Source: Acidobacteriota bacterium (lineage in GTDB: Bacteria > Acidobacteriota > Vicinamibacteria > Vicinamibacterales > UBA2999). Taken from it: a stretch of 64,000 bases of DNA. Numbering within the stretch: the first letter of the stretch is position 1; every line of letters begins with the position of its first letter. Under the pieces are notes generated by a model. The model did no database searches. It was not told the origin of the DNA and saw nothing but the letters and a program-made list of their open reading frames with translations. Below are positions 1 to 64,000 of this stretch, piece after piece. Where the stretch lies: the NCBI GenBank assembly GCA_947482665.1, contig CANKJK010000001.1, forward strand, positions 1 to 64,000, given 5' to 3'. A program made the position numbers and the translations under genes.

Positions 1-1
1 G

Positions 2-358
2 CCCGACGGCACCTGCCAGCGCGATTACATCCATGTGATGGATCTCGCCGACGCGCACGTCCGGGCCCTGGGGTATCTCGAACAGGGCGGGGCCTCGGTG
101 ACCTGTAACCTCGGCACGGAACAGCCGACCTCGGTGCGCGAGGTGATCGACGCCGTGGAGCGTGTCAGCGGGTGCCACGTCGTCCGCCACGTCGCCGAGC
201 GGCGCCCCGGGGATCCTGCGGTCCTCTATGCCTCGGCGGCCCGCGCCCGCGCCGTGCTGGGCTGGCAGCCGCGATTTCCATCACTGGACGACATCGTGCG
301 CCACGCGTGGGCCTGGCATCAGGCGCATCCGCATGGCTACACGGGAGAACCGCGCTAG
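2..358 (+). CDS. galE: UDP-glucose 4-epimerase, C-terminal part (cut by window edge)
   Basis: The frame is open from base 2 and reads PDGTCQRDYIHVMDLADAH, the RDYIHV.DLA.AH signature of GalE-type extended short-chain dehydrogenases. After it come the expected C-terminal elements: NLGTE, a TSVREVID helix, the RRPGDPA sugar-binding stretch and a final LGWQP module. The N-terminal NAD-binding half lies outside the window. GalE interconverts UDP-glucose and UDP-galactose in the cytoplasm, supplying sugars for envelope polysaccharide. Its stop codon overlaps the GTG of the following glycosyltransferase (TAGTG), so the two are probably co-translated. A related UDP-sugar epimerase cannot be excluded from this fragment alone. 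Confidence 0.85.
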   Translation, partial: PDGTCQRDYIHVMDLADAHVRALGYLEQGGASVTCNLGTEQPTSVREVIDAVERVSGCHVVRHVAERRPGDPAVLYASAARARAVLGWQPRFPSLDDIVRHAWAWHQAHPHGYTGEPR

Positions 359-1068
359 TGTCGCGGTCACGCGCGCCGCTGGTGGACCCGCTCCTCTCTG
401 TCGTGATGCCGGTCTTCAATGAAGCCGGCACGGTCGAGGAGGTGATCCGGCGGGTCCTGCGCGTGCCGATCCGCCTTGAACTGGTGGTGGTCGACGACGG
501 GTCGACGGATGGCACCCGGGCCTGTCTCGAGGGGTTGCAGGCTGAACTTGGCTTCCGCCTGGTGCTGCAGCCCGTCAATCAGGGGAAGGGTGCCGCGCTT
601 CGGCGGGGTTTCACGGAGGTGACCGGCGAGATTGTGGTCATCCAGGATGCGGATCTCGAGTACTCCCCGGAGGAGTATCCCCAGCTCATCGATCTGATCT
701 GCCAGGGCCGGGCCGACGTCGTGTACGGCTCCCGGTTCCTGGGCCGGCACCGCGCGTTTCTGTTCGCCCACTACATCGGCAACCGGCTCCTGACCTTCGT
801 CACAAATCTCCTCTACAACACCATGCTGACGGACATGGAGACCTGTTACAAGGCGATGCGGGTGGAGGTCCTCCGGTCCATGACCTTGCGCTCAGACGGG
901 TTCGATATCGAGCCGGAACTGACCGCCAAGATCTTCAAGCGCGGGTATAAGGTGTTCGAGGTGCCCATCACCTACGACGGCCGCGGCTACGAAGAGGGCA
1001 AGAAGATTAGCTGGCGGGATGGCCTCGTGGCGTTGTGGGTGCTCATCCGATATCGGTTCAGCGAGTGA
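358..1068 (+). CDS. family 2 glycosyltransferase, DPM1/GtrB-like
   Basis: This 236-aa GT2 enzyme starts at the GTG overlapping the galE stop. Longer starts upstream would lie inside galE and precede the conserved fold. Visible motifs are LSVVMPVFNEAGTVEEV (nucleotide-binding strand), VVVDDGSTDGT, QDADLEYSPEEYPQL (metal-binding DAD) and GSRFLG. There are no C-terminal membrane helices, so it is the short soluble type that loads a sugar onto a polyprenyl or dolichyl phosphate, or a related acceptor. The true donor and acceptor cannot be read from sequence. Its TGA overlaps the next GTG (GTGA), linking it to the lipid exporter downstream and suggesting an envelope glycolipid role. Confidence 0.85.
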   Translation: MSRSRAPLVDPLLSVVMPVFNEAGTVEEVIRRVLRVPIRLELVVVDDGSTDGTRACLEGLQAELGFRLVLQPVNQGKGAALRRGFTEVTGEIVVIQDADLEYSPEEYPQLIDLICQGRADVVYGSRFLGRHRAFLFAHYIGNRLLTFVTNLLYNTMLTDMETCYKAMRVEVLRSMTLRSDGFDIEPELTAKIFKRGYKVFEVPITYDGRGYEEGKKISWRDGLVALWVLIRYRFSE

Positions 1069-2831
1069 ATCCCTTCTTCCGCCTGACGTCGTTCGCCCGG
1101 CCGCACCGGGGCCGTCTCGTGGCCGCCTTCGGTGCGATGCTGGTCTACGCGGCCGGGTCGGCGGGGCTGGCCGCGCTCATTCAGCCGGTGTTCGACCAGG
1201 TACTGACCACGCGCACCAATCTCGGATGGGTCATCGCGGGGATTCTGGGCCTCTACGCGATCAAGGGCGTCGGCGCGTATCTGTCCGCGAACCTGATGGC
1301 GGATGTCGGTCAGCGAGTCATTCGCGACCTGCGGCAGGCGCTCTTCCGGAAGGTGCTGGATCAGTCGTCCACCTTCTTCGCGCATCGTGCGGTCGGCAAA
1401 CTCCTGTCCCGCATCATCAACGACGTCACCCAGGTACAGCAGGCGGTGTCTGAGACGCTGGGCGACCTGGCCCGGGAGTCGCTGGCGCTGGTCGGGTACG
1501 TCGGTCTCCTCTTCTGGTACGACGCGCGGTTGGCCACGGTCTCACTGACGGTCGCGCCGCTGGTCATCTATCCGCTCACCACGCTTGGCCGGCGCGTCCG
1601 CCGCACGACGCGCCGGAGCCAGGAGGCGCTCGAAGAGATCACGCACGTGGGGGCTGAAGCGTTCGCGGGCCACCGTATCGTCAAGGCGTTCGGCGCCGAA
1701 GCGCGTGAGGCGGCCCGCTTTGACGCGGCGGTCGACCACCTGTACCGCACGAACATGAAGGTGACCAGCGTCCTCTCGGTGCTGCCGCCGCTGATGGAGT
1801 TCATCGGGGGGCTCGCCTTCGCGGGCGTGCTCTGGTATGGGAGCCAGGAGATCCAGGCCGGGCGGCTCACGACCGGCGGGTTCACGGCGTTCCTGGCCTC
1901 GCTGTTCATGATGTACGGCCCGGCCAAGAAGCTGAGCCGGGTGAATGCGAACATCCAGCAGGCCCTTGCCGCCGGCGAGCGGATTTTCGAGACGTTGGAT
2001 CTGACGAGCGACATCGTGGATCGCCCAGGGGCCACCGCGCTGCTGCCGCTCGGCGGCACGATCGAATTCGATCATGTGCACTTCCGCTACGGGTCTGGCG
2101 CCGACGGTGCGGCGCTCCGCGATGTGACGCTCCGGGTCGAGGCCGGCACCATGCTCGCGATCGTGGGGCGGAGCGGGGCCGGCAAGTCCACGCTGGTGAG
2201 CCTGCTGCCGCGGTTCTATGACGTGACGGCCGGATCCGTGCGGATCGATGGCCGCGACATCCGCGACGTCACGTTGCAGTCGCTGCGCGCGCAGATTGGC
2301 ATCGTGACGCAGGACACGGTGCTCTTCGACGATACCGTTGCCGGCAACATCGCCTATGGACGGCCCGATGCCTCTCCGGAGGAGATCGAGACGGCGGCGC
2401 GCGCGGCACACGCACACGAGTTCATCGCGGGTCTGCCCGAGGGGTATGACACGCGGATCGGCGAGCGCGGGCAGCGCCTTTCCGGCGGTCAGCGTCAGCG
2501 CCTGGCGATTGCCCGCGCGCTCCTGCGGGACTCGCCGATTCTGATCCTCGACGAGGCGACCTCCGCTCTGGACACCGAGTCGGAACGGCTCGTCCAGGAC
2601 GCGCTCGGCACGCTGATGGCGAATCGGACGTCGTTTGTCATCGCCCACCGGCTCTCCACCGTGCGCCGGGCGGACGCGATTGTGGTGATTGAGCAGGGTG
2701 AGGTCGTCGAGTCTGGCACGCACGAGTCGCTGCTGGCCGCCGGCGGCCTCTATGCGCGCCTGTACGACATGCAGTTGCGTGATGATCTGACCGAGGCCTC
2801 CGGCCTCGAGTCCCCTGAGGTACCTGCCTGA
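1065..2831 (+). CDS. MsbA-like ABC transporter (fused membrane and ATPase domains)
   Basis: This is a 588-aa half-transporter. The six-helix exporter domain covers about residues 1-310 and the nucleotide-binding domain about 330-575. Walker A GRSGAGKST lies near residue 367, the Q-loop is VTQDTVLF, the signature LSGGQRQRLAIARA is near 471, Walker B ILILDEATSALD near 491, and the H-loop IAHRLST near 525. Homodimers of this family flip lipids such as lipid A core, or other hydrophobic substrates, across the inner membrane using ATP. The GTG start at 1065 is chosen because it overlaps the preceding TGA and gives the usual short N-terminus. The glycosyltransferase next door makes a glycolipid substrate plausible, but the substrate is inferred. 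Confidence 0.9.
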   Translation: MNPFFRLTSFARPHRGRLVAAFGAMLVYAAGSAGLAALIQPVFDQVLTTRTNLGWVIAGILGLYAIKGVGAYLSANLMADVGQRVIRDLRQALFRKVLDQSSTFFAHRAVGKLLSRIINDVTQVQQAVSETLGDLARESLALVGYVGLLFWYDARLATVSLTVAPLVIYPLTTLGRRVRRTTRRSQEALEEITHVGAEAFAGHRIVKAFGAEAREAARFDAAVDHLYRTNMKVTSVLSVLPPLMEFIGGLAFAGVLWYGSQEIQAGRLTTGGFTAFLASLFMMYGPAKKLSRVNANIQQALAAGERIFETLDLTSDIVDRPGATALLPLGGTIEFDHVHFRYGSGADGAALRDVTLRVEAGTMLAIVGRSGAGKSTLVSLLPRFYDVTAGSVRIDGRDIRDVTLQSLRAQIGIVTQDTVLFDDTVAGNIAYGRPDASPEEIETAARAAHAHEFIAGLPEGYDTRIGERGQRLSGGQRQRLAIARALLRDSPILILDEATSALDTESERLVQDALGTLMANRTSFVIAHRLSTVRRADAIVVIEQGEVVESGTHESLLAAGGLYARLYDMQLRDDLTEASGLESPEVPA

Positions 2832-3724
2832 TGATGACGTCGATGACCGGCTTTGCGTCGGTGACGGAGGAGCACGAGTCGGCAACCGTGACCGTCACGG
2901 TCCGCTCGGTGAACCACCGGTTCCTGGACCTCCAGCTCCGCGTGCCGGCGGCCTGTGCCGACCTCGAAGCGGCCATCCGCTCCCAGGTGCAGCAACGCCT
3001 GGCGCGGGGGCGGGTCGAGCTGATTGTCGGTGTGCAGGCGAGGAAGAGCGCGCCGCCCACCGTGCGGCTGGACGAGGCGCTGGTGGGGCAGCTCGCGGTG
3101 GCGCTGGAACGGCTGCGTGAGGAGGGCCTTGTCAGCGGGCCGCTGACGCCGGGAGACATCCTGCGCCTCCCGCAGGTGCTCTCCGTCGAAGACGCGCGGA
3201 CCAGCGGCGATACGGCGGGTGAGCCGGGCGTGGCGGTTGCTGTCGCTGCGGCACTGGGCCGTGCTCTGGCCGATCTCGAAGTCATGCGGCGGCGCGAAGG
3301 CGAGATGCTCAACGCCGACCTTGAGACACGCCGTGGCACGTTGTCCGTCCTCATCGAGGAACTCCAGCAGGCCGCCGAGGCGGGGCGCGTGGCGCTCGAG
3401 ACCAGGCTGACCGAGCGCGTGAAGGAGCTGAGCGGGCAGGTCCCGGTCGATCAGACCGCCGTCGCGCAGGAGATCGTCCGGGTGGCGCAGCGGTCCGACA
3501 TCAGCGAGGAACTGACGCGGTTTCGGGGGCATCTGGCGCACTGGGTCACGCTGGTCGCGGCGCCGGAGCCGTGTGGCCGCAAGCTGGATTTCCTCCTGCA
3601 GGAGATGAACCGTGAGATCAACACGCTTGGGGCGAAGGCGGATGGTCTCGGCGTATCGGAGCGCGTCATCGCCGCCAAGGCGGAGCTGGAACGGATGAAG
3701 GAACAGGTGCAGAACGTTGAGTAG
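2831..3724 (+). CDS. yicC: YicC family endoribonuclease
   Basis: The 297-aa protein opens with MTSMTGFA, the invariant start of YicC proteins. It has the N-terminal YicC domain (SVNHRFLDLQLRVP) and the C-terminal DUF1732 domain ending in GRKLDFLLQEMNREINTLGAK. YicC homologues are reported RNases with a role in RNA turnover and stationary-phase fitness. The ATGATG start at 2831 overlaps the ABC transporter stop, and the end overlaps gmk by 8 bp. The yicC-gmk pairing is common across bacteria and supports both calls. Either ATG (2831 or 2834) could be used. Confidence 0.92.
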   Translation: MMTSMTGFASVTEEHESATVTVTVRSVNHRFLDLQLRVPAACADLEAAIRSQVQQRLARGRVELIVGVQARKSAPPTVRLDEALVGQLAVALERLREEGLVSGPLTPGDILRLPQVLSVEDARTSGDTAGEPGVAVAVAAALGRALADLEVMRRREGEMLNADLETRRGTLSVLIEELQQAAEAGRVALETRLTERVKELSGQVPVDQTAVAQEIVRVAQRSDISEELTRFRGHLAHWVTLVAAPEPCGRKLDFLLQEMNREINTLGAKADGLGVSERVIAAKAELERMKEQVQNVE

Positions 3725-4343
3725 CGGGGCGCGGGGCCAGCTGTTCATCGTCTCGGCACCGTCAGGCACGGGCAAGACGACGCTGGTCGAGCGGCTGGTC
3801 CGGGAGCTGCCCAGGCTCCGCATGTCGCGGTCCTACACGTCGCGCGGGATCCGTCCAGGAGAGGCGGAGGGCGTTGACTATAATTTCATCAGCCGCGAGG
3901 ACTTCGACGCGCGGATTGCGGCCGGCGGGTTTCTGGAGTGGGCCGACGTGTTCGGCAACTACTACGGCACGTCGCGTGCGGACACCGAGCGTGTGCTGGC
4001 CTCGGGCGACGACCTCATTCTTGTGATCGACGTGCAGGGGGCCAGGCAGGTGCGAGCCTCGGGAATTCCCGCGACGACCGTGTTCGTGCTGCCGCCGTCA
4101 GCCGATATCCTGGAACAGCGGCTGCGTGGCCGCAGCCGCGATACGGAAGAGCAGATGCGGCGACGGCTGGAGACCGCCGAGGCCGAGGTCGGCGATGTGG
4201 GCGTCTACGACTACGTTGTCGTGAATGATGATCTGGACGTGGCCGGCGACCGGTTGAGGGGCATCGTGCTCGCCGAGCGCGCGCGGACGGCGCGGATGCA
4301 GGCGGACGCGGACCGCATCGTGCGGACTTTCCGGTCCAGCTAG
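3717..4343 (+). CDS. gmk: guanylate kinase
   Basis: This 208-aa enzyme phosphorylates GMP to GDP with ATP. The P-loop APSGTGKTTL starts near residue 14. The GMP-binding signature follows as SRSYTSRGIRPGEAEGVDYNF, with FLEWADVFGNYYGTS and the Gmk-typical VIDVQGARQV. The lid region carries RGRSRDTEEQMRRRL. The start is a TTG inside the yicC 3' end, which implies translational coupling. Only 11 bp separate it from coaBC, so rpoZ, often found between these two genes, is absent from this position. Confidence 0.95.
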   Translation: MSSGARGQLFIVSAPSGTGKTTLVERLVRELPRLRMSRSYTSRGIRPGEAEGVDYNFISREDFDARIAAGGFLEWADVFGNYYGTSRADTERVLASGDDLILVIDVQGARQVRASGIPATTVFVLPPSADILEQRLRGRSRDTEEQMRRRLETAEAEVGDVGVYDYVVVNDDLDVAGDRLRGIVLAERARTARMQADADRIVRTFRSS

Positions 4344-4354
4344 AAAGGACAAGA

Positions 4355-5578
4355 GTGGCTCTCGTCGCACTCGGCGTTACCGGCGGGATCAGCGCCTACA
4401 AGTCAGTCGAAGTGTGCCGGGGGCTGCAGAAGCTCGGCCACGAGGTCGTGGCTGTCATGACCCGCGCGGCTACGAAGTTTGTCGGTCCGCTGACCTTCGA
4501 AGCCATCACGAGGCGGGAGGTCATCACTTCACAGTGGACGCCCGGCGCCAATGCCGACATCGAACACATCGCGCTGGCGTCGGACATCGGACTGCTGCTG
4601 GTGGCCCCGTGCACCGCCAACGTCATCGGCAAGTTCGCACACGGTATGGCCGACGACTTTCTGACGTCGCTGTATCTGGCGACGACGGCGCCGGTGCTCA
4701 TCGCGCCAGCCATGAATACGAACATGCTCGCGCACCCTGCCGTGCAGGAGAACGTGCGGATCCTCGAGGCGCGTGGCGTTAGGCGCGTGGAGCCCGGGGA
4801 GGGCTATCTGGCCTGTGGCTGGGTGGGGAAGGGACGGCTGGCCGAGCCGGCGGAGATTGTCGAGGCCGCCCAGGCCATCCTCGCGCCGGTTGATGCGTCG
4901 TGGCGAGGGCGGCATGTCGTGGTGTCGGCAGGGCCGACCTACGAGGACATCGACCCGGTCCGCTTCGTGGGGAACCGGTCGAGCGGCCGGATGGGATTTG
5001 CGCTCGCCGCGGATGCCCGGAGACGGGGCGCGCGGGTCACGCTGGTGGCCGGCCCGACGCGGATGGAGCCGCCGCAGGTCGAGACACTCGTCCGCGTCCG
5101 GAGTGCGGCCGAGATGCATGCCGCGGTGCTCGCGGCGGCGGAGGGCGCGGATGTCGTGGTGATGGCGGCTGCCGTTGCTGACTACACGCCTGTCGCGCCC
5201 GCGGCCGGGAAGATCGCGAAGGGCGACGGCCCACTGGTATTGACGCTGGAGCGCACGCGGGACGTCCTGGCGGATCTTGGGGCGCGTCGCGCCAGGCACT
5301 CTGGCGAGGGGCCCGTGCTCGTGGGCTTTGCCGCCGAGACCTCGGACCTGCTGGCAAAGGCCGCCGTGAAGCGAGAGCGCAAGGGCGTGGACATGATCGT
5401 GGCGAACGACGTCTCCAATCCGGATATCGGTTTCGACGTGGACGCGAATGCGGTGAGCATCGTCAGTGCCGGAGGCGTCGTGGACGTGCCCCGTCAGTCC
5501 AAGATGCGGATCGCCGCGGCCATTCTCGACCAGGTCACGCCGCTGCTGCGGCCCGCTCCCGTCCCTGTGCGCAGCTAG
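4355..5578 (+). CDS. coaBC: bifunctional phosphopantothenoylcysteine decarboxylase / phosphopantothenate-cysteine ligase
   Basis: The 407-aa Dfp/CoaBC protein performs two steps of coenzyme A synthesis. It joins cysteine to 4'-phosphopantothenate, then decarboxylates the product with FMN. The N-terminal flavodoxin-like CoaC domain shows [15 protein letters not shown] with the catalytic His, PAMNTNML, and [16 protein letters not shown] with the active-site Cys. The CoaB half starts near residue 185 with [16 protein letters not shown] and GNRSSGRMG, and includes the [16 protein letters not shown] region. It begins with GTG right after gmk behind the AGAAAGGACAAGA stretch. Both domains look complete. 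Confidence 0.95.
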
Positions 5579-5585
5579 GCCTGTC

Positions 5586-6437
5586 GTGTCCAGGGATGAC
5601 CTTGCGGCCCATCTGGAGTTCTTCGCGGAACTCGGCGTGACCGGTGTCAGCACCGATCCCGTCTGGCGTCGCCGGCCCGTGCCCGACGCCCCTGCTCCGG
5701 TCGCGCCGGCCGACGCACCTGTGACGGCTGTCGCTCCTGCGGTAACGTCCCAAGCGGTCGCTGTCGAGGCTGTCTCTGACGAGGCTGTCTCTGACAGCGC
5801 GGTCCCTGCCAACGGCGGTACGGTCGGCGCTGGGACGGACGAGCCGGCACCGGCCTCCATCGCCCTGGTACGTGTGGGGTCGCTGCCACTGATTCGTACC
5901 GACATCGGCGACTGCACCCGCTGCAAGCTCCACACGCTGGGGCGGACGCAGATTGTCTTCGGTGTGGGGAATCCCGAGGCTGACCTGATGTTTGTGGGCG
6001 AAGCACCCGGCGCCGATGAGGACGAACAGGGCGTGCCGTTCATCGGGAGAGCGGGCCAGTTGTTGACCAAGATCATCGAGGCGATCGAGCTGACGCGCGA
6101 CCAGGTTTACATCGCCAACGTGATCAAGTGCCGTCCGCCGGCGAACCGGAACCCGGAACCGGATGAAGTGGCGCAGTGTGAGCCGTTCCTCTTCCGGCAG
6201 ATCGACGCGATCAGGCCGAAGGTGATCGTCGCGCTCGGAAAGTTCGCGGCGCAGTCGCTGCTGCGCACGACCGAGCCCATCACGAAGCTGCGCGGCCGGG
6301 AGTTCCCGTTCCGGGACGCCGTGTTGATGCCGACCTTTCATCCCGCCTATCTCCTGCGGAATCCCTCGGCGAAGCGCGAAGTCTGGGAAGACATGAAGCG
6401 TGTCCGCGAGCTGCTGAACGCCCGGGCCGGTCGGTAG
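5586..6437 (+). CDS. family 4 uracil-DNA glycosylase (iron-sulfur type)
   Basis: This 283-aa protein excises uracil from DNA. The catalytic domain starts near residue 105. It has the cluster cysteines [14 protein letters not shown] and AQCEPF, motif [21 protein letters not shown], and [13 protein letters not shown] near the C-terminus, all typical of family 4 UDGs. Residues 1-25 form a short N-terminal helix ([15 protein letters not shown]). It is joined by a long Ala/Val/Pro/Glu-rich linker that contains an exact [10 protein letters not shown] duplication. The GTG at 5586 is used, 7 bp after coaBC; upstream starts would lie inside coaBC. Enzymes of this family were once described as phage SPO1 DNA polymerase-related. 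Confidence 0.9.
5766..5795 (+). repeat. 15-bp perfect tandem duplication in the glycosylase linker
   Basis: GAGGCTGTCTCTGAC occurs twice in a row, in frame, encoding [10 protein letters not shown]. It lies in the disordered linker between the N-terminal helix and the catalytic domain. Such a unit can change copy number by slippage without a frameshift. Confidence 0.85.
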
Positions 6438-6451
6438 TCAGGGGCCTGGTC

Positions 6452-8707
6452 ATGCCCTCCGCGCCGTCACGTCAGGGCGATGGCCGCGCCGGGCCACAGG
6501 CCGTGCGCGCTGTCGCCGTCGCCGTCCCCGTTCCCTATCTGGATGCCCTGACGTATCTCGTGCCCGAAGGTGTGCCCACGCCGCGGCCCGGCGTGCGCGT
6601 GCGCGTGCCGCTCGGCCGCCGATCGGTGGTCGGGATGGTGCTGGCGCAGACCTCGGTGGCGCCGGGCATCGAAGCCAAGCCCGTCGAGGCGGTCATCGAC
6701 GCCGAGCCGTTTGTGCCGCCCGCGGTCGTCGAGTTGTGCCAGTGGGTGGCGGATTACTACGTGGCCGGCGTGGGCGATGCGGTTGGCGTTGCCATGCCGC
6801 CGGGCTCGCGCCGTCAGGAGTCGGCGTTCCGCACGATGCGCGTCGTGCATGCGACGGCGTTCGGTCTCGATACGGCGCGCCTGGGTGGCGAGGGCCTGAC
6901 CGCGAAGCAACGTGGAGCCCTTGAGGAGCTGGCCGGAGCCTCTGCCGGGCTGCCATCACGCGTCCTCAAGGACCGCGGCATCACACCGGCCGTCGTGAGC
7001 AAGCTGGTGTCAGCCGGACTGGCCGTGGTGCGTGCCGAGCGCGATGAGCGGGATCCCCTGCTGGCGGATGCCGCGGCAGCGGCCGAGGGCGAGCCGCCCG
7101 GACTCACGCCGGACCAGCAGTCGGCCTTCGACACCCTGCACGTGCTCGCCGCGACGGGGGCCTTCCGCGCAGCGGTGCTCTACGGCGTCACCGGCAGCGG
7201 CAAGACCGAAGTGTATGTGCGCCTCGCCGAAGCCGTGTGCGCGGCCGGGCGGCGCGTCCTCGTCCTCGTGCCGGAGATCGCGCTGACACCGTCCGCCGTG
7301 ACGCGGTTTTGCCGGACGTTCGGGGGGCGCGTGGCGGTGCAGCATAGCGGCCTCTCGGATGGCGAGCGTCACGATCAATGGCACCGCATCAGGCGCGGAG
7401 AGGTCGACGTCGTCATCGGGACGCGCTCGGCCGTGTTCGCGCCGCTCGACCGGCTCGGGCTCATCATCGTCGACGAGGAGCACGACTCGTCGTACAAGCA
7501 GGAGGAGTCGCCCCGCTACCACGGGCGTGATGTGGCCGTGATGCGCGCCAGTCGAGAAGGCGCCCTCGTGGTGCTCGGCTCCGCGACGCCGTCGCTTGAA
7601 TCATTCCGAAACGCGGATACCGGCCGCTATGCGCGCGTCTCGCTCGACCGGCGGATCCTGGACCGCCCGCTGGCCAGCGTGCGTATCGTCGACATGCGCG
7701 ACGTGTTTGCCGCCGAAGGGCCGGACACTGTCATCAGCCCGGCGCTCGCCGAGGCGATTGGCGACCGGCTGTCGAAGGGGGAGCAGTCCCTCGTGCTGCT
7801 CAATCGCCGCGGGTGGGCGACCTCGGTGTTCTGCCGGCAGTGCGGGACGCCGATGCAGTGTCCGCACTGCAGCGTGTCGCTGACCGTGCACAAGGGCGGG
7901 CGGCACAAGGCCCGGTGCCATTACTGCGACTACGCCGTCATCGTCCCGAAGCAGTGTCCCACCTGCGCGTCGCCCTACATGGAGCAGGCCGGCTTCGGCA
8001 CCGAGCGCGTCGAAGAGGAGGTGGCGCGGCTCTTCCCGGAGGCACGCGTGGCGCGGATCGACCGCGATGCCATCCGGAAACGTGGCGCCCTCTCGAGCCT
8101 GCTGGGGCGCTTCGCGGCCGGCGAGATTGACGTCCTGGTCGGGACGCAGATGATCGCCAAGGGCCACGACTTCCCACGTGTCACGCTCGTGGGCGTGATT
8201 TCAGCGGACGTCGGCCTCGGGCTTCCGGATTTCCGCGCCGCCGAGCGGACCTTTCAGCTGCTCACGCAGGTGGCGGGGCGCGCCGGTCGAGGCGCACGCG
8301 TGGGCGAGGCCCTGATCCAGACGATCAATCCCACGCACTACAGCGTGGAGCTGGCGTGCCGGCAGGACTATCCCGCCTTCTACGAGAAGGAGGTCGCGTT
8401 CCGCCGGGCGATGCAATACCCGCCGCTCTTTGCGCTGGTCAATGTGATCGTCCGTGGGCCGACCGAGGCGGAGGCCATGACCGCGGCGCACCTGCTGGCG
8501 AAGGGGCTCCATCCTACTGAGGGCTTTCTGGTACTCGGACCCGCACCGGCCCCACTGGGGCGGCTGCGCGGCGAGCACCGCGTGCAGCTCTTCCTGAAGG
8601 GACCCAAGCGCACCGACATGCGCAACGCCCTGCGTCGCGCGCTCGATGGCCTGCCGGAGCTCAGGCGCAGGGTAACAGTGGATGTGGACCCGATGACGGT
8701 GCTGTAG
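6452..8707 (+). CDS. priA: primosomal replication restart helicase PriA
   Basis: The 751-aa protein carries an N-terminal 3'-DNA-binding domain (VAVPVPYLDALTYLVP). Helicase motif I is GVTGSGKTEVYV and motif II is VDEEHDSSYKQ followed by PRYHGRDVAVMRA. The zinc-binding insert has CRQCGTPMQCPHC, CHYCDY and CPTC. Motifs V and VI include GTQMIAKGHDFP and QVAGRAGRG. PriA reloads the replisome at collapsed forks. The start follows the glycosylase by 14 bp, and the end overlaps the convergent protease gene by 47 bp. Confidence 0.95.
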   Translation: MPSAPSRQGDGRAGPQAVRAVAVAVPVPYLDALTYLVPEGVPTPRPGVRVRVPLGRRSVVGMVLAQTSVAPGIEAKPVEAVIDAEPFVPPAVVELCQWVADYYVAGVGDAVGVAMPPGSRRQESAFRTMRVVHATAFGLDTARLGGEGLTAKQRGALEELAGASAGLPSRVLKDRGITPAVVSKLVSAGLAVVRAERDERDPLLADAAAAAEGEPPGLTPDQQSAFDTLHVLAATGAFRAAVLYGVTGSGKTEVYVRLAEAVCAAGRRVLVLVPEIALTPSAVTRFCRTFGGRVAVQHSGLSDGERHDQWHRIRRGEVDVVIGTRSAVFAPLDRLGLIIVDEEHDSSYKQEESPRYHGRDVAVMRASREGALVVLGSATPSLESFRNADTGRYARVSLDRRILDRPLASVRIVDMRDVFAAEGPDTVISPALAEAIGDRLSKGEQSLVLLNRRGWATSVFCRQCGTPMQCPHCSVSLTVHKGGRHKARCHYCDYAVIVPKQCPTCASPYMEQAGFGTERVEEEVARLFPEARVARIDRDAIRKRGALSSLLGRFAAGEIDVLVGTQMIAKGHDFPRVTLVGVISADVGLGLPDFRAAERTFQLLTQVAGRAGRGARVGEALIQTINPTHYSVELACRQDYPAFYEKEVAFRRAMQYPPLFALVNVIVRGPTEAEAMTAAHLLAKGLHPTEGFLVLGPAPAPLGRLRGEHRVQLFLKGPKRTDMRNALRRALDGLPELRRRVTVDVDPMTVL

Positions 8708-9737
8708 GCGCCAGCGCCTGGATGCCAGGGTCACCCCCGTGGTCGGGCGATGGCTGCACGAGGTCCATGACCTCAATTGGCGCGGGTGTGAAGCACAGCA
8801 CGAACATGCCCAGCGCGCCGGCGGCCAGCCACCGGCGTCCCCGGTCCAGGGGCACTTCGGCGTCGTAGACCGGTGGGTGACGCGGGCCGAATCGCCAGAT
8901 CATCAGGAACGTCATCACCGTCCAGACGATCCAGGACGACGAGACAAACGACAGGCCGACGAGGCATGCGAGCATCACGAACGTGAGGTAGGTCGATCGG
9001 CGACCCAGCACGGCGTAGGCGATGTGTCCGCCGTCCAGCTGACCGATGGGAATGAGGTTGAGCGCGGTGGCCAGCAGGCCGAACCAGGCGGCAAAGGCCA
9101 TCGGGTGCAGGTTGAGCGTCTCTGTCCTGGGAATCGTGCCCCACTGGAGCCAGGAGATTGCTTTGAAGAGCAGCGGCTCGCCGAGCTCGATGCCCTGGAA
9201 GTCAGGTGGGATCTCGACGACGTGAGACAGGCGCATCCCGAACCACAGCACCGGAATCGCCACGACGAACCCGGCAATCGGGCCCGCGATGCCGATGTCA
9301 AAGAGCGCGCGTTTGGTGGGAATCGGTTGCCGGATCCTGATGAAGGCGCCCAGCGTGCCGGTGAGGAAGGGGGCCGGCAGGAAGTAGGGCAGCGAGGCGT
9401 CCACGCCGTAGCGGACGCACATCAGATAGTGGCCCATCTCGTGCGCCCCGAGGATGGCGAGGACGGACAGGCTGTACCAGAGCCCGTGCACCATGAGCGA
9501 GGCGAGGGAGAGGGGCTCGGTGGCCTCCGTCAAGTCCTGAGCCCAGGACGCATAGTGCAGGCCGCCGACGGCCGTGGTGGTGAACAGCGTCCCGAGCAGG
9601 AGCGCGAGGTACTTCCACTTCCGTTCTGGAGGGCGGACCGGCTGGAGTGGGACCCAGACCGGCTCCCGTTCCGCTGCCGATGGCGGCAGGAGCGGTGAGA
9701 GGTCAAAATCCGGGAGTTCCTGGGACGGGCGGTCCAC
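8661..9737 (-). CDS. site-2 protease family (M50) membrane metalloprotease
   Basis: The 358-aa protein has a proline-rich cytoplasmic N-terminus of about 55 residues, then several hydrophobic helices. The zinc site is LGAHEMGHYLM (HExxH), with the second conserved site LNLIPIGQLDGGH (NxxPxxxxDGG) towards the C-terminus. S2P enzymes cut within membranes, often releasing anti-sigma factors or clearing signal peptides; no substrate can be inferred here. The GTG at 9737 overlaps the TAG of the HU gene (TAGTG), so it is probably translated from the HU transcript. No PDZ domain is evident. Confidence 0.88.
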   Translation of the reverse strand: MDRPSQELPDFDLSPLLPPSAAEREPVWVPLQPVRPPERKWKYLALLLGTLFTTTAVGGLHYASWAQDLTEATEPLSLASLMVHGLWYSLSVLAILGAHEMGHYLMCVRYGVDASLPYFLPAPFLTGTLGAFIRIRQPIPTKRALFDIGIAGPIAGFVVAIPVLWFGMRLSHVVEIPPDFQGIELGEPLLFKAISWLQWGTIPRTETLNLHPMAFAAWFGLLATALNLIPIGQLDGGHIAYAVLGRRSTYLTFVMLACLVGLSFVSSSWIVWTVMTFLMIWRFGPRHPPVYDAEVPLDRGRRWLAAGALGMFVLCFTPAPIEVMDLVQPSPDHGGDPGIQALAPTAPSSGPHPLLPCA

Positions 9738-10006
9738 TACCCGAGGTTCTGGAGGTCTTTGCCGGGCTTGAACCGGATCGTCCGGCCGGGTGGGATACGG
9801 ACTTCCTTGCCCGTCCGGGGGTTTCGGCCGATGCCCCGCTTGCGGGGTTTCACCTGGAAGACGCCGAAGCCGCGCAGCTCTATGCGGTCGCCCCGCTGCA
9901 TCCACACCCGCATGGCGTCAAAGACCGCGTCGACCGCCACTTCGGCTTTCACCTTGGTGACGTCCGCGATTTTCGAGACTTCGTTGACGATGTCGACCTT
10001 GATCAC
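9737..10006 (-). CDS. hup: HU/IHF family DNA-binding protein
   Basis: This 89-aa protein binds and bends DNA as a dimer. MIKVDIVNEV opens the helical dimerisation half, and the beta-arm carries the signature GFGVFQVKPRKRGIGRNPRTGKE. The GTG at 10006 is chosen because it gives the family-standard N-terminus; the in-frame upstream extension would sit in the promoter region. It is the first gene of a two-gene unit with the M50 protease, behind a strong promoter about 35 bp upstream, as expected for an abundant nucleoid protein. Whether it is HU or an IHF subunit is not decided. Confidence 0.92.
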   Translation of the reverse strand: MIKVDIVNEVSKIADVTKVKAEVAVDAVFDAMRVWMQRGDRIELRGFGVFQVKPRKRGIGRNPRTGKEVRIPPGRTIRFKPGKDLQNLG

Positions 10007-10040
10007 GGGAATGCTCGCTCGGGGGCTGAAGGCTGTAACT

Positions 10041-10069
10041 ACTATAAAAATAATCACTTAGGCTGTCAA
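10041..10069 (-). promoter_or_regulatory. near-consensus sigma-70 promoter of the HU gene
   Basis: On the minus strand the sequence reads TTGACA, a 17-bp spacer, then TATAGT. It sits in an unusually A/T-rich pocket just upstream of the HU gene. The -35 is perfect and the -10 has one mismatch. Confidence 0.85.
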
Positions 10070-10133
10070 CGAAGCGCTGAATGGGCCATACTTGTTGGGT
10101 CCGGACTGTCTCTGGACACCCCCTGATACCGCT

Positions 10134-11501
10134 GTGCCCGCCAAACGCTCTTCCGTCGTGCTCGTGGGACGTCCGAATGTCGGCAAGTCCACCCTCTTCA
10201 ATCGTTTGACGGGGACTCGCCGCTCGATTGTGACGGCCGTGGCCGGCACGACCAGGGATGTCATCTCCCGGCCCATGACCCGGGACGACGTCAGCTTCGA
10301 TTTGATCGACACCGGCGGCATGTTCGGGGAGAGCGAGGACCCCCTCCACGAACTCGTGCTGGAGCGCGGCAAGCGCGCCATCGAATCGGCCGATGTCCTT
10401 GTCTTCGTGGTAGATGGCCGGAACGGTCTCGTGCCGGGCGATGAGGAAATCGCCTCGGCGATCCGCTCCAGAGGTGTGCCGGTGTTCCTGGCCATCAACA
10501 AGACCGACGACCACCGGGCCCGTACCGGGGCTCTGGAGTTCCACAAGCTGGGTTTCCAGGCGGCCTTTGAACTGTCGGCCGAGCATGGCGACGGCGTGGG
10601 CGACATGGCCGAGGCCATCGCTCTGACGCTCAAGGCCGCCGGGACCGCCGGCACTGCCGGCGATGAAACGGGCGAACTGCGGGTCGCCATCATCGGGCGG
10701 CCCAACGCGGGCAAGTCCTCCCTGGCCAACAAGCTCCTCCGGGAGGAGCGGATGATTGTGAGCCCCATGCCGGGGACCACCCGCGACACGATCGATGCGC
10801 CGCTGACCTGGCATAAGCGGCACTTCCGGATCTTCGATACCGCTGGTATCCGTCGCCCCGGGCGAGTCGCGCGCGGGGGCCAGGTGGAGTCGCTCTCGGT
10901 GCTGCTGGCGCGGCGCGCCATCGAGGACGCCGACGTGGTCGTGCTTGTGATCGACGCCAACGGCGGTGGCGCGGATCAGGACGCGACGATTGCGGGCGAG
11001 GCGGAGAAGGCGGGCTGCGGCGTCATCATCGTCGCGAACAAGTGGGACCTGATGAAGGGGCGCGGCGAGCGCTACTCCCTCGAGTTCGACGACAACCTGC
11101 GGCAGCACATCAAGTTCCTCGAGTACGCGCCCATTCTCCACATCTCGGCCGAGACAGGGGAGCGGCTCCCGAAGTTGCTCGAAGCCATCGACAAAGTGGG
11201 CACGGCGCGCCAGCGGCGCGTGACGACCGGCGCGCTCAACAAGTTCATCGCCGACGTCACAGCGGCGCACCCTCCGGTCAGTCCGGGCCACAGGCACGTC
11301 CGCATCATGTATGCCGCCCAGACCGGCGTGGCCCCGCCCAGCTTCGTGTTCTTCACGAACGTGGCGACCACCTTCCACTTCTCCTACCAGCGGTTCCTGG
11401 TGAATCAGCTCCGGGAGAAGTTCGGCTTCGAGGGGACGCCCATCCGCCTCCATATCCGGAAGCGCGGGGCCGAGCGGCCGAGCGAGCGGCCCCGGCACTA
11501 A
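10134..11501 (+). CDS. der: ribosome biogenesis GTPase Der (EngA)
   Basis: This 455-aa protein has two tandem GTPase domains, the hallmark of Der, which is needed for 50S subunit assembly. Domain 1 has GRPNVGKSTLFN near residue 11, DTGGM and NKTD. Domain 2 has GRPNAGKSSLAN near 190, DTAGI and NKWD. The C-terminal KH-like domain ends in PIRLHIRKRG. The GTG at 10134 gives a normal N-terminus. A possible promoter is CTGTCA (10063-10068), 18 bp, CATACT (10087-10092), partly back-to-back with the HU promoter. It is a weaker match. Confidence 0.95.
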   Translation: MPAKRSSVVLVGRPNVGKSTLFNRLTGTRRSIVTAVAGTTRDVISRPMTRDDVSFDLIDTGGMFGESEDPLHELVLERGKRAIESADVLVFVVDGRNGLVPGDEEIASAIRSRGVPVFLAINKTDDHRARTGALEFHKLGFQAAFELSAEHGDGVGDMAEAIALTLKAAGTAGTAGDETGELRVAIIGRPNAGKSSLANKLLREERMIVSPMPGTTRDTIDAPLTWHKRHFRIFDTAGIRRPGRVARGGQVESLSVLLARRAIEDADVVVLVIDANGGGADQDATIAGEAEKAGCGVIIVANKWDLMKGRGERYSLEFDDNLRQHIKFLEYAPILHISAETGERLPKLLEAIDKVGTARQRRVTTGALNKFIADVTAAHPPVSPGHRHVRIMYAAQTGVAPPSFVFFTNVATTFHFSYQRFLVNQLREKFGFEGTPIRLHIRKRGAERPSERPRH

Positions 11502-11513
11502 TCGCAAGGCTGC

Positions 11514-11522
11514 TGGTATACT
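11514..11522 (+). promoter_or_regulatory. extended -10 element, likely leaderless start for the MerR gene
   Basis: TGGTATACT is an extended -10 (TGn plus TATACT). Only 8 bp lie between the hexamer and the ATG at 11531, so a transcript starting at the usual distance would begin at or next to the start codon. Confidence 0.55.
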
Positions 11523-11530
11523 GCTTCCCC

Positions 11531-12055
11531 ATGGCCGCAAAGCTCTACAAGAGCGCGGAAGTCTGTGAGCGGGCGCAGGTCCAGCCCTACGTGCTGCGGT
11601 CGTGGGAAAAGGAATTTCCGGGGATCGGCGAGCAGAAGAGCGCTGAGGGTCCCCGGGTGTATCGGGAGTCGGATGTCGAGCAGGTGCTGCGGATCAAGCA
11701 GCTCGTGTTCGGCGAAGGCCTGACCCTCGCGGGGGCCAGGCGGCGGCTGGACGGTGCGCCGGTCGTGGTCGCGCCCGTGGTGGTCGAAGACGACGAGCCG
11801 GTCGAGCAGGTCGATGGCGACACCCGGCGGCGGATCGGCGTCGTCCGTGATGGACTGCGGTCTATCCTGGCGATGCTGGATGCAGCGCCTGCTACGTTTG
11901 AACTGGCCACTCAGGGCGTCAGCGCAGCGTCGCTGCCGGTCAGGGAACGGTCAGGCGCACAGCGGGGCACCGCGGTGCGGAGCAAGAAACAGGCGGCTGC
12001 GAAGCCTGCCCCCGCGCGACGAGACGTCGCCAAGGGCAAGCGCGCGACGGCCTGA
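11531..12055 (+). CDS. MerR family transcriptional regulator
   Basis: The 174-aa protein starts with a MerR-type winged helix (LYKSAEVCERAQVQPYVLRSWEKEFP, then GPRVYRESDVEQVLRIKQLV). The tail is acidic, then Lys/Ala-rich. It lacks the cysteine-containing metal or drug-binding loop of classical MerR proteins, so the signal is unknown. The start is set by the homologous N-terminus and the extended -10 just upstream. It lies between der and tRNA-Pro. Single-domain MerR proteins of this type are common in Acidobacteriota, usually without a known regulon. Confidence 0.82.
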   Translation: MAAKLYKSAEVCERAQVQPYVLRSWEKEFPGIGEQKSAEGPRVYRESDVEQVLRIKQLVFGEGLTLAGARRRLDGAPVVVAPVVVEDDEPVEQVDGDTRRRIGVVRDGLRSILAMLDAAPATFELATQGVSAASLPVRERSGAQRGTAVRSKKQAAAKPAPARRDVAKGKRATA

Positions 12056-12159
12056 GGTCCACAAGTCCCGGCTCACCGCCGGGCAGCCGCGCGTCACCCC
12101 CAGGGGCGAGCGGAGCAGAGCACGATGCGGCCGAGAGGCCGCCATGTCATGCCAAGTGT

Positions 12160-12236
12160 CGGGATGTAGCGCAGCCTGGTAGCGCACCTGACTGGGGGTC
12201 AGGGGGTCGCAGGTTCGAATCCTGTCATCCCGACCA
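12160..12236 (+). tRNA. tRNA-Pro (anticodon GGG)
   Basis: The 77-nt cloverleaf has acceptor arms CGGGATG and CATCCCG, discriminator A, and a genomically encoded CCA. The D-loop contains AGCCTGGTAGCGC, the anticodon stem is CCTGA/TCAGG with loop CTGGGGG, and the T-loop is GGTTCGAATCC. The anticodon GGG reads CCC and CCU codons. No strong promoter was seen directly upstream, so it may be read through from the MerR gene. Confidence 0.95.
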
Positions 12237-12339
12237 ATCTTTCTGCGGCTCAAAGGCTCGGTGCTGAACCGGGCCATTTCTATTTAGGCCGCCCCCGGCA
12301 TCGACGTCTGATCGGTAGGCGCTCGACCTGGAGGGACCG

Positions 12340-14559
12340 TCAGAACCGGATCAGCTTGTTGACCTTGACGATGAAGGCTCGATTGGCCAGGTCGGGAAAG
12401 CCGCTCGCCCTCGTATCGCGCTGGTCGTTGTACACCACGAAGATCTCGCTGCCGGGCCGGTATTCCCAGCGCAGTCGGACATTCGACGATAGCGACGTGG
12501 TGGACGAGTTGTACTGCACGAGCGCGCTGACGAACATCAGTGGCGTCACGGTGTAGGTGACGCGGCCGCCGACGAGCCGTGACTGGAAATCCCCCTCTTT
12601 CAGATTGACCCAGTTCAGCGAGAACGTCGGCTGCAGGGAGAAACGCGGCGTTACCTCCACGCGCCCTGAGGAGAGCGTCAGCACCGTGCGGTCTCCATCG
12701 TAGAACGTGCCGCGATCGAGGGCGATCGTGCCCGCGCGCTTCTTCTGCTGGCCCAGGCTGTAGGACACACGCAGGTTGGCATAGTCGTAGGCGCCAACGG
12801 GCAGCGTGACGCCCGAGGCAATCCGGAACGGCTGCGGCAGGAACTCGTGGGTGAGGCTGGGCTGAATGGCGAACCTGTCACTGTTGTGGAACTCGATGTC
12901 GAACTCGGCATCAGCCGTCCGCGTATCCACGCGCCCCGCGCCGGTCTCCGCCTGGAGCACGGAGGTTCGCCACACGTAGCGGCGGATGCGCTTGCTGTGT
13001 GCTGGCCTGGGGCTGAATCGAAACTGCCCGAAGGTCTCGCGGATATCGGTCCTCCGGACAAAGCCGAGATCAGGATTGAACCCGCGCCCGACGACGAGGC
13101 GCTCGACCTGGAGCCCGTACCGATCCGCGGCGTAGTCGAGCTGCCCGCGGTAGCTCTCCTGGTCGCCGTCTGCCTGGCGTGACGACGCGGCGTGCGCCCA
13201 GTAGCCGTTGAGGTTCAGGTAGTCGAAGAACGAGAACGTGGCATCGAGGCCGTAGGCCGTGTTCCGTCCCGCAATGAATTGCCCGGTCGACCGGTCTGTG
13301 TAGACGGCCCCGATGGCGCTGCGGCGCAGCACGTTCCGCTTCGCCCGGACCACGGTGAAGTTGGTGGCTGGTGTCCGCGACGCCGTGTCCGCCTTGGTCT
13401 CGATATTGAGAACGCCGAGACTGAAGAGTCCCATCCGCCCGGTCAGCCGTCCCCCGACCTGGATGGGCACTGTCACCGCGCCATTCAGCCCGATGCGGCG
13501 GCTGTAGAAGACCGTCGGCACATCCGCGTTGGTGCCGCCCACCGAGCCTGAGCCCGCGAAGGCAAACATCCCCTGATTCTCCAGAAAGAATTCCCGCTTC
13601 TCAGGGAAGAAGAGGTTGAAGCGCGTCAGGTTGATCTGCTGATCGTCGGCCTCGACCTGCGCGAAGTCGGTGTTGTAGGTGAAGTCTGCCGTGATGTTCT
13701 GCGTGACGCCGTACTTCAGATCGCCGCCGACGCTCCCGTCGAGCGCGTTGTCGACGTGCGACGCCTTGTCGGTGGTGAGGCTTCCGAGCGCGAAGGGCTT
13801 CACTTCGAGTCCGTGGCCGTGCTGCGGCGCCTGGATGCCGACGAGCTTCGCCTCGTAGGAGTAGGTGATGAGGCCGTTCTGTGCCTTGGCCTGTGGGATC
13901 GGGGTGATGTTGGTGACCTCGCTCTTCCAGCGGATGTCGCGTCGCAGCAGGATGCCCCACACCTGCTCGGCGTCCGGGCGATACCGCAGCGACTTGAAGG
14001 GCACCGAGGCCTCCATGGTCCAGCCGCCGTCGAAGCGCCCGACCTTCGCGTCCCACACCGGGTTCACGTCGCCGTTGTAGATCCGCTCGTCCGTGATCTG
14101 TCCGTCCATCTTCCCGCCGGCGGCGTTGACGACGAACGTGGTGCCGTTCCTGTGATCGAAGAAGGTGTCGAGGCCAAAGCCGAGGAAGTCGTTCTGGATG
14201 ATGTTGCCGTTGTCGCGGCGCATCTCGTTCGCGATGATCCGCTCGGGATGATCGTCCCAGCAGCGCGCCGCGACGTAGACGTTGTCATTGTCGAAGAGCA
14301 CCCACACGTCCGTGCGTTCGGTGGACGGCGCGCCGGGGTTCGGGTCCGCCTGGATGAAGCCGTTGATGGAGGGGAGCGTCGCGTAGACGGCTTCGTCCAG
14401 CTTGCCGTCGATGCGCAGCGGGGCGTCGATGCGGGCCGCGCGGATCGTCACCCCGGCGGCGTCGCGGGTGAGCGGCGGCCCCTGGGCGCGGGCGGGTGTG
14501 GAGGCCAGAACGGCCGACGCGGCGAGGACGCCGAGGGCGAGTCGAGGGTGCTGAAACAC
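12340..14559 (-). CDS. secreted DUF5916 outer-membrane barrel protein with CBM9-like N-domain (paralogue 1)
   Basis: The 739-aa protein has a signal peptide (LGVLAASAVLASTPARAQG). A carbohydrate-binding-module-9-like domain follows, about residues 40-230 (APLRIDGKLDEAVYATLPSI, DVWVLFDNDNVYVAARCWDD). The DUF5916 barrel region then runs to a C-terminal aromatic (NRAFIVKVNKLIRF), consistent with an outer-membrane beta signal. The stretch FNLFFPEKREFFLENQGMF is shared with the two other copies in this window. Family members are common in Acidobacteriota and Bacteroidota, often near peptidases or TonB receptors, but their function is not established. It is monocistronic and converges on tRNA-Pro. 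Confidence 0.85.
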   Translation of the reverse strand: MFQHPRLALGVLAASAVLASTPARAQGPPLTRDAAGVTIRAARIDAPLRIDGKLDEAVYATLPSINGFIQADPNPGAPSTERTDVWVLFDNDNVYVAARCWDDHPERIIANEMRRDNGNIIQNDFLGFGLDTFFDHRNGTTFVVNAAGGKMDGQITDERIYNGDVNPVWDAKVGRFDGGWTMEASVPFKSLRYRPDAEQVWGILLRRDIRWKSEVTNITPIPQAKAQNGLITYSYEAKLVGIQAPQHGHGLEVKPFALGSLTTDKASHVDNALDGSVGGDLKYGVTQNITADFTYNTDFAQVEADDQQINLTRFNLFFPEKREFFLENQGMFAFAGSGSVGGTNADVPTVFYSRRIGLNGAVTVPIQVGGRLTGRMGLFSLGVLNIETKADTASRTPATNFTVVRAKRNVLRRSAIGAVYTDRSTGQFIAGRNTAYGLDATFSFFDYLNLNGYWAHAASSRQADGDQESYRGQLDYAADRYGLQVERLVVGRGFNPDLGFVRRTDIRETFGQFRFSPRPAHSKRIRRYVWRTSVLQAETGAGRVDTRTADAEFDIEFHNSDRFAIQPSLTHEFLPQPFRIASGVTLPVGAYDYANLRVSYSLGQQKKRAGTIALDRGTFYDGDRTVLTLSSGRVEVTPRFSLQPTFSLNWVNLKEGDFQSRLVGGRVTYTVTPLMFVSALVQYNSSTTSLSSNVRLRWEYRPGSEIFVVYNDQRDTRASGFPDLANRAFIVKVNKLIRF

Positions 14560-14632
14560 GGCTCTAGGCTAACCCGACGGAGCCAGCGGGGACGTGGCGC
14601 GGCCTGGAGCACTCAGGATGCGGAGGGGATGG

Positions 14633-15319
14633 TCACCCGCCCGCGGGCAGGACGAGGTCTGGCCGATTGTTGCGGACTGAGTTCACATCCCGCGACACCT
14701 CATGGGCGGTGAGCCACTCCGGTGGGCAGGGCCTCACCAGCGGCAGGATGCGCTCCGGCTCCTGAATCTCTGGATCAAGCCACGTGTCCAGGTCGCGCTC
14801 GTCGAGGATGACGGGCATCCGGTCGTGAATCGCGGACATGAAGGTGTTGGCGGCCGTGGTCACGATGCTGAAGGACTGCACCGGTTCAGCGTCCGGCGAG
14901 GCCTTCCAACTGGACCACACGCCAGCGACGGACATGATGGCCCCATCCTTTCGAGCGATGGCGTGCGGCCGCTTCGGTCCTGATGCTGGCGTCAGCCACT
15001 CGTAGAAGCCCGAGAGGGGCACCACACATCGACGCTCTCGGAAGGCCTTCGCGTAGGTGCGCTTCTCGGCGATCTCCTCGCCCCTCGCGTTGAAGAGTGA
15101 GTATTTGGAGGCCTCTGCCAACGTCTTGGCCCAACCGGGCACCAGGCCCCATCGGGCCGGCTCAATCTGGCGAAGGTCCTCGCGCACCAGCACGAGCGGT
15201 GATTCCTGCGTCGGCGCCATGTTGAAGTTCGGCGCCACCGTAAGCTTCAGGGGGCGGCGGTTCAGATAGGCGACGGAGAGCTCTTCGGCGGAATAGGTGT
15301 GATAGGCGCGGCCACACAT
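14633..15319 (-). CDS. SRAP domain protein (YedK/HMCES, abasic-site shield)
   Basis: The 228-aa protein begins MCGRAYHTYS. Cys2 is the catalytic residue that forms a thiazolidine crosslink with abasic sites in single-stranded DNA. Other SRAP hallmarks are present: NFNMAPTQ, ARWGLVPGWAK, FNARGEEI, RRCVVPLSGFYEW with the conserved Glu, and the His motif IHDRMPVIL. It protects single-stranded abasic sites during replication. It stands alone between a DUF5916 gene and unrelated small genes. Length and motifs match the family with no sign of damage. Confidence 0.93.
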   Translation of the reverse strand: MCGRAYHTYSAEELSVAYLNRRPLKLTVAPNFNMAPTQESPLVLVREDLRQIEPARWGLVPGWAKTLAEASKYSLFNARGEEIAEKRTYAKAFRERRCVVPLSGFYEWLTPASGPKRPHAIARKDGAIMSVAGVWSSWKASPDAEPVQSFSIVTTAANTFMSAIHDRMPVILDERDLDTWLDPEIQEPERILPLVRPCPPEWLTAHEVSRDVNSVRNNRPDLVLPAGG

Positions 15320-15531
15320 CGGCGTAGTCTACCTGCGCCGCCGACTCTGCGTCCGCGGCTGCGGCAGCCGCTCCTGCCTCAAACGGCACAGACACACGTC
15401 ACGTTCAGGCGCTACGGTGAAGGACGCACTCGTCGTCCGCTGGCGGCGGACCTGGCGGCGGCCGGCGTCTGTGCTGGCGGGGCCCTCTGGCGTGCGAATC
15501 AGGCCACTCGCCGGCGCGGAGGATGTCAGTC

Positions 15532-15657
15532 ATGGGCGACAGAGGCGGCAGGAAAGACAAGGACAAGAGCAAGCAGCAACACGACAAGCGTCAGCAGCTG
15601 GAAACGCAGCAGAGAAAAGACAAGGCCGCGCCGAAGGCGAAGCCCAAGGTGGGATAG
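15532..15657 (+). CDS. small highly charged 41-aa protein
   Basis: The ORF reads MGDRGGRKDKDKSKQQ, then a Lys/Gln-rich stretch ending KAKPKVG. It is preceded by a clear Shine-Dalgarno sequence, GGAGG at 15518-15522, 9 nt before the ATG. The MGDRGG-KDK opening resembles small Lys/Gln-rich hypothetical proteins I recall from other bacteria, but no function is known to me. The protein is predicted to be disordered and basic, so nucleic-acid binding is conceivable but unsupported. It stands alone between the SRAP gene and the next membrane-anchored hypothetical. Confidence 0.6.
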   Translation: MGDRGGRKDKDKSKQQHDKRQQLETQQRKDKAAPKAKPKVG

Positions 15658-15684
15658 CTCACGGTATCGTAGTGGCGAGCGTCC

Positions 15685-16098
15685 ATGCCACCACGTCCGG
15701 TCGTCACCGAGACCGCCCCTGCCGTCGTTGAGCCCACATCTGCCGATCTGGACCATGTCGTCGAGCAGCTGAAGTCCTCCTGGACATCACGCATCACCGT
15801 CCGCCGCACGTCCCCGAAGGACATGGGCGTGCGCGAAGTGTACGTATTTCTGGACGGACAACGCATCGGGCTGCTGCACAACACCCAGGAACTGACGGTG
15901 GAGGTCCCTCCGGGTCCCCACACGCTCAAGGTCGACAACACGTTGTTCCGCAAGTCGCTGGACTTCACGCTGGCGGTGGGCGAGCATGCCATCTTCACCA
16001 CCGCGAACTACGCGGGCCCAGGCACATTTTCAATCCTGATGTTCTTCATGGGCGGCAATCTGATCTACCTGCTGCTTGAGCGGGAGGGGACCAAATGA
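15685..16098 (+). CDS. conserved hypothetical, beta-domain with C-terminal membrane helix
   Basis: The 137-aa protein has a PEGA-like middle (REVYVFLDGQRIGLLHNTQELTVEVPPGPHTLKVDNT), resembling surface beta-sandwich domains. A single C-terminal hydrophobic segment follows (FSILMFFMGGNLIYLLLE). No signal peptide is visible at the N-terminus, so it may be a tail-anchored protein facing the cytoplasm. Its stop overlaps the next gene's ATG (ATGA), so the two are translated together. I do not recognise a named family with confidence. Confidence 0.6.
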   Translation: MPPRPVVTETAPAVVEPTSADLDHVVEQLKSSWTSRITVRRTSPKDMGVREVYVFLDGQRIGLLHNTQELTVEVPPGPHTLKVDNTLFRKSLDFTLAVGEHAIFTTANYAGPGTFSILMFFMGGNLIYLLLEREGTK

Positions 16099-16886
16099 CC
16101 GGCGATTCCCAAAGATTACATGGCCTGCTCCGACTGATCTTTCTGGTGGCCTGCGTGGCGTATGCGCAGGCGGCAGGTGCGCAAGACTGCGGCTCGTGGC
16201 CGCGACCGGTGCTGTGCGAGGCGCAATTGATGGCCGTGCCCGCCGGTGCGAAGGCGGAGCGCGTGGACGGCCAGAGCCGAGTCCGCCTGGCGCCCCGCGG
16301 TCAGCTGGACCTCGTGCTCGAAGGGAAGGATCAGCGCGGGCGCCGGTTTCCGGACGAGTATCTGATGCTCGGCTACCAGGCGGCGGGTTGTGGCCGGCTG
16401 CTCCAGGTCGAGTCGCGCGGCCGAGGACTGCGCCTGAACGTCGGTGCGGAGGCCGGACGGTGCCGGATTGAGGTCTGGGTTCCGGGAAACCTGAACTTCG
16501 CCTGGCAGGTGGATGTCGAGGTGGACCCTGGTGCCCGCACCTCCTACAGCCGGCGCGACGCGGAAGCGGTCGTGCGCGCCCTCTACCGCGCGGTCCTTCA
16601 GCGCGAGGCCGACGGAGAGAGCCAGCGCGCCGCCGTGGCAGAGGTGCAGCAGGGGAACCTCGACGCACTGATCGCCTCGATGCTGCGCAGCCAGGAATTT
16701 GGCGAGCGACGGGAGCGCCTGTCCGCCGAAGCGCTCCTGGATGCCTTCTACGCTGGAATCTTCAACCGGCCGGCGGACACGGGAGGTGTGCGGGAGTACC
16801 TGAGCCTCGTCCGGGCCGGCCGCCACAGCGAGGTCCTCCTGCGGATGATTCGATCGCCGGAGTTTGAACGGAAGCTCCCAGGCTGA
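16095..16886 (+). CDS. secreted protein with DUF4214-like C-terminal repeats
   Basis: The 263-aa protein has a signal peptide (LLRLIFLVACVAYAQAAGAQD) and a beta-rich middle containing several cysteines. The C-terminal ~110 residues contain two DUF4214-like helical units: VRALYRAVLQREADGES ... SMLRSQEFGERR and LLDAFYAGIFNRPADTGG ... MIRSPEFERK. DUF4214 repeats occur in secreted and S-layer-associated proteins, and their role is not settled. It overlaps the preceding gene by 4 bp. Confidence 0.65.
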   Translation: MTGDSQRLHGLLRLIFLVACVAYAQAAGAQDCGSWPRPVLCEAQLMAVPAGAKAERVDGQSRVRLAPRGQLDLVLEGKDQRGRRFPDEYLMLGYQAAGCGRLLQVESRGRGLRLNVGAEAGRCRIEVWVPGNLNFAWQVDVEVDPGARTSYSRRDAEAVVRALYRAVLQREADGESQRAAVAEVQQGNLDALIASMLRSQEFGERRERLSAEALLDAFYAGIFNRPADTGGVREYLSLVRAGRHSEVLLRMIRSPEFERKLPG

Positions 16887-17029
16887 GCCCGGGTGTTGGG
16901 AACTCCGTCTCGCGGGGAATATCACCCGCCTTCCCGCGACGGCGTGTTCGCCTGTCGAGGCTGATGTGGGCCCGCCGATGGCACCTAACCTGCACTCAGA
17001 GTAGGCAGGCCATTGGCCGAGGAGGTCTC

Positions 17030-17524
17030 ATGAAAGCCCGCACACTCTGGACTGCAGCACTTCTGACTGGTGCGATGGTGACGGGTTTCGGGATGGTGAC
17101 GCCACCCACGAGGCCGACGCCGTTCCTCCCGGGCGACCGGTGTATCCGCTGCGACCGGCTCATCACGGACCGTTGGGTTGGCGGACAAACCACGGGCGGT
17201 GTTGATGCGCTGAAGTTCCGCACCGTGCGCTGCATGCTGACCTACCTGCGGGGCGCTCCGGCTCCCTACAAGCAGGTCTGGGTGAGCGATGGGCAAACCG
17301 GCAAGCTGATCGATCCGGAAAGGGCCGTCTTCGTCCCGGTCCCGATCGATACCTACACCGGTGAGCATCACTACGGCCTCGGCGACGTGGACTACGTCGC
17401 CTTCCACGACGCCAAGACGGCCGAAGCCGTCGCCACCACGCATGGGGTGAAGACGATGACGTGGGCCGCGGTGCAGTACTACGCCGCGTGGATGCCGGTA
17501 ACGGTGCCTGAAGCTCAACGCTGA
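17030..17524 (+). CDS. NosL-like periplasmic protein
   Basis: The 164-aa exported protein has an N-terminal hydrophobic signal (LWTAALLTGAMVTGFGMV). The core shows RCIRCDRLI near residue 40, then VRCMLTYL, YKQVWVSDGQTGKLIDPERAVFV and VAFHDAKTAEAVATTHGVKTMTW. That order resembles the NosL copper-chaperone fold (CxxC metal site, CM-YL helix, D...G.WIDA..A.YV, F.....A..F...G). No lipobox is seen, unlike typical NosL. The ATG at 17030 follows GAGGAGG, a strong ribosome-binding site. A TonB receptor lies 128 bp downstream on the same strand. A metal-handling role is inferred. Confidence 0.55.
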   Translation: MKARTLWTAALLTGAMVTGFGMVTPPTRPTPFLPGDRCIRCDRLITDRWVGGQTTGGVDALKFRTVRCMLTYLRGAPAPYKQVWVSDGQTGKLIDPERAVFVPVPIDTYTGEHHYGLGDVDYVAFHDAKTAEAVATTHGVKTMTWAAVQYYAAWMPVTVPEAQR

Positions 17525-17545
17525 CGCGCCTCTCCCCGCACGAAC

Positions 17546-17575
17546 CCGGGGGCATGGTTTCCAGCATGCCCCCGG
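17546..17575 (+). terminator. GC-rich hairpin without U-tract after the NosL-like gene
   Basis: CCGGGGGCATG and CATGCCCCCGG form an 11-bp perfect stem with an 8-nt loop, 21 bp after the stop codon. No T-run follows, so it may stabilise the 3' end or need another factor. Confidence 0.45.
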
Positions 17576-17639
17576 TGCCTTGAGACCAATCAGGCCACGC
17601 CGCTTCCGTTCGCGAAGCATTCGTCGCACTGCGGTCCCC

Positions 17640-17645
17640 TACGAT
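17640..17645 (+). promoter_or_regulatory. candidate -10, leaderless start of the TonB receptor gene
   Basis: TACGAT lies 7 bp before the ATG at 17653. No good -35 is visible. It is listed because the same spacing recurs at several genes in the window. Confidence 0.3.
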
Positions 17646-17652
17646 CGATTCC

Positions 17653-19683
17653 ATGAATTGCGTCGTGTGTGGTGTCCGTGGTCTTCTTGTCGGCGCGTTG
17701 TTGGCGCCCGTTCTTGCGCAGGCGCAGTCGCCCGCGCCCGCCCAACCGGGCAGATTTGAGACTGAGGTCGTGGTGACGGCGGAGCGTGTCGAGACGCCCG
17801 TTGCGCAGGTGCCGGCCTCCGTCGTCGTTATCGGGCGCGAGGCGCTGCAGGCGATGCCGGTGGTGCAGCCTGCCGAGATCATCTCGTTCCTGCCGGGCTT
17901 CAATCTGATGCAGGGCCAGTTCTACGCCGGGCGTCCCGTGACCTCCGCGCGCGGCTTCTTCGGTGGCGGCGAGGCTGAGTATGTCCGCCTGCTCGTGGAT
18001 GGGCGCCCTGTCGGCGACGCCGAGTCTGGCCTGATCGACTGGTCGCTCGTGCCGGTCGCCGGCGTGAAGCGCGTCGAGGCATTTCGTGGTCCCGGTGCGT
18101 CCTTCTATGGGGACGCGGCCGTGGGTGGCGTGATTCAGATCATCACCGACCGCGCGTCCAACCTGGCGCAGGTCTCGCTCTCCGGAGGGACGTTCTCCTC
18201 CTTCACCGGAGACGGACTCTTCGGCCGGAAGGCGAAGGGCGTCATGGTGAGTCTGTCCGGTGCGGCCCGGACGACCGAGGGGGCCTTCGTGCATTCCGCT
18301 GCGCGGGAACAGGTTGGCTCGGGCAGCCTTGAGGGCACGAAGGGCGGAACGACGTATCGCGTGAGCGCGACGGGGCAGTCCCGTCGGCGCGACGACCCGG
18401 GGTCGCTGACCGTGGCGGCGTTTACCGCGGATCCCGCATCGTCCAATTCGGCCTTTCGCTTCGACAACGCCGATCGCACGACCTATCTCACGCTGTTCGA
18501 TGTGAAGGCCGCCTCGGCGCCGTTTCATCCGGTCGCCCGGTTCTTCGTCGACGGGCGCATTGAGGACGCCGTGCGCACGATCTATCTCGCGCCGGGGCTC
18601 TCCGATACGAAGGCCCGCGACCTGACCAGTCGCAGTGTGGGTGGGAGCGTGGAAGGCGAGCAGTCGCTCGGAGGACATGGCGCGACGCTGCGGGCGGGTC
18701 TTGATGTCGCCCGTGATCGGCTCGAAACGGCCTACCGCGCGTTCAGCGGCGGAACGGCCGGCGCGGCGCTCACATCGGCCACGGGCTCTCGTGTGCGACT
18801 GGGAGTCTTCGGATCCGCGACCTATGACCCGGCGCCGCGGATGCGGCTGGTGGGCGCGGTGCGGTTCGATCGCATTGACGACGGCAGTTTCGTGGCCACC
18901 GGCACGGCGCTCCCCGACAAGACGGCGTGGTCGCCCCGTGGCGGCGTCACCGTCCGGCTGTCCGAGAAGGGGTCGGTCGTGGCGTTCGGACAGGTGGCGC
19001 GCGCATTCAAGGCGCCGACGCTGGATCAGATGTTTGACCCGCGGCCGTATCCGGACTTCCGTGGCGGGTCCTTTTCCATCTCGAATCGGCGGCTGCTTCC
19101 GCAGCGTATGCGGAACGTGGAAGGCGGGCTCTCCGGCGGCGGGCGTGTGAGCTGGAGCGCGCTGGCCTATCGGATGGATGTCGAATCAGAAATCGACTTC
19201 GATGTCCGCACGTTCTCCTATGCGAATCTCGGCGAGAGCCGCCACGTTGGCCTCGAGTTCGAGGCGCAGGGCAATTGGACGGCGCGCGTCCAGCCGATGG
19301 TGAGCTATGCCCTGGTGCAGGTGACGGATCAGTCGGCGGCGAACACCTCCGCCCAGCTCAAGAACGTGCCGAAGCACCTCCTGTCGGTTGGAGCGGCGTT
19401 CAACGTGCCGACGGTTGTGAGCGGCACGATCCGCGTGCGTCACACGACCGGCGGCTTTCTGGATGACGCCAATACGCTGGCCATCGACGGACCCACCACG
19501 GTGGACCTCCGGGTGCGCCACTCGCTCGGACGGCACTTCATCTTCCTCGACGTGACGAACCTGACAGATCGCGTGTATCAGGAGTATGGCTACACGCTCA
19601 CGGACTTCCGTGGCCAGGTCGTGCCGTACGTATACGCCGGCGCTGGGCGTGGAGTGCGCCTGGGCACGACGCTCTCGTTCTAA
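17653..19683 (+). CDS. TonB-dependent outer-membrane receptor
   Basis: The 676-aa protein has a signal peptide cleaved near AQAQS. The plug domain follows (ETEVVVTAERVETPVAQVPASVVVI, GRPVTSARGFFGGG, VRLLVDGRPVGD, RGPGASFYGDAAVGGVIQII). The C-terminal 22-strand barrel ends in GVRLGTTLSF with the terminal Phe. It resembles cobalamin or siderophore receptors (BtuB/FepA class) and, unlike the Oar-type protein at 34875-38129, has no N-terminal carboxypeptidase-regulatory domain. The ligand is unknown. The NosL-like neighbour hints at a metal but proves nothing. Confidence 0.88.
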   Translation: MNCVVCGVRGLLVGALLAPVLAQAQSPAPAQPGRFETEVVVTAERVETPVAQVPASVVVIGREALQAMPVVQPAEIISFLPGFNLMQGQFYAGRPVTSARGFFGGGEAEYVRLLVDGRPVGDAESGLIDWSLVPVAGVKRVEAFRGPGASFYGDAAVGGVIQIITDRASNLAQVSLSGGTFSSFTGDGLFGRKAKGVMVSLSGAARTTEGAFVHSAAREQVGSGSLEGTKGGTTYRVSATGQSRRRDDPGSLTVAAFTADPASSNSAFRFDNADRTTYLTLFDVKAASAPFHPVARFFVDGRIEDAVRTIYLAPGLSDTKARDLTSRSVGGSVEGEQSLGGHGATLRAGLDVARDRLETAYRAFSGGTAGAALTSATGSRVRLGVFGSATYDPAPRMRLVGAVRFDRIDDGSFVATGTALPDKTAWSPRGGVTVRLSEKGSVVAFGQVARAFKAPTLDQMFDPRPYPDFRGGSFSISNRRLLPQRMRNVEGGLSGGGRVSWSALAYRMDVESEIDFDVRTFSYANLGESRHVGLEFEAQGNWTARVQPMVSYALVQVTDQSAANTSAQLKNVPKHLLSVGAAFNVPTVVSGTIRVRHTTGGFLDDANTLAIDGPTTVDLRVRHSLGRHFIFLDVTNLTDRVYQEYGYTLTDFRGQVVPYVYAGAGRGVRLGTTLSF

Positions 19684-19704
19684 GGCCAAGACACCGCCGG
19701 CATC

Positions 19705-19735
19705 GCGCCCCGTCTCCCCAGTGGAGGCGGGGCGC
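19705..19735 (+). terminator. GC-rich hairpin after the TonB receptor gene
   Basis: GCGCCCCGTCTCC pairs with GGAGGCGGGGCGC (13 bp, one G-U pair) around a 5-nt loop, 21 bp after the stop. There is no U-tract. Confidence 0.5.
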
Positions 19736-19800
19736 TGTGCTGTACAGGCACGCGCACGCAGCGACGACAAATTGCCGCACGCCGGACGACCCTGGCGGCA

Positions 19801-19806
19801 GATAAT
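19801..19806 (+). promoter_or_regulatory. candidate -10 (GATAAT), leaderless start
   Basis: GATAAT (one mismatch to consensus) lies 7 bp before the ATG at 19814, so a normally spaced start site falls on the start codon. Confidence 0.45.
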
Positions 19807-19813
19807 CAGCGGC

Positions 19814-21445
19814 ATGGTGCTTCGAGACCGCCTGACCGGCTGTTTCCTCGCGGGGCTGCTATGGCCAGCTCTCGCGACGGCGGGTCCGCCCTCCCCCACC
19901 CTGAGCGCCGGCGGCGGCATGGTGCGCGTCGCGTTCGAGATTTCCGGGGGTACGGCCCTCGCACACTTCCCGGATGACATCGCCGCAGGCGAGCCATTCT
20001 CGGGCACGTTCGAGGCCCCAGCCGGTTACGTCCTGCTCCAGGGGAAGCAGACTGCAAGGGCCGGGCAGACCTTCGCGTGGCGCGTGCCCGCGAGCGGCGC
20101 GGAGGGGATGCTCCTGATCCTCAAGGACGCCCACGGGTTAGAAGCGGGGCAGATCGCGCTGCGGACGCCGGCCGCCGGTGCGCGCGAAACGGCCTTCCGC
20201 GTGCCGACGATGATTCAGACGGGCCGTCCCTTCCCCGTGCATGGTCCCTTTGACGGCAAGGCCGGCAATACGCGCGTGCAGGTCGGCAACCAGCCGGCGC
20301 CGGTGATCGCCGAGTCAGTGCGCCGCGCCATCCTTCGGGCGCCAAACGGCGTGTTGGGTACCGCCCGCGCACAGATCAGAGAGTCAGGCCGACGCTTCAC
20401 CGGTGAGGTGCGCAGTCTTGGGCTCGCGGTGCAGCCGGCTGATCCCGAGGCGGGGCGCATTGAACGCGAAATCACCATCCGTGGACTGACGGGCGCCACC
20501 GTGGACGTGCCGATTGAGATGGGCGCCAGCGCGCTCTATGTGCGTCATGAAGAGGCCGCGGCCGATGGCGTGTTCTCGATCAAGCGCACCTTCCGAACGG
20601 CGTCGGAGCAGGAGCCCATCACGCTCGTGATCCCCTCAAACCGGCGTGAGGAAGTGGCGATCATCCTGCGGACGCCATCGCGCGACGGCCAGGTCAAACT
20701 GGCGCGGCAGCACGCGCAGGTGATCAGGTCGATGGAGTTCGATGCGATGCCCGTCATGCGGGAACTCCTCGACGACTTCCAGCTGGGGGGCGATGCGGCG
20801 TTTGCGGCCTTCGAGGTGGACGAGCCGCGCGCCATGGCAATGGTGCTGGGCGCCATTCCGAATGTGAGTACCGGCGTGGAACTGATCGCGCTGGATTACT
20901 TCATCGGCCGCTCAACTGCGGTGCGCACGGCGGTGGCGACCGAAGCACGGGATGCCGCGCACCGAGTGCTGGCGCGCATCCTGTCGACGACGACGGCCGA
21001 GCTCGCTGTCTACGTGCTGGGCCTGACGGGCACTCAGGCTGACATCCCGCTGCTGGAGAAGATTGCCGCCGGTGGCGGAGTGGGCACGCGCGGACTGCGC
21101 GACGCGGCCGAGGCCGCGCTGGCCCGCCTGGGGTCCCGGCCCCACCTCGACCGCATCCACGGCGACCTGTCTCACACCATCACGAAGACCACGCGGTTCG
21201 ACGAAGGTGCGGTGGTGACCCGGGCGCTGCGCAAGGCGGGTTTCGTCGGGAATCCCGAGATGCTCTCGGACGTGTGTGCCCATGTCGATGACCCGAAGGT
21301 GTGGGACATCGATATCGCGATCGATCCAGGCGAGGTCTCGCTGACGTCGCTGGCCGCAATTGTCGATGGCACGCCGGTGCCACCCCCGGCCGCCCGTCGC
21401 AGTCGCGACGACTGGCGCCGCTACTGCGCCGACCGTTCGCGCTGA
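19814..21445 (+). CDS. unknown secreted protein, 543 aa
   Basis: The signal peptide is LTGCFLAGLLWPALATAGPP. The N-terminal ~250 residues look like beta-sandwich modules (MVRVAFEISGGTALAHF, FSGTFEAPAGYVLLQGKQTARAGQTFAWRVP, DVPIEMGASALYVRHEEA). The C-terminal half is helical and HEAT-like (LLDDFQLGGDAAFAAFEV, LIALDYFIGRS, RDAAEAALARLGSRP). I do not recognise a family. No catalytic motif stands out. The start is set by the signal peptide and the GATAAT just upstream. The end overlaps the convergent PAP2 gene by 25 bp. Confidence 0.7.
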   Translation: MVLRDRLTGCFLAGLLWPALATAGPPSPTLSAGGGMVRVAFEISGGTALAHFPDDIAAGEPFSGTFEAPAGYVLLQGKQTARAGQTFAWRVPASGAEGMLLILKDAHGLEAGQIALRTPAAGARETAFRVPTMIQTGRPFPVHGPFDGKAGNTRVQVGNQPAPVIAESVRRAILRAPNGVLGTARAQIRESGRRFTGEVRSLGLAVQPADPEAGRIEREITIRGLTGATVDVPIEMGASALYVRHEEAAADGVFSIKRTFRTASEQEPITLVIPSNRREEVAIILRTPSRDGQVKLARQHAQVIRSMEFDAMPVMRELLDDFQLGGDAAFAAFEVDEPRAMAMVLGAIPNVSTGVELIALDYFIGRSTAVRTAVATEARDAAHRVLARILSTTTAELAVYVLGLTGTQADIPLLEKIAAGGGVGTRGLRDAAEAALARLGSRPHLDRIHGDLSHTITKTTRFDEGAVVTRALRKAGFVGNPEMLSDVCAHVDDPKVWDIDIAIDPGEVSLTSLAAIVDGTPVPPPAARRSRDDWRRYCADRSR

Positions 21446-22395
21446 GGCGCGTCCGACCACCAGCGCTCAAAGCGCGGAGCCGCCCAGAGCACCCAGGGCA
21501 CCAGCAAGGCGCCCGCGAGCAGATCCACCACGAAGTGGTGCCGCAGATAGATGGTGGCGGCCAGAAGACCGACGACCACGAACCCGAGCGGTACCACATA
21601 CCAGCGCAGGTACCGCCAGGCGTAGGTGAGCGTCAGGAGGCTGACGCCGGCGTGCAGACTCGGAAACGCGGCCCGCGAGGCCTCGTTCGGGACCATCGCA
21701 ATGAGGGCGTTCTGAAAGGCCGTGATGCCCATCGCGCCGCCCTTCAGGTCGCGCGAGAAGGCGCCAATCGAGGCGAGATAGAGCCGCGGCGGCGCGGCCG
21801 GAAAGACCACGTAGAGCACGTATCCGGAATAGAAGCAGACGATGAGGCCAAGCAGGGCGATTCGGGCCTCGGCGCGCCGGCCGGTCAGGAGGAGGAGCAG
21901 CACCAGCGACGGGGCGATCAGGAAGAAGGACCCGTAGAAGGCCGAGAAGATTTCCGTCCGTGCCGGTGTGATGAACTGTTCGGCCCAGACGACCGGTTGC
22001 ACGCCGAACAGCCAGGCGTCGGCGGCGGCCAGATACTGGTGCACGTCGTGTGGATTCACGAAGCGAACCGTGTCGTGCAGGTTCGTGTAGACCGCAATGC
22101 AGAGCACGAAGGGCAGGACCGTGCGCGCGGATTCGAGCCAGGTGGCCAGGCCGTGACGGCCGCGCCACCGGGTGCGGGTCCGCTCCATCAGGGGAATGGT
22201 GAGCGCCAGCACCGTCGCAATGCCCAGCCGCAGGAAGCCGCTCGCCACGCGGCCCGAAAACCCTCCCGTCTGACGCAGGGTCCAGTCGGCGTAGATGGTC
22301 ACCAGGACCGACGGCACGAAGGCTGCGACAAAGAGCGCCTCCTCGGGTCTGAGCGCGCGGCGCGCACGGGCGACGAGGCCGGTGGGTTCGGACAT
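21421..22395 (-). CDS. PAP2 superfamily membrane enzyme (inositolphosphotransferase/IPC synthase-like)
   Basis: This 324-aa multi-pass protein has about six to eight hydrophobic helices. The PAP2 catalytic signature is split as expected: PAAPPRLYL, then AAFPSLHAGVSLL (SLHA with the catalytic His), then YLRHHFVVDLLAG (second His and Asp). The Pro-Ser-Leu-His-Ala form and overall layout match the PAP2_3/inositol phosphorylceramide synthase-like branch, which transfers or removes phospho-head-groups in membrane lipids. Substrate unknown. It sits 25 bp before the stop of the DUF5916 gene on the same strand, which lies upstream of it. Confidence 0.8.
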   Translation of the reverse strand: MSEPTGLVARARRALRPEEALFVAAFVPSVLVTIYADWTLRQTGGFSGRVASGFLRLGIATVLALTIPLMERTRTRWRGRHGLATWLESARTVLPFVLCIAVYTNLHDTVRFVNPHDVHQYLAAADAWLFGVQPVVWAEQFITPARTEIFSAFYGSFFLIAPSLVLLLLLTGRRAEARIALLGLIVCFYSGYVLYVVFPAAPPRLYLASIGAFSRDLKGGAMGITAFQNALIAMVPNEASRAAFPSLHAGVSLLTLTYAWRYLRWYVVPLGFVVVGLLAATIYLRHHFVVDLLAGALLVPWVLWAAPRFERWWSDAPQRERSAQ

Positions 22396-22420
22396 GCGCT
22401 TTCGGAAGAGTGGCGCGAGG

Positions 22421-24655
22421 CTAGAAGCGGAACATCCGGTTGATCTTGAACACGATCGCGCGGTTCCGGAGGTCGGGGAATCCGCGCACGGCGGCGTCGA
22501 GCTCGTCGGAGTAGACCAGGAACATCTCGCTGCCGAGCACGTACTCCCACCGGAAGCGGACGTTGGTGCTCGTCGTGCGCGTGGCCGAGGCGTACTGCAC
22601 GAGGCCGCTGACGAACATCCGAGGGGTCACGGTGTAGGTCGTGCGATTGGAGATGACGCTGTTGCGGAACGAACCCTGCGTCAGCGAGATCCAGTTGACC
22701 GAGATGGCGGGCTCCAGCGAAATCTGCGGCGTCAGCCGTGCGCGCGGATTACTGAACGTCACCGTCCTCTTGGTGCCGTTGTAGAAGGTGCCGGCATCAA
22801 AGCCGACCGTGCCCGAGAGCGCCCGCTGGTTGCCCAGGGCCACGGTCACGTTCGCGTTCTGAAACTCGTACCGGCCGACGGGGAGGGTGACACCCCGGAA
22901 GATGGCGAACGGGCGGGCGAGTTGCTCGACGGTGGAGTTGACCTGGGCCGTGATGCGGTCGGTGTTCTGCATTTCGGCGCTGAAGTAGCCGTTGTAGTTG
23001 CCGGACTGCGTGACGCCGTTCTTGCCGACGAAGCGGTCGACGGACGTCTGGTAGTAGTACTTCCGGACCCGCGTGTTCTTCTTCGGGCGGGGGCTGAAGC
23101 GCGCCAGGGCGTAGGTGCGGTGGAAGTCGTCACGCTGGATGAAGCCGACCTCGGGGTTGAAGTTGTCGCCGACCACCAGGCGATCGAACTCCACGCCGTA
23201 GCGGTCCTTGTTCAGGCTCGCCTGCACGCGGTAACTGGTGTCGTCGTCATTGAGGGCCGGCGTGTCGGTCTTGGCGGCGTAGGCGTTGATGGTGACGAAG
23301 TTCTTCAGGTTGAAGTTGGCGTCGACGCCGAAGGTCTGCGTGCTGCCCGTGCCGACCGTGGCATGCGAGCGGCCTGTGTAGATCAGGCCTACGCTGCTTC
23401 GGTTGAGGATGTCGCGTCGGAGCCGGACGACGGAGAAGTTTGTGGACGGTGTCCGGCTGAGGGCTTCATCGTCGGTCTGCACGTTCATGGCGCCGACGGT
23501 GAAGGCGCCGGCGCGGCCAGTCAGGCGCCCGCCGCCCTGGATGGGCACCACGCGGCCGCTGTTCAGCCCGATCCGGCGGCTGAAGAAGAGCAAGGGCGTC
23601 ACGCCGCCAGCGTTGGCGCCGCCCGAAGATGCGCCGCCGAAGTCGAAGATGCTCTGACCTTCAAGGAAGAACTCCCGCTTCTCCGGGAAGAAGAGACTGA
23701 AGCGCGTCAGGTTGACCTGCTGGTTATCGATTTCCACCTGGGCGAAGTCGGTGTTGTAGGTGAAGTCGGCGGTCAGGTTATTGGTGACGCCGTACTTGAA
23801 ATCCAGCCCGACTTCGCTGTCGCCGGCGTTGTCCTTAGGCGGGCGCGACAGCCGGTCTGTCGCCACACTGCCGACGGCGTAGGGCTTGATCTCGATGTTC
23901 TTGCTGGCGGCCGGGGCTTCGATACCGACCAGCTTGGCGCTGTTGGCGATCTGGAAGATGGCGGCCGCGCCGGAGAATCCCGCAATCAGGGGCAGCTTGA
24001 TGAGAAACGATTCCTCGTTCTTCCAGCGCACCGTGCGGCGCAGATTGAATCCCCAGGTCTGGCCGGCACCGGGCTGGTATCTGATGGACTTGAAAGGGAT
24101 CGCCATCTCGGCAATCCAGCCGCCCTCAAATCGGCCGATGCCGTAGCGCCAGAGGGGATTCCAGTCGGCGCTGCCGGGTCGCAGGTGACTGGCCTGCGCG
24201 TCATAGATGGCGCCAAGCGGCGTGATCTCGAACAGCAGCGCCGTGCGCTTGTCGTTGAACGTGTCAAAAAAGAAGGCGACGTTCTCGTTGCGCGGGATGT
24301 TGTTGCTGTCGCGGCGCATCTCGTCGAGGATCCAGCCGGATGGCGGCTTGGAGTCCCAGCAGCGGACCGTGATGTAGACGTTGGCGGCGTCGTAGGCCAG
24401 CCACACGTCGGTCTTCTCCGTTGCCGGGGCGCCAGGGGTGGGCTCCATCTGCACGAAGTCGCCGGCCGGGACGACGGTGGAGTACAACGGCTCATCCAGT
24501 TGGCCGTCGAGCTTCAGGGGACTCGTGAGCTTGATGGCGTGGAGCGTCAGCGTCCCGTCAGGCTCCGTGGTGGCCATCCGGGTGGGCGTCTGGGCGAGCG
24601 TGAGGGTGGCGCCAAGGCACACCACGGCCGCTAAAAGGAGAGACTTCAGTGTCAT
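22421..24655 (-). CDS. secreted DUF5916 outer-membrane barrel protein with CBM9-like N-domain (paralogue 2)
   Basis: The 744-aa protein has a signal peptide (LKSLLLAAVVCLGATLTLAQ). The CBM9-like domain (SPLKLDGQLDEPLYSTVV, DVWLAYDAANVYITVRCWD) and DUF5916 barrel follow. It shares FSLFFPEKREFFLEGQSIFDF and the ending NRAIVFKINRMFRF with the other copies. The ATG at 24655 starts the signal peptide; a longer frame upstream would overlap the divergent DUF3810 gene. The start codons of the two genes overlap or nearly overlap, so their control regions must lie inside each other's 5' ends. Function unknown. Confidence 0.85.
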   Translation of the reverse strand: MTLKSLLLAAVVCLGATLTLAQTPTRMATTEPDGTLTLHAIKLTSPLKLDGQLDEPLYSTVVPAGDFVQMEPTPGAPATEKTDVWLAYDAANVYITVRCWDSKPPSGWILDEMRRDSNNIPRNENVAFFFDTFNDKRTALLFEITPLGAIYDAQASHLRPGSADWNPLWRYGIGRFEGGWIAEMAIPFKSIRYQPGAGQTWGFNLRRTVRWKNEESFLIKLPLIAGFSGAAAIFQIANSAKLVGIEAPAASKNIEIKPYAVGSVATDRLSRPPKDNAGDSEVGLDFKYGVTNNLTADFTYNTDFAQVEIDNQQVNLTRFSLFFPEKREFFLEGQSIFDFGGASSGGANAGGVTPLLFFSRRIGLNSGRVVPIQGGGRLTGRAGAFTVGAMNVQTDDEALSRTPSTNFSVVRLRRDILNRSSVGLIYTGRSHATVGTGSTQTFGVDANFNLKNFVTINAYAAKTDTPALNDDDTSYRVQASLNKDRYGVEFDRLVVGDNFNPEVGFIQRDDFHRTYALARFSPRPKKNTRVRKYYYQTSVDRFVGKNGVTQSGNYNGYFSAEMQNTDRITAQVNSTVEQLARPFAIFRGVTLPVGRYEFQNANVTVALGNQRALSGTVGFDAGTFYNGTKRTVTFSNPRARLTPQISLEPAISVNWISLTQGSFRNSVISNRTTYTVTPRMFVSGLVQYASATRTTSTNVRFRWEYVLGSEMFLVYSDELDAAVRGFPDLRNRAIVFKINRMFRF

Positions 24656-24665
24656 GGAAGAGTCG

Positions 24666-25793
24666 ATGATAAATCGGCAGACGGGGATGCGCGAAGGGAT
24701 TCGCAGGTGGGCCGGGGCCGTGGTCGTGGGCGTGGCCCTGGTGGCCCTGGTGGCGCCCATGCCCGCGCCCCTGGTCGAACGCGTCTATTCCAACGGTGTC
24801 TACCCGTTCATTGAGCGGGCGCTGACGACGGCGTCTGGCGTGGTCCCTGTCGCGTGGCTCGACATCTGGCTCGGCGGCGCCCTCGGGTGGCTCGGCTGGG
24901 TGTGGTGGCAGCCTGTGCGGGTGAGTCATGGGTCGCGAGTGAGGGCCGTCGGGCGAGCAGCATGGCGGACGGTCGTCGGGGCGGCGGCGGTCTATCTGAT
25001 CTTCCTGCTGTGCTGGGGGTTGAACTATCGGCGTGAGCCCCTCTCGGCGAGGCTCGTGCAGGACAAGCCCGTGCCGGATACGGCCGCGGTCCAGGCGCTC
25101 GGTGAATTGGCCGTCCGTGAGCTCACAGCGCTCCACGATGCCGCGCACGCACGGGAGTGGCCAGGGCCCGCCGTCGACGATGCGCGTCTCCGCGCTGCGG
25201 CGGCGCACGTGCAGAGCCTGCTGGCCACGCCCCGGGTGGCTGTGGCCAGGCTCAAGCCCACGCTGCTGCGCTGGGTGTTCCGCTGGGAAGGGGTGGATGC
25301 CATGACCAACCCGTTCGGCCTGGACGTGCTGCGCAATCCGGACCTCCTGCCGTTCGAGCGTCCGTTCGTGGCCGCGCACGAGTGGGCGCATCTGGCGGGA
25401 TTCGCGGACGAGGCCGAGGCGAACTTCATCGGGTGGCTGACCTGCCTGCACGGGGATGTCCGCGCGCAGTACAGCGGCTGGCTGTTTCTCTATTGGCAGG
25501 TGGAGGCGGAGCTGCCGCCCGCGGAACGGGCGAGCGTGGCCGCGCGGGTGCCGCCAGGCGTCAAGGCAGACCGCGACGCCATCGCGGCGAGGCTCACCGC
25601 TGGCGTGGTGCCAGTGCTGCAGCAGGCTGGGTGGGCCGCCTACGATCGCTATCTCAAGGCCAACAGAGTCGAGAGCGGCGTCCACAGTTACGGCGAGGTG
25701 CTGACCCTGATCTCGAGGACGGCTCTTGATAGCCGGTGGAGGCCTGTCCTGCGATCGGGTGATGCCGCCGCGGCCGAGGCTAGCGGGCCGTGA
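24666..25793 (+). CDS. DUF3810 family membrane protein with HExxH site
   Basis: The 375-aa protein has two or three N-terminal hydrophobic segments (AGAVVVGVALVALVAP, VAWLDIWLGGALGWLGWVWW, AVYLIFLLCWGLNY). The rest is soluble and carries the zinc-peptidase-like motif AAHEWAHLAGFADEAEANF. DUF3810 members share this HExxH region, but a substrate is not known to me. Starts at 24654, 24666 and 24687 are all possible. I chose 24666 because GGAAGAG sits at ribosome-binding distance. It is divergent from the DUF5916 gene and converges on the next gene, with a 14-bp overlap. Confidence 0.75.
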   Translation: MINRQTGMREGIRRWAGAVVVGVALVALVAPMPAPLVERVYSNGVYPFIERALTTASGVVPVAWLDIWLGGALGWLGWVWWQPVRVSHGSRVRAVGRAAWRTVVGAAAVYLIFLLCWGLNYRREPLSARLVQDKPVPDTAAVQALGELAVRELTALHDAAHAREWPGPAVDDARLRAAAAHVQSLLATPRVAVARLKPTLLRWVFRWEGVDAMTNPFGLDVLRNPDLLPFERPFVAAHEWAHLAGFADEAEANFIGWLTCLHGDVRAQYSGWLFLYWQVEAELPPAERASVAARVPPGVKADRDAIAARLTAGVVPVLQQAGWAAYDRYLKANRVESGVHSYGEVLTLISRTALDSRWRPVLRSGDAAAAEASGP

Positions 25794-26805
25794 CCGGCAC
25801 GTCGATGAGGGCGAGCCCGGCCTTGGCGATCGTGGCCAGCGCCTCTGCTTCGGTCGTCATCTCTTCGCCGACGCGGGCGCGATGCCGGAAGGGGCGATAG
25901 GCCTCTTCCGGCGTCAACGTCGGGAGGTCCGGTGCCAGGTCCCGGCGCACGAAGAATGCGTTGACGCCCTGCTGCTCGCACAGCACCAGGCGATAGCCCT
26001 TATCCCGAGCCACCTGTTCCAGAGCGGCGAGTGAGGCGCCGAAGTATTCGATCGGCCGATTCGCGGGAGGCCCCTCGACGGGCGTCGTGACGGCGCGCGT
26101 TGGACCGAAGTAGGCGTTGTATTCCAGCACCAGTACCCGCGCGGTACAGGCGTCCAGGGCCTTCATGAGCCAGTACTCCACGCTGTCGACGTCGATGGAC
26201 AGCAGATCAATCTCGCCGGCGCAGCCGTGTTCGCGGATGAGCGTATTGATGTTGTCGGGCGTGACCATGGCCTGCACGACCGTGACCCCTGCATTCGTCC
26301 GCAGTTCGTGGCGGGCCATGCTGACCGCCCTGGTACTGGCGTCGACCATCAGGCCGCCCCAGCCCATGTCGTGCGCGAGCACCGCCGCACTTCCGCCTGA
26401 GCCCCCGCACCCGATTTCCACGAACCGCCGCGTGGTCACGCCAGCGGCGTCCAGCAGGGCCAGGATGATGCCGTCCTCCTCGTGCTGGGAGCGCAACCGG
26501 AACCGGCGCGCGTTGAGCGCCAGCGGGGCGGGGATATCGGTCGGCAGGTATTGCGCCCGCACGAGGGCGGCGAGCTGAAGGCGGAAGGTCTGGCGATAGC
26601 GTTCGTCCGCCTTCTGGTTTGCCAGGACCTTGCTGACCTGCTTCTGGGCCGACGCCACATCCTCGAGCTTCGTCGCCATCCGCTGCATGAGGCCCTTGAG
26701 CTCCGTCACGTCCGAGCGCAACGCGCGTAGCTGGGCCGACTCGGATGCGAAGAGCCGGCGGCCGATGCGGGTCAGTAGCCCGCCCTGATTGGGTGAGTCC
26801 GCCAT
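25780..26805 (-). CDS. FkbM-type SAM-dependent methyltransferase
   Basis: The 341-aa protein starts MADSPNQGG. Residues ~25-75 form a likely coiled coil (AQLRALRSDVTELKGLMQRMATKLEDV). The methyltransferase core follows: RFVEIGCGGSGGSAAVLAHDMGWGGLMVDAS (motif I and acidic end of strand 2) and IDLLSIDVDSVEYWLMKAL, as in FkbM-like enzymes. Such enzymes often methylate sugars or lipids of surface glycans. The substrate is unknown. It lies 7 bp downstream of the Sua5 gene on the minus strand, so the two are probably co-transcribed. Confidence 0.72.
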   Translation of the reverse strand: MADSPNQGGLLTRIGRRLFASESAQLRALRSDVTELKGLMQRMATKLEDVASAQKQVSKVLANQKADERYRQTFRLQLAALVRAQYLPTDIPAPLALNARRFRLRSQHEEDGIILALLDAAGVTTRRFVEIGCGGSGGSAAVLAHDMGWGGLMVDASTRAVSMARHELRTNAGVTVVQAMVTPDNINTLIREHGCAGEIDLLSIDVDSVEYWLMKALDACTARVLVLEYNAYFGPTRAVTTPVEGPPANRPIEYFGASLAALEQVARDKGYRLVLCEQQGVNAFFVRRDLAPDLPTLTPEEAYRPFRHRARVGEEMTTEAEALATIAKAGLALIDVPVTAR

Positions 26806-26812
26806 GTCCTCG

Positions 26813-27865
26813 TCAGTGTACCGTGACGACGCGTCCGGATGCCGCGCGGGTGAGCCTGTCGGAGAGTGCCGCACCCATGTGGTCGTCGCTCGTGATGGCG
26901 GTGGCCAGGATGACATCGACCTGGCCGGCGTCGAGCGTCCGGAGGGCGGCGTAGAGCCGCGTGGCCGCGGTGTCGAGGTCGCCCTCGGGCGCCAGCGCCA
27001 CGGTAAAGGCTCCCGCGTGGCGGAACAAGGCGGCGTCCTCGTCCGACACGAGGACGCCCGCACGAGCGCCGCGGGTGATGAGGGCGGTCACCTCGGTGAG
27101 CATTCGGGCACGCCGGAGCTCTGGCGGTCCGGCGTAGAGCGTGAGCGGAGTCCGTGGCGCGTAGTGCGTGTCGAGCAGGCCGGGTGAGGCCGGCGCCCGG
27201 TCCGGGCGGGGGACGGGCCTGCCGGACGTCACCTCCGGCAGGAAGGCACGCAGCATCTCAATCGTGACGGCGCCGGGCCGCAGCACGCGGGGAGGTACAC
27301 AGGTGAGGTCGAGCACCGTCGACTCCACCCCTACCGGACAGGGGCCACCGTCGAGCAGGAGGTCGATGCGACCTTCCAGGTCCTCACGCACGTGTGCCGC
27401 GGTTGTCGGACTGGGTCGGGAGAAGAGGTTGGCGCTTGGCGCCGCGACTGGGACGCCGGCCTCCCGAATCAGCGCCAGCGCCACGGGGTGCCGGGGTACG
27501 CGCACCGCGACGGAGGAGCCGCCCGAGGTGATGATGCCGGGAATGCTCGCAGCTTTCGGCAGCACCAACGTGAGCGGACCGGGCCAGTACTGCGCCGCGA
27601 GGGTGCGCGCGACGGCAGGGATGTCGGAGGCGACGAGGGGGAGGTCGGCGGCGTCGGCCAGATGCACGATCAGCGGGTCGTCGGCTGGGCGCTCTTTCGC
27701 CGCGAAGATTCGCGCGGCCGCCGTGGCGTCGAGGGCGTTGGCGCCGAGGCCGTAGACGGTCTCGGTGGGAAACGCCACAAGACCGCCGTCGCGCAGGCAC
27801 TGGGCCGCGCGGCTGATGACGTCAGGCTGTGGGGAGCGGGGGTCGACCGGGAGGGTGCGTGTCAT
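26813..27865 (-). CDS. sua5: L-threonylcarbamoyladenylate synthase, long Sua5 type
   Basis: The 350-aa protein makes threonylcarbamoyl-AMP from threonine, bicarbonate and ATP, the first step of the universal t6A37 tRNA modification. The YrdC domain shows GGLVAFPTETVYGLGANA, the KERP loop AAKERPADDPLIVHL, SVAVRVPRHP and APSANLFSRPSPTTA. A Sua5-specific C-terminal domain follows (SPGLLDTHYAPRTPLTLY). The ATG at 27865 gives a standard N-terminus. Its partners TsaB/D/E are not in this window. It is upstream of the methyltransferase gene. Confidence 0.93.
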   Translation of the reverse strand: MTRTLPVDPRSPQPDVISRAAQCLRDGGLVAFPTETVYGLGANALDATAAARIFAAKERPADDPLIVHLADAADLPLVASDIPAVARTLAAQYWPGPLTLVLPKAASIPGIITSGGSSVAVRVPRHPVALALIREAGVPVAAPSANLFSRPSPTTAAHVREDLEGRIDLLLDGGPCPVGVESTVLDLTCVPPRVLRPGAVTIEMLRAFLPEVTSGRPVPRPDRAPASPGLLDTHYAPRTPLTLYAGPPELRRARMLTEVTALITRGARAGVLVSDEDAALFRHAGAFTVALAPEGDLDTAATRLYAALRTLDAGQVDVILATAITSDDHMGAALSDRLTRAASGRVVTVH

Positions 27866-27909
27866 GGACGTAGGGGCGGCGCCACCGGGTGGGCCGCCCC
27901 TACTCGGAA

Positions 27910-28347
27910 CTACTTGACGATGTTGATCGCCTTGAGCGCGGCTGCGTCCGACGACAAGTCGGCGGCACCGGCCGGGAACTTGTTCGCCTTCAGGATGAAC
28001 GACGAAATCTCCGCTGCCTGCGCCCGGGTCAGGCTGCCAGGAGCGCTCGCGGGCATCGAGCTCTGAATCTTCTCGACCAGGTCGGACACCGGGGTCTTGT
28101 CCCAGAAGCCGAGGAAGTCGCCACCGGCGAGGGCAGGAGCTCCGCCGCCGCTCAGGTCGCCACCGTGGCAGGCCGCACACTGCTCGCCGTAGAGCGATTC
28201 GCCCTTCTTGGCCTGTGCATCGCTGTAGACGCCGTCCTTCGCCGTCTTGGCCTGCTCGGCACGAACAGCCGCTGTTGACACCATGAACGCCACGGCCAAA
28301 GCCGCCACGGCGCCAGTAAACGCTACATGCTTCGCATAGGAACGCAT
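27910..28347 (-). CDS. small secreted monoheme cytochrome c
   Basis: The 145-aa protein has a signal peptide (HVAFTGAVAALAVAFMVSTAAVRAE) and one heme site, CAACH. It is followed by GGDLSGGGAPALAGGDFLGFW and a C-terminal helix ending ILKANKFPAG. A distal methionine candidate lies in IQSSMPASAPG. It probably shuttles electrons in the periplasm. The ATG at 28347 is preceded by GGAGGAG. Its domain closely resembles those at 31002-31757 and 54651-56090, down to the pattern Y(S/T)..QA..G in front of the heme. Confidence 0.87.
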   Translation of the reverse strand: MRSYAKHVAFTGAVAALAVAFMVSTAAVRAEQAKTAKDGVYSDAQAKKGESLYGEQCAACHGGDLSGGGAPALAGGDFLGFWDKTPVSDLVEKIQSSMPASAPGSLTRAQAAEISSFILKANKFPAGAADLSSDAAALKAINIVK

Positions 28348-28380
28348 CGATTTCTCCTCCACAACACGAACAGTGCACAA

Positions 28381-28422
28381 ATCCTACCACACGGGTTCCG
28401 TGCTGAATTCTTTGTGAATTCA
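28381..28422 (-). promoter_or_regulatory. promoter region of the cytochrome c gene with inverted repeat
   Basis: On the minus strand a -10-like TAGGAT (28381-28386) lies upstream of the cytochrome gene. Exactly where the -35 should be is a perfect inverted repeat, TGAATTC (28404-28410), 5 nt, GAATTCA (28416-28422). A repeat over the -35 is what a repressor site would look like. No known operator consensus is matched. Confidence 0.4.
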
Positions 28423-28502
28423 GCCAAAATGCCTGAGTCGCCGGAGGTGACTCGGGGGCGGGCGGAAGGAATGACACACTGGCGGTGGCTGGGAGCGGAA
28501 CG

Positions 28503-29375
28503 ATGAGCAGCACACAGGAGCGGATCGGGTTCATCGGGCTTGGCACGATGGGGGCACCGCTGGTCGGACACCTCCTGGCCAGGGGGTTTGCGGTCACCGT
28601 GTATGCCCGCCGACCCGAGGTGGCGGCGCCGCTGGTGGCGTTGGGCGCGACGGCCGTCGGCACACCGCGCGACGTCGGGGCCGCCTCGGACGTGGTCTGC
28701 ACCATGGTCACGGCCACGGCCGATGTGGAAGCGGTGCTGTGCGGCGAGGATGGGGTGTGTCAGGGGCTGCGCCCAGGCGGCCTGGTGATAGACCTCAGCA
28801 CGATCGCCCCGGAGGGCGCCCGGCGGCTGGCGGAGCGCCTTGAGGCGCAGGGAATCGCGTTGCTCGACGCGCCGGTTTCCGGGGGACCCGAAGGGGCCAG
28901 GCAGGGGTCGCTCACCATCATGGCCGGTGGGTCTGCTGAGGCGCTCACGCGGGCGGAGCCCGTGCTGGCCGCGTTCAGCGCGCGCGTCTTCCACATGGGA
29001 CCATCGGGCGCGGGACAGACGACCAAGGCGTGCCATCAACTGTTGCTCCTCATCACGGCGGAAGGTGTCGCGGAGTCGCTCGCGCTGGCCGCGAAGGCAG
29101 GCGTGGACCCTGGCAAGGTCCGCGAGGTGATGCTGCAGGCGATGGCCTCAAGCCGGGTGCTCGACCGCTTCGGCGCGTCCATGGCGGCACGGAACTTCGC
29201 GCCGGGGATTCCCGCGAAACTCTATCGGAAGGACCTCCAGATCGTCAGGGAGTTCGCCGACAGCGTCGGCGCGTCGCTGCCTGCCGGCGACGTCGTGCGG
29301 GCGAACGTGGCCAAGGTGCTCGAGGCCGGCCGCGGCGACGAGGACCTCTCGGTGCTGATTACCGCGCTGGAGTGA
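28503..29375 (+). CDS. NAD(P)-dependent 3-hydroxyisobutyrate-dehydrogenase family oxidoreductase
   Basis: The 290-aa protein has the Rossmann start IGFIGLGTMGAPLVGHL. The substrate-binding motif is LLDAPVSGGPEGARQGSLTIM and the catalytic-lysine region GPSGAGQTTKACHQLL. The family includes 3-hydroxyisobutyrate, tartronate-semialdehyde and glyoxylate/succinic-semialdehyde reductases; the motifs do not settle which. The ATG at 28503 has GGGAGCGGAAC upstream; an earlier in-frame GTG at 28485 is less likely. Only 7 bp separate it from the metallopeptidase gene downstream. Confidence 0.88.
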   Translation: MSSTQERIGFIGLGTMGAPLVGHLLARGFAVTVYARRPEVAAPLVALGATAVGTPRDVGAASDVVCTMVTATADVEAVLCGEDGVCQGLRPGGLVIDLSTIAPEGARRLAERLEAQGIALLDAPVSGGPEGARQGSLTIMAGGSAEALTRAEPVLAAFSARVFHMGPSGAGQTTKACHQLLLLITAEGVAESLALAAKAGVDPGKVREVMLQAMASSRVLDRFGASMAARNFAPGIPAKLYRKDLQIVREFADSVGASLPAGDVVRANVAKVLEAGRGDEDLSVLITALE

Positions 29376-29382
29376 CGCTGGC

Positions 29383-29964
29383 GTGACGGAGAAGCCGCAG
29401 CTCGCGCTGCCGTTCGAGACGGTCGCGTCGTCGCCCACGCCGGACGATCAGATCCGGTTCGTGCGTCACCAGCGCGCCCGGCGGTATCTCATCCGTGTTG
29501 ACCGTGACGGCCAGGTGCGGGTCACGATTCCGAGAGGGGGGTCACGCCGCGAGGCGGAAGCCTTTGCGCGCCGCAGTCAGGCGTGGGTCGCCCGCCAGCG
29601 CGCCAGCGTGGCGGCGCGGATGCTGCCGCCCGAAGACGAGGCGCAGCTGAAGGGGCTGGCTCGGGTGATGCTGCCGGAGCGTCTGTTGGCGCTGGCGGCG
29701 ATCCACGGACTGACCGTGTCGCGCGTCAGCATTCGGAATCCCAAGGGGCGTTGGGGCTCCTGCAGCCGGACTGGGAGCATCAGCCTCAACTGGCGGCTCG
29801 TGCGGATGCCGGACTGGGTGCGCGACTACGTGCTCATCCACGAGTTGATGCACCTCAAGCAGATGAACCACTCGCCGGCCTTCTGGGCGCTGGTCGCAGC
29901 GGCCTATCCCCGGTTCGAGGAGGCCCGCGCCTGGCTGCGCGCCAACGGTGCGCAGGTCGGATGA
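29383..29964 (+). CDS. YgjP/DUF45-type zinc metallopeptidase
   Basis: The 193-aa protein has the beta-rich N-terminal half of this family (RFVRHQRARRYLIRVDRDGQVRVTIPRGGS). The zinc site HELMHLKQMNHSPAFW carries HExxH plus the third His and the S-x-x-FW continuation. GRWGSCS is the other family signature. Related proteins are cytoplasmic WLM/SprT-like peptidases and some accompany restriction genes, but no such genes are nearby. It begins with GTG at 29383, directly after the dehydrogenase gene. Confidence 0.85.
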   Translation: MTEKPQLALPFETVASSPTPDDQIRFVRHQRARRYLIRVDRDGQVRVTIPRGGSRREAEAFARRSQAWVARQRASVAARMLPPEDEAQLKGLARVMLPERLLALAAIHGLTVSRVSIRNPKGRWGSCSRTGSISLNWRLVRMPDWVRDYVLIHELMHLKQMNHSPAFWALVAAAYPRFEEARAWLRANGAQVG

Positions 29965-29971
29965 GGCCAGC

Positions 29972-30985
29972 TTAGCCGCCGCGGGTGTGCATCTCGAGGT
30001 GCGGGTCGCGGCGGAGCGAGTCCACGGGTATGAGTCCGCGGTGGCCCGCCGCCAGCCGGGCTTCCGCGCCGCGGTCGGTCCGGGCATGCCACACCCCGCG
30101 AAGCGCACCTGCGATGGCCTCGTCGTCCGCGCCTCCCCGAAGCGGTCCACGCAGGTCGAGTCCGCGTGAGCCGTAGAGGCACAGAAACCATTGCCCGTCG
30201 GCCGTGAGGCGGCTCCGGTCGCACGCCGCGCAGAAGGGCGCGGTGGTTGACGAGACGATGCCGAAGATCGTGCCGTCAGGCAGGCGGTACCGATCCGCGG
30301 GGGCCGAGTCCTGTTTGCCGACCGGAACGATGGGTCCGTAGTGGGCGCCCAGGTGGGCCAATATCTCGTCCCGCGATACCACGCGGTCCGGCGACCAGTG
30401 CGTCGCGCCGCCGACGTCCATGTATTCGATGAAACGGATCTCGGCACCATGGTGGCGAGCGAATGCCATCAGGGGTACCAGTTCGTCGTCGTTGATGCCA
30501 CGCATGACGACGGTATCCAGCTTCAGTCCAGGGAAGATGGGCGCGGCTGTGGCGATGCCCTCGAGGACCCGGCCCAGCTCATTCGAGCGCGTCAACGCCT
30601 CGAACCGGTCGGCCTGCAAGGTGTCGAGGCTGACGGTCACCCGATGCAGCCCGGCGGCCTTCAGGGCAGCGGCGGCTGGCGCGAGCAGCACGCCGTTGGT
30701 GGTGAGGGCCAGGTCGCGCAAGCCGGGCTTCTGCGCGAGCCTGGCCACCAGGTCGGGGAGGTCCCGGCGCAGCAACGGCTCACCGCCGGTGAGGCGGACC
30801 TTGTCAACGCCCAGACCGATGAAGAGGTCGGTCAGCCGATCAATCTCCTCGAACTGCAGGATGTCTTCGCGGGGAAGCCAGAGATAGTCCGGCTCCGGCA
30901 TGCAGTAGCTGCAGCGGAGGTTGCACCGGTCGGTGACCGACAGGCGGAGATTGCGGAGCGGACGATGGTGCTGGTCGTACAGCAC
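29972..30985 (-). CDS. moaA: GTP 3',8-cyclase MoaA (molybdenum cofactor)
   Basis: The 337-aa radical SAM enzyme converts GTP to 3',8-cH2GTP, the first step of molybdopterin synthesis. The N-terminal cluster is CNLRCSYC. Further motifs are VRLTGGEPLLRRDLP, NDDELVPLMAFARHHG and RFIEYMDVGG. The C-terminal cluster is FCAACDRSRLTADGQWFLCLYG, and the protein ends in the conserved Gly-Gly. A molybdopterin enzyme of the sulfite oxidase family is encoded nearby at 32750-33472, a plausible client. Other moa and moe genes are not in this window. Confidence 0.95.
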   Translation of the reverse strand: MLYDQHHRPLRNLRLSVTDRCNLRCSYCMPEPDYLWLPREDILQFEEIDRLTDLFIGLGVDKVRLTGGEPLLRRDLPDLVARLAQKPGLRDLALTTNGVLLAPAAAALKAAGLHRVTVSLDTLQADRFEALTRSNELGRVLEGIATAAPIFPGLKLDTVVMRGINDDELVPLMAFARHHGAEIRFIEYMDVGGATHWSPDRVVSRDEILAHLGAHYGPIVPVGKQDSAPADRYRLPDGTIFGIVSSTTAPFCAACDRSRLTADGQWFLCLYGSRGLDLRGPLRGGADDEAIAGALRGVWHARTDRGAEARLAAGHRGLIPVDSLRRDPHLEMHTRGG

Positions 30986-31001
30986 GGGCTGGAACCCGCG
31001 C

Positions 31002-31757
31002 TCAGGGACAGGTCGCGGAGACAGTCTCCAGCGCCATGACGTTGAGATTTGTGGCCGTCCCGTTCCGGATGAGCAGCCCTTTCGCCATCAGCGTTCGTCC
31101 TTTGAGGCCATCCGGCTTCGGGTAGACGTCGAGCAGCTTGACCTTCCCCGTGCCGAGGGGGCCCTTGAACGCCTTGGCGTCACCGGCCACGTCGTCCATG
31201 GAGCTCACAGAAGGTGCGGTGGCGTTGGTCAGCGAGTAGTCGTCGCCTTCAGTGATCAGGCAGCCGACCACCTCCACCAGCGCACCGGTCGGCGCGGGTT
31301 CGGGACCGTTCTTGCCCACGATGAGAATCGACGAAAGTTCGTCGGCATCCAGACGCAGTTCATGCTCGCCGGGAGGGAAGCCATTCGACATCAGCAGGAA
31401 GGTGACGATGTCGAGCTTTTCCTTGTCGCTCGCCACGAAGACCTCGCCCGGGGGCATCCGCTCCTTGACCTTCGTGAAGAGACGCTGCACGGTGCGCGAT
31501 CCCCAGTTCCGGTTGAACTGACCCGCGATGAGGGCCGGGCCATCACCGCCGGTCAGGCGCTCGTCGTGGCAGTGCGCGCAGCGGTTCAGAAAGACATCGC
31601 GCCCACGCTGCGCCTGCGCTTCGGTGTAGACGCCAGTCCAGATCTTGGGCAGTGGCGCCTGCGCCGCTGCGGTGGCCGACCAGGCCAGGCCGAACAGTCC
31701 GCCGGCGTAGAGAGCCAGCAGGAAGGGACGGAAGACGCGGAGACGAGTCTGAGCCAT
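31002..31757 (-). CDS. secreted cytochrome c with C-terminal OB-like domain
   Basis: The 251-aa protein has a signal peptide (FLLALYAGGLFGLAWSATAAAQ) and a monoheme domain with CAHCH, then MLLSNGFPPG-type ending (FLLMSNGFPPGEHEL). A second domain of about 100 residues follows (VGCLITEGDDYSLTNA ... LLDVYPKPDGLKGRTLMAKGLLIRNG), which looks like a small beta-barrel also seen next to cytochromes in this phylum. It is divergent from surE, with start codons 38 bp apart. A -10-like TATGCT lies on the minus strand at 31772-31777. Confidence 0.82.
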   Translation of the reverse strand: MAQTRLRVFRPFLLALYAGGLFGLAWSATAAAQAPLPKIWTGVYTEAQAQRGRDVFLNRCAHCHDERLTGGDGPALIAGQFNRNWGSRTVQRLFTKVKERMPPGEVFVASDKEKLDIVTFLLMSNGFPPGEHELRLDADELSSILIVGKNGPEPAPTGALVEVVGCLITEGDDYSLTNATAPSVSSMDDVAGDAKAFKGPLGTGKVKLLDVYPKPDGLKGRTLMAKGLLIRNGTATNLNVMALETVSATCP

Positions 31758-31779
31758 ACGGGTTACGGTAGAGCATACC

Positions 31780-31785
31780 TATAAT
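31780..31785 (+). promoter_or_regulatory. consensus -10 (TATAAT) of surE
   Basis: A perfect TATAAT lies 10 bp before the surE ATG at 31796. The predicted start site is within a few nucleotides of the start codon. A start at 31784 would lie inside the hexamer, which argues for the later ATG. Confidence 0.6.
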
Positions 31786-31795
31786 GGCCATTGTG

Positions 31796-32569
31796 ATGCG
31801 CCGCATTCTGGTGACCAACGACGATGGTGTGCACGCCCCGGGGCTTGCGGCACTGGCCGAGGCGCTTCGCAGTCTGGGTGAGGTGATTGTCGTGGCCCCG
31901 CATCACGAGGCCAGCGCCGTCGGCCATGCGCTGACGCTGGCTCGGCCCCTCCGCCTCGAGGAACTCAGGCCGAACGTGTACTCGGTCGACGGCACCCCGA
32001 CCGACTGCGTGAACATCGCCGTCACGCACGTGCTGTCCGCGCCTCCAGACCTCGTCGTGTCCGGCATCAACACCGGCTGGAACATCGGTGACGACATCAC
32101 CTATTCGGGCACGGTCTCGGGCGCGCTGGAAGGCGCGCTGCTCGGCATCCCCAGCATTGCCGTATCGACCGAGCGGAAGCGGCGGTCTGAGCGGGTGGTC
32201 GAGTATGACTTTCCGCCAGCGGCTCTGGCGGCCCGGGTGGTGGCCCAGGCGGTGCTGCAGCGGGGACTCCCGCGGTCGACCTTCCTCAATGTGAATGTGC
32301 CCTTTGGTCCGAACAAGGGGCTGAGGGTGACCGTGCAGGGGAAGCGGAACCACATCACCGAAGTCGGTGAGCGGCACGACCCCCGCGGCCGGCGCTACTT
32401 CTGGATCGAGGAAGGGCAGAACGACTGGGAGCCGCATGACCGGTCCGACTACCAGGCTGTCCGCGACGGTTTCGTCTCGGTGACGCCCTTGCAGCCGGAC
32501 CTGACCGCCCACGATGTACTGGCCTACGTGGACGGCCTCATAATCGGGACGGCAGAGCCGATCCGCTAG
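31796..32569 (+). CDS. surE: 5'/3'-nucleotidase SurE
   Basis: The 257-aa enzyme removes phosphate from nucleoside monophosphates and acts as a survival factor in many bacteria. It opens MRRILVTNDDGVHAPGL, with the metal-binding Asp pair. It continues with APHHEASAVGHALT, YSVDGTPTDCV, and VSGINTGWNIGDDITYSGTVSGALEG. The ATG at 31796 is preferred because the conserved start is MRRILVTNDDG and the in-frame ATG at 31784 falls within the promoter. tRNA-Pro(CGG) follows 25 bp after the stop. Confidence 0.95.
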   Translation: MRRILVTNDDGVHAPGLAALAEALRSLGEVIVVAPHHEASAVGHALTLARPLRLEELRPNVYSVDGTPTDCVNIAVTHVLSAPPDLVVSGINTGWNIGDDITYSGTVSGALEGALLGIPSIAVSTERKRRSERVVEYDFPPAALAARVVAQAVLQRGLPRSTFLNVNVPFGPNKGLRVTVQGKRNHITEVGERHDPRGRRYFWIEEGQNDWEPHDRSDYQAVRDGFVSVTPLQPDLTAHDVLAYVDGLIIGTAEPIR

Positions 32570-32570
32570 C

Positions 32571-32587
32571 GTGTGATAGGATCACAC
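32571..32587 (+). promoter_or_regulatory. perfect inverted repeat over the tRNA-Pro(CGG) promoter region
   Basis: GTGTGAT, AGG, ATCACAC: 7-bp perfect arms around 3 nt, between surE and the tRNA. It contains TAGGAT (32577-32582), a possible -10 located 12 bp before the tRNA 5' end. The motif resembles sites bound by CRP/FNR or GntR-type proteins, but this is only resemblance. Confidence 0.4.
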
Positions 32588-32594
32588 TTCGCGT

Positions 32595-32671
32595 CGGGGC
32601 GTGGCTCAGCCTGGTAGAGCACTCGGTTCGGGACCGAGGGGTCGCTGGTTCGAATCCAGTCGCCCCGACCA
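32595..32671 (+). tRNA. tRNA-Pro (anticodon CGG)
   Basis: The 77-nt cloverleaf has acceptor CGGGGCG/CGCCCCG, discriminator A, encoded CCA, D-arm GGCTCAGCCTGGTAGAGC, anticodon stem CTCGG/CCGAG with loop TTCGGGA, and T-loop GGTTCGAATCC. The anticodon CGG reads CCG, the proline codon expected to be most used in this GC-rich genome. Confidence 0.95.
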
Positions 32672-32749
32672 TTTCCTTCCTTCACTTTCCACAGCACGTT
32701 CTCAGGCCGCAGGGTGCGCACACCCTCGTGGCCGGGCCGGTCTCCCGCG

Positions 32750-33472
32750 TCAGCGGGAGTAGCGATCGTCGAGCCAGGGCTCGGCGGTATCCGAATACCC
32801 GCGCCGCTCCCAGAATCCACGCTTCGGCAGGATCAGGAACTCGATCTTCCGGATCCACTTCGTGCCCTTCCACGCATACAGCTTCGGCGTGATCATCCGG
32901 CAGGGTCCGCCGTGCTCGACGGGGAGCGGCGCGCCTTCCCATGTGTGGACGAGCAGCACATCCTCCTCGACGGCGCGCGCGAGTGGCAGGTTGGTGGTGT
33001 AGGGCTCGCGCGACATCGCGTCGTGGTCGTAGCCGGTGCAGAGCACGTGCGACACGGTCTCGGCCGGCACCACCAGTTCCGCGAGCGTGCGGAACCGCAC
33101 GCCCGACCAGGTGTTGTTCAAGCGGCTCCACGTCGTGACGCAATGGAAGTCGCTGACGTCCTCCACCTGGGGCAGAGCCAGGAAGTCATCCCAGGTCAGC
33201 GTGACGGGGTTGGCGACGGCGCCGCCGATCTCCAGCCGCCACTCCGCCTGTTCCACGCGTGGCAGGTCGCCGAGATCGAGGACCGGCCAGTTCGGCACGA
33301 GACGCTGCCCGACAGGCGTCGTGGGCATGCCGTGGCGATTCGTGGGCCCCGTGCCGAGCGGCCGCTCTCCCGGAGGCAGGATCGGCGCCGAGGCCGCGAG
33401 CGTGCGCTGGCGCTCGAGATACCGAAGGCGACGGGCCACGAGCGAGGTCGGGTCGAATGTCTCGTCGGCCAT
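32750..33472 (-). CDS. sulfite-oxidase-like molybdopterin oxidoreductase
   Basis: The 240-aa protein matches the compact single-domain sulfite-oxidase-like family (YuiH/YedY-related). LTWDDFLALPQVEDVSDFHCVTTWS carries the Cys expected to bind molybdenum, followed by WSGVRFRTL, CTGYDHDAM, LARAVEEDVLLVHTWEGAPLP and EHGGPCRMITPKLYAWKGTKWI. No Tat or Sec signal peptide is present, so it is probably cytoplasmic. The natural substrate is unknown. It begins immediately after the stop of the propeller gene (no gap), suggesting one transcript. moaA lies about 1.8 kb away. Confidence 0.85.
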   Translation of the reverse strand: MADETFDPTSLVARRLRYLERQRTLAASAPILPPGERPLGTGPTNRHGMPTTPVGQRLVPNWPVLDLGDLPRVEQAEWRLEIGGAVANPVTLTWDDFLALPQVEDVSDFHCVTTWSRLNNTWSGVRFRTLAELVVPAETVSHVLCTGYDHDAMSREPYTTNLPLARAVEEDVLLVHTWEGAPLPVEHGGPCRMITPKLYAWKGTKWIRKIEFLILPKRGFWERRGYSDTAEPWLDDRYSR

Positions 33473-34798
33473 CTACTTCGTCCTTCCAATCCGATACAGC
33501 CGCGAGGCGGTCCTGATGAAGAGCGAGCCGTGCGCGACGGCCGGCGTGGCGAGGGCCATTTCGTCGAGGGCATTGCGGCCGACAACCTTGAAGTCCGGCC
33601 CGGCCTGGATGACGAACGTGTCACCGTCCTCGCTCAGCGTGAACACCTTGCCGTTGTAGGCCCAGGGCGACGCCGTGAAGCCGGTCGAATCCGCGCTGAT
33701 ACGCTGCTTGGCGTAGATCTCCTTCCCGCTCTTCGCCTCGTTGGCGGCGAGAAACGCCGTGTCGTAGAGCGTGTAGTACGTGTCGCGATAGATGAGCGCC
33801 GATGGGTTGTAGGAGGCGAGCGTCGGGTTCGCCCAGGCCACGTAGGCATTGGCCGTCTCGCCCGGCTTCAGGGAGATGTCGCCGCTCGCACCGGGCCTGA
33901 CGGCATACACCGGCCGCTGCGTGTCATTCCGGTAGCCGGAGTTCAGGTAGAGGACGCCGTCGGCAGCGACCGGAGTCGGAATGCTGAGCGTCGAGATGCC
34001 GCTCATTTCCCAAAGCGGCGTGCCCATGAGGTCATAGGACCGGACCTTCTTTGCGCCGATGGTCACGATCTCGGTGCGGGACGCGTGCGTCCAGACCAAC
34101 GGCGTCACCCAACTGCTGCCCTTGTCCCGGTCGACCTTCCAGATCTCCTTGCCGGTCTTCGCATCGAGCGCCAGCAGATACGAGGCATCCTCGTTGTCGC
34201 TCACCAGATAGATGCGGCCCTCGTGGAGCACAGGAGAGGCCGCCGCGCCCCAGCCCGAGCGCATGCGCGGGGCGGGCATCGGGCGCGACCAGACGGGACG
34301 GCCCTTGAAGTCGAAGGCGAAGAGGCCCGCGTTGTTGAAGTAGGCGTAGACGCGTGTGCCGTCGGTGACGGGTGTCTCAGAGGCGAAGCTGTTCTTCATG
34401 TGGAGCGGCTGCGAGGGCATCGCCTCGCCGACATCGCGCTGCCAGCGGATGCGGCCCGTCTTCACATCGATGTCGACCACGACCCACCGCTGGCGTGGCG
34501 GTGTCTTGGCGACCTCGGCCGCGGTGAAGACCCGAGCCTTGGCCGGGACGGCGCCTTCCGAGACGGCCGTTGTGAGGAAGACGTGGTCGCCCCAGACGAC
34601 GGGGGAGCTCCAGCCGGTGCCGGGGATTGTCGCCTTCCACACCACGTTCTCGGTGGCGCTCCACCGGTCAGGGAGACGCGGGTCGTCGGCGGCAACGCCG
34701 GAAGACTGCGGTCCACGGAACTGGGGCCAGGGCGCGTCGGCGGCAAAGGCCGGCGCGGCCGCGAGCGCCACGGTGAGCAAGGCAGCCGGAGTGCGCAT
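33473..34798 (-). CDS. secreted PQQ-binding-like beta-propeller protein
   Basis: The 441-aa protein has a signal peptide (PAALLTVALAAAPAFAAD). Blade-type repeats follow: WPQFRGPQSSGV, LALDAKTGKEIWKVDRDKGS, VWTHASRTEIVTIGAKKVRSYDLMGTPLWEM, FTLSEDGDTFVIQAGPDFKVVGRNALDEM. Such PQQ_2-like propellers are abundant in Acidobacteriota and Planctomycetota. Most lack the dehydrogenase residues, so enzymatic activity should not be assumed. Residues usually needed for PQQ chelation were not identified. The sulfite-oxidase-like gene follows directly. Confidence 0.82.
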   Translation of the reverse strand: MRTPAALLTVALAAAPAFAADAPWPQFRGPQSSGVAADDPRLPDRWSATENVVWKATIPGTGWSSPVVWGDHVFLTTAVSEGAVPAKARVFTAAEVAKTPPRQRWVVVDIDVKTGRIRWQRDVGEAMPSQPLHMKNSFASETPVTDGTRVYAYFNNAGLFAFDFKGRPVWSRPMPAPRMRSGWGAAASPVLHEGRIYLVSDNEDASYLLALDAKTGKEIWKVDRDKGSSWVTPLVWTHASRTEIVTIGAKKVRSYDLMGTPLWEMSGISTLSIPTPVAADGVLYLNSGYRNDTQRPVYAVRPGASGDISLKPGETANAYVAWANPTLASYNPSALIYRDTYYTLYDTAFLAANEAKSGKEIYAKQRISADSTGFTASPWAYNGKVFTLSEDGDTFVIQAGPDFKVVGRNALDEMALATPAVAHGSLFIRTASRLYRIGRTK

Positions 34799-34874
34799 AG
34801 CGCCTAGTCTACCGGCTGCTGGCGACCGTGGCGGCACCCGTGCACGTCGCCGCGCAGATTGCGATGACGAGCGG

Positions 34875-37800
34875 CTAGAACGAGAGTCGCAGGCCAAACT
34901 GCATCTGCCGCGGGTCGCGGGCGCTGAAGATGCGGCCGAAGTTCGGGTTGCCGAAGATCCGGTTCGGGAGGTCGAAGTTGGCCCGGTTGAGGAGGTTGAA
35001 GATCTCCCACCGGAACTCCAGCTGCGGCCCGCTGCCGACAGGGAACGTCCGGGCCACGGAGAAGTCGACGTTGGCGAAGCCGGGGCCGAAGACGCTGTTG
35101 CGCGGTGCGTTGCCGAAGGTGAAGGCGGCCGGCAGGCTGAACGCGCTCGTGTCGAACCACCGGTCCGTGGTCCGCTGGTCACCGGGGAGGTTCGGGTCGG
35201 TCGACTGGTTGGGGCGCTGGGCGGGTCCCGCACCGATGTTGGCGCGATCCACGCTCAGATTGACGGTGAAGGGCGCGCCTGACTGTGCGATGACGACCGT
35301 GTTGACCCGCCAGTTGCGCGTGAGCGCGGAGGCAAGGCCGCCGCCGATGCCCGGACTCGTCAGCGTGCCGCTCGCCACGAACTGGTGCGTCCGGTTGAAG
35401 CTGGAGAGCGCCCACTCGCCGCCGTCGCCAAAGACATTGCGCACATTCTGCGGGTTGTTGGTTTCCGACTCGGTCGCTCCCGGACTCGAGGCATCGTCTT
35501 TCGAATGCGACCAGGTATAGGCGACGTTGAAGGCGACGCCGTGGGACATCCGCTTTTCGGTCTTGAACGTGACGGCGTGGTAGATCGATTTGCCGTCGAA
35601 GCGGATGGCGCTGATGTTTGCCAGCTGCGGAATCGGCCGACGGGGCTGGATGGCACCGGGCCCAGGCTCCGGGACGTTCCGGATGGTCGCGTTGTCGGCC
35701 CCGAGCGTCCACGTGCCCATGTAGAACACGTCGGCCACCATTCCGCGGCCGAGTTCACGCTGCAGGCCTCCGCTCCACGTCTGGCTGTACTCGACGTTAT
35801 AGGCGTAGTCCATGATGGTGCCGCCCACGGTGCCCGTGGCGTTGCCGGTGAGGACGTCGCGCGTCTGGAGTGTCGGGACCCGCACGTCACTCGCGACGTT
35901 CACCTGCTTCGTGTAGAAGAAGGGCAGGTTGCGGGCAAACGCGGTCTGCACCGAGTAGGCCCACTGGTTCAGGAAGATGCCATAGCCGCCTCGGACGACC
36001 GTCTTGCCGTCGTGCAGCGAGAGCGCGAATCCCGTTCTGGGCGCGAGGCGCACGGCGCTGGGGTCCATCAGGCCAGGGCTCCAGCCCGCGTCCTTGGACG
36101 TGACGTACGGAATCGGGATCACGGGCAGCAACGCCTGCGCCGTCGGGTTGATGGTGCCGCTCTCGTCGCTGGCGATCACGAAGCGCTTGGCGTCGATGTC
36201 AATCGACGAGAGGCGGTTGTTCGTGTCGTACATGTGCTGGTTGAACTCGTACCGCAGGCCCAGATTGACTGTGAGGTTGTCGCGCATCCGCCAGTCGTCC
36301 TGGGCGTAGAGGTGCATCCAGTTCGTGCGCCCGTTCTCGTCACCGCGGCCGATGCCCGACGTAGCGGCGACCGGATAGCCCAGCAGGAAGTCCGCCAGGG
36401 CGTTGCCGCTGAACTGGCCGGTGTAGGTGAACGCGCCACGGGCGTTGTCCGGCTGCTCGGGTCGGAGCTGCAGGTGAAAGAGGTAGCCCCCGAATTTCAG
36501 GCTGTGCCTGGCCTTGGCGATGGAGAAGTTCTCGTAGAGCTCGAGGTGCTGGTTATTCCGGGCCACGAAGGAAGTCGGGTCGCCCATGGCGCTGAAGAGG
36601 CCTCCCGTGGACACCTGCGGATACCCCATGTCGCGCGGATCGGTTGTCACGCCGAGGAGCCCCGTGGCCCCGGCGAAGTTGACGCCCTGATTGACGCTGT
36701 GCTGCCCGCCCTTGACGGCCATCCATCCGACACGCACCTCGTTCATCTTGGAACTGCCGATGACATGCGTGTGGCTGACGACCAGGTTCTTCGTCTTGGT
36801 GTCGAGCGTGCGTCCGAAGCCCGGCACGATGGACTCGCTGAGAACGCTCGTGCCGAAGGGCTGCGATTCGTCCGCGCCGAAGGTGCTGAAGCGCGCGAAG
36901 ACCTGGTCGCTGTCGGTCAGGCGGTGATCCAGCCGGACGCTCATCTGGTTCACGTCCTTGGTCAGCGCCTCGGTCGAGGCCAGGTTCTGGACGTTGCCGC
37001 TTCCCGTGGCGAGCGGCACCGCGCGGAGTAGTGCCGCGGCGACGGGGTCGATGCGCGAGGCGGGGATCTGGTTGCCCGGAAAGGGGACGCATCCGCTGGG
37101 TGTCGGGTCGCAGATGGTGCCCAGGCCGCTGAAGTCGCCGGACCGCAGGGCGACGGACGGCACCGAGAAGGTCCGCGTCTGCGAGCGGTTCAGGCGCTGG
37201 CCCTCGTAGCTGCCGAAGAAGAACGTCCGGTTGCGCACGAGCGGCCCACCGAACGCGCCACCAAACTGGTTCTGCCGGAGCGGCGGGTTCGCCTGGCCCT
37301 TGGGCAGGAAGTAGTTCTTCGAGTCGAAGGCGTCGTCGCGGAAGAACTCGAACAGGCTCCCGGTGAACCGGTTGGCGCCGGCCTTCGTCGCGACGTTGAT
37401 GAGGGCCGAGGCCTTGCCGCCGAACTCCGCCGGATACTGCGACTTCTGGATCTTGAACTCCTGGACCGAATCAATCGAGGGGTTGATGACGAGGTTGTTG
37501 AAGAGTTCGTCAGTCACCTTGGCGCCGTCCAGCAGGTAGATGTTGTGGCCCGAGCGCTGGCCGCCGACGTTCGGGAGGGGGCCGGCCTGCTGGAGCGATT
37601 CGCCGCGGGTGCCGCCCGGCGGAATGACCACGGCGTCGCTCAACTGCGCCAGCGCCATCAGGTTGCGGCCGTTGATCGGAATCTGGACGACCTCGCGATT
37701 GCTGATGACGTCGCTGATCTCGGCGTTTGTGGACTGGACGAGCGGAGCGACGGTCGCGGCAACGGTGACCGTCTCTGCCAGGCTCTCGAGACCCAGTGTG

Positions 37801-38129
37801 AAGTCGAGCTGGAGGTGGCGGCCGATTTCGAGCGTGACGCCCTTCGCCGTATTGGTTCGAAACCCGCTGAGGCTCGCGGAAATCTCCCATTCCCCAATCC
37901 GGAGGTCCTGGAACAGGAAGTGGCCGGTGCCGTCAGTGACGCGATCGACGGTCGCACCACTGGCCGGGTGCCGCGCCGAGACGGTGGCGCCTGGCAGCAC
38001 GGCGCCGGAGCTGTCTTTGACGACCCCGGCGACCTGGGCGGTGTTGGTCTGGGCCGTGGCGGTTGCGGCCGCCGTGACGGTGGCCAGCAGGACGACGGCG
38101 AGGACGCGGACGATGGCTGACATGGACAT
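34875..38129 (-). CDS. Oar-like TonB-dependent receptor with carboxypeptidase regulatory-like domain
   Basis: The 1084-aa protein has a signal peptide (VLAVVLLATVTAAATATAQT). A CarboxypepD_reg-like domain follows (VAGVVKDSSGAVLPGATVSA, GHFLFQDLRIGEWEISASL). The plug comes next (NAEISDVISNREVVQIPINGRNLMALAQLSD, IYLLDGAKVTDELFNN, EFGGKASALINVATKAGANRF) and then a large barrel ending MQFGLRLSF. This is the Oar/SusC-like architecture that dominates Acidobacteriota outer membranes and is thought to import oligomers. Starts at 38129 and 38123 are both possible. The two-component pair lies immediately upstream on the same strand; regulation by it is unproven. Confidence 0.9.
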   Translation of the reverse strand: MSMSAIVRVLAVVLLATVTAAATATAQTNTAQVAGVVKDSSGAVLPGATVSARHPASGATVDRVTDGTGHFLFQDLRIGEWEISASLSGFRTNTAKGVTLEIGRHLQLDFTLGLESLAETVTVAATVAPLVQSTNAEISDVISNREVVQIPINGRNLMALAQLSDAVVIPPGGTRGESLQQAGPLPNVGGQRSGHNIYLLDGAKVTDELFNNLVINPSIDSVQEFKIQKSQYPAEFGGKASALINVATKAGANRFTGSLFEFFRDDAFDSKNYFLPKGQANPPLRQNQFGGAFGGPLVRNRTFFFGSYEGQRLNRSQTRTFSVPSVALRSGDFSGLGTICDPTPSGCVPFPGNQIPASRIDPVAAALLRAVPLATGSGNVQNLASTEALTKDVNQMSVRLDHRLTDSDQVFARFSTFGADESQPFGTSVLSESIVPGFGRTLDTKTKNLVVSHTHVIGSSKMNEVRVGWMAVKGGQHSVNQGVNFAGATGLLGVTTDPRDMGYPQVSTGGLFSAMGDPTSFVARNNQHLELYENFSIAKARHSLKFGGYLFHLQLRPEQPDNARGAFTYTGQFSGNALADFLLGYPVAATSGIGRGDENGRTNWMHLYAQDDWRMRDNLTVNLGLRYEFNQHMYDTNNRLSSIDIDAKRFVIASDESGTINPTAQALLPVIPIPYVTSKDAGWSPGLMDPSAVRLAPRTGFALSLHDGKTVVRGGYGIFLNQWAYSVQTAFARNLPFFYTKQVNVASDVRVPTLQTRDVLTGNATGTVGGTIMDYAYNVEYSQTWSGGLQRELGRGMVADVFYMGTWTLGADNATIRNVPEPGPGAIQPRRPIPQLANISAIRFDGKSIYHAVTFKTEKRMSHGVAFNVAYTWSHSKDDASSPGATESETNNPQNVRNVFGDGGEWALSSFNRTHQFVASGTLTSPGIGGGLASALTRNWRVNTVVIAQSGAPFTVNLSVDRANIGAGPAQRPNQSTDPNLPGDQRTTDRWFDTSAFSLPAAFTFGNAPRNSVFGPGFANVDFSVARTFPVGSGPQLEFRWEIFNLLNRANFDLPNRIFGNPNFGRIFSARDPRQMQFGLRLSF

Positions 38130-38186
38130 CGTCGACGAGGTTACCTGCGCCGGACGGAGGCTCGTGTAAGCGTGTTGTAAAAGGCC

Positions 38187-39878
38187 TCAGGCCGGGGCGT
38201 TCGGCGGGGCCGCCGGCAGGAGGAGCGTGAACGTGGACCCGGCGCCTGGGTGGCTGACGACGCTGATGTGTCCCCCCATCATCTCGGCCATGCTGCGGGC
38301 CAGGGCGAGGCCGAGGCCGGTGCCATGGATCTGGGCCGCAATGGCCGCAGGACTCCGGTAGAACGGCTCGAAAATCCGGTCCAGGTCGGACGCCGGTACG
38401 CCCATGCCCTTGTCTTCGATAGCCACGCTGACCCCGCGGCGGCCATCGTCCAGCGGCACCGCACGCGCGCGCACGCCGATCCACCGGGCGGTTCCGGAAT
38501 ACTTCACGGCATTCGTCAGCAGGTTCTCCAGGCACTGTGCCAAGGCCGTCGCATCGCCGAGGACGGCCGGAAGGCCCGGTTCGATGTGGCGCTCGACCGT
38601 GAAGTCGGCGCCGCCGGTCAGGCTCTCGATCGTGGAGAGCGTGGCCAGTATCGCGTCCTCGACGGCCAGGCGCTGCAATGCTGGCCGGGAGCTGCCGCTT
38701 GTCCGGCTGGCAAAGAGCAGAATGCGCTCGACGAGCGATCCGAGCTGACGGCTGTGCTGGCCGATGACACGTCCGTACTCCGCGACATTGCCCGGATCGC
38801 GCACGACGCCGCGCGCGATGTTGTCGGCGGCCGACCCGATGACGGTCAGTGGTGTGCGCAGTTCGTGCGAGACGGCCGTGACGAAGTTCATCTGGAGCTG
38901 CGCGAGCCGCTGGGCCCGGTGGCTGGCCACCACGAGGAGCGTGATCGAGGTGACCAGGAGGCTGATCGCGCCAAGCGTGGTGAGCAGATCCCGGCGCTGG
39001 GCGTTGGCCAGAAAGGCGCCGAGGGCGCCACCGCGCCGGTGCCGCACCACCAGTCTCCAGTCGCGGGAATCCGGAAAGCCGGGCGGCAGCGAGAACCAGG
39101 TCACCGCCACCGATGGCACGGCGGAGTTCTGCGGGACGAGATGGAAGACCTCGTAGGGGCCGCCGCTCCGGACGCTTGAGCGTCTGCCGAAGACATTGAG
39201 GATGCCGTCGGCATCGGCCGCAGGGGCCCGGCCGAACTCGGCGGTGGACGCGTGCAGCGCCTGCGCACCCGCGCCGAACAGGGCGACGTCGTAGTCCAGC
39301 CCGTCGGTACCGGAAAAGTACCGGCGGGTCAGGTCCGGCAGGATGTCGCCGGCGAGAGCGGTCTTGTTGATCAGCACGATGAGCCATCGCGGCGCTGGTG
39401 TCGCTGGCAGGCGCCGGACGAGGGCCGGCACATCGGGCTCGAAGACCCACGTCGTGTTCATGTCGGTGGCGTCGAGCGAGAGGCCTGGCAGGTCCTCGGG
39501 GACGACCCCGGCGGAATCGTCCAGCGCGATCGAAAGGGCCGGATGCCCGGCGTCGGCGCCTGAATGGAGCACGACGCGTGCGACCAGTTGCGGGTACCGG
39601 GCATCGGCCCGCCATGCCGCCAGGGCGGCGCGAAGCGACTCGGGCTCGGGACTCCTCCGGATCTGGAGGTCGAGCGCGCCGGTCAGCCCGGTGAACAGAC
39701 GCTCGAAGTCCACGTGCCAGTTCACCAACGACATCTGCAGCGTGTCTGCGAGTCGGATGCCCGTGGCCTCGGTGACTTCGCGACTGGACCGGTACTGCAG
39801 CACCGTGAAGGCGATGAGTACCACCGTCGTGGCGACGACGGCGCCGGTGAGCAGGCGGCCCTGGGTGAAACGCTTCAT
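38187..39878 (-). CDS. membrane sensor histidine kinase
   Basis: The 563-aa kinase has an N-terminal helix (LLTGAVVATTVVLIAFTVLQ), a ~250-residue extracytoplasmic sensor region, and a second helix (LGAISLLVTSITLLVV). The H-box is FVTAVSHELRTPLTVI (His near residue 337). The catalytic domain has the N-box LENLLTNAVKYSG, DKGMGVP, IFEPFYRS and GTGLGLALARSMAEMMGG. No HAMP domain is evident after the second helix. Its start overlaps the response-regulator stop by 4 bp (ATGA), so the pair is co-translated. The stimulus is unknown. Confidence 0.92.
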   Translation of the reverse strand: MKRFTQGRLLTGAVVATTVVLIAFTVLQYRSSREVTEATGIRLADTLQMSLVNWHVDFERLFTGLTGALDLQIRRSPEPESLRAALAAWRADARYPQLVARVVLHSGADAGHPALSIALDDSAGVVPEDLPGLSLDATDMNTTWVFEPDVPALVRRLPATPAPRWLIVLINKTALAGDILPDLTRRYFSGTDGLDYDVALFGAGAQALHASTAEFGRAPAADADGILNVFGRRSSVRSGGPYEVFHLVPQNSAVPSVAVTWFSLPPGFPDSRDWRLVVRHRRGGALGAFLANAQRRDLLTTLGAISLLVTSITLLVVASHRAQRLAQLQMNFVTAVSHELRTPLTVIGSAADNIARGVVRDPGNVAEYGRVIGQHSRQLGSLVERILLFASRTSGSSRPALQRLAVEDAILATLSTIESLTGGADFTVERHIEPGLPAVLGDATALAQCLENLLTNAVKYSGTARWIGVRARAVPLDDGRRGVSVAIEDKGMGVPASDLDRIFEPFYRSPAAIAAQIHGTGLGLALARSMAEMMGGHISVVSHPGAGSTFTLLLPAAPPNAPA

Positions 39879-40570
39879 GCGCCCTGCGGCCGGAACTTGT
39901 AGCCGAGACCCTGCACCGTGATGAAGAACCGGGGGTGCCTGGGTTCGGGCTCGAGCTTCTGCCGGAGTCCGGCCACGTGGACGTCAACCGTCCGGGTGAA
40001 CATCGCGCTGCTGTAGCCCCACACGTCGGTGAGGAGTTGCTCGCGCGAGAGCGTGGCGCCGGGGTGTTCGAGGAAATAGCGCAACAACTGGAACTCCCGT
40101 GCGGACAGTGAGACCGGCTGGCCCTCGCGGGTGACCGCCGTGCCGCGGACGTCGACGCGCACGCTCCCGAAGGAGAGGGGCTCGGCGGCAGGAGCGCTGC
40201 GCGCCGGTGCCCGCCGGAGCAGGGCCTCCACGCGGGCGATGAGTTCCTGCATGTCGAAGGGTTTGGTGACGTAGTCGTCCGCGCCGATCTTCAGACCGGC
40301 GACCTTGTCCGTGGTCTGGCCTTTCGCGGTGAGCATCAGGATGGGTGTGATGAGGCCGGCGGCACGGATCTCCTCGCAGACGCGAAGGCCGCTCAGGCCC
40401 GGCAGCATCACATCGAGGATCACGAGGTCGAAGGGCAGGCGCGTGGCCTTGTCGAGGCCCTCGTCGCCGGTGGCCGCGTAGTCCACGCCGTAGCCCTCGG
40501 CGCGCAGGCGGTCGCCCAGGGTCATCCGCAGCGCGGCTTCGTCTTCAACCAGCAGGATGTTGTCGGGCAT
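39875..40570 (-). CDS. OmpR/PhoB family response regulator
   Basis: The 231-aa protein has a receiver domain (ILLVEDEAALR, phospho-acceptor Asp53 in VILDVMLPG, MLTAKG, KPFDMQEL with the switch Lys). The winged-helix DNA-binding domain has LSAREFQLLRYFLEHPGATLSREQLL, RTVDVHVAGLRQKLE and TVQGLGYKF. It is the first gene of the unit with the histidine kinase. The ilv leader promoter lies 43 bp away, reading in the opposite direction, so both control regions sit in about 80 bp. Confidence 0.95.
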   Translation of the reverse strand: MPDNILLVEDEAALRMTLGDRLRAEGYGVDYAATGDEGLDKATRLPFDLVILDVMLPGLSGLRVCEEIRAAGLITPILMLTAKGQTTDKVAGLKIGADDYVTKPFDMQELIARVEALLRRAPARSAPAAEPLSFGSVRVDVRGTAVTREGQPVSLSAREFQLLRYFLEHPGATLSREQLLTDVWGYSSAMFTRTVDVHVAGLRQKLEPEPRHPRFFITVQGLGYKFRPQGA

Positions 40571-40612
40571 CGAGGGTCAGGGGCGGCATTATAGCGAGGG
40601 GCCGGTGCAGGC

Positions 40613-40641
40613 TTGACGATCGGGATCCCGGCCGTTAGACT
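40613..40641 (+). promoter_or_regulatory. sigma-70 promoter of the ilvB leader
   Basis: TTGACG, a 17-bp spacer, then TAGACT. The expected start site is about 40648, only a few bases before the leader peptide ATG at 40652. Confidence 0.8.
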
Positions 40642-40651
40642 GACAGAGTTC

Positions 40652-40795
40652 ATGCGTTATCAGGACACGGCCCGTGTGCGTCCATCTGGCGGTTTCACCG
40701 TCCGGGGACCCGTGCGCGCGGGGGTCGACGGGATTATTCGCATCAGCATTATGAGCATTCCGGGCTTCATTAGCAGCCCGGGCTACGGTGGATGA
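40652..40795 (+). CDS. ilvB leader peptide (isoleucine attenuator)
   Basis: This is a 47-codon ORF opening MRYQDTARVRP. Six isoleucine codons fall at residues 28, 29, 31, 33, 36 and 40 (DGIIRISIMSIPGFIS). It ends GYGG plus TGA at 40793-40795. The Ile cluster sits 16 nt before the antiterminator strand, and the stop codon lies inside it. That is the geometry of a ribosome-sensed attenuator. No Leu codon and only a few Val codons occur, so the response should be mainly to Ile-tRNA. No protein function is expected for the peptide itself. Confidence 0.82.
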   Translation: MRYQDTARVRPSGGFTVRGPVRAGVDGIIRISIMSIPGFISSPGYGG

Positions 40796-40848
40796 TGCGG
40801 GCGTAACCAATCGCCAGGGCACGGCAAGTTCCGAGGCCATCATCCACC
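40787..40848 (+). promoter_or_regulatory. ilvB antiterminator pairing
   Basis: GGTGGATGATG (40787-40797) is perfectly complementary over 11 nt to CATCATCCACC (40838-40848). The second strand overlaps most of the 5' arm and the loop of the terminator, so the two structures exclude each other. A separate 6-bp hairpin, CCGGGC (40760-40765) with GCCCGG (40776-40781), may act as a pause site. Confidence 0.8.
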
Positions 40849-40865
40849 AGGGTGATGGCCTTTTT
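40835..40865 (+). terminator. intrinsic terminator of the ilvB attenuator
   Basis: GGCCATCATCC pairs with GGGTGATGGCC (11 bp, one G-U pair) around an ACCA loop, followed at once by TTTTT. It lies 39 bp before the ilvB start codon. Confidence 0.88.
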
Positions 40866-40904
40866 CGTTAGTACGGCCGATAAGAGCGCACGAGAGAGAG
40901 AGCC

Positions 40905-42626
40905 ATGAAGCGAACTGGAGCACAGACAATCTGGGCGTCGTTGGAGAAGGAAGGCGTCACGACCGTCTTCGGGTACCCGGGCGGGGCGATTCTGCCGACC
41001 TACGATGCCCTTCCGGAGTTCTCCTCGATTCGGCACATCCTGGTCCGCCACGAACAGGGCGCGACCCACATGGCCGACGGCTATGCCCGGGCTGGTGGCG
41101 GCGTGGGTGTGGCGATCGCTACGTCCGGTCCTGGCGCCACCAACATGGTGACCGGCATGGCGACGGCGATGATGGACTCCTCGCCGATCGTCTGCATCAC
41201 CGGTCAGGTCGGGTCGTCGCTCATCGGCACCGAGGCCTTCCAGGAGACGGACATTACCGGCGTCACGATCCCCATCACCAAGCACAACTACTTGGTGACG
41301 AAGGTCGAGGACATTGCGCCGACGCTGCGCGAGGCCTTCTACGTGGCGCGCACCGGGCGGCCGGGCCCGGTGCATGTGGACATCACGAAGGACGCGCAGC
41401 AGAACAGCTGCGAGTTCGTGTGGGACGACACTGAAATCTCCTTGCCCGGTATCAGGACGCACCGCCCTGTGCCGGTCGAGTCGATCCGGATGGCGGTGGA
41501 ACTCATCAACCAGGCGAAGCGCCCGTTGATCTTCGCCGGACACGGCGCGCTCCTCTCGGGGGCGACGGACCTCCTGCGCGAGCTGGCCGAACGAGGCGAT
41601 ATCCCGGTGGCGATGACGCTGCTCGGCATCGGGTCGTTCCCCGCGCAGCACCCGCTGAACCTGGGGATGATGGGCATGCACGGGGAGGCGTGGGTCAACC
41701 AGGCGATTCAGGACGCGGATCTCATCGTGGCCTGTGGCATGCGGTTCGACGATCGCGTCACGGGCAATCTCAAGACCTACGCGCCGAATGCGAGGAAGGT
41801 CCACATCGATATCGACACCACGGAGTTCAATAAGAACGTCCGGGTGGATGTCGCCCTGGCCGGCGATCTGCGTCAGGTGCTGGGGCAGCTCCTGCCCCAC
41901 GTCGACCGTGTCCGGCATGAGGAGTGGCACGCGCGCATTGACGTCAACAAGGGCCACGCTGCCGTGCGGGATATCACGAACCTGCCGGACGACGGCCATC
42001 TCTACGCCGCGCACGTCATCCACGACCTGTGGAGGGCCACTGATGGAAAGTCCATCGTGTGCACGGATGTGGGCCAGCACCAGATGTGGGAGGCTCAGTA
42101 CTACAAGCACAACGAGCCGCGGACGTTGCTGACCTCTGGTGGCCTTGGCACGATGGGCTTCGCCCTGCCCGCCGCGATCGGCGCCAAGATGGCCTGCCCG
42201 GATGCCGACGTGTGGGCGGTGGCCGGCGATGGCGGATTCCAGATGACGATGCCTGAACTGGGCACGATGGCGCAGGAACTCATCAAGGTCAATGTGGCCA
42301 TCATCAACAACGGCTATCTCGGCATGGTGCGGCAGTGGCAGCAGTTCTTCTATGAGAAGCGCTACACGGCCACGCCGATCTTGAGTCCGGACTTCGCGAA
42401 GGTGGCCGAGGCGTACGGCCTGAAGGGCCAGACGGTGCGCCAGCGGAGCGAGGTCATCGAAGCCGTGCGGGCGGCGCGCTCGCACAGCAAAGGGGCGATC
42501 ATCGACTTCCAGGTCGAGCAGGAGGATTCGGTCTATCCGATGGTGCCCACGGGCGCCGCCCTGCACGAGATGATCACCAGGGGTGGCGTGGCCAACCCGA
42601 TCGTGGAGACGAGCGCCAGCGTGTAG
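40905..42626 (+). CDS. ilvB: acetolactate synthase, large catalytic subunit
   Basis: This 573-aa ThDP and FAD enzyme condenses pyruvate with pyruvate or 2-oxobutyrate, committing carbon to valine, leucine and isoleucine. Motifs include FGYPGGAILP, RHEQGATHMADGYAR with the catalytic Glu, TSGPGATN, the FAD region (DRVTGNLKTYAP) and the ThDP motif GDGGFQMTMPEL...NNGYLGMVRQWQ. AGAGAGAGAG precedes the ATG. The upstream Ile attenuator supports a biosynthetic, not catabolic, role. No regulatory subunit gene (ilvN) follows; the next gene is convergent. A small subunit must be elsewhere or dispensable. Confidence 0.95.
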   Translation: MKRTGAQTIWASLEKEGVTTVFGYPGGAILPTYDALPEFSSIRHILVRHEQGATHMADGYARAGGGVGVAIATSGPGATNMVTGMATAMMDSSPIVCITGQVGSSLIGTEAFQETDITGVTIPITKHNYLVTKVEDIAPTLREAFYVARTGRPGPVHVDITKDAQQNSCEFVWDDTEISLPGIRTHRPVPVESIRMAVELINQAKRPLIFAGHGALLSGATDLLRELAERGDIPVAMTLLGIGSFPAQHPLNLGMMGMHGEAWVNQAIQDADLIVACGMRFDDRVTGNLKTYAPNARKVHIDIDTTEFNKNVRVDVALAGDLRQVLGQLLPHVDRVRHEEWHARIDVNKGHAAVRDITNLPDDGHLYAAHVIHDLWRATDGKSIVCTDVGQHQMWEAQYYKHNEPRTLLTSGGLGTMGFALPAAIGAKMACPDADVWAVAGDGGFQMTMPELGTMAQELIKVNVAIINNGYLGMVRQWQQFFYEKRYTATPILSPDFAKVAEAYGLKGQTVRQRSEVIEAVRAARSHSKGAIIDFQVEQEDSVYPMVPTGAALHEMITRGGVANPIVETSASV

Positions 42627-42654
42627 CACACGGCTGTGCGCAGGCGCAGGTTCG

Positions 42655-42696
42655 GTACGTGACAAGGGGCGCCTCGCGGCGCCCCTTGTCATGTAC
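42655..42696. terminator. long perfect hairpin between convergent ilvB and E1 genes
   Basis: A 19-bp stem (one G-U pair) runs from GTACGTGACAAGGGGCGCC to its complement, closed by a TCGC loop. It sits 28 bp after ilvB and 38 bp after the convergent E1 gene, so it can act on both transcripts. There is no U-tract on either side. Confidence 0.7.
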
Positions 42697-42734
42697 GGGA
42701 ACTGGTATCCGCGCCGCGCGCGGCGGCGTCTCGA

Positions 42735-44915
42735 TCAGTACTTGAGAAGCGCCCGGGCCGCCGCGGCGACCTTGGCCGTCGTCGGGAGGTGCGCTTCTTC
42801 CAGTTCGGTGGCGAACGGCACCGGCGTATCGGCCGCGGCCACCAGTTGCACCGGTGCATCCAGGTCGTCGAAGGATGCCCGGACGATTTCGGTGACGATG
42901 GTCGTGCCGAAGCTGCCTGTGCGCGGCGCCTCGCAGGTGACCAACGCGCGGTTCGTCTTCTTGACCGAGGCGGCGATGGTTTCGATGTCCAACGGGAGCA
43001 CCGTCCGCAGGTCGATGACTTCCGCCGAGATACCTTCCTGGGCGAGCTGCTGAGCGGCCTCGAGCGCGCGGATGGTCTGTGAGCCGAACGAGACGATGGT
43101 CAGGTCCTTGCCCTCGCGTGCGACGCGGGCCTTGCCGATCGGGACGACGTAATCCTCGTCCGGCACCGGTAGGTTGAGGCCTTCGGGCAGCCGCTCGGGC
43201 TTGATGCGGTAGTAGTTCTTGTACTCGAGGAAGAGGACAGGGTTACCGTCGCGCACGGCGGCCTTGAGCAGGCCCTTGGCGTCAAACGCCGTGATGGGCG
43301 CCACGATCTTGAGGCCCGGCGTCGAGGCGAACCACGACTCCGGGTTCACCGAGTGGTAGATCGAGGTGTTGGTGGCCCAGCCGGATGGGAAGCGCAGGAC
43401 GATACCCACGGGCCCCATCTCGCGCACGTTCTGCGTGGCGGCGTAGTTGACGATCATCTTGAAGGCTTCTGACGCGAAGTCGGCGTACTGGAACTCCACG
43501 ATGGGCGTCAGCCCTTCGAGCTGCGCACCGAGGGCGATGCCCACGTAGCCGGCTTCGGCGATGGGGGAGTCGATGATCCGGCGCTGCTTGAACGAGACAT
43601 CCTTCTTGTTCCAGGCCTGCGCCCAGTCGAGGCCGTCGTACTTCTTCGAAAAGCCCTCGGTAATTTTGAAGGCGCCGTTGCTGACGCCGATGTCCTCACC
43701 AATCATGAAGACGTTCGGGTCGCGGTCCAACTCTTCCTGCAGACCCTCGCGTATCGCCTGGTGGTAGGTGATCGTCCGGCCCTTGCCCGTCGGCACGACC
43801 AGGGCATTCGGGAAGGTCGGGGCGGGTGCCATGACCTGCTTCTCGATGTCCACGGCGACCGGCTTCGGGCTCTGCTCGGTCTTGAGCGCCGCGGCCAGGA
43901 CCTCGGCAGTGACTTTGGCGTCCACCTCGGCCAGTTCGTCGGCCGTGGCCACCCGCGCCTTGACGAGGCGGTCACGGAACGTCGCGATCGGGTCCTTGGC
44001 CTTCCAGGCGGCCAGTTGGTCGGCGGGCACGTAGCTGGTGAATGGATCCGCGAGGGAGTGGCCGTCCATACGCATCGTGGCGGCCTCGATGATGGTGAGG
44101 CCCTTGGTCTCGCGGGCACGGGCCACGGCCTTGGAGACGGTGTCAAACACGGTGACGACGTTGGTGCCGTCGATCCAGTAGCCCTCCGCGTCGCGGCCGT
44201 ATCCGAGCGCCCGCAGGGTGAGCGTCGGCGTCGCATACTCAAGCCGGTTCGGCGTGCCGAAGGCCCACTGGTTGTTCTCGATGACCAGGACCAGCGGAAT
44301 CTTCATGACCGAGCAGATGTTCAGGGCTTCGTGGACGTCACCCGTGCTCGTGGTGCCATCGCCGACAAACGCGAGGGCAACGGTGTCCTTGCCCTGGTAC
44401 TGGCCGCCAAACGCGCAGCCGGCACCCAAGGGGATGAGCGTGCCCAGATGGCTGATGAGGCCCACGACTTTCGTGGCCTTGTTGGCCATGTGCAGGCTGC
44501 CGTCCCAGCCGCTCGAGAGGCCATCCATGCGGCCGCAAGCCTGCGCGATGACTTTCGAGGGCGGCACACCACGGACGAGGAACGCGCCGAGGTCACGGAT
44601 GGCCAGCGTCGCCCAGTCGCCTGGCGCGAGTGCGGCGGTCGCGCCCACGGCGGTGGCTTCATTGCCCGTGCAGGGCAGGTGCTTGCCGAGGGCCAGACCC
44701 TTGCGCGACATCTTGACGATCTCAAGGTCGGTGGCCCGGGTGAGGCTCATGTAGTAGTAGAGCTGGAGGAGCTGGTCCTTGGAATAGCTGTCCAGCACCG
44801 GCGCGGGCACCCACGAGAGGCCGCTGGTCGTGACGTGGAGCGACTTCTGGTCGAGGTCGCGCGTGACGTCAATCTGTTCGAGTTCCTGGTAAATGTCGGC
44901 CAGCGAGCTGAGCAT
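42735..44915 (-). CDS. 2-oxo acid dehydrogenase E1, fused alpha and beta subunits
   Basis: The 726-aa protein joins the usual two E1 chains. Residues ~1-345 are alpha-like, with ThDP motif FVGDGTTSTGDVHEALN ... ENNQWAFGT and TMRMDGHSLADP containing a conserved His. Residues ~385-726 are beta-like (TYHQAIREGLQEELDRDPNVFMIGEDIG, DSPIAEAGYVGIALGAQLEGL, FPSGWATNTSIYHS, EVIDLRTVLPLD). E1 oxidatively decarboxylates a 2-oxo acid and passes the acyl group to E2 lipoate. Both pyruvate and branched-chain 2-oxo acids are possible substrates. E2 and E3 are not adjacent. Confidence 0.88.
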   Translation of the reverse strand: MLSSLADIYQELEQIDVTRDLDQKSLHVTTSGLSWVPAPVLDSYSKDQLLQLYYYMSLTRATDLEIVKMSRKGLALGKHLPCTGNEATAVGATAALAPGDWATLAIRDLGAFLVRGVPPSKVIAQACGRMDGLSSGWDGSLHMANKATKVVGLISHLGTLIPLGAGCAFGGQYQGKDTVALAFVGDGTTSTGDVHEALNICSVMKIPLVLVIENNQWAFGTPNRLEYATPTLTLRALGYGRDAEGYWIDGTNVVTVFDTVSKAVARARETKGLTIIEAATMRMDGHSLADPFTSYVPADQLAAWKAKDPIATFRDRLVKARVATADELAEVDAKVTAEVLAAALKTEQSPKPVAVDIEKQVMAPAPTFPNALVVPTGKGRTITYHQAIREGLQEELDRDPNVFMIGEDIGVSNGAFKITEGFSKKYDGLDWAQAWNKKDVSFKQRRIIDSPIAEAGYVGIALGAQLEGLTPIVEFQYADFASEAFKMIVNYAATQNVREMGPVGIVLRFPSGWATNTSIYHSVNPESWFASTPGLKIVAPITAFDAKGLLKAAVRDGNPVLFLEYKNYYRIKPERLPEGLNLPVPDEDYVVPIGKARVAREGKDLTIVSFGSQTIRALEAAQQLAQEGISAEVIDLRTVLPLDIETIAASVKKTNRALVTCEAPRTGSFGTTIVTEIVRASFDDLDAPVQLVAAADTPVPFATELEEAHLPTTAKVAAAARALLKY

Positions 44916-45110
44916 GGGGTGATTTCCGGGTCGGGGCAGGGTCCTCGGGGACCCCGTCGTTATGGAAACATAATAGATCAGGCTGCGCAGCCATCGATCA
45001 GCGTCGGGCCGGTCCGGATCGTGAATGTTTCGGGCCGCACCACAATGCAGCCCCTGTTTCGCAACAATCCGACGATTCTGGCCCCCAGGGACCTGGCGGC
45101 GGGAGTCGCC
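44916..45110. other. intergenic region upstream of the E1 gene
   Basis: On the minus strand a -10-like TATTAT lies at 44970-44975. Just upstream is a perfect 12-bp palindrome GGCTGCGCAGCC (44981-44992), a possible operator. A small hairpin GGGTCC/GGACCC (44939-44954) falls in the predicted 5' leader. No coding potential was seen. Confidence 0.45.
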
Positions 45111-45983
45111 TCAGGCAGACCCAGGCTGCACCGGCATGGGCCCGTCTTCCGGGGGCAGGGTGGCGAAGAAGCGGTAGAGCAGCCACCCATCCAGCAGGCC
45201 CACCGCCACCATGATCAGGTAGGCCTTCGGGCCGATGATGACCTTCATCTCGCCCATCAGCCGCGAGAGACCGAACGCCACCACCCACGCATCAAAGCTC
45301 ATGCAGACCCGGCGGAAGGTTTCTGGCCGGATGCGCTGAATCAACTGGGCCCCGATGGGCACGCCGATGAGGATGCTGGGCAGGATCACGGGAATCAGAT
45401 GCAGGCTCTCCTGCCCGATGAGACCGGCATACAGATAGGCCACCGCCGTGAGCGACGATTCCGCCAGGCGAATTACGCCGAGCGCCGCCCGGAAATCTCG
45501 TTTCGTGAGGCCCTGGTTGCTCAGCATCACGGCCAGCGGCGGGCCGGAGATGGTCGTGACCGAATACAGCACGCCCACGGCCCCGCCGAAGACCAGGCCG
45601 GCCGAGCGCTCGGATTTGATGGGGCGGCGGAAGCCCGCAGCCTGGATCAGGATGAGCGGCAGGATCGTGACGTAGGTGATGAGCTTGAGCGGGGAGGGGC
45701 TGACGTGCGACACGAGGGACGTGCCGACGAGCACGCCCGGCACAAGGCCAATCACGATGGGCACGACACGCTTCCAGACGTTGGGCAGCGCGTCGCGGTT
45801 GACCCACAGGACGTAGCTGTTGAGCACGACCTCGATGAGGATCAGCGCCGGGTTCAGGACCCGATTCGTCAGAAACAGCAGCGCGAGCGGGACCGTCAGC
45901 GACGAAAAGCCGTAGCCCAGCGCGCCGTTGACGATGGCAGCGCCCAGGGTAATAGCGAGTAGTGGGATGACGTAACCGTCCAT
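45111..45983 (-). CDS. TSUP family (TauE/SafE-type) permease, probable sulfur-anion transporter
   Basis: This 290-aa membrane protein has about eight hydrophobic helices and the TSUP layout of two repeated halves. The family signatures are ALGYGFSSLTVPLALLF and VGVLYSVTTISGPPLAVML. Characterised TSUP members export sulfite or sulfoacetate, or import sulfate or thiosulfate. The family alone does not give direction or substrate. Its own Cys-rich leader and attenuator, and divergence from cysDN, strongly suggest a role in sulfur supply, such as sulfate uptake. That inference rests on regulation and position. The ATG at 45983 follows the attenuator terminator by about 35 nt. Confidence 0.85.
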   Translation of the reverse strand: MDGYVIPLLAITLGAAIVNGALGYGFSSLTVPLALLFLTNRVLNPALILIEVVLNSYVLWVNRDALPNVWKRVVPIVIGLVPGVLVGTSLVSHVSPSPLKLITYVTILPLILIQAAGFRRPIKSERSAGLVFGGAVGVLYSVTTISGPPLAVMLSNQGLTKRDFRAALGVIRLAESSLTAVAYLYAGLIGQESLHLIPVILPSILIGVPIGAQLIQRIRPETFRRVCMSFDAWVVAFGLSRLMGEMKVIIGPKAYLIMVAVGLLDGWLLYRFFATLPPEDGPMPVQPGSA

Positions 45984-46017
45984 GACGTCGGATGCCTGGC
46001 CTTTCCTTGCCCTGCCG

Positions 46018-46058
46018 AAAAAACAAAAAGCCCGGGCGGCGCTTGACCGCTCCGGGCT
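46018..46058 (-). terminator. intrinsic terminator of the TSUP-gene attenuator
   Basis: On the minus strand AGCCCGG pairs with CCGGGCT. A further 4 bp extends the stem past a one-base bulge to a 7-nt loop, and TTTTTGTTTTTT follows. It lies between the Cys leader peptide and the permease start codon. Confidence 0.82.
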
Positions 46059-46085
46059 CGAATCCTTGGTGTTCGGTGGTGCCGG

Positions 46086-46166
46086 TTAGTTACATGGGCA
46101 CACGGAGACGGCTCGGAGGCGGACCGAGATTGGACAACAACACGCCGGACAGGCCGTCAGAAACAT
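46086..46166 (-). CDS. Cys-rich leader peptide of the TSUP permease gene
   Basis: This is a 26-codon ORF on the minus strand, opening MFLTACPACCCPIS and ending VCPCN plus TAA. It has six cysteines (residues 6, 9, 10, 11, 23, 25), including three in a row. The codons are TGT except for one TGC. A predicted -10 lies 8 bp before the ATG, so the transcript is nearly leaderless. The stop is followed after 27 nt by the terminator hairpin. I infer a ribosome that stalls on Cys codons when Cys-tRNA is scarce. Confidence 0.75.
   Translation of the reverse strand: MFLTACPACCCPISVRLRAVSVCPCN
46111..46122 (-). promoter_or_regulatory. candidate antiterminator strand, TSUP leader
   Basis: On the minus strand CCGCCTCCGAGC can pair with the 5' arm of the terminator (GCCCGGAGCGG), giving ten pairs with one bulge and one mismatch. 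It starts 12 nt after the Cys triplet. The imperfect pairing makes it a candidate only. Confidence 0.45.
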
Positions 46167-46174
46167 GAGCCGTG

Positions 46175-46204
46175 AGTCTGCACCCGAGCGTGACGGGTTG
46201 TCAA
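46175..46204 (-). promoter_or_regulatory. promoter of the TSUP leader
   Basis: On the minus strand TTGACA is followed by an 18-bp spacer and CAGACT, 8 bp before the leader ATG. The -35 is perfect and the -10 weak. The -35 lies in the 9-bp palindrome GTTGTCAAC. Confidence 0.55.
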
Positions 46205-46234
46205 CGACCCTGGTGGACGATACCGAACGCCGAG

Positions 46235-46243
46235 TGCTAAAGT
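46235..46243 (+). promoter_or_regulatory. extended -10 of the cysDN leader
   Basis: TGCTAAAGT is an extended -10 (TGn plus TAAAGT). TGGACG at 46214-46219, 18 bp upstream, is a partial -35. The predicted start site is a few bases before the leader ATG at 46256. Confidence 0.5.
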
Positions 46244-46255
46244 GTTGACCAGTCC

Positions 46256-46333
46256 ATGGTTCCGACGCTTTGCCCGTGCGCGTGTTGTTGTTGTCCGAGG
46301 CCCTGTGAGGGGTCCCGCGCCCGCGGTCTGTAG
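46256..46333 (+). CDS. Cys-rich leader peptide of cysDN
   Basis: This is a 25-codon ORF opening MVPTLCPCACCCCPRPC and ending in TAG at 46331-46333. It has seven cysteines (residues 6, 8, 10, 11, 12, 13, 17), four of them consecutive TGT codons. The frame is independent of cysD and terminates 94 nt before it. The Cys cluster is followed by an antiterminator candidate and then the terminator. This suggests that cysteine supply, sensed as charged Cys-tRNA, sets read-through into the sulfate-activation genes. Confidence 0.8.
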   Translation: MVPTLCPCACCCCPRPCEGSRARGL

Positions 46334-46389
46334 TCCGGATGGACGGAAGCGCACTGAACCATCGCGCAGCAGATCGAAGGCCCGGGACC
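46311..46389 (+). promoter_or_regulatory. candidate antiterminator pairing in the cysDN leader
   Basis: GGTCCCG (46311-46317) is complementary over 7 nt to CGGGACC (46383-46389), which forms most of the 5' arm of the terminator. The first strand starts 16 nt after the last of the four tandem Cys codons, so a stalled ribosome would leave it free. A ribosome at the stop codon would cover part of it. Confidence 0.55.
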
Positions 46390-46409
46390 ATGGTCCCGGG
46401 TTTTTTTTT
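46381..46409 (+). terminator. intrinsic terminator of the cysDN attenuator
   Basis: CCCGGGACCATGGTCCCGGG is a perfect 20-bp palindrome that folds into an 8-bp stem with a CATG loop. Nine T residues follow. It lies 18 bp before the cysD ATG, so it can only act as an attenuator for cysDN. Confidence 0.92.
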
Positions 46410-46427
46410 GTGTCCTGAGTAACTGAG

Positions 46428-47372
46428 ATGCCGACCGCACACACCGTTACGGGCCAGGCGGCCACCCCGCCGCCCCAGTTGGACCACCTCCGGAGGCTGG
46501 AGGCGGAAAGCCTCCACATCATCCGGGAAGTGGTGGCGGAGTTCGAGCGCCCCGTGATGCTGTACTCCATCGGGAAGGATTCGTCCGTCATGCTGCGCCT
46601 GGCGCAGAAGGCCTTCTACCCGGCGCCTATCCCGTTCCCGCTGCTGCACATCGACACGACCTACAAGTTCCGCGAGATGATCGAGTTTCGCGACCAGATG
46701 GCCGCGGAAGTGGGCGCGAAGCTCATCGTGCACATCAACAAGGACGCGATCGCCGACGGGACGCAGCCGTTCAAGCTCGGCACGCAGCGTTGCTGCCAGC
46801 TGCTCAAGACGAAGTCGCTCCTGGACGGACTGGCCGAAGGGCAATTTGACGCTGCGTTCGGCGGCGCCCGTCGCGACGAGGAGCGGTCGCGCGCCAAGGA
46901 GCGCGTGTTCTCGCTGCGGGACGCCCACGGCCAGTGGGACCCGAAGCGGCAGCGGCCCGAACTCTGGAGCCTGCTGAACAGCCGGCTGAATCCGGGGGAG
47001 AGCATCCGCGTGTTTCCCCTGTCGAACTGGACCGAGATCGATATCTGGCAGTACATCCACGTGGAGAACATCCCGGTGGTACCGCTTTATTTCGCGAAGG
47101 AGCGTGAGGCGATCGTGCGCGGAGAGTCCATCATCGTCCGCGAACAGTCCTTCGTCCCGATGCTGCCCGGTGAGAAGACGCAGATGGTCCGGTGCCGGAT
47201 GCGGTCGCTGGGCTGCTCGCCCTGCACCGGCGCCATCCGGTCGGACGCCGACAGCGTGCCCAAGATCATCGAAGAACTGGTCGCGGCCAAGAACTCCGAA
47301 CGGCAGCTGCGCATCATCGACCACGACCAGGATGGCTCCATGGAAGTGAAGAAACGCGAGGGGTACTTCTAG
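46428..47372 (+). CDS. cysD: sulfate adenylyltransferase subunit 2
   Basis: The 314-aa CysD is the catalytic half of ATP sulfurylase, forming adenosine 5'-phosphosulfate from sulfate and ATP. PP-loop features are [17 protein letters not shown] (SGGxDS-type, here SIGKDS) and [20 protein letters not shown]. Further conserved stretches are [49 protein letters not shown], and [16 protein letters not shown]. Its TAG overlaps the cysN GTG. Expression is probably limited by the attenuator just upstream. Confidence 0.96.
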
Positions 47373-48676
47373 TGAAGGGTCTCCTCCGGATCTGCACCGC
47401 CGGGAGCGTGGACGACGGGAAGAGCACGCTCATCGGGCGCCTCCTGCACGACTCGCAGGCTGTCTATGAAGATCAGATCAGCGCCGTCCAGAAGGCCTCC
47501 AAGAACCGTGTCGCCGGGCCGATCGACTTCTCGCTCTTCACCGACGGCCTCAAGGCCGAGCGCGAACAGGGCATTACGATCGACGTCGCGTACCGCTACT
47601 TTGCGACCGCCCGCCGGAAGTTCATTCTGGCGGATACGCCCGGCCACGAGCAGTACACGCGGAACATGGCGACCGGGGCGTCCACCGCGGATCTGGCCAT
47701 CCTGCTGGTCGACGCTCGCCAGGGTGTCAAGGACCAGTCGCGGCGGCACGCCCGCATCGCCCGTCTGCTCGGCATCACGAACTTCGTCGTGGCGGTCAAC
47801 AAGATGGACCTGGTCGGCTTCGACAGGGCCATCTACGACGGCATCTGTGCGGAGTTCGCGCAGATTCTTGACGGCGCGTCCTTTCACGCCATCCCCATGA
47901 GCGCGCTCGAAGGCGACAACGTCATCACCCTCAGTGAACGGACACCCTGGTTCACGGGGCCGAGTCTGCTTGAGCACCTGGAGACGGTGGACGTCGACAC
48001 GGACATCACGGGCCAGCCGTTCCGGTTCCCCGTGCAGCTCGTGCTGCGGCCGCATCAGGATTTCCGTGGCTACGCCGGGCAGATTCAGTCGGGTCTGGTG
48101 CGGCGGGGCGATGAGGTAACGGTCTGGCCGTCGGGCCGGTCGACGGCGGTCAAGCGGATCGTGACCTACGACGGCGATCTGGAGTCAGCCTTTGCGCCGA
48201 TGTCGGTCACGCTGGTCCTGGAGGACGAGATCGATATCAGTCGCGGCGATACGCTCGTCTCCGGACCCGTCCAGGTGGGGCAGCGCTTTGAGGCAGACAT
48301 CGTGTGGATGGACGAGCGGCCGCTCGACCCCACGCGGATGTACGTGCTCAAGCACTCGACGCGCGTGGTCACGGCCGAGGTCGACCGCGCCTTCACGCTG
48401 AACGAGATCCATTCAGCCGTGGTGCGGACCTCGCGGCCGATCATCTTCGACAGTTACCGGGACGTTCGCGCCACGGGTAGCTTCATCCTGATCGACCCGG
48501 CGACCAACTTCACGGCGGGCGCCGGCATGATCGGCGTGCCGACGCGGGACGAGCGCAGCGGGCGAGCCAGTGAGGGCGCGGCCGAGCGGCTGGCCCGCAT
48601 CGCCAGAGCCGCGGCGACCGACGCCGAGGCTGTGGAAGCCGTGCGCGCGGCACTCGAAGCCATCATCGGGCGCTGA
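47372..48676 (+). CDS. cysN: sulfate adenylyltransferase subunit 1, GTPase
   Basis: The 434-aa CysN couples GTP hydrolysis to sulfate activation by CysD. The EF-Tu-like G domain has TAGSVDDGKSTLIGRLLHD (P-loop), ADTPGHEQYTRNM and AVNKMDLVGF, then two beta-barrel domains. The GTG at 47372 overlaps the cysD stop (TAGTG). The length covers CysN only, with no fused APS kinase (CysC). No cysC, cysH or cysIJ follows, so the later steps of sulfate reduction are encoded elsewhere. Confidence 0.95.
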   Translation: MKGLLRICTAGSVDDGKSTLIGRLLHDSQAVYEDQISAVQKASKNRVAGPIDFSLFTDGLKAEREQGITIDVAYRYFATARRKFILADTPGHEQYTRNMATGASTADLAILLVDARQGVKDQSRRHARIARLLGITNFVVAVNKMDLVGFDRAIYDGICAEFAQILDGASFHAIPMSALEGDNVITLSERTPWFTGPSLLEHLETVDVDTDITGQPFRFPVQLVLRPHQDFRGYAGQIQSGLVRRGDEVTVWPSGRSTAVKRIVTYDGDLESAFAPMSVTLVLEDEIDISRGDTLVSGPVQVGQRFEADIVWMDERPLDPTRMYVLKHSTRVVTAEVDRAFTLNEIHSAVVRTSRPIIFDSYRDVRATGSFILIDPATNFTAGAGMIGVPTRDERSGRASEGAAERLARIARAAATDAEAVEAVRAALEAIIGR

Positions 48677-48703
48677 CGCCCAACTGCCAGAGAGGGGGTG
48701 GGC

Positions 48704-51043
48704 ATGGCCTCAGTCACTCTCGATGTGAGCGGCATGACCTGCGCGGCCTGCCAGGCCAATGTGCAGCGGGCGCTGGCGCGCCAGCCTGGCGTGTCCGATG
48801 CCTCGGTCAGCCTGATGACCGCGTCGGCGGTGGTGGCCTATGACCCGGCGGCGACCTCGCCGGACTCCCTGGTGGCGGCTGTTGAGGCCGTCGGCTATGG
48901 CGCCGCGCTTCCCCCGGTCGAGCGCACGGCGATCGAGGCCGAACTCGCCCACGAGGTCCAGCAGGACGAAGAGGCCCGAGCGCTCGTCCGCCGAGCGGCC
49001 GTGAGCGTGGCCATGGGTGCGGTGGCGATGGTCGTGTCGATGCCGCTGATGGTCCCGGCCGATCCGCATGTGGCTCATCAGGCGGCGGACCCGTTCATGC
49101 GCTGGGCGATGGGCGGGCTCAGCCCCGCGCTGCACGCGGCGCTGCCGTGGCTCTACGCTGCGCCGAAGGCCGCGCTGTTGTGGGCGCTCGTCGCCATGTG
49201 TGTGGCTGTCGTGCTCTGGGCCGGCCGGCAGTTCTATGTCCTCGGTGTCCGGGCGCTGTGGCACCGCGCACCGGACATGAATTCGCTGGTGGCCGTCGGC
49301 ACCGGGGCCGCGTTCATCTATTCGCTGGTCGCGACGGTGTGGGGCGACGTGCTGCTGCGCCACGGCGTTGCGCCGGACGTGTACTACGAGGCCGTCATCA
49401 TCATCATCGCGCTTGTACTGACAGGCCGCGCCCTTGAGGCGCGTGCGCGTGGCCGGACGGCGGAGGCCCTCAGGGCCCTGGTGGCGCTCCAGCCCGCCAC
49501 GGGCCGGGTGTCGGGGCCGGACGGAGAGGCCGAGGTGCCGCTCGACCGCCTGCGCGTCGGCGACGTCGTCGTGGTACGACCCGGCGAGCGGGTTCCGGTG
49601 GACGGCGTGGTGCTCTCGGGTACGGCCGCGCTGGACGAAGCGTTACTCACCGGTGAATCCATGCCCGTGACGCGGACGGTGGGTGACCGCGTCGTCGGCG
49701 GCACCATCGCGCATGGCGGCTCCCTGACGGTTCGCGTGACGGCGGGGGGGAGTAGCGGCGTGCTGGCGCAGATCGTCAGGCTGATGCGCGAGGCGCAGGC
49801 CTCGCGGGCGCCCATCCAGCAGCTGGCGGACCGCGTGAGCGGCGTCTTCGTACCGACCGTGATGGTGGTCTCGCTCCTGACCCTTGCGGCGTGGGTGTTG
49901 GTCGGCGGTGTCAGTGTCGCCGTCCAGGGCGCGGCGGCCGCTGTGGCCGTCCTCATCATTGCGTGCCCATGCGCGATGGGGTTGGCCGTGCCGACGGCCG
50001 TGATGGTCGCGACGGGCCGCGCAGCCGAACGGGGCATTCTCATCAAAGGTGGCCGTGCGCTCGAGCGGGCCGGTGAGGTGACGACGGTGGTGGTCGACAA
50101 GACGGGCACGCTCACGGAAGGGCGCCCGGACGTCGTCGACACGTGGATGGCGCCGGGCACCGAGCCTGGTCGCCTGCTGGCCGCAGTGTCCGCCGTCGAG
50201 CGGCTGTCGGAGCACCCCTTGGCTGGAGCGATCGTCCGTGCAGCCGGGGATGCGGTGGCGGGCCGTGTCGACGGCTTCCAGAGTGAACCGGGCGGCGGCG
50301 TGTCTGCCAGTGTCGACAACGCGCGGGTCCTCGTGGGCGCGCCGGACTACCTCGCTCGGTCCGGTGTGGACCTCTCGGGCATCGGCTCGGTCCTTGAACG
50401 CATGAGCCGCGATGGTCGGACGGCAGTCGTGGCCGCCGTCTCCACCGCGGGCCCTGAGGCCTGGTCCCTTGCGGTGTTTGCCATCGCCGACCGGCTCCGC
50501 GCCAATGCGCGCCAGGGCGTCGAGGCGCTCGGCCGCCTTGGCCTCGACGTCGTGGTGCTCTCCGGAGACGCCCAGGTGACCGCCGAGGCCATTGCGCGCG
50601 AAGCGGGCATCACGCGTGTCGTGGCGGGCGTGCGCCCTGATGGCAAGGTGGCCGAGATCCGGCGCCTGCAGGCGGACGGCGCCATTGTCGCGATGGTCGG
50701 TGACGGCGTGAACGACGCCCCGGCGCTGGCCCAGGCCGACGTCGGTATCGCCATGGCGAGCGGGTCTGACGTGGCCGTAGACGCCGCTGATATCGCCCTT
50801 CTCCGTGGGGACCTGACCGCGGTCGCGGCGGCCATCCGGCTGTCGCGGCTGGCCATGCGCACCATGCGGCAGAACCTGTTCTGGGCGTTTGCCTACAACG
50901 TCGTCGGCATCCCGGTGGCGGCTGGGGTCCTCTATCCGGCGTTCGGCGTGCTGCTGAGTCCGATTCTGGCCAGCGCGGCGATGGCGGTTAGTTCCGTCAG
51001 TGTGGTCAGCAACAGCCTGCGCCTGCGCCGGGTCTCACTCTAG
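48704..51043 (+). CDS. copper-translocating P1B-type ATPase
   Basis: The 779-aa pump has an N-terminal heavy-metal-associated domain with GMTCAAC, then membrane helices. The actuator motif is LLTGESMPV and the ion-site motif [14 protein letters not shown] (CPC). The phosphorylation site is DKTGTLTEG, the P1B-specific motif [10 protein letters not shown], and the hinge [13 protein letters not shown] plus a CxxC HMA domain suggests Cu(I) export (CopA-like); silver or another monovalent ion is possible. The ATG at 48704 is preferred over GTG at 48698 because GAGAGGGGG precedes it. It follows cysN by 27 bp and may be read through. Confidence 0.92.
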
Positions 51044-51073
51044 ACGCCTCTTCAGCGGGGCAAGGGAGTCGTC

Positions 51074-51550
51074 ATGCAGAGAGTCACACCCTGTCTGTGG
51101 TTCGATGGAGATGCCGAAGCCGCGGCCGAGCGCTACATTGCCCTGGTCCCCGACTCCCGAATCGTCCGCGTGACCCGCGCGAAGGCCGAGACCCCGAGCG
51201 GACCAGCGGGGATGGCGCTGACCGTGGAGTTCATCCTCGCGGGCAGCGAGTTCCTCGCGCTGAACGGGGGACCGATGTATCGGTTCACCGAGGCGGTGTC
51301 GTTTCAGATCAGTTGCGAGGATCAGGCGGAGGTCGACCGGCTGTGGGATGCGCTGTCCAACGGCGGAACACCGGGCCGCTGCGGCTGGTTGAAAGACCGC
51401 TGGGGTCTTTCCTGGCAGATTGTGCCGAGGCGGCTGCCGCAACTCATTGGCGGGTCGGACCCTGTCCGGGCGCAGCGGGCCATGCAGGCCATGCTGACGA
51501 TGCAGAAGATCGACATCGCCGCGCTCGAGCGCGCGGCTGACGGCGTCTGA
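51074..51550 (+). CDS. VOC superfamily protein (PhnB-like, 3-dmu-9 type)
   Basis: This 158-aa protein has the PhnB-like pattern QRVTPCLWFDGDAEAAAERYIALVPDSRI, GMALTVEFILAGSEFLALNGGP, FQISCEDQAEVDRLWDALSNGG, and CGWLKDRWGLSWQIVPRRLPQL. The fold is a beta-alpha-beta-beta-beta module pair found in glyoxalases and related proteins. Most PhnB-like members have no assigned reaction. It starts 30 bp after the ATPase stop and converges with a DUF5916 gene. Confidence 0.85.
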   Translation: MQRVTPCLWFDGDAEAAAERYIALVPDSRIVRVTRAKAETPSGPAGMALTVEFILAGSEFLALNGGPMYRFTEAVSFQISCEDQAEVDRLWDALSNGGTPGRCGWLKDRWGLSWQIVPRRLPQLIGGSDPVRAQRAMQAMLTMQKIDIAALERAADGV

Positions 51551-51572
51551 GCCGATCCCGCTGCGCCGTCAG
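51537..51572. terminator. hairpin between convergent VOC and DUF5916 genes
   Basis: CTGACGGCG pairs with CGCCGTCAG (9 bp, 18-nt loop). The VOC stop codon lies in the loop and the opposite stop at its edge. No U-tract. Confidence 0.35.
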
Positions 51573-53818
51573 TAGCGGAACAGGCGGTTGATCTTCACGA
51601 TGACCGCCCGGTTCTGCAGCACCGGGAAGCCCGGGCGGAGCGTATCCCGCTGGTCGTTATAGACGAGGAAGAACTCGCTGCCTGGCTTGTACTCCCAACG
51701 GAAACGGACGTTGGCCGAGAGCGTGTTGGTGGCCGACGTGTACTGGATGAGGGCGCTGGCGAACATCGCGGGCGTCATCGTGGCGGTGACCCGCGTGCCC
51801 GCGACCGAGTTCGTGAAGTCGCCCTGCCGCAGGTGGACCTTGTTGAGCGAAAGGGTTGGCTCGATCGACAGGTGCGACGAGACCTCGGCCCGGCCACGGC
51901 TCAGCGTCAGCGTGGTCCGGTCGCCGTTGTAGAACGGACCCCGCTCGAGACTGACGCCGCCCGAGATCTTCCGCTGCTGACCGAAGGTGTAGGCGGCTTT
52001 GACGAAGCCGAAGTCATAGCCCGTGACCGGCAGCGTCACGGTGCTGGCGATCCGGAAGGGACGCGGCAGGAACTCGTAGTTGGACGTGGCGCTGACACTG
52101 ACCCGATCCCCGGTCTGGAGGTCGGCCGCGAACTCGCTGTCGACCGTGCGCGTCTCCAGACGGCCGCCCGTGTTCTCGATGTAGGTGGCGGTCGTCGTCC
52201 AGAAGAACTTGCGAATGCGCCGGCTGTGTTTGGGGCGCGGGCTGAACCGGAACATGCCGTAGGTCTTCCGCATGTCGAGCCGGCGGACAAAGCCCATCTC
52301 GGGGTTGAACCCCTTCTCGATCGTGAGGTGCTCGGCCTGCGCGGCGTAGCGGTCGGAGGCGTAGTCGAGCTGCGCCCGGTAGCTCTGGTCACCGGCCGTG
52401 ACGCCCGGCGTGTGCGACTTCGCCCAGTAGGTGTAGATGCTGAGGTCCGTCAGGAAGCCCAGCGAGCCGTCCACGGTGTAGAGCTCACTGGCCGACGCAC
52501 GCGTGTCGCCACGGGAGCGCGACGTGATCATGCCGCCAACGTGGCTCCGGCGGAGGATGTCGCGCCGGACGCGCGCGACGGCGAAATTGGTGGCCTTGGC
52601 GCCGGTCGCGGCATCATCTCCGGTGCGGAGATCGAGCAGGCCGACATTGACGCGCCCGAGCCGGCCTGTGAGCCGGCCGCCAGCCTGGATCGGCACGGCG
52701 ACACCCTGGCTGAGGCCGACCCGGCGGCTGTAGAAGAGGACGGGGGCATCGCCAGCACCGGCCGCCGCGCCGCCGGCCGCGATGCCGCCAATGGCGAAGG
52801 TGCCCTGATTCTCGAGGAAGAAGTCGCGCTTTTCCGGGAAGAACAGGTTGAAGCGCGTCAGGTTCACCTGTGCGTCATCGGCCTCGACCTGGGCGAAGTC
52901 CGTGTTGACTGTGAGGTCGGCGCTGGCCGATCGGGAGAAGGACCACTTCACGTCGAGGCCGGCGTCGCCTTCCCCTTTGTTGTTGACGCGGGTCGGCCGG
53001 TCAGTCGTGAGGCTCGCGGTCGCAAAGGGCTTGATGTCGAGGTTCAGTCCCGGTGGTGGCACCTCCATGCCGACCAGGGTTGCCCCTCTCGACATCATCG
53101 CGACGGCCCCGGCACCCCGCGCCGGAGGCATCGGCACGATGAACGAGACTTCGTTCTTCCATCGGTTGGCCCGCATGGCTATCAGGCCCCAGGTCTGCTC
53201 GCGGGAAGACTGCACCCGGAGGGACTTGAACGGGACAGCCAACTCGACGGTCCACCCATGTTCGAACCGGCCGGTCTTGGAGAGCCAGATGGGATTCGGG
53301 TCGTTCGAGACCGTCCGGTCGTTGGACGACTGACCATCCATCCGGCCACCGATGGGCGAGATGGTGAAGAAGCTCCCGTTGAGCCGATCGAGCATCGTGT
53401 CGAACGAGACCGCGACGTATTCGTTGTTGGCGATGGCGAGATTGTCGCGGCGCAACTCATTGGCGACCATCCGCTCGGGGTGGTCTTCCCAGCAGCGGAA
53501 GCTCGCGTAGACATAGCGGTCGTCGAAGAAGATCCAGAGCTCGGTCTTCTGGGATGCCGGTTCGCCGGGCTTGGCGTCCACCTGATAGAAGGTGTCTGCC
53601 GAAGGCGTGGCCGCATAGATCGGTTCGTCGAGCCGGCCATCAATCTTGAGAGGCGTCGGTGTGCGGACCGCGCGCACGGTGGCGCGGCCCTGGGCGTCCC
53701 TGGCAACGGGTGCGGAGGCGACCGGCGCCGACGTGCCGGGTGGGAGGGTCTGCGCGGCGGCCAGGACAGGGACGGTCAGGCTCAGGGCGACGACAAGGGC
53801 GCGATGCACGCCGGACAC
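51569..53818 (-). CDS. secreted DUF5916 outer-membrane barrel protein with CBM9-like N-domain (paralogue 3)
   Basis: The 749-aa protein has a signal peptide (RALVVALSLTVPVLAAAQ). The CBM9-like domain (TPLKIDGRLDEPIYAATPSADTF, ELWIFFDDRYVYASFRCWED) and DUF5916 barrel follow. It shares FNLFFPEKRDFFLENQGTFAI and the ending NRAVIVKINRLFRY with the copies at 12340-14559 and 22421-24655. Its closest likeness by eye is paralogue 1 (same SRRIRKF/KRIRRYVW and FNPDLGF-type motifs). It is separated from truA on the same strand by 21 bp. Function unknown. Confidence 0.85.
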   Translation of the reverse strand: MSGVHRALVVALSLTVPVLAAAQTLPPGTSAPVASAPVARDAQGRATVRAVRTPTPLKIDGRLDEPIYAATPSADTFYQVDAKPGEPASQKTELWIFFDDRYVYASFRCWEDHPERMVANELRRDNLAIANNEYVAVSFDTMLDRLNGSFFTISPIGGRMDGQSSNDRTVSNDPNPIWLSKTGRFEHGWTVELAVPFKSLRVQSSREQTWGLIAMRANRWKNEVSFIVPMPPARGAGAVAMMSRGATLVGMEVPPPGLNLDIKPFATASLTTDRPTRVNNKGEGDAGLDVKWSFSRSASADLTVNTDFAQVEADDAQVNLTRFNLFFPEKRDFFLENQGTFAIGGIAAGGAAAGAGDAPVLFYSRRVGLSQGVAVPIQAGGRLTGRLGRVNVGLLDLRTGDDAATGAKATNFAVARVRRDILRRSHVGGMITSRSRGDTRASASELYTVDGSLGFLTDLSIYTYWAKSHTPGVTAGDQSYRAQLDYASDRYAAQAEHLTIEKGFNPEMGFVRRLDMRKTYGMFRFSPRPKHSRRIRKFFWTTTATYIENTGGRLETRTVDSEFAADLQTGDRVSVSATSNYEFLPRPFRIASTVTLPVTGYDFGFVKAAYTFGQQRKISGGVSLERGPFYNGDRTTLTLSRGRAEVSSHLSIEPTLSLNKVHLRQGDFTNSVAGTRVTATMTPAMFASALIQYTSATNTLSANVRFRWEYKPGSEFFLVYNDQRDTLRPGFPVLQNRAVIVKINRLFRY

Positions 53819-53839
53819 CGTACCACGACTCGAGCCGGG

Positions 53840-54622
53840 TCAGGCGCCGCCGAGGACGATCGCGGCCTGGACGGGCTGGTCGCGGGTATCGCCCGGATAG
53901 TAGACCCGCTCCAGGAAGAGGCCCGCCGCAGGAGCCGTCAGCTGGGCCGGTAGGGGTGAGTTCCCCTCGAGGAGCGGCACGACGTCGTCGGGCGTCAGGC
54001 CGCCGCGGCCGACCTCCACCAGGATGCCCACCAGCCGCCGGACCAGCTTCCAGATGAAGTGCGACCCTTCGACATGCACGAGCAACAGGTCGCCATCTTC
54101 GTAGATGTCGAGCGCGTCGAGCTGCACCGTGGTGGACTTCTCATCGGGGTCGTCGTCGGAGAAGCTCTGGAAGTCGTGGAAGCCGACGAAGCGGGCTGCC
54201 GCGGCCTGCATCGCGGCTACGTTCAGCGGTTCCTTGACCCACCAGACAAAGGGCTTCGAGAAGGCCGACTTGCGGCGGGCGATCTGGTACACGTAGCTGC
54301 GTGCGACCGCGTCGTGGCGGGCGTGGAAGCGGTGCGGTACGGCCTCGACCGCCAGCACGGCGATGTCCGCCGGGAGGGCCTCGTTGACGCGCTGCCGGAG
54401 CGTGGCCGGGGGGAGCGTCGACCGGATCTCGAGGTGCGCCACTTGGCGCAGGGCGTGTACGCCGGCGTCGGTGCGCCCGGAGCCGTAGAGTTCGAACCCG
54501 TGCGCGCCGGTGGCCTCGCCGATGGCCTGTTCGAGTTCCCCCGCGACTGTTCTGGCATTGCGCTGGATCTGCCAGCCGCTGTAGCGGGTGCCGTTGTACT
54601 CAATCGTGAGCTTGAAGCGCAT
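53840..54622 (-). CDS. truA: tRNA pseudouridine(38-40) synthase TruA
   Basis: This 260-aa enzyme isomerises uridines 38-40 in the tRNA anticodon arm. It opens MRFKLTIEYNGTRYSGWQ, with the catalytic Asp in YGSGRTDAGVHALRQVAH. It continues with RHDAVARSYVYQI, FVGFHDFQSFS and GSHFIWKLVRRLVGILVEVG. The ATG at 54622 matches the conserved start; the longer frame upstream would enter the divergent cytochrome gene. The two divergent start codons are 28 bp apart, sharing one short control region. Confidence 0.95.
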   Translation of the reverse strand: MRFKLTIEYNGTRYSGWQIQRNARTVAGELEQAIGEATGAHGFELYGSGRTDAGVHALRQVAHLEIRSTLPPATLRQRVNEALPADIAVLAVEAVPHRFHARHDAVARSYVYQIARRKSAFSKPFVWWVKEPLNVAAMQAAAARFVGFHDFQSFSDDDPDEKSTTVQLDALDIYEDGDLLLVHVEGSHFIWKLVRRLVGILVEVGRGGLTPDDVVPLLEGNSPLPAQLTAPAAGLFLERVYYPGDTRDQPVQAAIVLGGA

Positions 54623-54636
54623 GTGCGAGCCCAGCG

Positions 54637-54642
54637 TATACT
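54637..54642 (+). promoter_or_regulatory. -10 element, likely leaderless start of the cytochrome-DUF1080 gene
   Basis: TATACT lies 8 bp before the ATG at 54651, with CAGCG just upstream and no clear -35. The spacing matches other leaderless candidates here. Confidence 0.5.
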
Positions 54643-54650
54643 CCCGAGCC

Positions 54651-56090
54651 ATGCAGAAGAAACTCTTCGTGTCGCTGTCGGCGACGAGCGTGTGCCTTGC
54701 GGTCGTCTGTCTCGTGATGACACCCGTGCTCCGGGCCCAGCAGGCCCCGTGGGAGGGCACGTATTCAGCCGAGCAGGCCAAACGGGGCGAGGCCCTCTAC
54801 GGCGGCAACTGCGTCGCCTGTCACGGCAGGGACCTGGCCGGTGGCGACCGAGCCCCGGCGCTGGCCGGTGCCGGATTCAAGGGCCGTTGGGGCGGGCGTC
54901 CGTTGGCAGAATTGCTGGATTACTCGCAGGCGCAGATGCCGCTCAATGCCCCCGGTGGTCTGACACGCCACCAGACGGCGGATGTGCTGGCGTACATGCT
55001 GTCCAAGAACGGGGCGGGTGCCGGTGCGAAGGCCCTGTGGTTCGACGGGCCCGAAGGCGGATGGGCGCCGGTCAAGCGGAGCGCCGACTTCATGAAGGTC
55101 GCGACGCCCTCCACGAAAAAGGGTGAGGCGTTCTACTCGGAGGCGCAGGCCACGCGAGGCAAGCAGGCGTTCAATCGGAACTGTGCGTACTGTCACACCG
55201 TCGACCCGAAGACCTCGACGCCCGCCGATCTGCTGCAGGCGCTGCCCAGCACGTTCGGCGGCCACTTTCTCGAGCGCGTCGTCGACGGGAAGATGGTGTA
55301 TCCGAGCGTGCTGATGCTCTACAGCAAGCTCCTGTCGATGCCTGCGGCCAATACCCGGAGCATCTCTGAGCAGCAGCGTGTCGATATCGCGGCCTACATC
55401 CTGCAGGCGAACGGGTACCCCTCGGGGAAGGAGGAGATTCCCGTCGACGTCAATGCGATGCGGATCATGTCGCTCAATGAACCCGGCTTCGAGCGGATCT
55501 TCAATGGGAAGGACTTCTCCGGGTGGAACTTCAATCTGGGCGCGAACTGCCGGGAGGCTCCCGCAGGGTGCGGACGGACGGACCCCGGTGACGTCCTGCG
55601 CGTGGAGAACCAGACCATCGTCTGCGAGTGCCACATCCACGGCATCTTCTATACGGACAAGAAATACAAGGACTTCACGATCCGGTTCGACTTCATGTTC
55701 GAGAAGCCGTTCGAGTTTGCGCCGGATGACGATGAGGAACTGTTCAGCGGCGGCGCCGGCTATCTGATCTTCTCGGACATCGGCGCGCCGGGCTATCCCA
55801 AGAGCATCGAGGTTGAGGGCCGCTATCGGGACATCGCCGACTACTACGCGATTGGCGGGCCCGGCAAGATCGGCAAGGTGGATCTGGAGGCCAAGCGCAA
55901 GGTCATGCGCCCGCTCGGCCAATGGAACAGCTTCGAGATCATGGCCAAGGGCGGCCAGATCGTGACGTCGCTGAACGGGGTGCCGGTCTCAAAGGTCGAC
56001 AAGCACGACTACAACTACGCCGGGAACATCGCCTTCCAGACGCAGGGCCGCAAGATGGCCTACCGGAATATCCGCATCAAGGCCGAGTAG
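54651..56090 (+). CDS. secreted diheme cytochrome c fused to a DUF1080 domain
   Basis: The 479-aa protein has a signal peptide (ATSVCLAVVCLVMTPVLRAQ). The first cytochrome domain has CVACH near residue 51 and the second CAYCH near 178, ending ILQANGYPSG. A DUF1080/3-keto-disaccharide-hydrolase-like jelly-roll covers about residues 285-479 (FERIFNGKDFSGWNF, FTIRFDFMFEK, WNSFEIMAKGGQIVTSLNGVPV). DUF1080 domains bind or cleave oxidised (3-keto) sugars in studied cases. Joining them to cytochromes suggests periplasmic sugar oxidation coupled to electron transfer, which is inferred. Confidence 0.87.
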   Translation: MQKKLFVSLSATSVCLAVVCLVMTPVLRAQQAPWEGTYSAEQAKRGEALYGGNCVACHGRDLAGGDRAPALAGAGFKGRWGGRPLAELLDYSQAQMPLNAPGGLTRHQTADVLAYMLSKNGAGAGAKALWFDGPEGGWAPVKRSADFMKVATPSTKKGEAFYSEAQATRGKQAFNRNCAYCHTVDPKTSTPADLLQALPSTFGGHFLERVVDGKMVYPSVLMLYSKLLSMPAANTRSISEQQRVDIAAYILQANGYPSGKEEIPVDVNAMRIMSLNEPGFERIFNGKDFSGWNFNLGANCREAPAGCGRTDPGDVLRVENQTIVCECHIHGIFYTDKKYKDFTIRFDFMFEKPFEFAPDDDEELFSGGAGYLIFSDIGAPGYPKSIEVEGRYRDIADYYAIGGPGKIGKVDLEAKRKVMRPLGQWNSFEIMAKGGQIVTSLNGVPVSKVDKHDYNYAGNIAFQTQGRKMAYRNIRIKAE

Positions 56091-56102
56091 CGGTCCACAG
56101 AC

Positions 56103-56139
56103 GGAGTGGATGCGGGGCTACTGCGCCCGCATCCGCTCC
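56103..56139. terminator. hairpin between convergent cytochrome-DUF1080 and UPF0182 genes
   Basis: GGAGTGGATGCGGG pairs with CCCGCATCCGCTCC (14 bp, one G-U pair) across a 9-nt loop. It overlaps the 3' end of the UPF0182 gene. No U-tract. Confidence 0.5.
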
Positions 56140-58844
56140 AGCACTGTCCCGAGTGCCGTGATCTCTTCCCCGTACTTCGCCCAGTCACCATTCCGCTGCG
56201 CCTCGGTCGCTCTCTCGAAGCGCGTTCTGGCCTCCACGGCCAGCGTCCGCATCAGGGCATCGCTGGCCGGTGACGGGGGTGCGGTCACCGCGCCGGGAGC
56301 CCGTGCCTGGTCCGCCGGTGTGTTGTGGGCGCGGTTCGATCCCGGAGCCGCGTGGAAGAGCGTGTCGAGGGCCGCGTCGAGCGTATCTTCCATCACGATC
56401 TGGTTGCCCATGGCCACCAGAACTCGGCGCAGTTCGGGAATCCGCCCGCCCTCGCCCCGCAGATAGAGCGGGCGCACATAGAGCAGCGACTCTTCGATGG
56501 GGATGACCATCAGCGTCCCCCAGATCACCTGGGAACCCTGCTGGTTCCAGAGCGTGATCTGCGGCGAAATCGTCTGGTCCTGATTCATCCGCGCCACGAC
56601 CTGCCGTGGCCCAAACACGACCTTCTGTTTGGGAAACTGAAAGACACGCAGTGTGCCGTAGTTCTCGCCGTCGCTGCGCGCGACGAGCCAGGCCGAGAGG
56701 TTGTCCTTCCGCCGCGGCGTGAACGGCAGCATCTGGATGAACTCCGCACTCTGCTCGCCGGGCAGCTTCATGATCGTGTAGTACGGCGACATCGGCTTGG
56801 CGTCGCGGGCTTCGTCGGTCGCCGGAACCTCCCACTGGTCCTCCCGGTTGTAGAACACCGCCGGTTGCGTCATGTGGTAGGTCGCGAACACGGCGGCCTG
56901 GATCGCGAAAATGTCCTCGGGGTAGCGGATGTGCGCCCGGAGCGTGGGTGGCATCGCGCTGAGCGGTTTAAAGGCGCCCGGGAAGGCCTGGGCGTACGTC
57001 GCCGCGATGGGATCCCGCGTATCGGCGAGATACATCGTCACCGTGCCGTCATAGGCGTCGACGGTCAGCTTGACGGCGTTCCGGATGTAATTGAGCCCGC
57101 GCGCCACCGGCGTGGAGTAGGGGTAGCGTGCGGTGGTCGTATAGGCGTCGTACATCCAGATCAGCCGGCCGTCCGCGACCACGAGGTACGGGTCGCTGTC
57201 GAAACTGAGAAACGGGGCGACGAGACGGACACGGTCACGGATGTTGCGATTGATAAGAATCCGGCTTTCCGCCGTGATGTCGTCGCTCAGCAGGATCTGG
57301 TAGGACTCAAAGCGCAGCGCGAACAGCAGCTTCCGCCAGAGTGAGCCGATGGGAATACCGCCGCGGCCGGCGTACTGCGTGAATACGTTCTCATCGCCCT
57401 TCGGATAGTGGAACTCCTTGGTGCCGGTCGGGGCGATGACGTAGTCATTCGAGAGCTGGCCGAAGTAGATGGCGGGTTCTGTCACGCTCAGGCCGGCGGC
57501 GGATTCCGGCGGGAGATTGCGGATGAAGAGGACGGGCAGGCCTTCCTTGGTCACCTGGTTGACGGGCCCGAGCGTGAGGCCGTACCCGTGCGTGAAGGTG
57601 AGGTGCTCGTTGACCCAGGTGCGGTTCGGGAGCGCTTCGCTGTTAATCTCGCGGGCCGAGAGCATGACCTGCCGAGGGACGCCGTCGAGGGTGTAACGGT
57701 CGTTGTCTACCGACACGAAGTCGTAATAGGTGCGGATCTCCTGCATCTGGCCGAACGTGTCCAGGAGCGGGCCGTGGTCCCACAGGCGGACGTTGTCGAG
57801 CGTCTGCCGGTTCGCGGCGATGTTGGCGGTGGTCAGCTCCGCGTCGCCGCTGAGTTCGCGTGTGTCGACGCGGTCGAGGTCGAAGGCGCGCCGCGTGGCG
57901 TCGATGTTGTGCTGGATGAACGGTTCCTCGCGGACCTGCTCGTTGGGAGCGACGATGAAGCGCTGGAGGATCGTGGCGTAGGCTTCGCTGCCGGCAGAGG
58001 TGACGACGAGCAGCGCGATGCCCACGACCGCAGGCCAGGTGATGCCGCGGAGCGCAGTCAGGCCGCAGAGTGCGGCGGCGAGGATGGCGGCCCCGGTGAG
58101 CAGAGCCCCTCCGAGCATCCGTCCGTGCACGTCCGCGTAAGACGCGCCGTGAATGAGCGTGTGTTCCGATAGCAGGTAGTCAGACCGGCCGAGCCAGGCA
58201 CCCCACGCGAAGAGGAGCAGGAAGATGGCGGCGAGCAGGGCGAGGTGGCGGCGCGGACCTTCAGCGATCGCCATGCGTGCGGGAAAGCCGCTCGTGAGAC
58301 TACCTGAAATCAAATAGAGCGCGCCGGAGGCGAGGGCGGCGAGGATGACGAGCCCCTGGCCGAGTCCCCGGATGAACTGGAAGAACGGCATGGAGAAGAC
58401 GTAATAGGCCACGTCGTGACCGAGGATCGGGTCGGCCTGGTGGAACGGGACAGCGTGCTGCCACGAGACCCACGTCATCCACTCCGAGGAGGAGGCCAGG
58501 CCGACGAGCAGGGCGAGCAGCGCCGTGACATTGATGGCGATGGCGCGGAGTTGACGCTTGCCAGGGAGACGGATGGGCAGGCCTTCGCGTGTGGTAAAGA
58601 TCGGCCGGCCCTCGCCAATCGAGTTCAGGGCGATGAGCACGTTGGGCAGCAGAAACGCGAGGCCGGACAGGGTGACGATGGCGAACAGGCGCGCCTGGGC
58701 GCTGATCATCGTGAGGTACACGACCTGGAAGCCTGTCTCCTGATACCACCAGTAGTCGGTGAGATAGGTCACCACCGAAGGACCAGCGACGAAGAGGACC
58801 AGGGCGGCGATGGCGGCGGTCGCGATGAGGCGGATGCGTGTCAT
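56118..58844 (-). CDS. UPF0182 family membrane protein
   Basis: The 908-aa protein has about seven transmembrane helices in the first ~320 residues (LIATAAIAALVLFVAGPSVV, LFAIVTLSGLAFLLPNVLIAL). A large extracytoplasmic region follows with family hallmarks: VAPNEQVREEPFIQHNIDATRRAF, LWDHGPLLDTFGQMQEIRTYYDF, YTHGYG-type FTHGYGLTLGPVNQ, and RDPIAATYAQAFPG. No biochemical function is established for this widespread family. The ATG at 58844 begins the first helix and overlaps the stop of the WYL regulator by 4 bp. Confidence 0.9.
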   Translation of the reverse strand: MTRIRLIATAAIAALVLFVAGPSVVTYLTDYWWYQETGFQVVYLTMISAQARLFAIVTLSGLAFLLPNVLIALNSIGEGRPIFTTREGLPIRLPGKRQLRAIAINVTALLALLVGLASSSEWMTWVSWQHAVPFHQADPILGHDVAYYVFSMPFFQFIRGLGQGLVILAALASGALYLISGSLTSGFPARMAIAEGPRRHLALLAAIFLLLFAWGAWLGRSDYLLSEHTLIHGASYADVHGRMLGGALLTGAAILAAALCGLTALRGITWPAVVGIALLVVTSAGSEAYATILQRFIVAPNEQVREEPFIQHNIDATRRAFDLDRVDTRELSGDAELTTANIAANRQTLDNVRLWDHGPLLDTFGQMQEIRTYYDFVSVDNDRYTLDGVPRQVMLSAREINSEALPNRTWVNEHLTFTHGYGLTLGPVNQVTKEGLPVLFIRNLPPESAAGLSVTEPAIYFGQLSNDYVIAPTGTKEFHYPKGDENVFTQYAGRGGIPIGSLWRKLLFALRFESYQILLSDDITAESRILINRNIRDRVRLVAPFLSFDSDPYLVVADGRLIWMYDAYTTTARYPYSTPVARGLNYIRNAVKLTVDAYDGTVTMYLADTRDPIAATYAQAFPGAFKPLSAMPPTLRAHIRYPEDIFAIQAAVFATYHMTQPAVFYNREDQWEVPATDEARDAKPMSPYYTIMKLPGEQSAEFIQMLPFTPRRKDNLSAWLVARSDGENYGTLRVFQFPKQKVVFGPRQVVARMNQDQTISPQITLWNQQGSQVIWGTLMVIPIEESLLYVRPLYLRGEGGRIPELRRVLVAMGNQIVMEDTLDAALDTLFHAAPGSNRAHNTPADQARAPGAVTAPPSPASDALMRTLAVEARTRFERATEAQRNGDWAKYGEEITALGTVLERMRAQ

Positions 58845-59830
58845 GCAGGCGCTCCGTAGCGGGTGCGGGCGGCGGTGAGATCCGCCGCAATCTCCGAGGC
58901 GAGTGAACGAGGGTCGACCACTTCCACGAACGGCCCCCAGCTCAGGATCCAGCTTCGCAAGGCCCAATCGTGGCACACGTGAAGGGTGAGGGCGAGGTGA
59001 CCGTCGGCGAGTTCCCGCAGTTCCTGGGACTGGTGCCAGACGCGGGCGCGGACGTAGGGCCCGACTTCGGCGTCGAAGCGCAGTTCCACGCGCTCCGCGG
59101 GGCCGGTATTGACGCCGAGCGAGTTACCGAAGATGTCCTCCGGTACGGGTCGCTGCGGCGTAAAGGTCTGCTTTTCGAGCGAGACAGAGAGAATCCGGTC
59201 CACGGCGAAGGTCCGGATGTCGTCGTATTCCGGCACGAACGCCAGCAGGTAGAGCCCGCCCTGGGCAAAGGCGAGGCGGTACGGATGGAGGACGTAGTCC
59301 TTGTCGCGCCCGCTTGAGACCGAGTGATACCGCATCGTTGCCACCCGCAGGTGGAGTGTCGCTTCCAGGAGGCGCGCGACGACGTCGGAGCTCGACCGGT
59401 CGCCACCGGCCCGGGGACCGGACTTGGCCGTGAGCACCGTCGGCAGGCGGTCGAGGAACTGACGCATCCGCGGCGAGAGCGCGCCTTCCAGCCGGGCGAA
59501 GGCCAGGCTCAGGTCGCGCTGAAACGGAGTGCCGGCGACGGCTTCGAGCAGATTGCGGCTCAAATAGAGCGCGCACAACTCGGCGAGCGTGAAGCCGGTG
59601 TCCAGCCCCTTGAACGCCTGTCCCTCCAGTCGCCAGCGAACACGGTCCGTGTCGTCCTGGAAGTCGAACAGGGGAAAGCCCGCTTCCTGGAGGGCGGCGA
59701 GATCCCGGCGGATCGTGCGGGTAGTGACATCAAGCTCGTTCGCCAGGCCGTCGATCGTGGCGCCATGCCTGGACGATTCAAGCGCATGGAGTAAACGCCA
59801 CTGGCGGATGACTTCCTGATTGCGGGGCAC
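58841..59830 (-). CDS. WYL-domain transcriptional regulator (DeoR-like HTH)
   Basis: The 329-aa protein has an N-terminal winged helix (VIRQWRLLHALESSRHGATIDGLANELDVTTRTIRRDLAALQEAGFPL). A WYL domain follows (VATMRYHSVSSGRDKDYVLHPYRLAFAQGGLYLLAF) and a C-terminal WCX-like extension. WYL domains bind nucleic acids or nucleotides and often control DNA-damage or defence genes; none is adjacent here. The GTG at 59830 is chosen from the HTH start. It is upstream of and overlaps the UPF0182 gene, and divergent from the S4 gene with a 45-bp gap. Confidence 0.88.
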   Translation of the reverse strand: MPRNQEVIRQWRLLHALESSRHGATIDGLANELDVTTRTIRRDLAALQEAGFPLFDFQDDTDRVRWRLEGQAFKGLDTGFTLAELCALYLSRNLLEAVAGTPFQRDLSLAFARLEGALSPRMRQFLDRLPTVLTAKSGPRAGGDRSSSDVVARLLEATLHLRVATMRYHSVSSGRDKDYVLHPYRLAFAQGGLYLLAFVPEYDDIRTFAVDRILSVSLEKQTFTPQRPVPEDIFGNSLGVNTGPAERVELRFDAEVGPYVRARVWHQSQELRELADGHLALTLHVCHDWALRSWILSWGPFVEVVDPRSLASEIAADLTAARTRYGAPA

Positions 59831-59875
59831 GGTACCGGCGATGGTACAAGTGGGGGGACGGAGGCGCAAACCACA

Positions 59876-60280
59876 ATGGCAGCAGAACTGGAGACCGGGG
59901 ACGTCAGGCTCGACGTGTGGCTCGACGTGGCGTGTCTCTTCAAGACCCGCTCCGAGGCGAAACGCGGCTGCGAGGGCGGCAAGGTGGAGCTGAATGGAGA
60001 GCGGGCCAAGCCGCATCGGGCGGTGCGCGCCGGGGATGAGATCCGGGTCACGCGCCCGCTGGGCCGGCGGCAAATCGTCCGCGTGGTCTCCGTGGCGGCG
60101 TCGCACATGAAGAAAGCCGACGCACGGGCCCTCTATGAGGACCTCTCGCCGGCGCCGACACCCGAGGAAGTGGAGATGCGCCGGATGGACCGGCTCTACA
60201 GGGCGGCCGCCGCGGCGGCCGGAACCGACCGCCGCAAGCGGCGCGAACAGCGCTCCCGAAAGGAGCGCGGGGGAATCTGA
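59876..60280 (+). CDS. hslR: S4-domain RNA-binding protein (Hsp15-like)
   Basis: The 134-aa protein opens with an S4 domain (VRLDVWLDVACLFKTRSEAKRGCEGGKVELNGERAKPHRAVRAGDEIRV) and has a basic C-terminal tail (RRKRREQRSRKERGG). E. coli Hsp15 binds stalled 50S subunits carrying nascent chains. The length and tail fit that family, although small S4 proteins are functionally diverse. GC-rich hairpins lie at the 3' end (GCGCTCC/GGAGCGC at 60250-60268 and GCCGGGCG/CGCCCGGC at 60281-60298) before the convergent parvulin gene. Confidence 0.8.
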   Translation: MAAELETGDVRLDVWLDVACLFKTRSEAKRGCEGGKVELNGERAKPHRAVRAGDEIRVTRPLGRRQIVRVVSVAASHMKKADARALYEDLSPAPTPEEVEMRRMDRLYRAAAAAAGTDRRKRREQRSRKERGGI

Positions 60281-60304
60281 GCCGGGCGGGCGCCCGGCCC
60301 GGCC

Positions 60305-61312
60305 TTACATCTTGACGTCGACCCCGCCCTTGCTCCGCAGGGACTTCACGAAGGCCAGCGTCAGATCCTGCCGCTTCTGGTTCTTCAGGAAGGCCTCGAG
60401 CTGTGGCTTGACCTGATCCAGCGTCATCACGGCCTCCGGCTGCTTCTCCGTCAGCTTGATGATGTGGATGCCGAAGGGCGTCTCCACGAGGTCGCTGATG
60501 TCGCCGGGCTTCTGCAGGCCGAATGCGGCGCGCTCGAACTCACCGACCATCTGGCCCTTGCCGAAGAGGCCGAGGTCCCCGCCGACCTTGGCGTTGCCTT
60601 CATCGGCCGAGTTCTTCTTCGCCAGTTCCGCGAAATCGGCGCCGCCCTTGAGCTGCTTCAGGATCGCGGTGGCCTTGGCCTTCGCGGCATCCTTCGTCTT
60701 GGCGTCCGCGTCGGCCTTCACGGCGATCAGAATGTGGCTGGCGCGCACCTGCTCGGGCTTCTTGAACTGGTCGGGGTTCTTCTCGTAGAACTCCTTCAGG
60801 TCCTTCTCTTCCACCTTGACCTTGGTCTCGACCTCGGTCTCCATCATCTTGGCCAGCTGCATCTCCTCGCGCGTCTGCGAGCGGAGCTGGTCCAGCGTCA
60901 TGTGCTGCGCCTCGAGCGCCTTGGTGAAGGCATCCGGAGAGCCGAAGTGGCCCTTGAGCTCATTGAGCCGGGCGTCGAGTTCGCTGTCGGGAACCTCGAT
61001 CTTCCGCTTCTTGGCTTCCTGCGAGAGGAGCTTGTAGCCAATCATCTGGTCGAGCACATCGCGGTAGACGCCGTCGCGCTTCTCGGCCGGCACCTCGCCA
61101 CCCGCGCTCTGCTCCAGGCCGTGCAGGGCTGTTTCAAAGTCAGCCTTGGTCACCTTCTCGCCATTGACGACGGCGAGTTCTTCCGGCAACACGGCAGGAA
61201 CGGGCTTCGGGGGTGCTGGCTTCGCGTCAGCCGCAGGGGCCTCCGTCTTCGCCGCCTTCTTGCAGGCCGAGATGGCCACCAGACACATGAACAGCACGAA
61301 CACTCGCTTCAC
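60305..61312 (-). CDS. parvulin-type peptidylprolyl isomerase lipoprotein (PrsA/SurA-like)
   Basis: The 335-aa protein has a lipoprotein signal (VFVLFMCLVAISACKK, lipobox ISAC) and a Pro/Ala linker. A SurA_N-like helical chaperone domain follows (VNGEKVTKADFETAL). The parvulin domain runs from RASHILIAVKADADAKTKDAAKAKATAILKQL through GGDLGLFGKGQMVGEFERAAFGLQ to GIHIIKL. It likely folds exported proteins, including the many outer-membrane barrels encoded here. The GTG at 61312 has AAGGGAG upstream and gives the complete signal. It lies on the opposite strand to tRNA-Phe. Confidence 0.92.
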   Translation of the reverse strand: MKRVFVLFMCLVAISACKKAAKTEAPAADAKPAPPKPVPAVLPEELAVVNGEKVTKADFETALHGLEQSAGGEVPAEKRDGVYRDVLDQMIGYKLLSQEAKKRKIEVPDSELDARLNELKGHFGSPDAFTKALEAQHMTLDQLRSQTREEMQLAKMMETEVETKVKVEEKDLKEFYEKNPDQFKKPEQVRASHILIAVKADADAKTKDAAKAKATAILKQLKGGADFAELAKKNSADEGNAKVGGDLGLFGKGQMVGEFERAAFGLQKPGDISDLVETPFGIHIIKLTEKQPEAVMTLDQVKPQLEAFLKNQKRQDLTLAFVKSLRSKGGVDVKM

Positions 61313-61429
61313 ACGCAACTCCCTTGTTGGACCGGGTGAGAGACAGGATTGAGCCCAGAGCAGACCGCGGTGGGGTCCCGTCAGTCTATGCGGCGCGTCA
61401 GGGGCGGTCAATCTGACAGCCGGGTGCGG

Positions 61430-61435
61430 TATACT
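61430..61435 (+). promoter_or_regulatory. candidate -10 (TATACT) upstream of tRNA-Phe
   Basis: TATACT stands about 80 bp before the tRNA 5' end, the best -10-like hexamer in the gap. GTCAAT at 61407-61412, 17 bp upstream, is a poor -35. A leader of about 75 nt would then be processed off. Confidence 0.35.
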
Positions 61436-61515
61436 CGTTCTTCGTGCCCGGGCGTCTTGTGGACGTCAGGGGCGCGACCGTCAGGAGACCCCCTCCGGCG
61501 GGCGGTTTCCGGTTC

Positions 61516-61591
61516 GGCCAGGTAGCTCAGTCGGTAGAGCACGCGATTGAAAATCGCGGTGTCGGCGGTTCAATTCCGTCCCTGGCCACCA
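61516..61591 (+). tRNA. tRNA-Phe (anticodon GAA)
   Basis: The 76-nt cloverleaf has acceptor GGCCAGG/CCTGGCC, discriminator A, encoded CCA, D-arm GCTCAGTCGGTAGAGC, anticodon stem CGCGA/TCGCG with loop TTGAAAA, and T-loop GGTTCAATTCC. It lies between a parvulin gene and a TonB receptor gene, both on the other strand. Confidence 0.95.
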
Positions 61592-61618
61592 CTTTCCCCA
61601 ACAGCCCGGTCTTCTCGA

Positions 61619-63919
61619 TCAGAACTCCACGCGGAGCTGTGCGCCCAGCGTGCGCGGCGGCGCAAGTCCTGTCCCGGAGAACAGTCCGGCGAAGTTGATC
61701 ACATTCAGTTGATTGGAGACGTTGCGGACGTCCCCCTGGAGACTCACGCGGCTCAGGTCCGTCGCGCGGAGCGTGATGCCGGCCGAGACGTCCAGCGTCC
61801 AGGACGGCCGCACGCGTCCGGTGGCGAGGTTGACCCGCCGGACGATGCGCTCACCGTAACGCGCCACAGCGGTGTCGGGTTCGGCATCCCACTCCACCGG
61901 AAGGCCGCTGTTGAGGCTGACGGATCCTCCCGCCCAGGCCTTCCTGCCGAACGTGGCATGGGTGCGTGCCCGCAACGTGTGCCGCTGATCCTGGGTCAGC
62001 GGGAAGCTGCCGTCGGCCAGTTCGGAGAGGTCGCGTTGGTCCAGGAAGAGCCCGCCGGTGACCGGGCCTTCGCCCGTACCGGACATCAACGTATAACCCA
62101 CGTTGGTGGAGAGGCGTCTCCAGCGTGGCGCGTCGAGCGTCAGCTCAAGGCCGCGGACGCGGGCCTGCCGGAAGGTGATCGGGATGCTGATGCCGGTGTT
62201 CAGCAGCACGTCGTCGTCCGCGAAGTGGTCCATCCGCCGGTTGAAGACCGTGCCTTCGATTCGCCACTGACCGCGGATGGTCATGGCCAGACCCGATTCC
62301 AGGAAATGCCCGCGCGAGGGCCGGACGGGGATGCGCAGGACCGAGTCTGACAGCACACTCACCTGCGCCGAGGAGGCCAGTAGCAGGTTCTCGAACGCAG
62401 GCGTCTGGAAGGCGCGGTCGTAGGCGGCCCGCAGCACCACACCTCGTTGCGGCCATGACCATGCCGCGCTCACCCGGGGACTGAGCGCGTGCTCGGCGAC
62501 GACGAGGCGGTAGGTGTCCCAGCGGACTCCGGCACGAAGCGTCAGGTGATCGCTCCGGATCTGGTCCTGCACGAACAGCGCACTCTCTCGGCCAGACTGG
62601 CGGTCCTCGAACGCAAAGGTGTCCGGCGTGCCTGTCGGCACGGTCGAGACGTCCGTGATGCGATAGGCGAGTTGTTCGCGCACGCGGGACAGGCTCAGGT
62701 CGCCACCTGCCTTCCATTCGTGCGCGCCACGTTGCCCGGTGAGGGTCGCCTTGATGTATCCCTCACGCAGGCCGCGGTCCTGGGTGAGGGACACAGGCGT
62801 CGCGCGCGGGTTGGAGTCGAGGCCCGCAGATAGCGATCGCTGCATGGCGCGCACATCAAAGAGGAGCGGCGCGGCAAACACACGCCGGTAGGAGGCCTGC
62901 GCCATCGTCTCGTCGTTCACGCGGCTCTGCCGCTGCCCAGCGGCCTCCTGCGCCGGTTCGTTCGGGACGAGGAAGCCCGCGCGGCCGTAACGCACGATGA
63001 CACCGACGCGGTCCGCTGCCGTGACGTCGCCTTCGGCGTGCACGCTGAGGCGCGCCGTTGACCCGCGGTTGGTGAGGTTGTCTTCGACCGGAGGATCCAG
63101 ATAGCGGTCGGTCCTGGTGCCGTTCGCGGTGGCGGCGATCATGCCCCGCGCCCACGCATAGGTGGCGCCGCCGGCAAGCTCGCCCGTCGCGAAACTCCCC
63201 GCTGCGCCTTCGAACGAGCCGTGGAGCCCACGTGTTGCCGGGCCGGATGTCTCCACTTCAATCACGCCGCCGAGCTTGCGCCCGTATTCGGCGGGGTACC
63301 CGCCGGTCAGGATCGTGACGGCGTGCAGGTCGCTCAGGTCCATCGAGGGCGCGAAGGCCGGCGAGCGGTTGTCCGTGAGTGGGAGCCCATCGACCACAAA
63401 CTGCGTCTGCACCTCGGAGCCGCGCGGATGCAGCGTGCCGTTGGACTCCTGCAGCCAGCCCGGCTCGCCGGAGACCAGATCGGGCAGGGTGCGCCCAGGA
63501 AGCGAGAAAGCCCGTGCGCCGAGACGGTCCGCGCCGATCCGTCGCTGGCTGCCGGTCTGACGGGGCGCTGCGAGTGTGGATGACGCCTCCACGAGGACTT
63601 GCGCCTGTATCGGGGCCGCACCCAGCACCAGTCGGAAGTCGGTCGGCAGTGCGGAGCGCACCTCAGCCATGCCTGTGACCGCGAGTCCCACGGCGGAGCT
63701 GGCGCTGATGCGGTAGGTGCCGAAGGGGAGCCGGGGGGCCACGGCACGCCCGCGGGCATCGGTGTGCAGGTGCTCGTGGACCTCGGCGCCGTCACTCGAC
63801 ACGTCCACCGCGGTCTGTACAGGCGCGCCCGCCGAGTCCGTGACGAGGATCCGCAGGTCGCCGGAGAGGGCAGGCGCGAACTGGAGCAGCATCAACGCGA
63901 TCGAGAAGAACGGCGTCAT
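61619..63919 (-). CDS. TonB-dependent receptor with N-terminal carboxypeptidase-regulatory-like domain
   Basis: The 766-aa protein has a signal peptide (FFSIALMLLQFAPALSG) and a short CarboxypepD_reg/SpaA-like beta domain (DLRILVTDSAGAPVQTAVDVS, GRAVAPRLPFGTYRISAS). The plug follows (PGRTLPDLVSGEPGWLQES, TQFVVDGLPLTDNRS, LTGGYPAEYGRKLGGVIEVET) and the barrel ends LGAQLRVEF. It is shorter than the Oar-like protein at 34875-38129. The ATG at 63919 starts the signal. On the minus strand TATCCT (63929-63934) lies 9 bp before it, another possible leaderless arrangement. Ligand unknown. Confidence 0.87.
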   Translation of the reverse strand: MTPFFSIALMLLQFAPALSGDLRILVTDSAGAPVQTAVDVSSDGAEVHEHLHTDARGRAVAPRLPFGTYRISASSAVGLAVTGMAEVRSALPTDFRLVLGAAPIQAQVLVEASSTLAAPRQTGSQRRIGADRLGARAFSLPGRTLPDLVSGEPGWLQESNGTLHPRGSEVQTQFVVDGLPLTDNRSPAFAPSMDLSDLHAVTILTGGYPAEYGRKLGGVIEVETSGPATRGLHGSFEGAAGSFATGELAGGATYAWARGMIAATANGTRTDRYLDPPVEDNLTNRGSTARLSVHAEGDVTAADRVGVIVRYGRAGFLVPNEPAQEAAGQRQSRVNDETMAQASYRRVFAAPLLFDVRAMQRSLSAGLDSNPRATPVSLTQDRGLREGYIKATLTGQRGAHEWKAGGDLSLSRVREQLAYRITDVSTVPTGTPDTFAFEDRQSGRESALFVQDQIRSDHLTLRAGVRWDTYRLVVAEHALSPRVSAAWSWPQRGVVLRAAYDRAFQTPAFENLLLASSAQVSVLSDSVLRIPVRPSRGHFLESGLAMTIRGQWRIEGTVFNRRMDHFADDDVLLNTGISIPITFRQARVRGLELTLDAPRWRRLSTNVGYTLMSGTGEGPVTGGLFLDQRDLSELADGSFPLTQDQRHTLRARTHATFGRKAWAGGSVSLNSGLPVEWDAEPDTAVARYGERIVRRVNLATGRVRPSWTLDVSAGITLRATDLSRVSLQGDVRNVSNQLNVINFAGLFSGTGLAPPRTLGAQLRVEF

Positions 63920-64000
63920 TGCCCCCGCAGGATAGCGCACGGGCCAGATTTGACCGAGACACGGCGACCCCCTATTCTCCACAGGAGTCGCAGAGTCCAG

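Follow-up and report, generated by a model that had tools for sequence, protein, structure and literature searches.

A divergent pair of leaders between cysD and tauE

The window, by which we mean the whole 64-kb stretch of DNA that was analysed, carries cysD, encoding a sulfate adenylyltransferase subunit, cysN, encoding the GTPase subunit, and on the opposite strand a permease gene of the tauE/safE family. In the intergenic region the putative promoters of the cysD and tauE leaders lie back to back with ~10 bp between them, and each is followed by a short reading frame rich in cysteine codons and by an intrinsic terminator. The features, in order of position, are as follows.

45111-45983, minus strand: tauE/safE-family permease gene, start at 45983 (PF01925)
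46018-46058, minus strand: intrinsic terminator before tauE, hairpin 46058-46029 plus a T-rich run (-22.8 kcal/mol)
46086-46166, minus strand: second leader ORF, 26 codons, 6 Cys, three consecutive TGT (scan; matches to models R1 and R2)
46175-46204, minus strand: putative tauE-leader promoter, -35 TTGACA 46204-46199, 18-nt spacer, -10 CAGACT 46180-46175 (promoter scan)
46214-46243, plus strand: putative cysD-leader promoter, -35 TGGACG 46214-46219, 18-nt spacer, -10 TAAAGT 46238-46243 (best match, weak hexamers)
46256-46333, plus strand: cysD leader ORF, 25 codons, 7 Cys, four consecutive TGT at 46283-46294 (sequence; match to model R1)
46296-46317, plus strand: predicted strand 1:2 hairpin, 46296-46297 with 46316-46317 and 46299-46304 with 46309-46314 (predicted fold of the post-run segment)
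46311-46330, plus strand: strand 2, predicted 5' side of the antiterminator, 46311-46317, 46319-46321 and 46324-46330 (duplex prediction; fold with the RNA ending at 46391)
46370-46389, plus strand: predicted 3' side of the antiterminator, 46370-46376, 46379-46381 and 46383-46389 (duplex prediction; covarying pairing in relatives)
46380-46409, plus strand: intrinsic terminator before cysD, hairpin 46380-46401 and T-run 46401-46409 (-17.6 kcal/mol)
46428-47372, plus strand: cysD, sulfate adenylyltransferase subunit (PF01507)
47318-48676, plus strand: cysN, GTPase subunit, EF-Tu-type GTPase (PF00009 and related; the start is that of the scanned reading frame only)

The leader ORF at 46256-46333 translates to MVPTLCPCACCCCPRPCEGSRARGL followed by a stop, and its transcription start site was inferred from the predicted promoter at 46214..46243. 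The original prediction had described here a 25-codon frame with seven Cys codons, four of them consecutive TGT, and a perfect hairpin with nine T at 46381-46409, ending 18 bp before cysD. Both are present: the palindrome CCCGGGACCATGGTCCCGGG fills 46381-46400 and occurs once in the 3.53-Mb genome, nine T follow at 46401-46409, and the cysD ATG lies 18 nt beyond, at 46428. The seven-nucleotide strand said to pair with the 5' arm of the terminator is likewise exact, GGTCCCG at 46311-46317 being the reverse complement of 46383-46389. The predicted antiterminator extends beyond these 7 nt, with 46319-46321 facing 46379-46381 and 46324-46330 facing 46370-46376, and the end of its 3' side is the 5' arm of the terminator. 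This longer pairing, the tauE-side leader (ORF 46166-46086, MFLTACPACCCPISVRLRAVSVCPCN) and the probable near-leaderless start discussed below had no place in the original prediction.

Such an arrangement is rare by chance. A scanner for short ORFs of at most 45 amino acids with at least 4 Cys and a strong terminator within ~135 nt, run on both strands, finds exactly two places in the window, the cysD leader on the plus and the tauE leader on the minus strand, while 40 block-shuffled windows gave 10 places in total, three with at least 5 Cys and one with at least 6. The genome contains 30 places with four consecutive TGY codons, of which only 46283-46294 lies in a short ORF with a terminator after it. 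The model search described in the next section found only the same two leaders in this genome; four weak matches (L064-L067, E 0.1-0.6) were rejected, having no Cys ORF followed by a terminator.

Leaders of the same kind across the order

Model R1 was built from nine cysD leaders and carries no gene information; model R2 derives from ten leaders, themselves R1 matches, that represent a second subtype. The cysD leader of the window scores 109.9 bits against R1, of which it is one of the nine members, and the tauE leader, which is in neither training set, matches both R1 (E=0.0014) and R2 (E=5.4e-7). R1 matches 26 of the 43 genomes of the family and 90 of the 162 genomes of the order, R2 matches 85 of the 162, and the two combined match 104 of the 162.

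We read 142 matched places, which are part of the order-level matches. Left out before genes were counted were L107 (no run of three Cys, and a queA-like gene), L092 (no Cys ORF), L188 (identical to L012) and short model matches to the opposite strand of terminators. Downstream genes were assigned by tblastn with seed proteins, with family searches on examples, and 132 of the 142 leaders received an assignment: siroheme synthase / precorrin-2 dehydrogenase (39), CysD (24), TauE (18), a TlpA-like thiol protein (11), CysK (9), DUF2061 (8), a RimK-like ATP-grasp protein (8), CysH (6), YeiH (6) and SUMT (3). Genes of sulfur or cysteine metabolism thus lie downstream of 113 of the 142 leaders, a total that takes the permeases TauE and YeiH at their family names and includes DUF2061 plus cysH. 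The ten leaders without assignment include two at contig ends (one of whose genes starts like SUMT), two before outer-membrane receptor-like proteins, and others before a porin, an NMT1-like ABC binding protein, a 1-Cys peroxiredoxin and two proteins of uncertain family (L249, L302). The tenth place, L307, lacks a Cys ORF and is probably a false match, and an assignment of L249 to TlpA was dropped, since it consisted of a 39-bit match 724 nt away.

Several of the downstream genes are observations in their own right. The RimK-like ATP-grasp protein follows a Cys leader at eight places (L089:1705-2949 on the plus strand, L087, L090, L270, L271, L274, L288 and L289); it falls far below the NCBIfam cut-offs, its PDB matches are weak, and a role as a ligase in cysteine or thiol metabolism is possible. 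The TlpA/ResA-like thiol protein carries an extra N-terminal part at its 11 places (L106, L256, L259, L260, L269, L290, L291, L294, L295, L297 and L299). A small DUF2061 membrane protein (PF09834) stands between the Cys leader and cysH in eight of eight cases (L194, L198, L200, L204, L213, L214, L220 and L222). The outer-membrane receptor-like proteins at L275 and L286 combine a carboxypeptidase-regulatory domain with a beta barrel, and the NMT1-like binding protein at L304 possibly serves sulfonates. The L249 and L302 proteins, ~230 aa long, are alike by eye only and have no Pfam match above the cut-off.

cysD loci of relatives and of Terriglobia

A search for CysD gave a match in 28 of 40 relatives. 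Thirty cysD loci were taken, our own included, of which 27 had at least 250 nt upstream. Of these, 12 of 27 carry a leader, defined as an ORF with at least 3 Cys plus a terminator, and 15 of 27 do not; two of the 15 (L014, L016) do have a leader, but at a greater upstream distance, in front of cysK or tauE in the same gene cluster (L253, L095). Retention of cysDN with loss of the Cys run or hairpin, which the original prediction had named as evidence against itself, does therefore occur among relatives, and the element is common, not universal. Where leaders are present, the Cys codons are conserved and the body of the peptide is variable, as had been anticipated. The nine aligned leaders share one order of parts: start, TGT run, GGACC, GGTCCCGGCGCT, linker, AGCCCGGGACC...GGGCT and T-run.

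A wider set was scanned independently of the models. It holds 78 named loci in which cysD is preceded by 250 nt or more; judged by their titles most are acidobacterial, and cultured strains are among them. A Cys ORF followed by a terminator stands upstream of cysD in 38 of the 78, a count within which L129, L157 and L178 are perhaps chance matches. Requiring at least 4 Cys leaves 36 of 78, compared with 4 of 78 in reverse complements, 8 of 312 in dinucleotide shuffles and 15 of 748 at other places of the same loci.

Two further arrangements were seen at these loci. At L253:485-1852 (plus strand) a cysteine synthase fused to a JAB domain has its own Cys leader and lies directly before cysD. Upstream of cysD in L006 and L013, Cys-rich ORFs with the common ending CRCACIGPxxVR run on the minus strand towards a divergent gene; the scan found no terminator after them, and they are perhaps another mode of control.

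Leaders of Terriglobia keep the Cys runs, and their stems are different. Among 120 genomes from one family, model R3, built from 11 Terriglobia cysD leaders, matches 13, at 15 places: 11 before sulfite reductase, 3 before cysD and 1 before a gene of the PAPS-reductase family (L322). The sulfite reductase at L313 matches Pfam NIR_SIR, and the other ten are 74-78% identical to it. In 396 genomes drawn evenly from the phylum R3 found only 2, with 7 candidates scored per genome, so this draw says little about distribution.

Anatomy, codon use and start of the leaders

Of the 142 leaders, 137 could be parsed, the parse requiring a Cys ORF and a terminator. The leader peptides have a median of 5 Cys. 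The run is most often three codons long (55 leaders), followed by four (33), five (20), two (16), six (8) and one (5). Counted from the end of the run, the stop codon lies at a median of 51 nt, the terminator at 87 nt and the best antiterminator strand at 12 nt.

The run is biased in codon choice: TGT makes up 369 of its 482 Cys codons (77%), compared with 46 of 347 (13%) in the downstream genes; in seven ORFs of the window the figure is 3 of 24. As the models include the run sequence, part of the bias could stem from how the leaders were found. RNAalifold pairs the Cys run (46277-46294) with the conserved linker at 46345-46379 (consensus GCAACACGCG, alignment A1), and this modelled pairing may partly explain the preference for TGT.

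The first in-frame start codon lies a median of 9 nt (quartiles 8 and 9) past the end of the best -10 hexamer. It is GTG in 87 of 134 leaders, ATG in 33, CTG in 7 and TTG in 7, and a Shine-Dalgarno-like motif precedes it in 19 of 134. In 134 of 136 leaders a start close to the -10 box shares the frame of the run. An ATG or GTG 5-12 nt past the -10 box is found in the frame of the run in 117 of 136 and in the other two frames in 0 of 136 and 0 of 136, counts that, like those of codons, are not independent events since the leaders are related to each other. The promoter cut-off itself does not separate real from shuffled sequences (136 and 132 pass), whereas the mean scores do (7.48 and 5.59). 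From the distance between -10 box and start codon, the leaders are probably near-leaderless.

Pairing of the leader strands

The duplex of strand 2 with strand 3 is stronger within leaders than between them, with a mean of -35.35 kcal/mol for matched and -29.59 kcal/mol for mismatched strands. None of 5000 permutations reached the matched value, also when permuted within downstream-gene class. In the first 39 leaders, with 20000 permutations each, the corresponding counts were 0 overall, 676 within subtype A and 330 within subtype B. Since relatedness can give such results, sister leaders were compared. Among 67 independent sister pairs differing in both strands, the matched duplex was the stronger in 39 and the weaker in 21, with 7 ties (Wilcoxon p=2.6e-4). 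Grouped by divergence, the 13 most distant pairs split 12:1 and the 26 intermediate ones 18:8, whereas in the 28 closest the matched duplex was not better (9 vs 12); a reversed-strand control gave 30:30.

For the hairpin of strand 1 with strand 2, sister pairs gave p=0.064, and in sets of 20000 permutations the matched value was reached by none overall, by 5 in subtype A and by 10418 in subtype B. Column-wise covariation in the small alignments A1 and A5 (9-10 sequences) was not significant in the shuffle control, and the pairing in both drops when the partners are slid. The compensatory change that had been predicted is thus seen in the antiterminator, in sister pairs and between subtypes, while the column tests were not significant and support for it in the strand 1:2 hairpin is weak.

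Proposed mechanism and alternatives

Taken together, the comparative evidence supports the view of the cysD leader as a transcription-attenuating cysteine sensor. We consider it highly likely, from sequence comparison, that the window holds two divergent cysteine-sensing transcription attenuators which belong to a regulon across this order of Acidobacteriota, and the signal sensed is probably Cys-tRNA. Transcription would start at, or a few nucleotides before, the leader start codon, so that the ribosome would follow the polymerase at once. When Cys-tRNA is scarce, the ribosome would stall on the TGT run and cover strand 1, leaving strand 2 free to pair with the segment that ends in the 5' arm of the terminator; the terminator would then form too late, and cysDN (or tauE) would be transcribed. 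When Cys-tRNA is plentiful, the ribosome would reach the stop codon and cover strand 2, the hairpin with its T-run would form, and transcription would end ~20 nt before cysD. Seen directly in the sequences are the parts, the order and spacing that the leaders keep, the covarying antiterminator pairing, the preference for TGT and the company of sulfur genes; start sites, translation, stalling, termination in the cell and the signal are inferred.

The predicted folds follow this scheme while the terminator is incomplete. When the RNA stops shortly after the 5' arm, 70% or more of the arm is paired upstream in 117 of 137 leaders if a ribosome occupies the Cys run, and in 8 of 137 if it stands at the stop codon. 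Shuffled controls already reach 168 of 411. Without a ribosome the count is 83 of 137, so an untranslated leader might read through, a state that an early leaderless start would presumably make rare. Once the 3' arm is present, the stalled state breaks the terminator in only 14 of 137 leaders (3 of 685 in shuffles). The antiterminator state costs a median of 10.6 kcal/mol (17.1 in shuffles), 4.3 for the cysD leader and 9.7 for the tauE leader. As the equilibrium fold usually favours the terminator even when the ribosome is stalled, the switch would have to be kinetic. Kinetic switching is assumed for other attenuators as well. Besides these folds, the closest sister pairs, the column tests, the 15 cysD loci that lack a leader and the finding of only two leaders in this genome count against the scheme.

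The preference for the terminator at equilibrium, seen in most leaders, would also suit translational attenuation of the kind reported for the leaderless poly-Cys ORFs of mycobacteria, with which the present leaders share Cys-run ORFs, here probably near-leaderless, before sulfur genes. A stalled ribosome would then alter translation downstream, and the hairpin would be no working terminator. We regard this as improbable, because terminators are enriched also in the unbiased scan of the 78 cysD loci (the 137 parsed leaders of 142 have one by construction), and because the covarying strand pairs with the terminator arm and not with a ribosome-binding site.

Transcription attenuation also accounts better for the codons and the gene contexts than does an action of the peptides themselves, for example in metal or thiol binding, with the hairpin ending their own short transcript and the downstream genes using other promoters. 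Short, Cys-rich ORFs with a terminator after them are what such peptides would look like. Outside the Cys residues, however, the peptides differ between genomes, the TGT bias is a feature of codons and not of peptides, the strand that follows the run in the RNA covaries with the terminator arm, and leaders of the same kind precede many different sulfur genes, all of which makes acting peptides very unlikely. Equally remote is a riboswitch or protein-bound RNA with the Cys ORF as a by-product of conserved RNA sequence: part of the run could indeed be kept for its pairing with the linker, but the run shares its frame with a start close to the -10 box, the Terriglobia leaders keep the Cys codons while their stems differ, and no Rfam family reaches threshold (an Rfam 15 search of 45500-47000 returned only NsiR1, E 0.75, 19.1 bits vs a gathering score of 39).

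Beyond the order, we lean, with some reserve, towards a broader reading of transcription attenuation, in which near-leaderless poly-Cys attenuators are the main control of the path from sulfur to cysteine in Acidobacteriota, forming an RNA-only cysteine regulon. Its scope would take in permease, ATP sulfurylase, APS/PAPS reductase, siroheme synthesis, sulfite reductase and cysteine synthase, together with the thiol proteins and the RimK-like ATP-grasp enzyme, and it would use two or more subtypes of terminator within one order and, in Terriglobia, a third architecture.

Comparison with known systems

Cysteine control of sulfur assimilation is usually described via protein regulators such as CysB and CymR. 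The leaders suggest that a soil phylum uses an RNA switch coupled to translation, repeated before most steps of the pathway. The trp, his, leu and ilv operons are the textbook class of ribosome-mediated transcription attenuators. With these the present leaders share a peptide in which the regulated amino acid is abundant, a choice between antiterminator and terminator structures, and biosynthesis genes downstream. They differ in responding, as proposed, to cysteine, in their probable leaderless start and in being repeated before many operons of one pathway, and their strand 1:2 protector is weakly supported. As a class the mechanism is known, but how far it extends and which form it takes here seem to be new. 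Unusual features are the probable leaderless start, the arrangement as a divergent pair and a regulon that would cover most steps of cysteine synthesis. The leader can also serve as a sequence tag that links the RimK-like ATP-grasp and TlpA-like proteins, DUF2061 and the outer-membrane receptors to cysteine supply.

A full-text literature search found, by title or abstract, no cysteine attenuator in Acidobacteriota, which is no proof of absence since most subscription papers lie outside its coverage. Among attenuators predicted in Acidobacteria, almost none has an associated function in the available text of one survey (PMC2965389). A close parallel is uORFC-8-2, a candidate cysteine transcription attenuator before cysS in Rhodobacterales (PMC8632094). 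As far as the available part of that source describes it, uORFC-8-2 likewise has tandem Cys codons, two stems, a U run and a proposed Cys-tRNA-dependent read-through, with two Cys codons, mostly UGC, before cysS alone in one alphaproteobacterial order. The leaders described here, in contrast, have longer TGT runs before many assimilation genes; cysS, which was not among the seed proteins, does not appear among the assigned downstream genes.

In mycobacteria, leaderless poly-Cys sORFs (Canestrari 2020) are said, in the portions available, to regulate the translation of downstream genes (PMC13236596, PMC9031893, PMC9094748), and the Cys leaders of Mycobacterium cys operons are described, in the accessible part of the source, as having no conserved terminator (PMC1262725). 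Shared with these is an ORF with consecutive Cys codons before sulfur or cysteine genes, leaderless there and presumably near-leaderless here. Unlike the mycobacterial leaders as so described (PMC1262725), those studied here have a terminator and a covarying antiterminator. They appear to join two features that have been reported apart, near-leaderless poly-Cys ORFs and attenuation at an intrinsic terminator.
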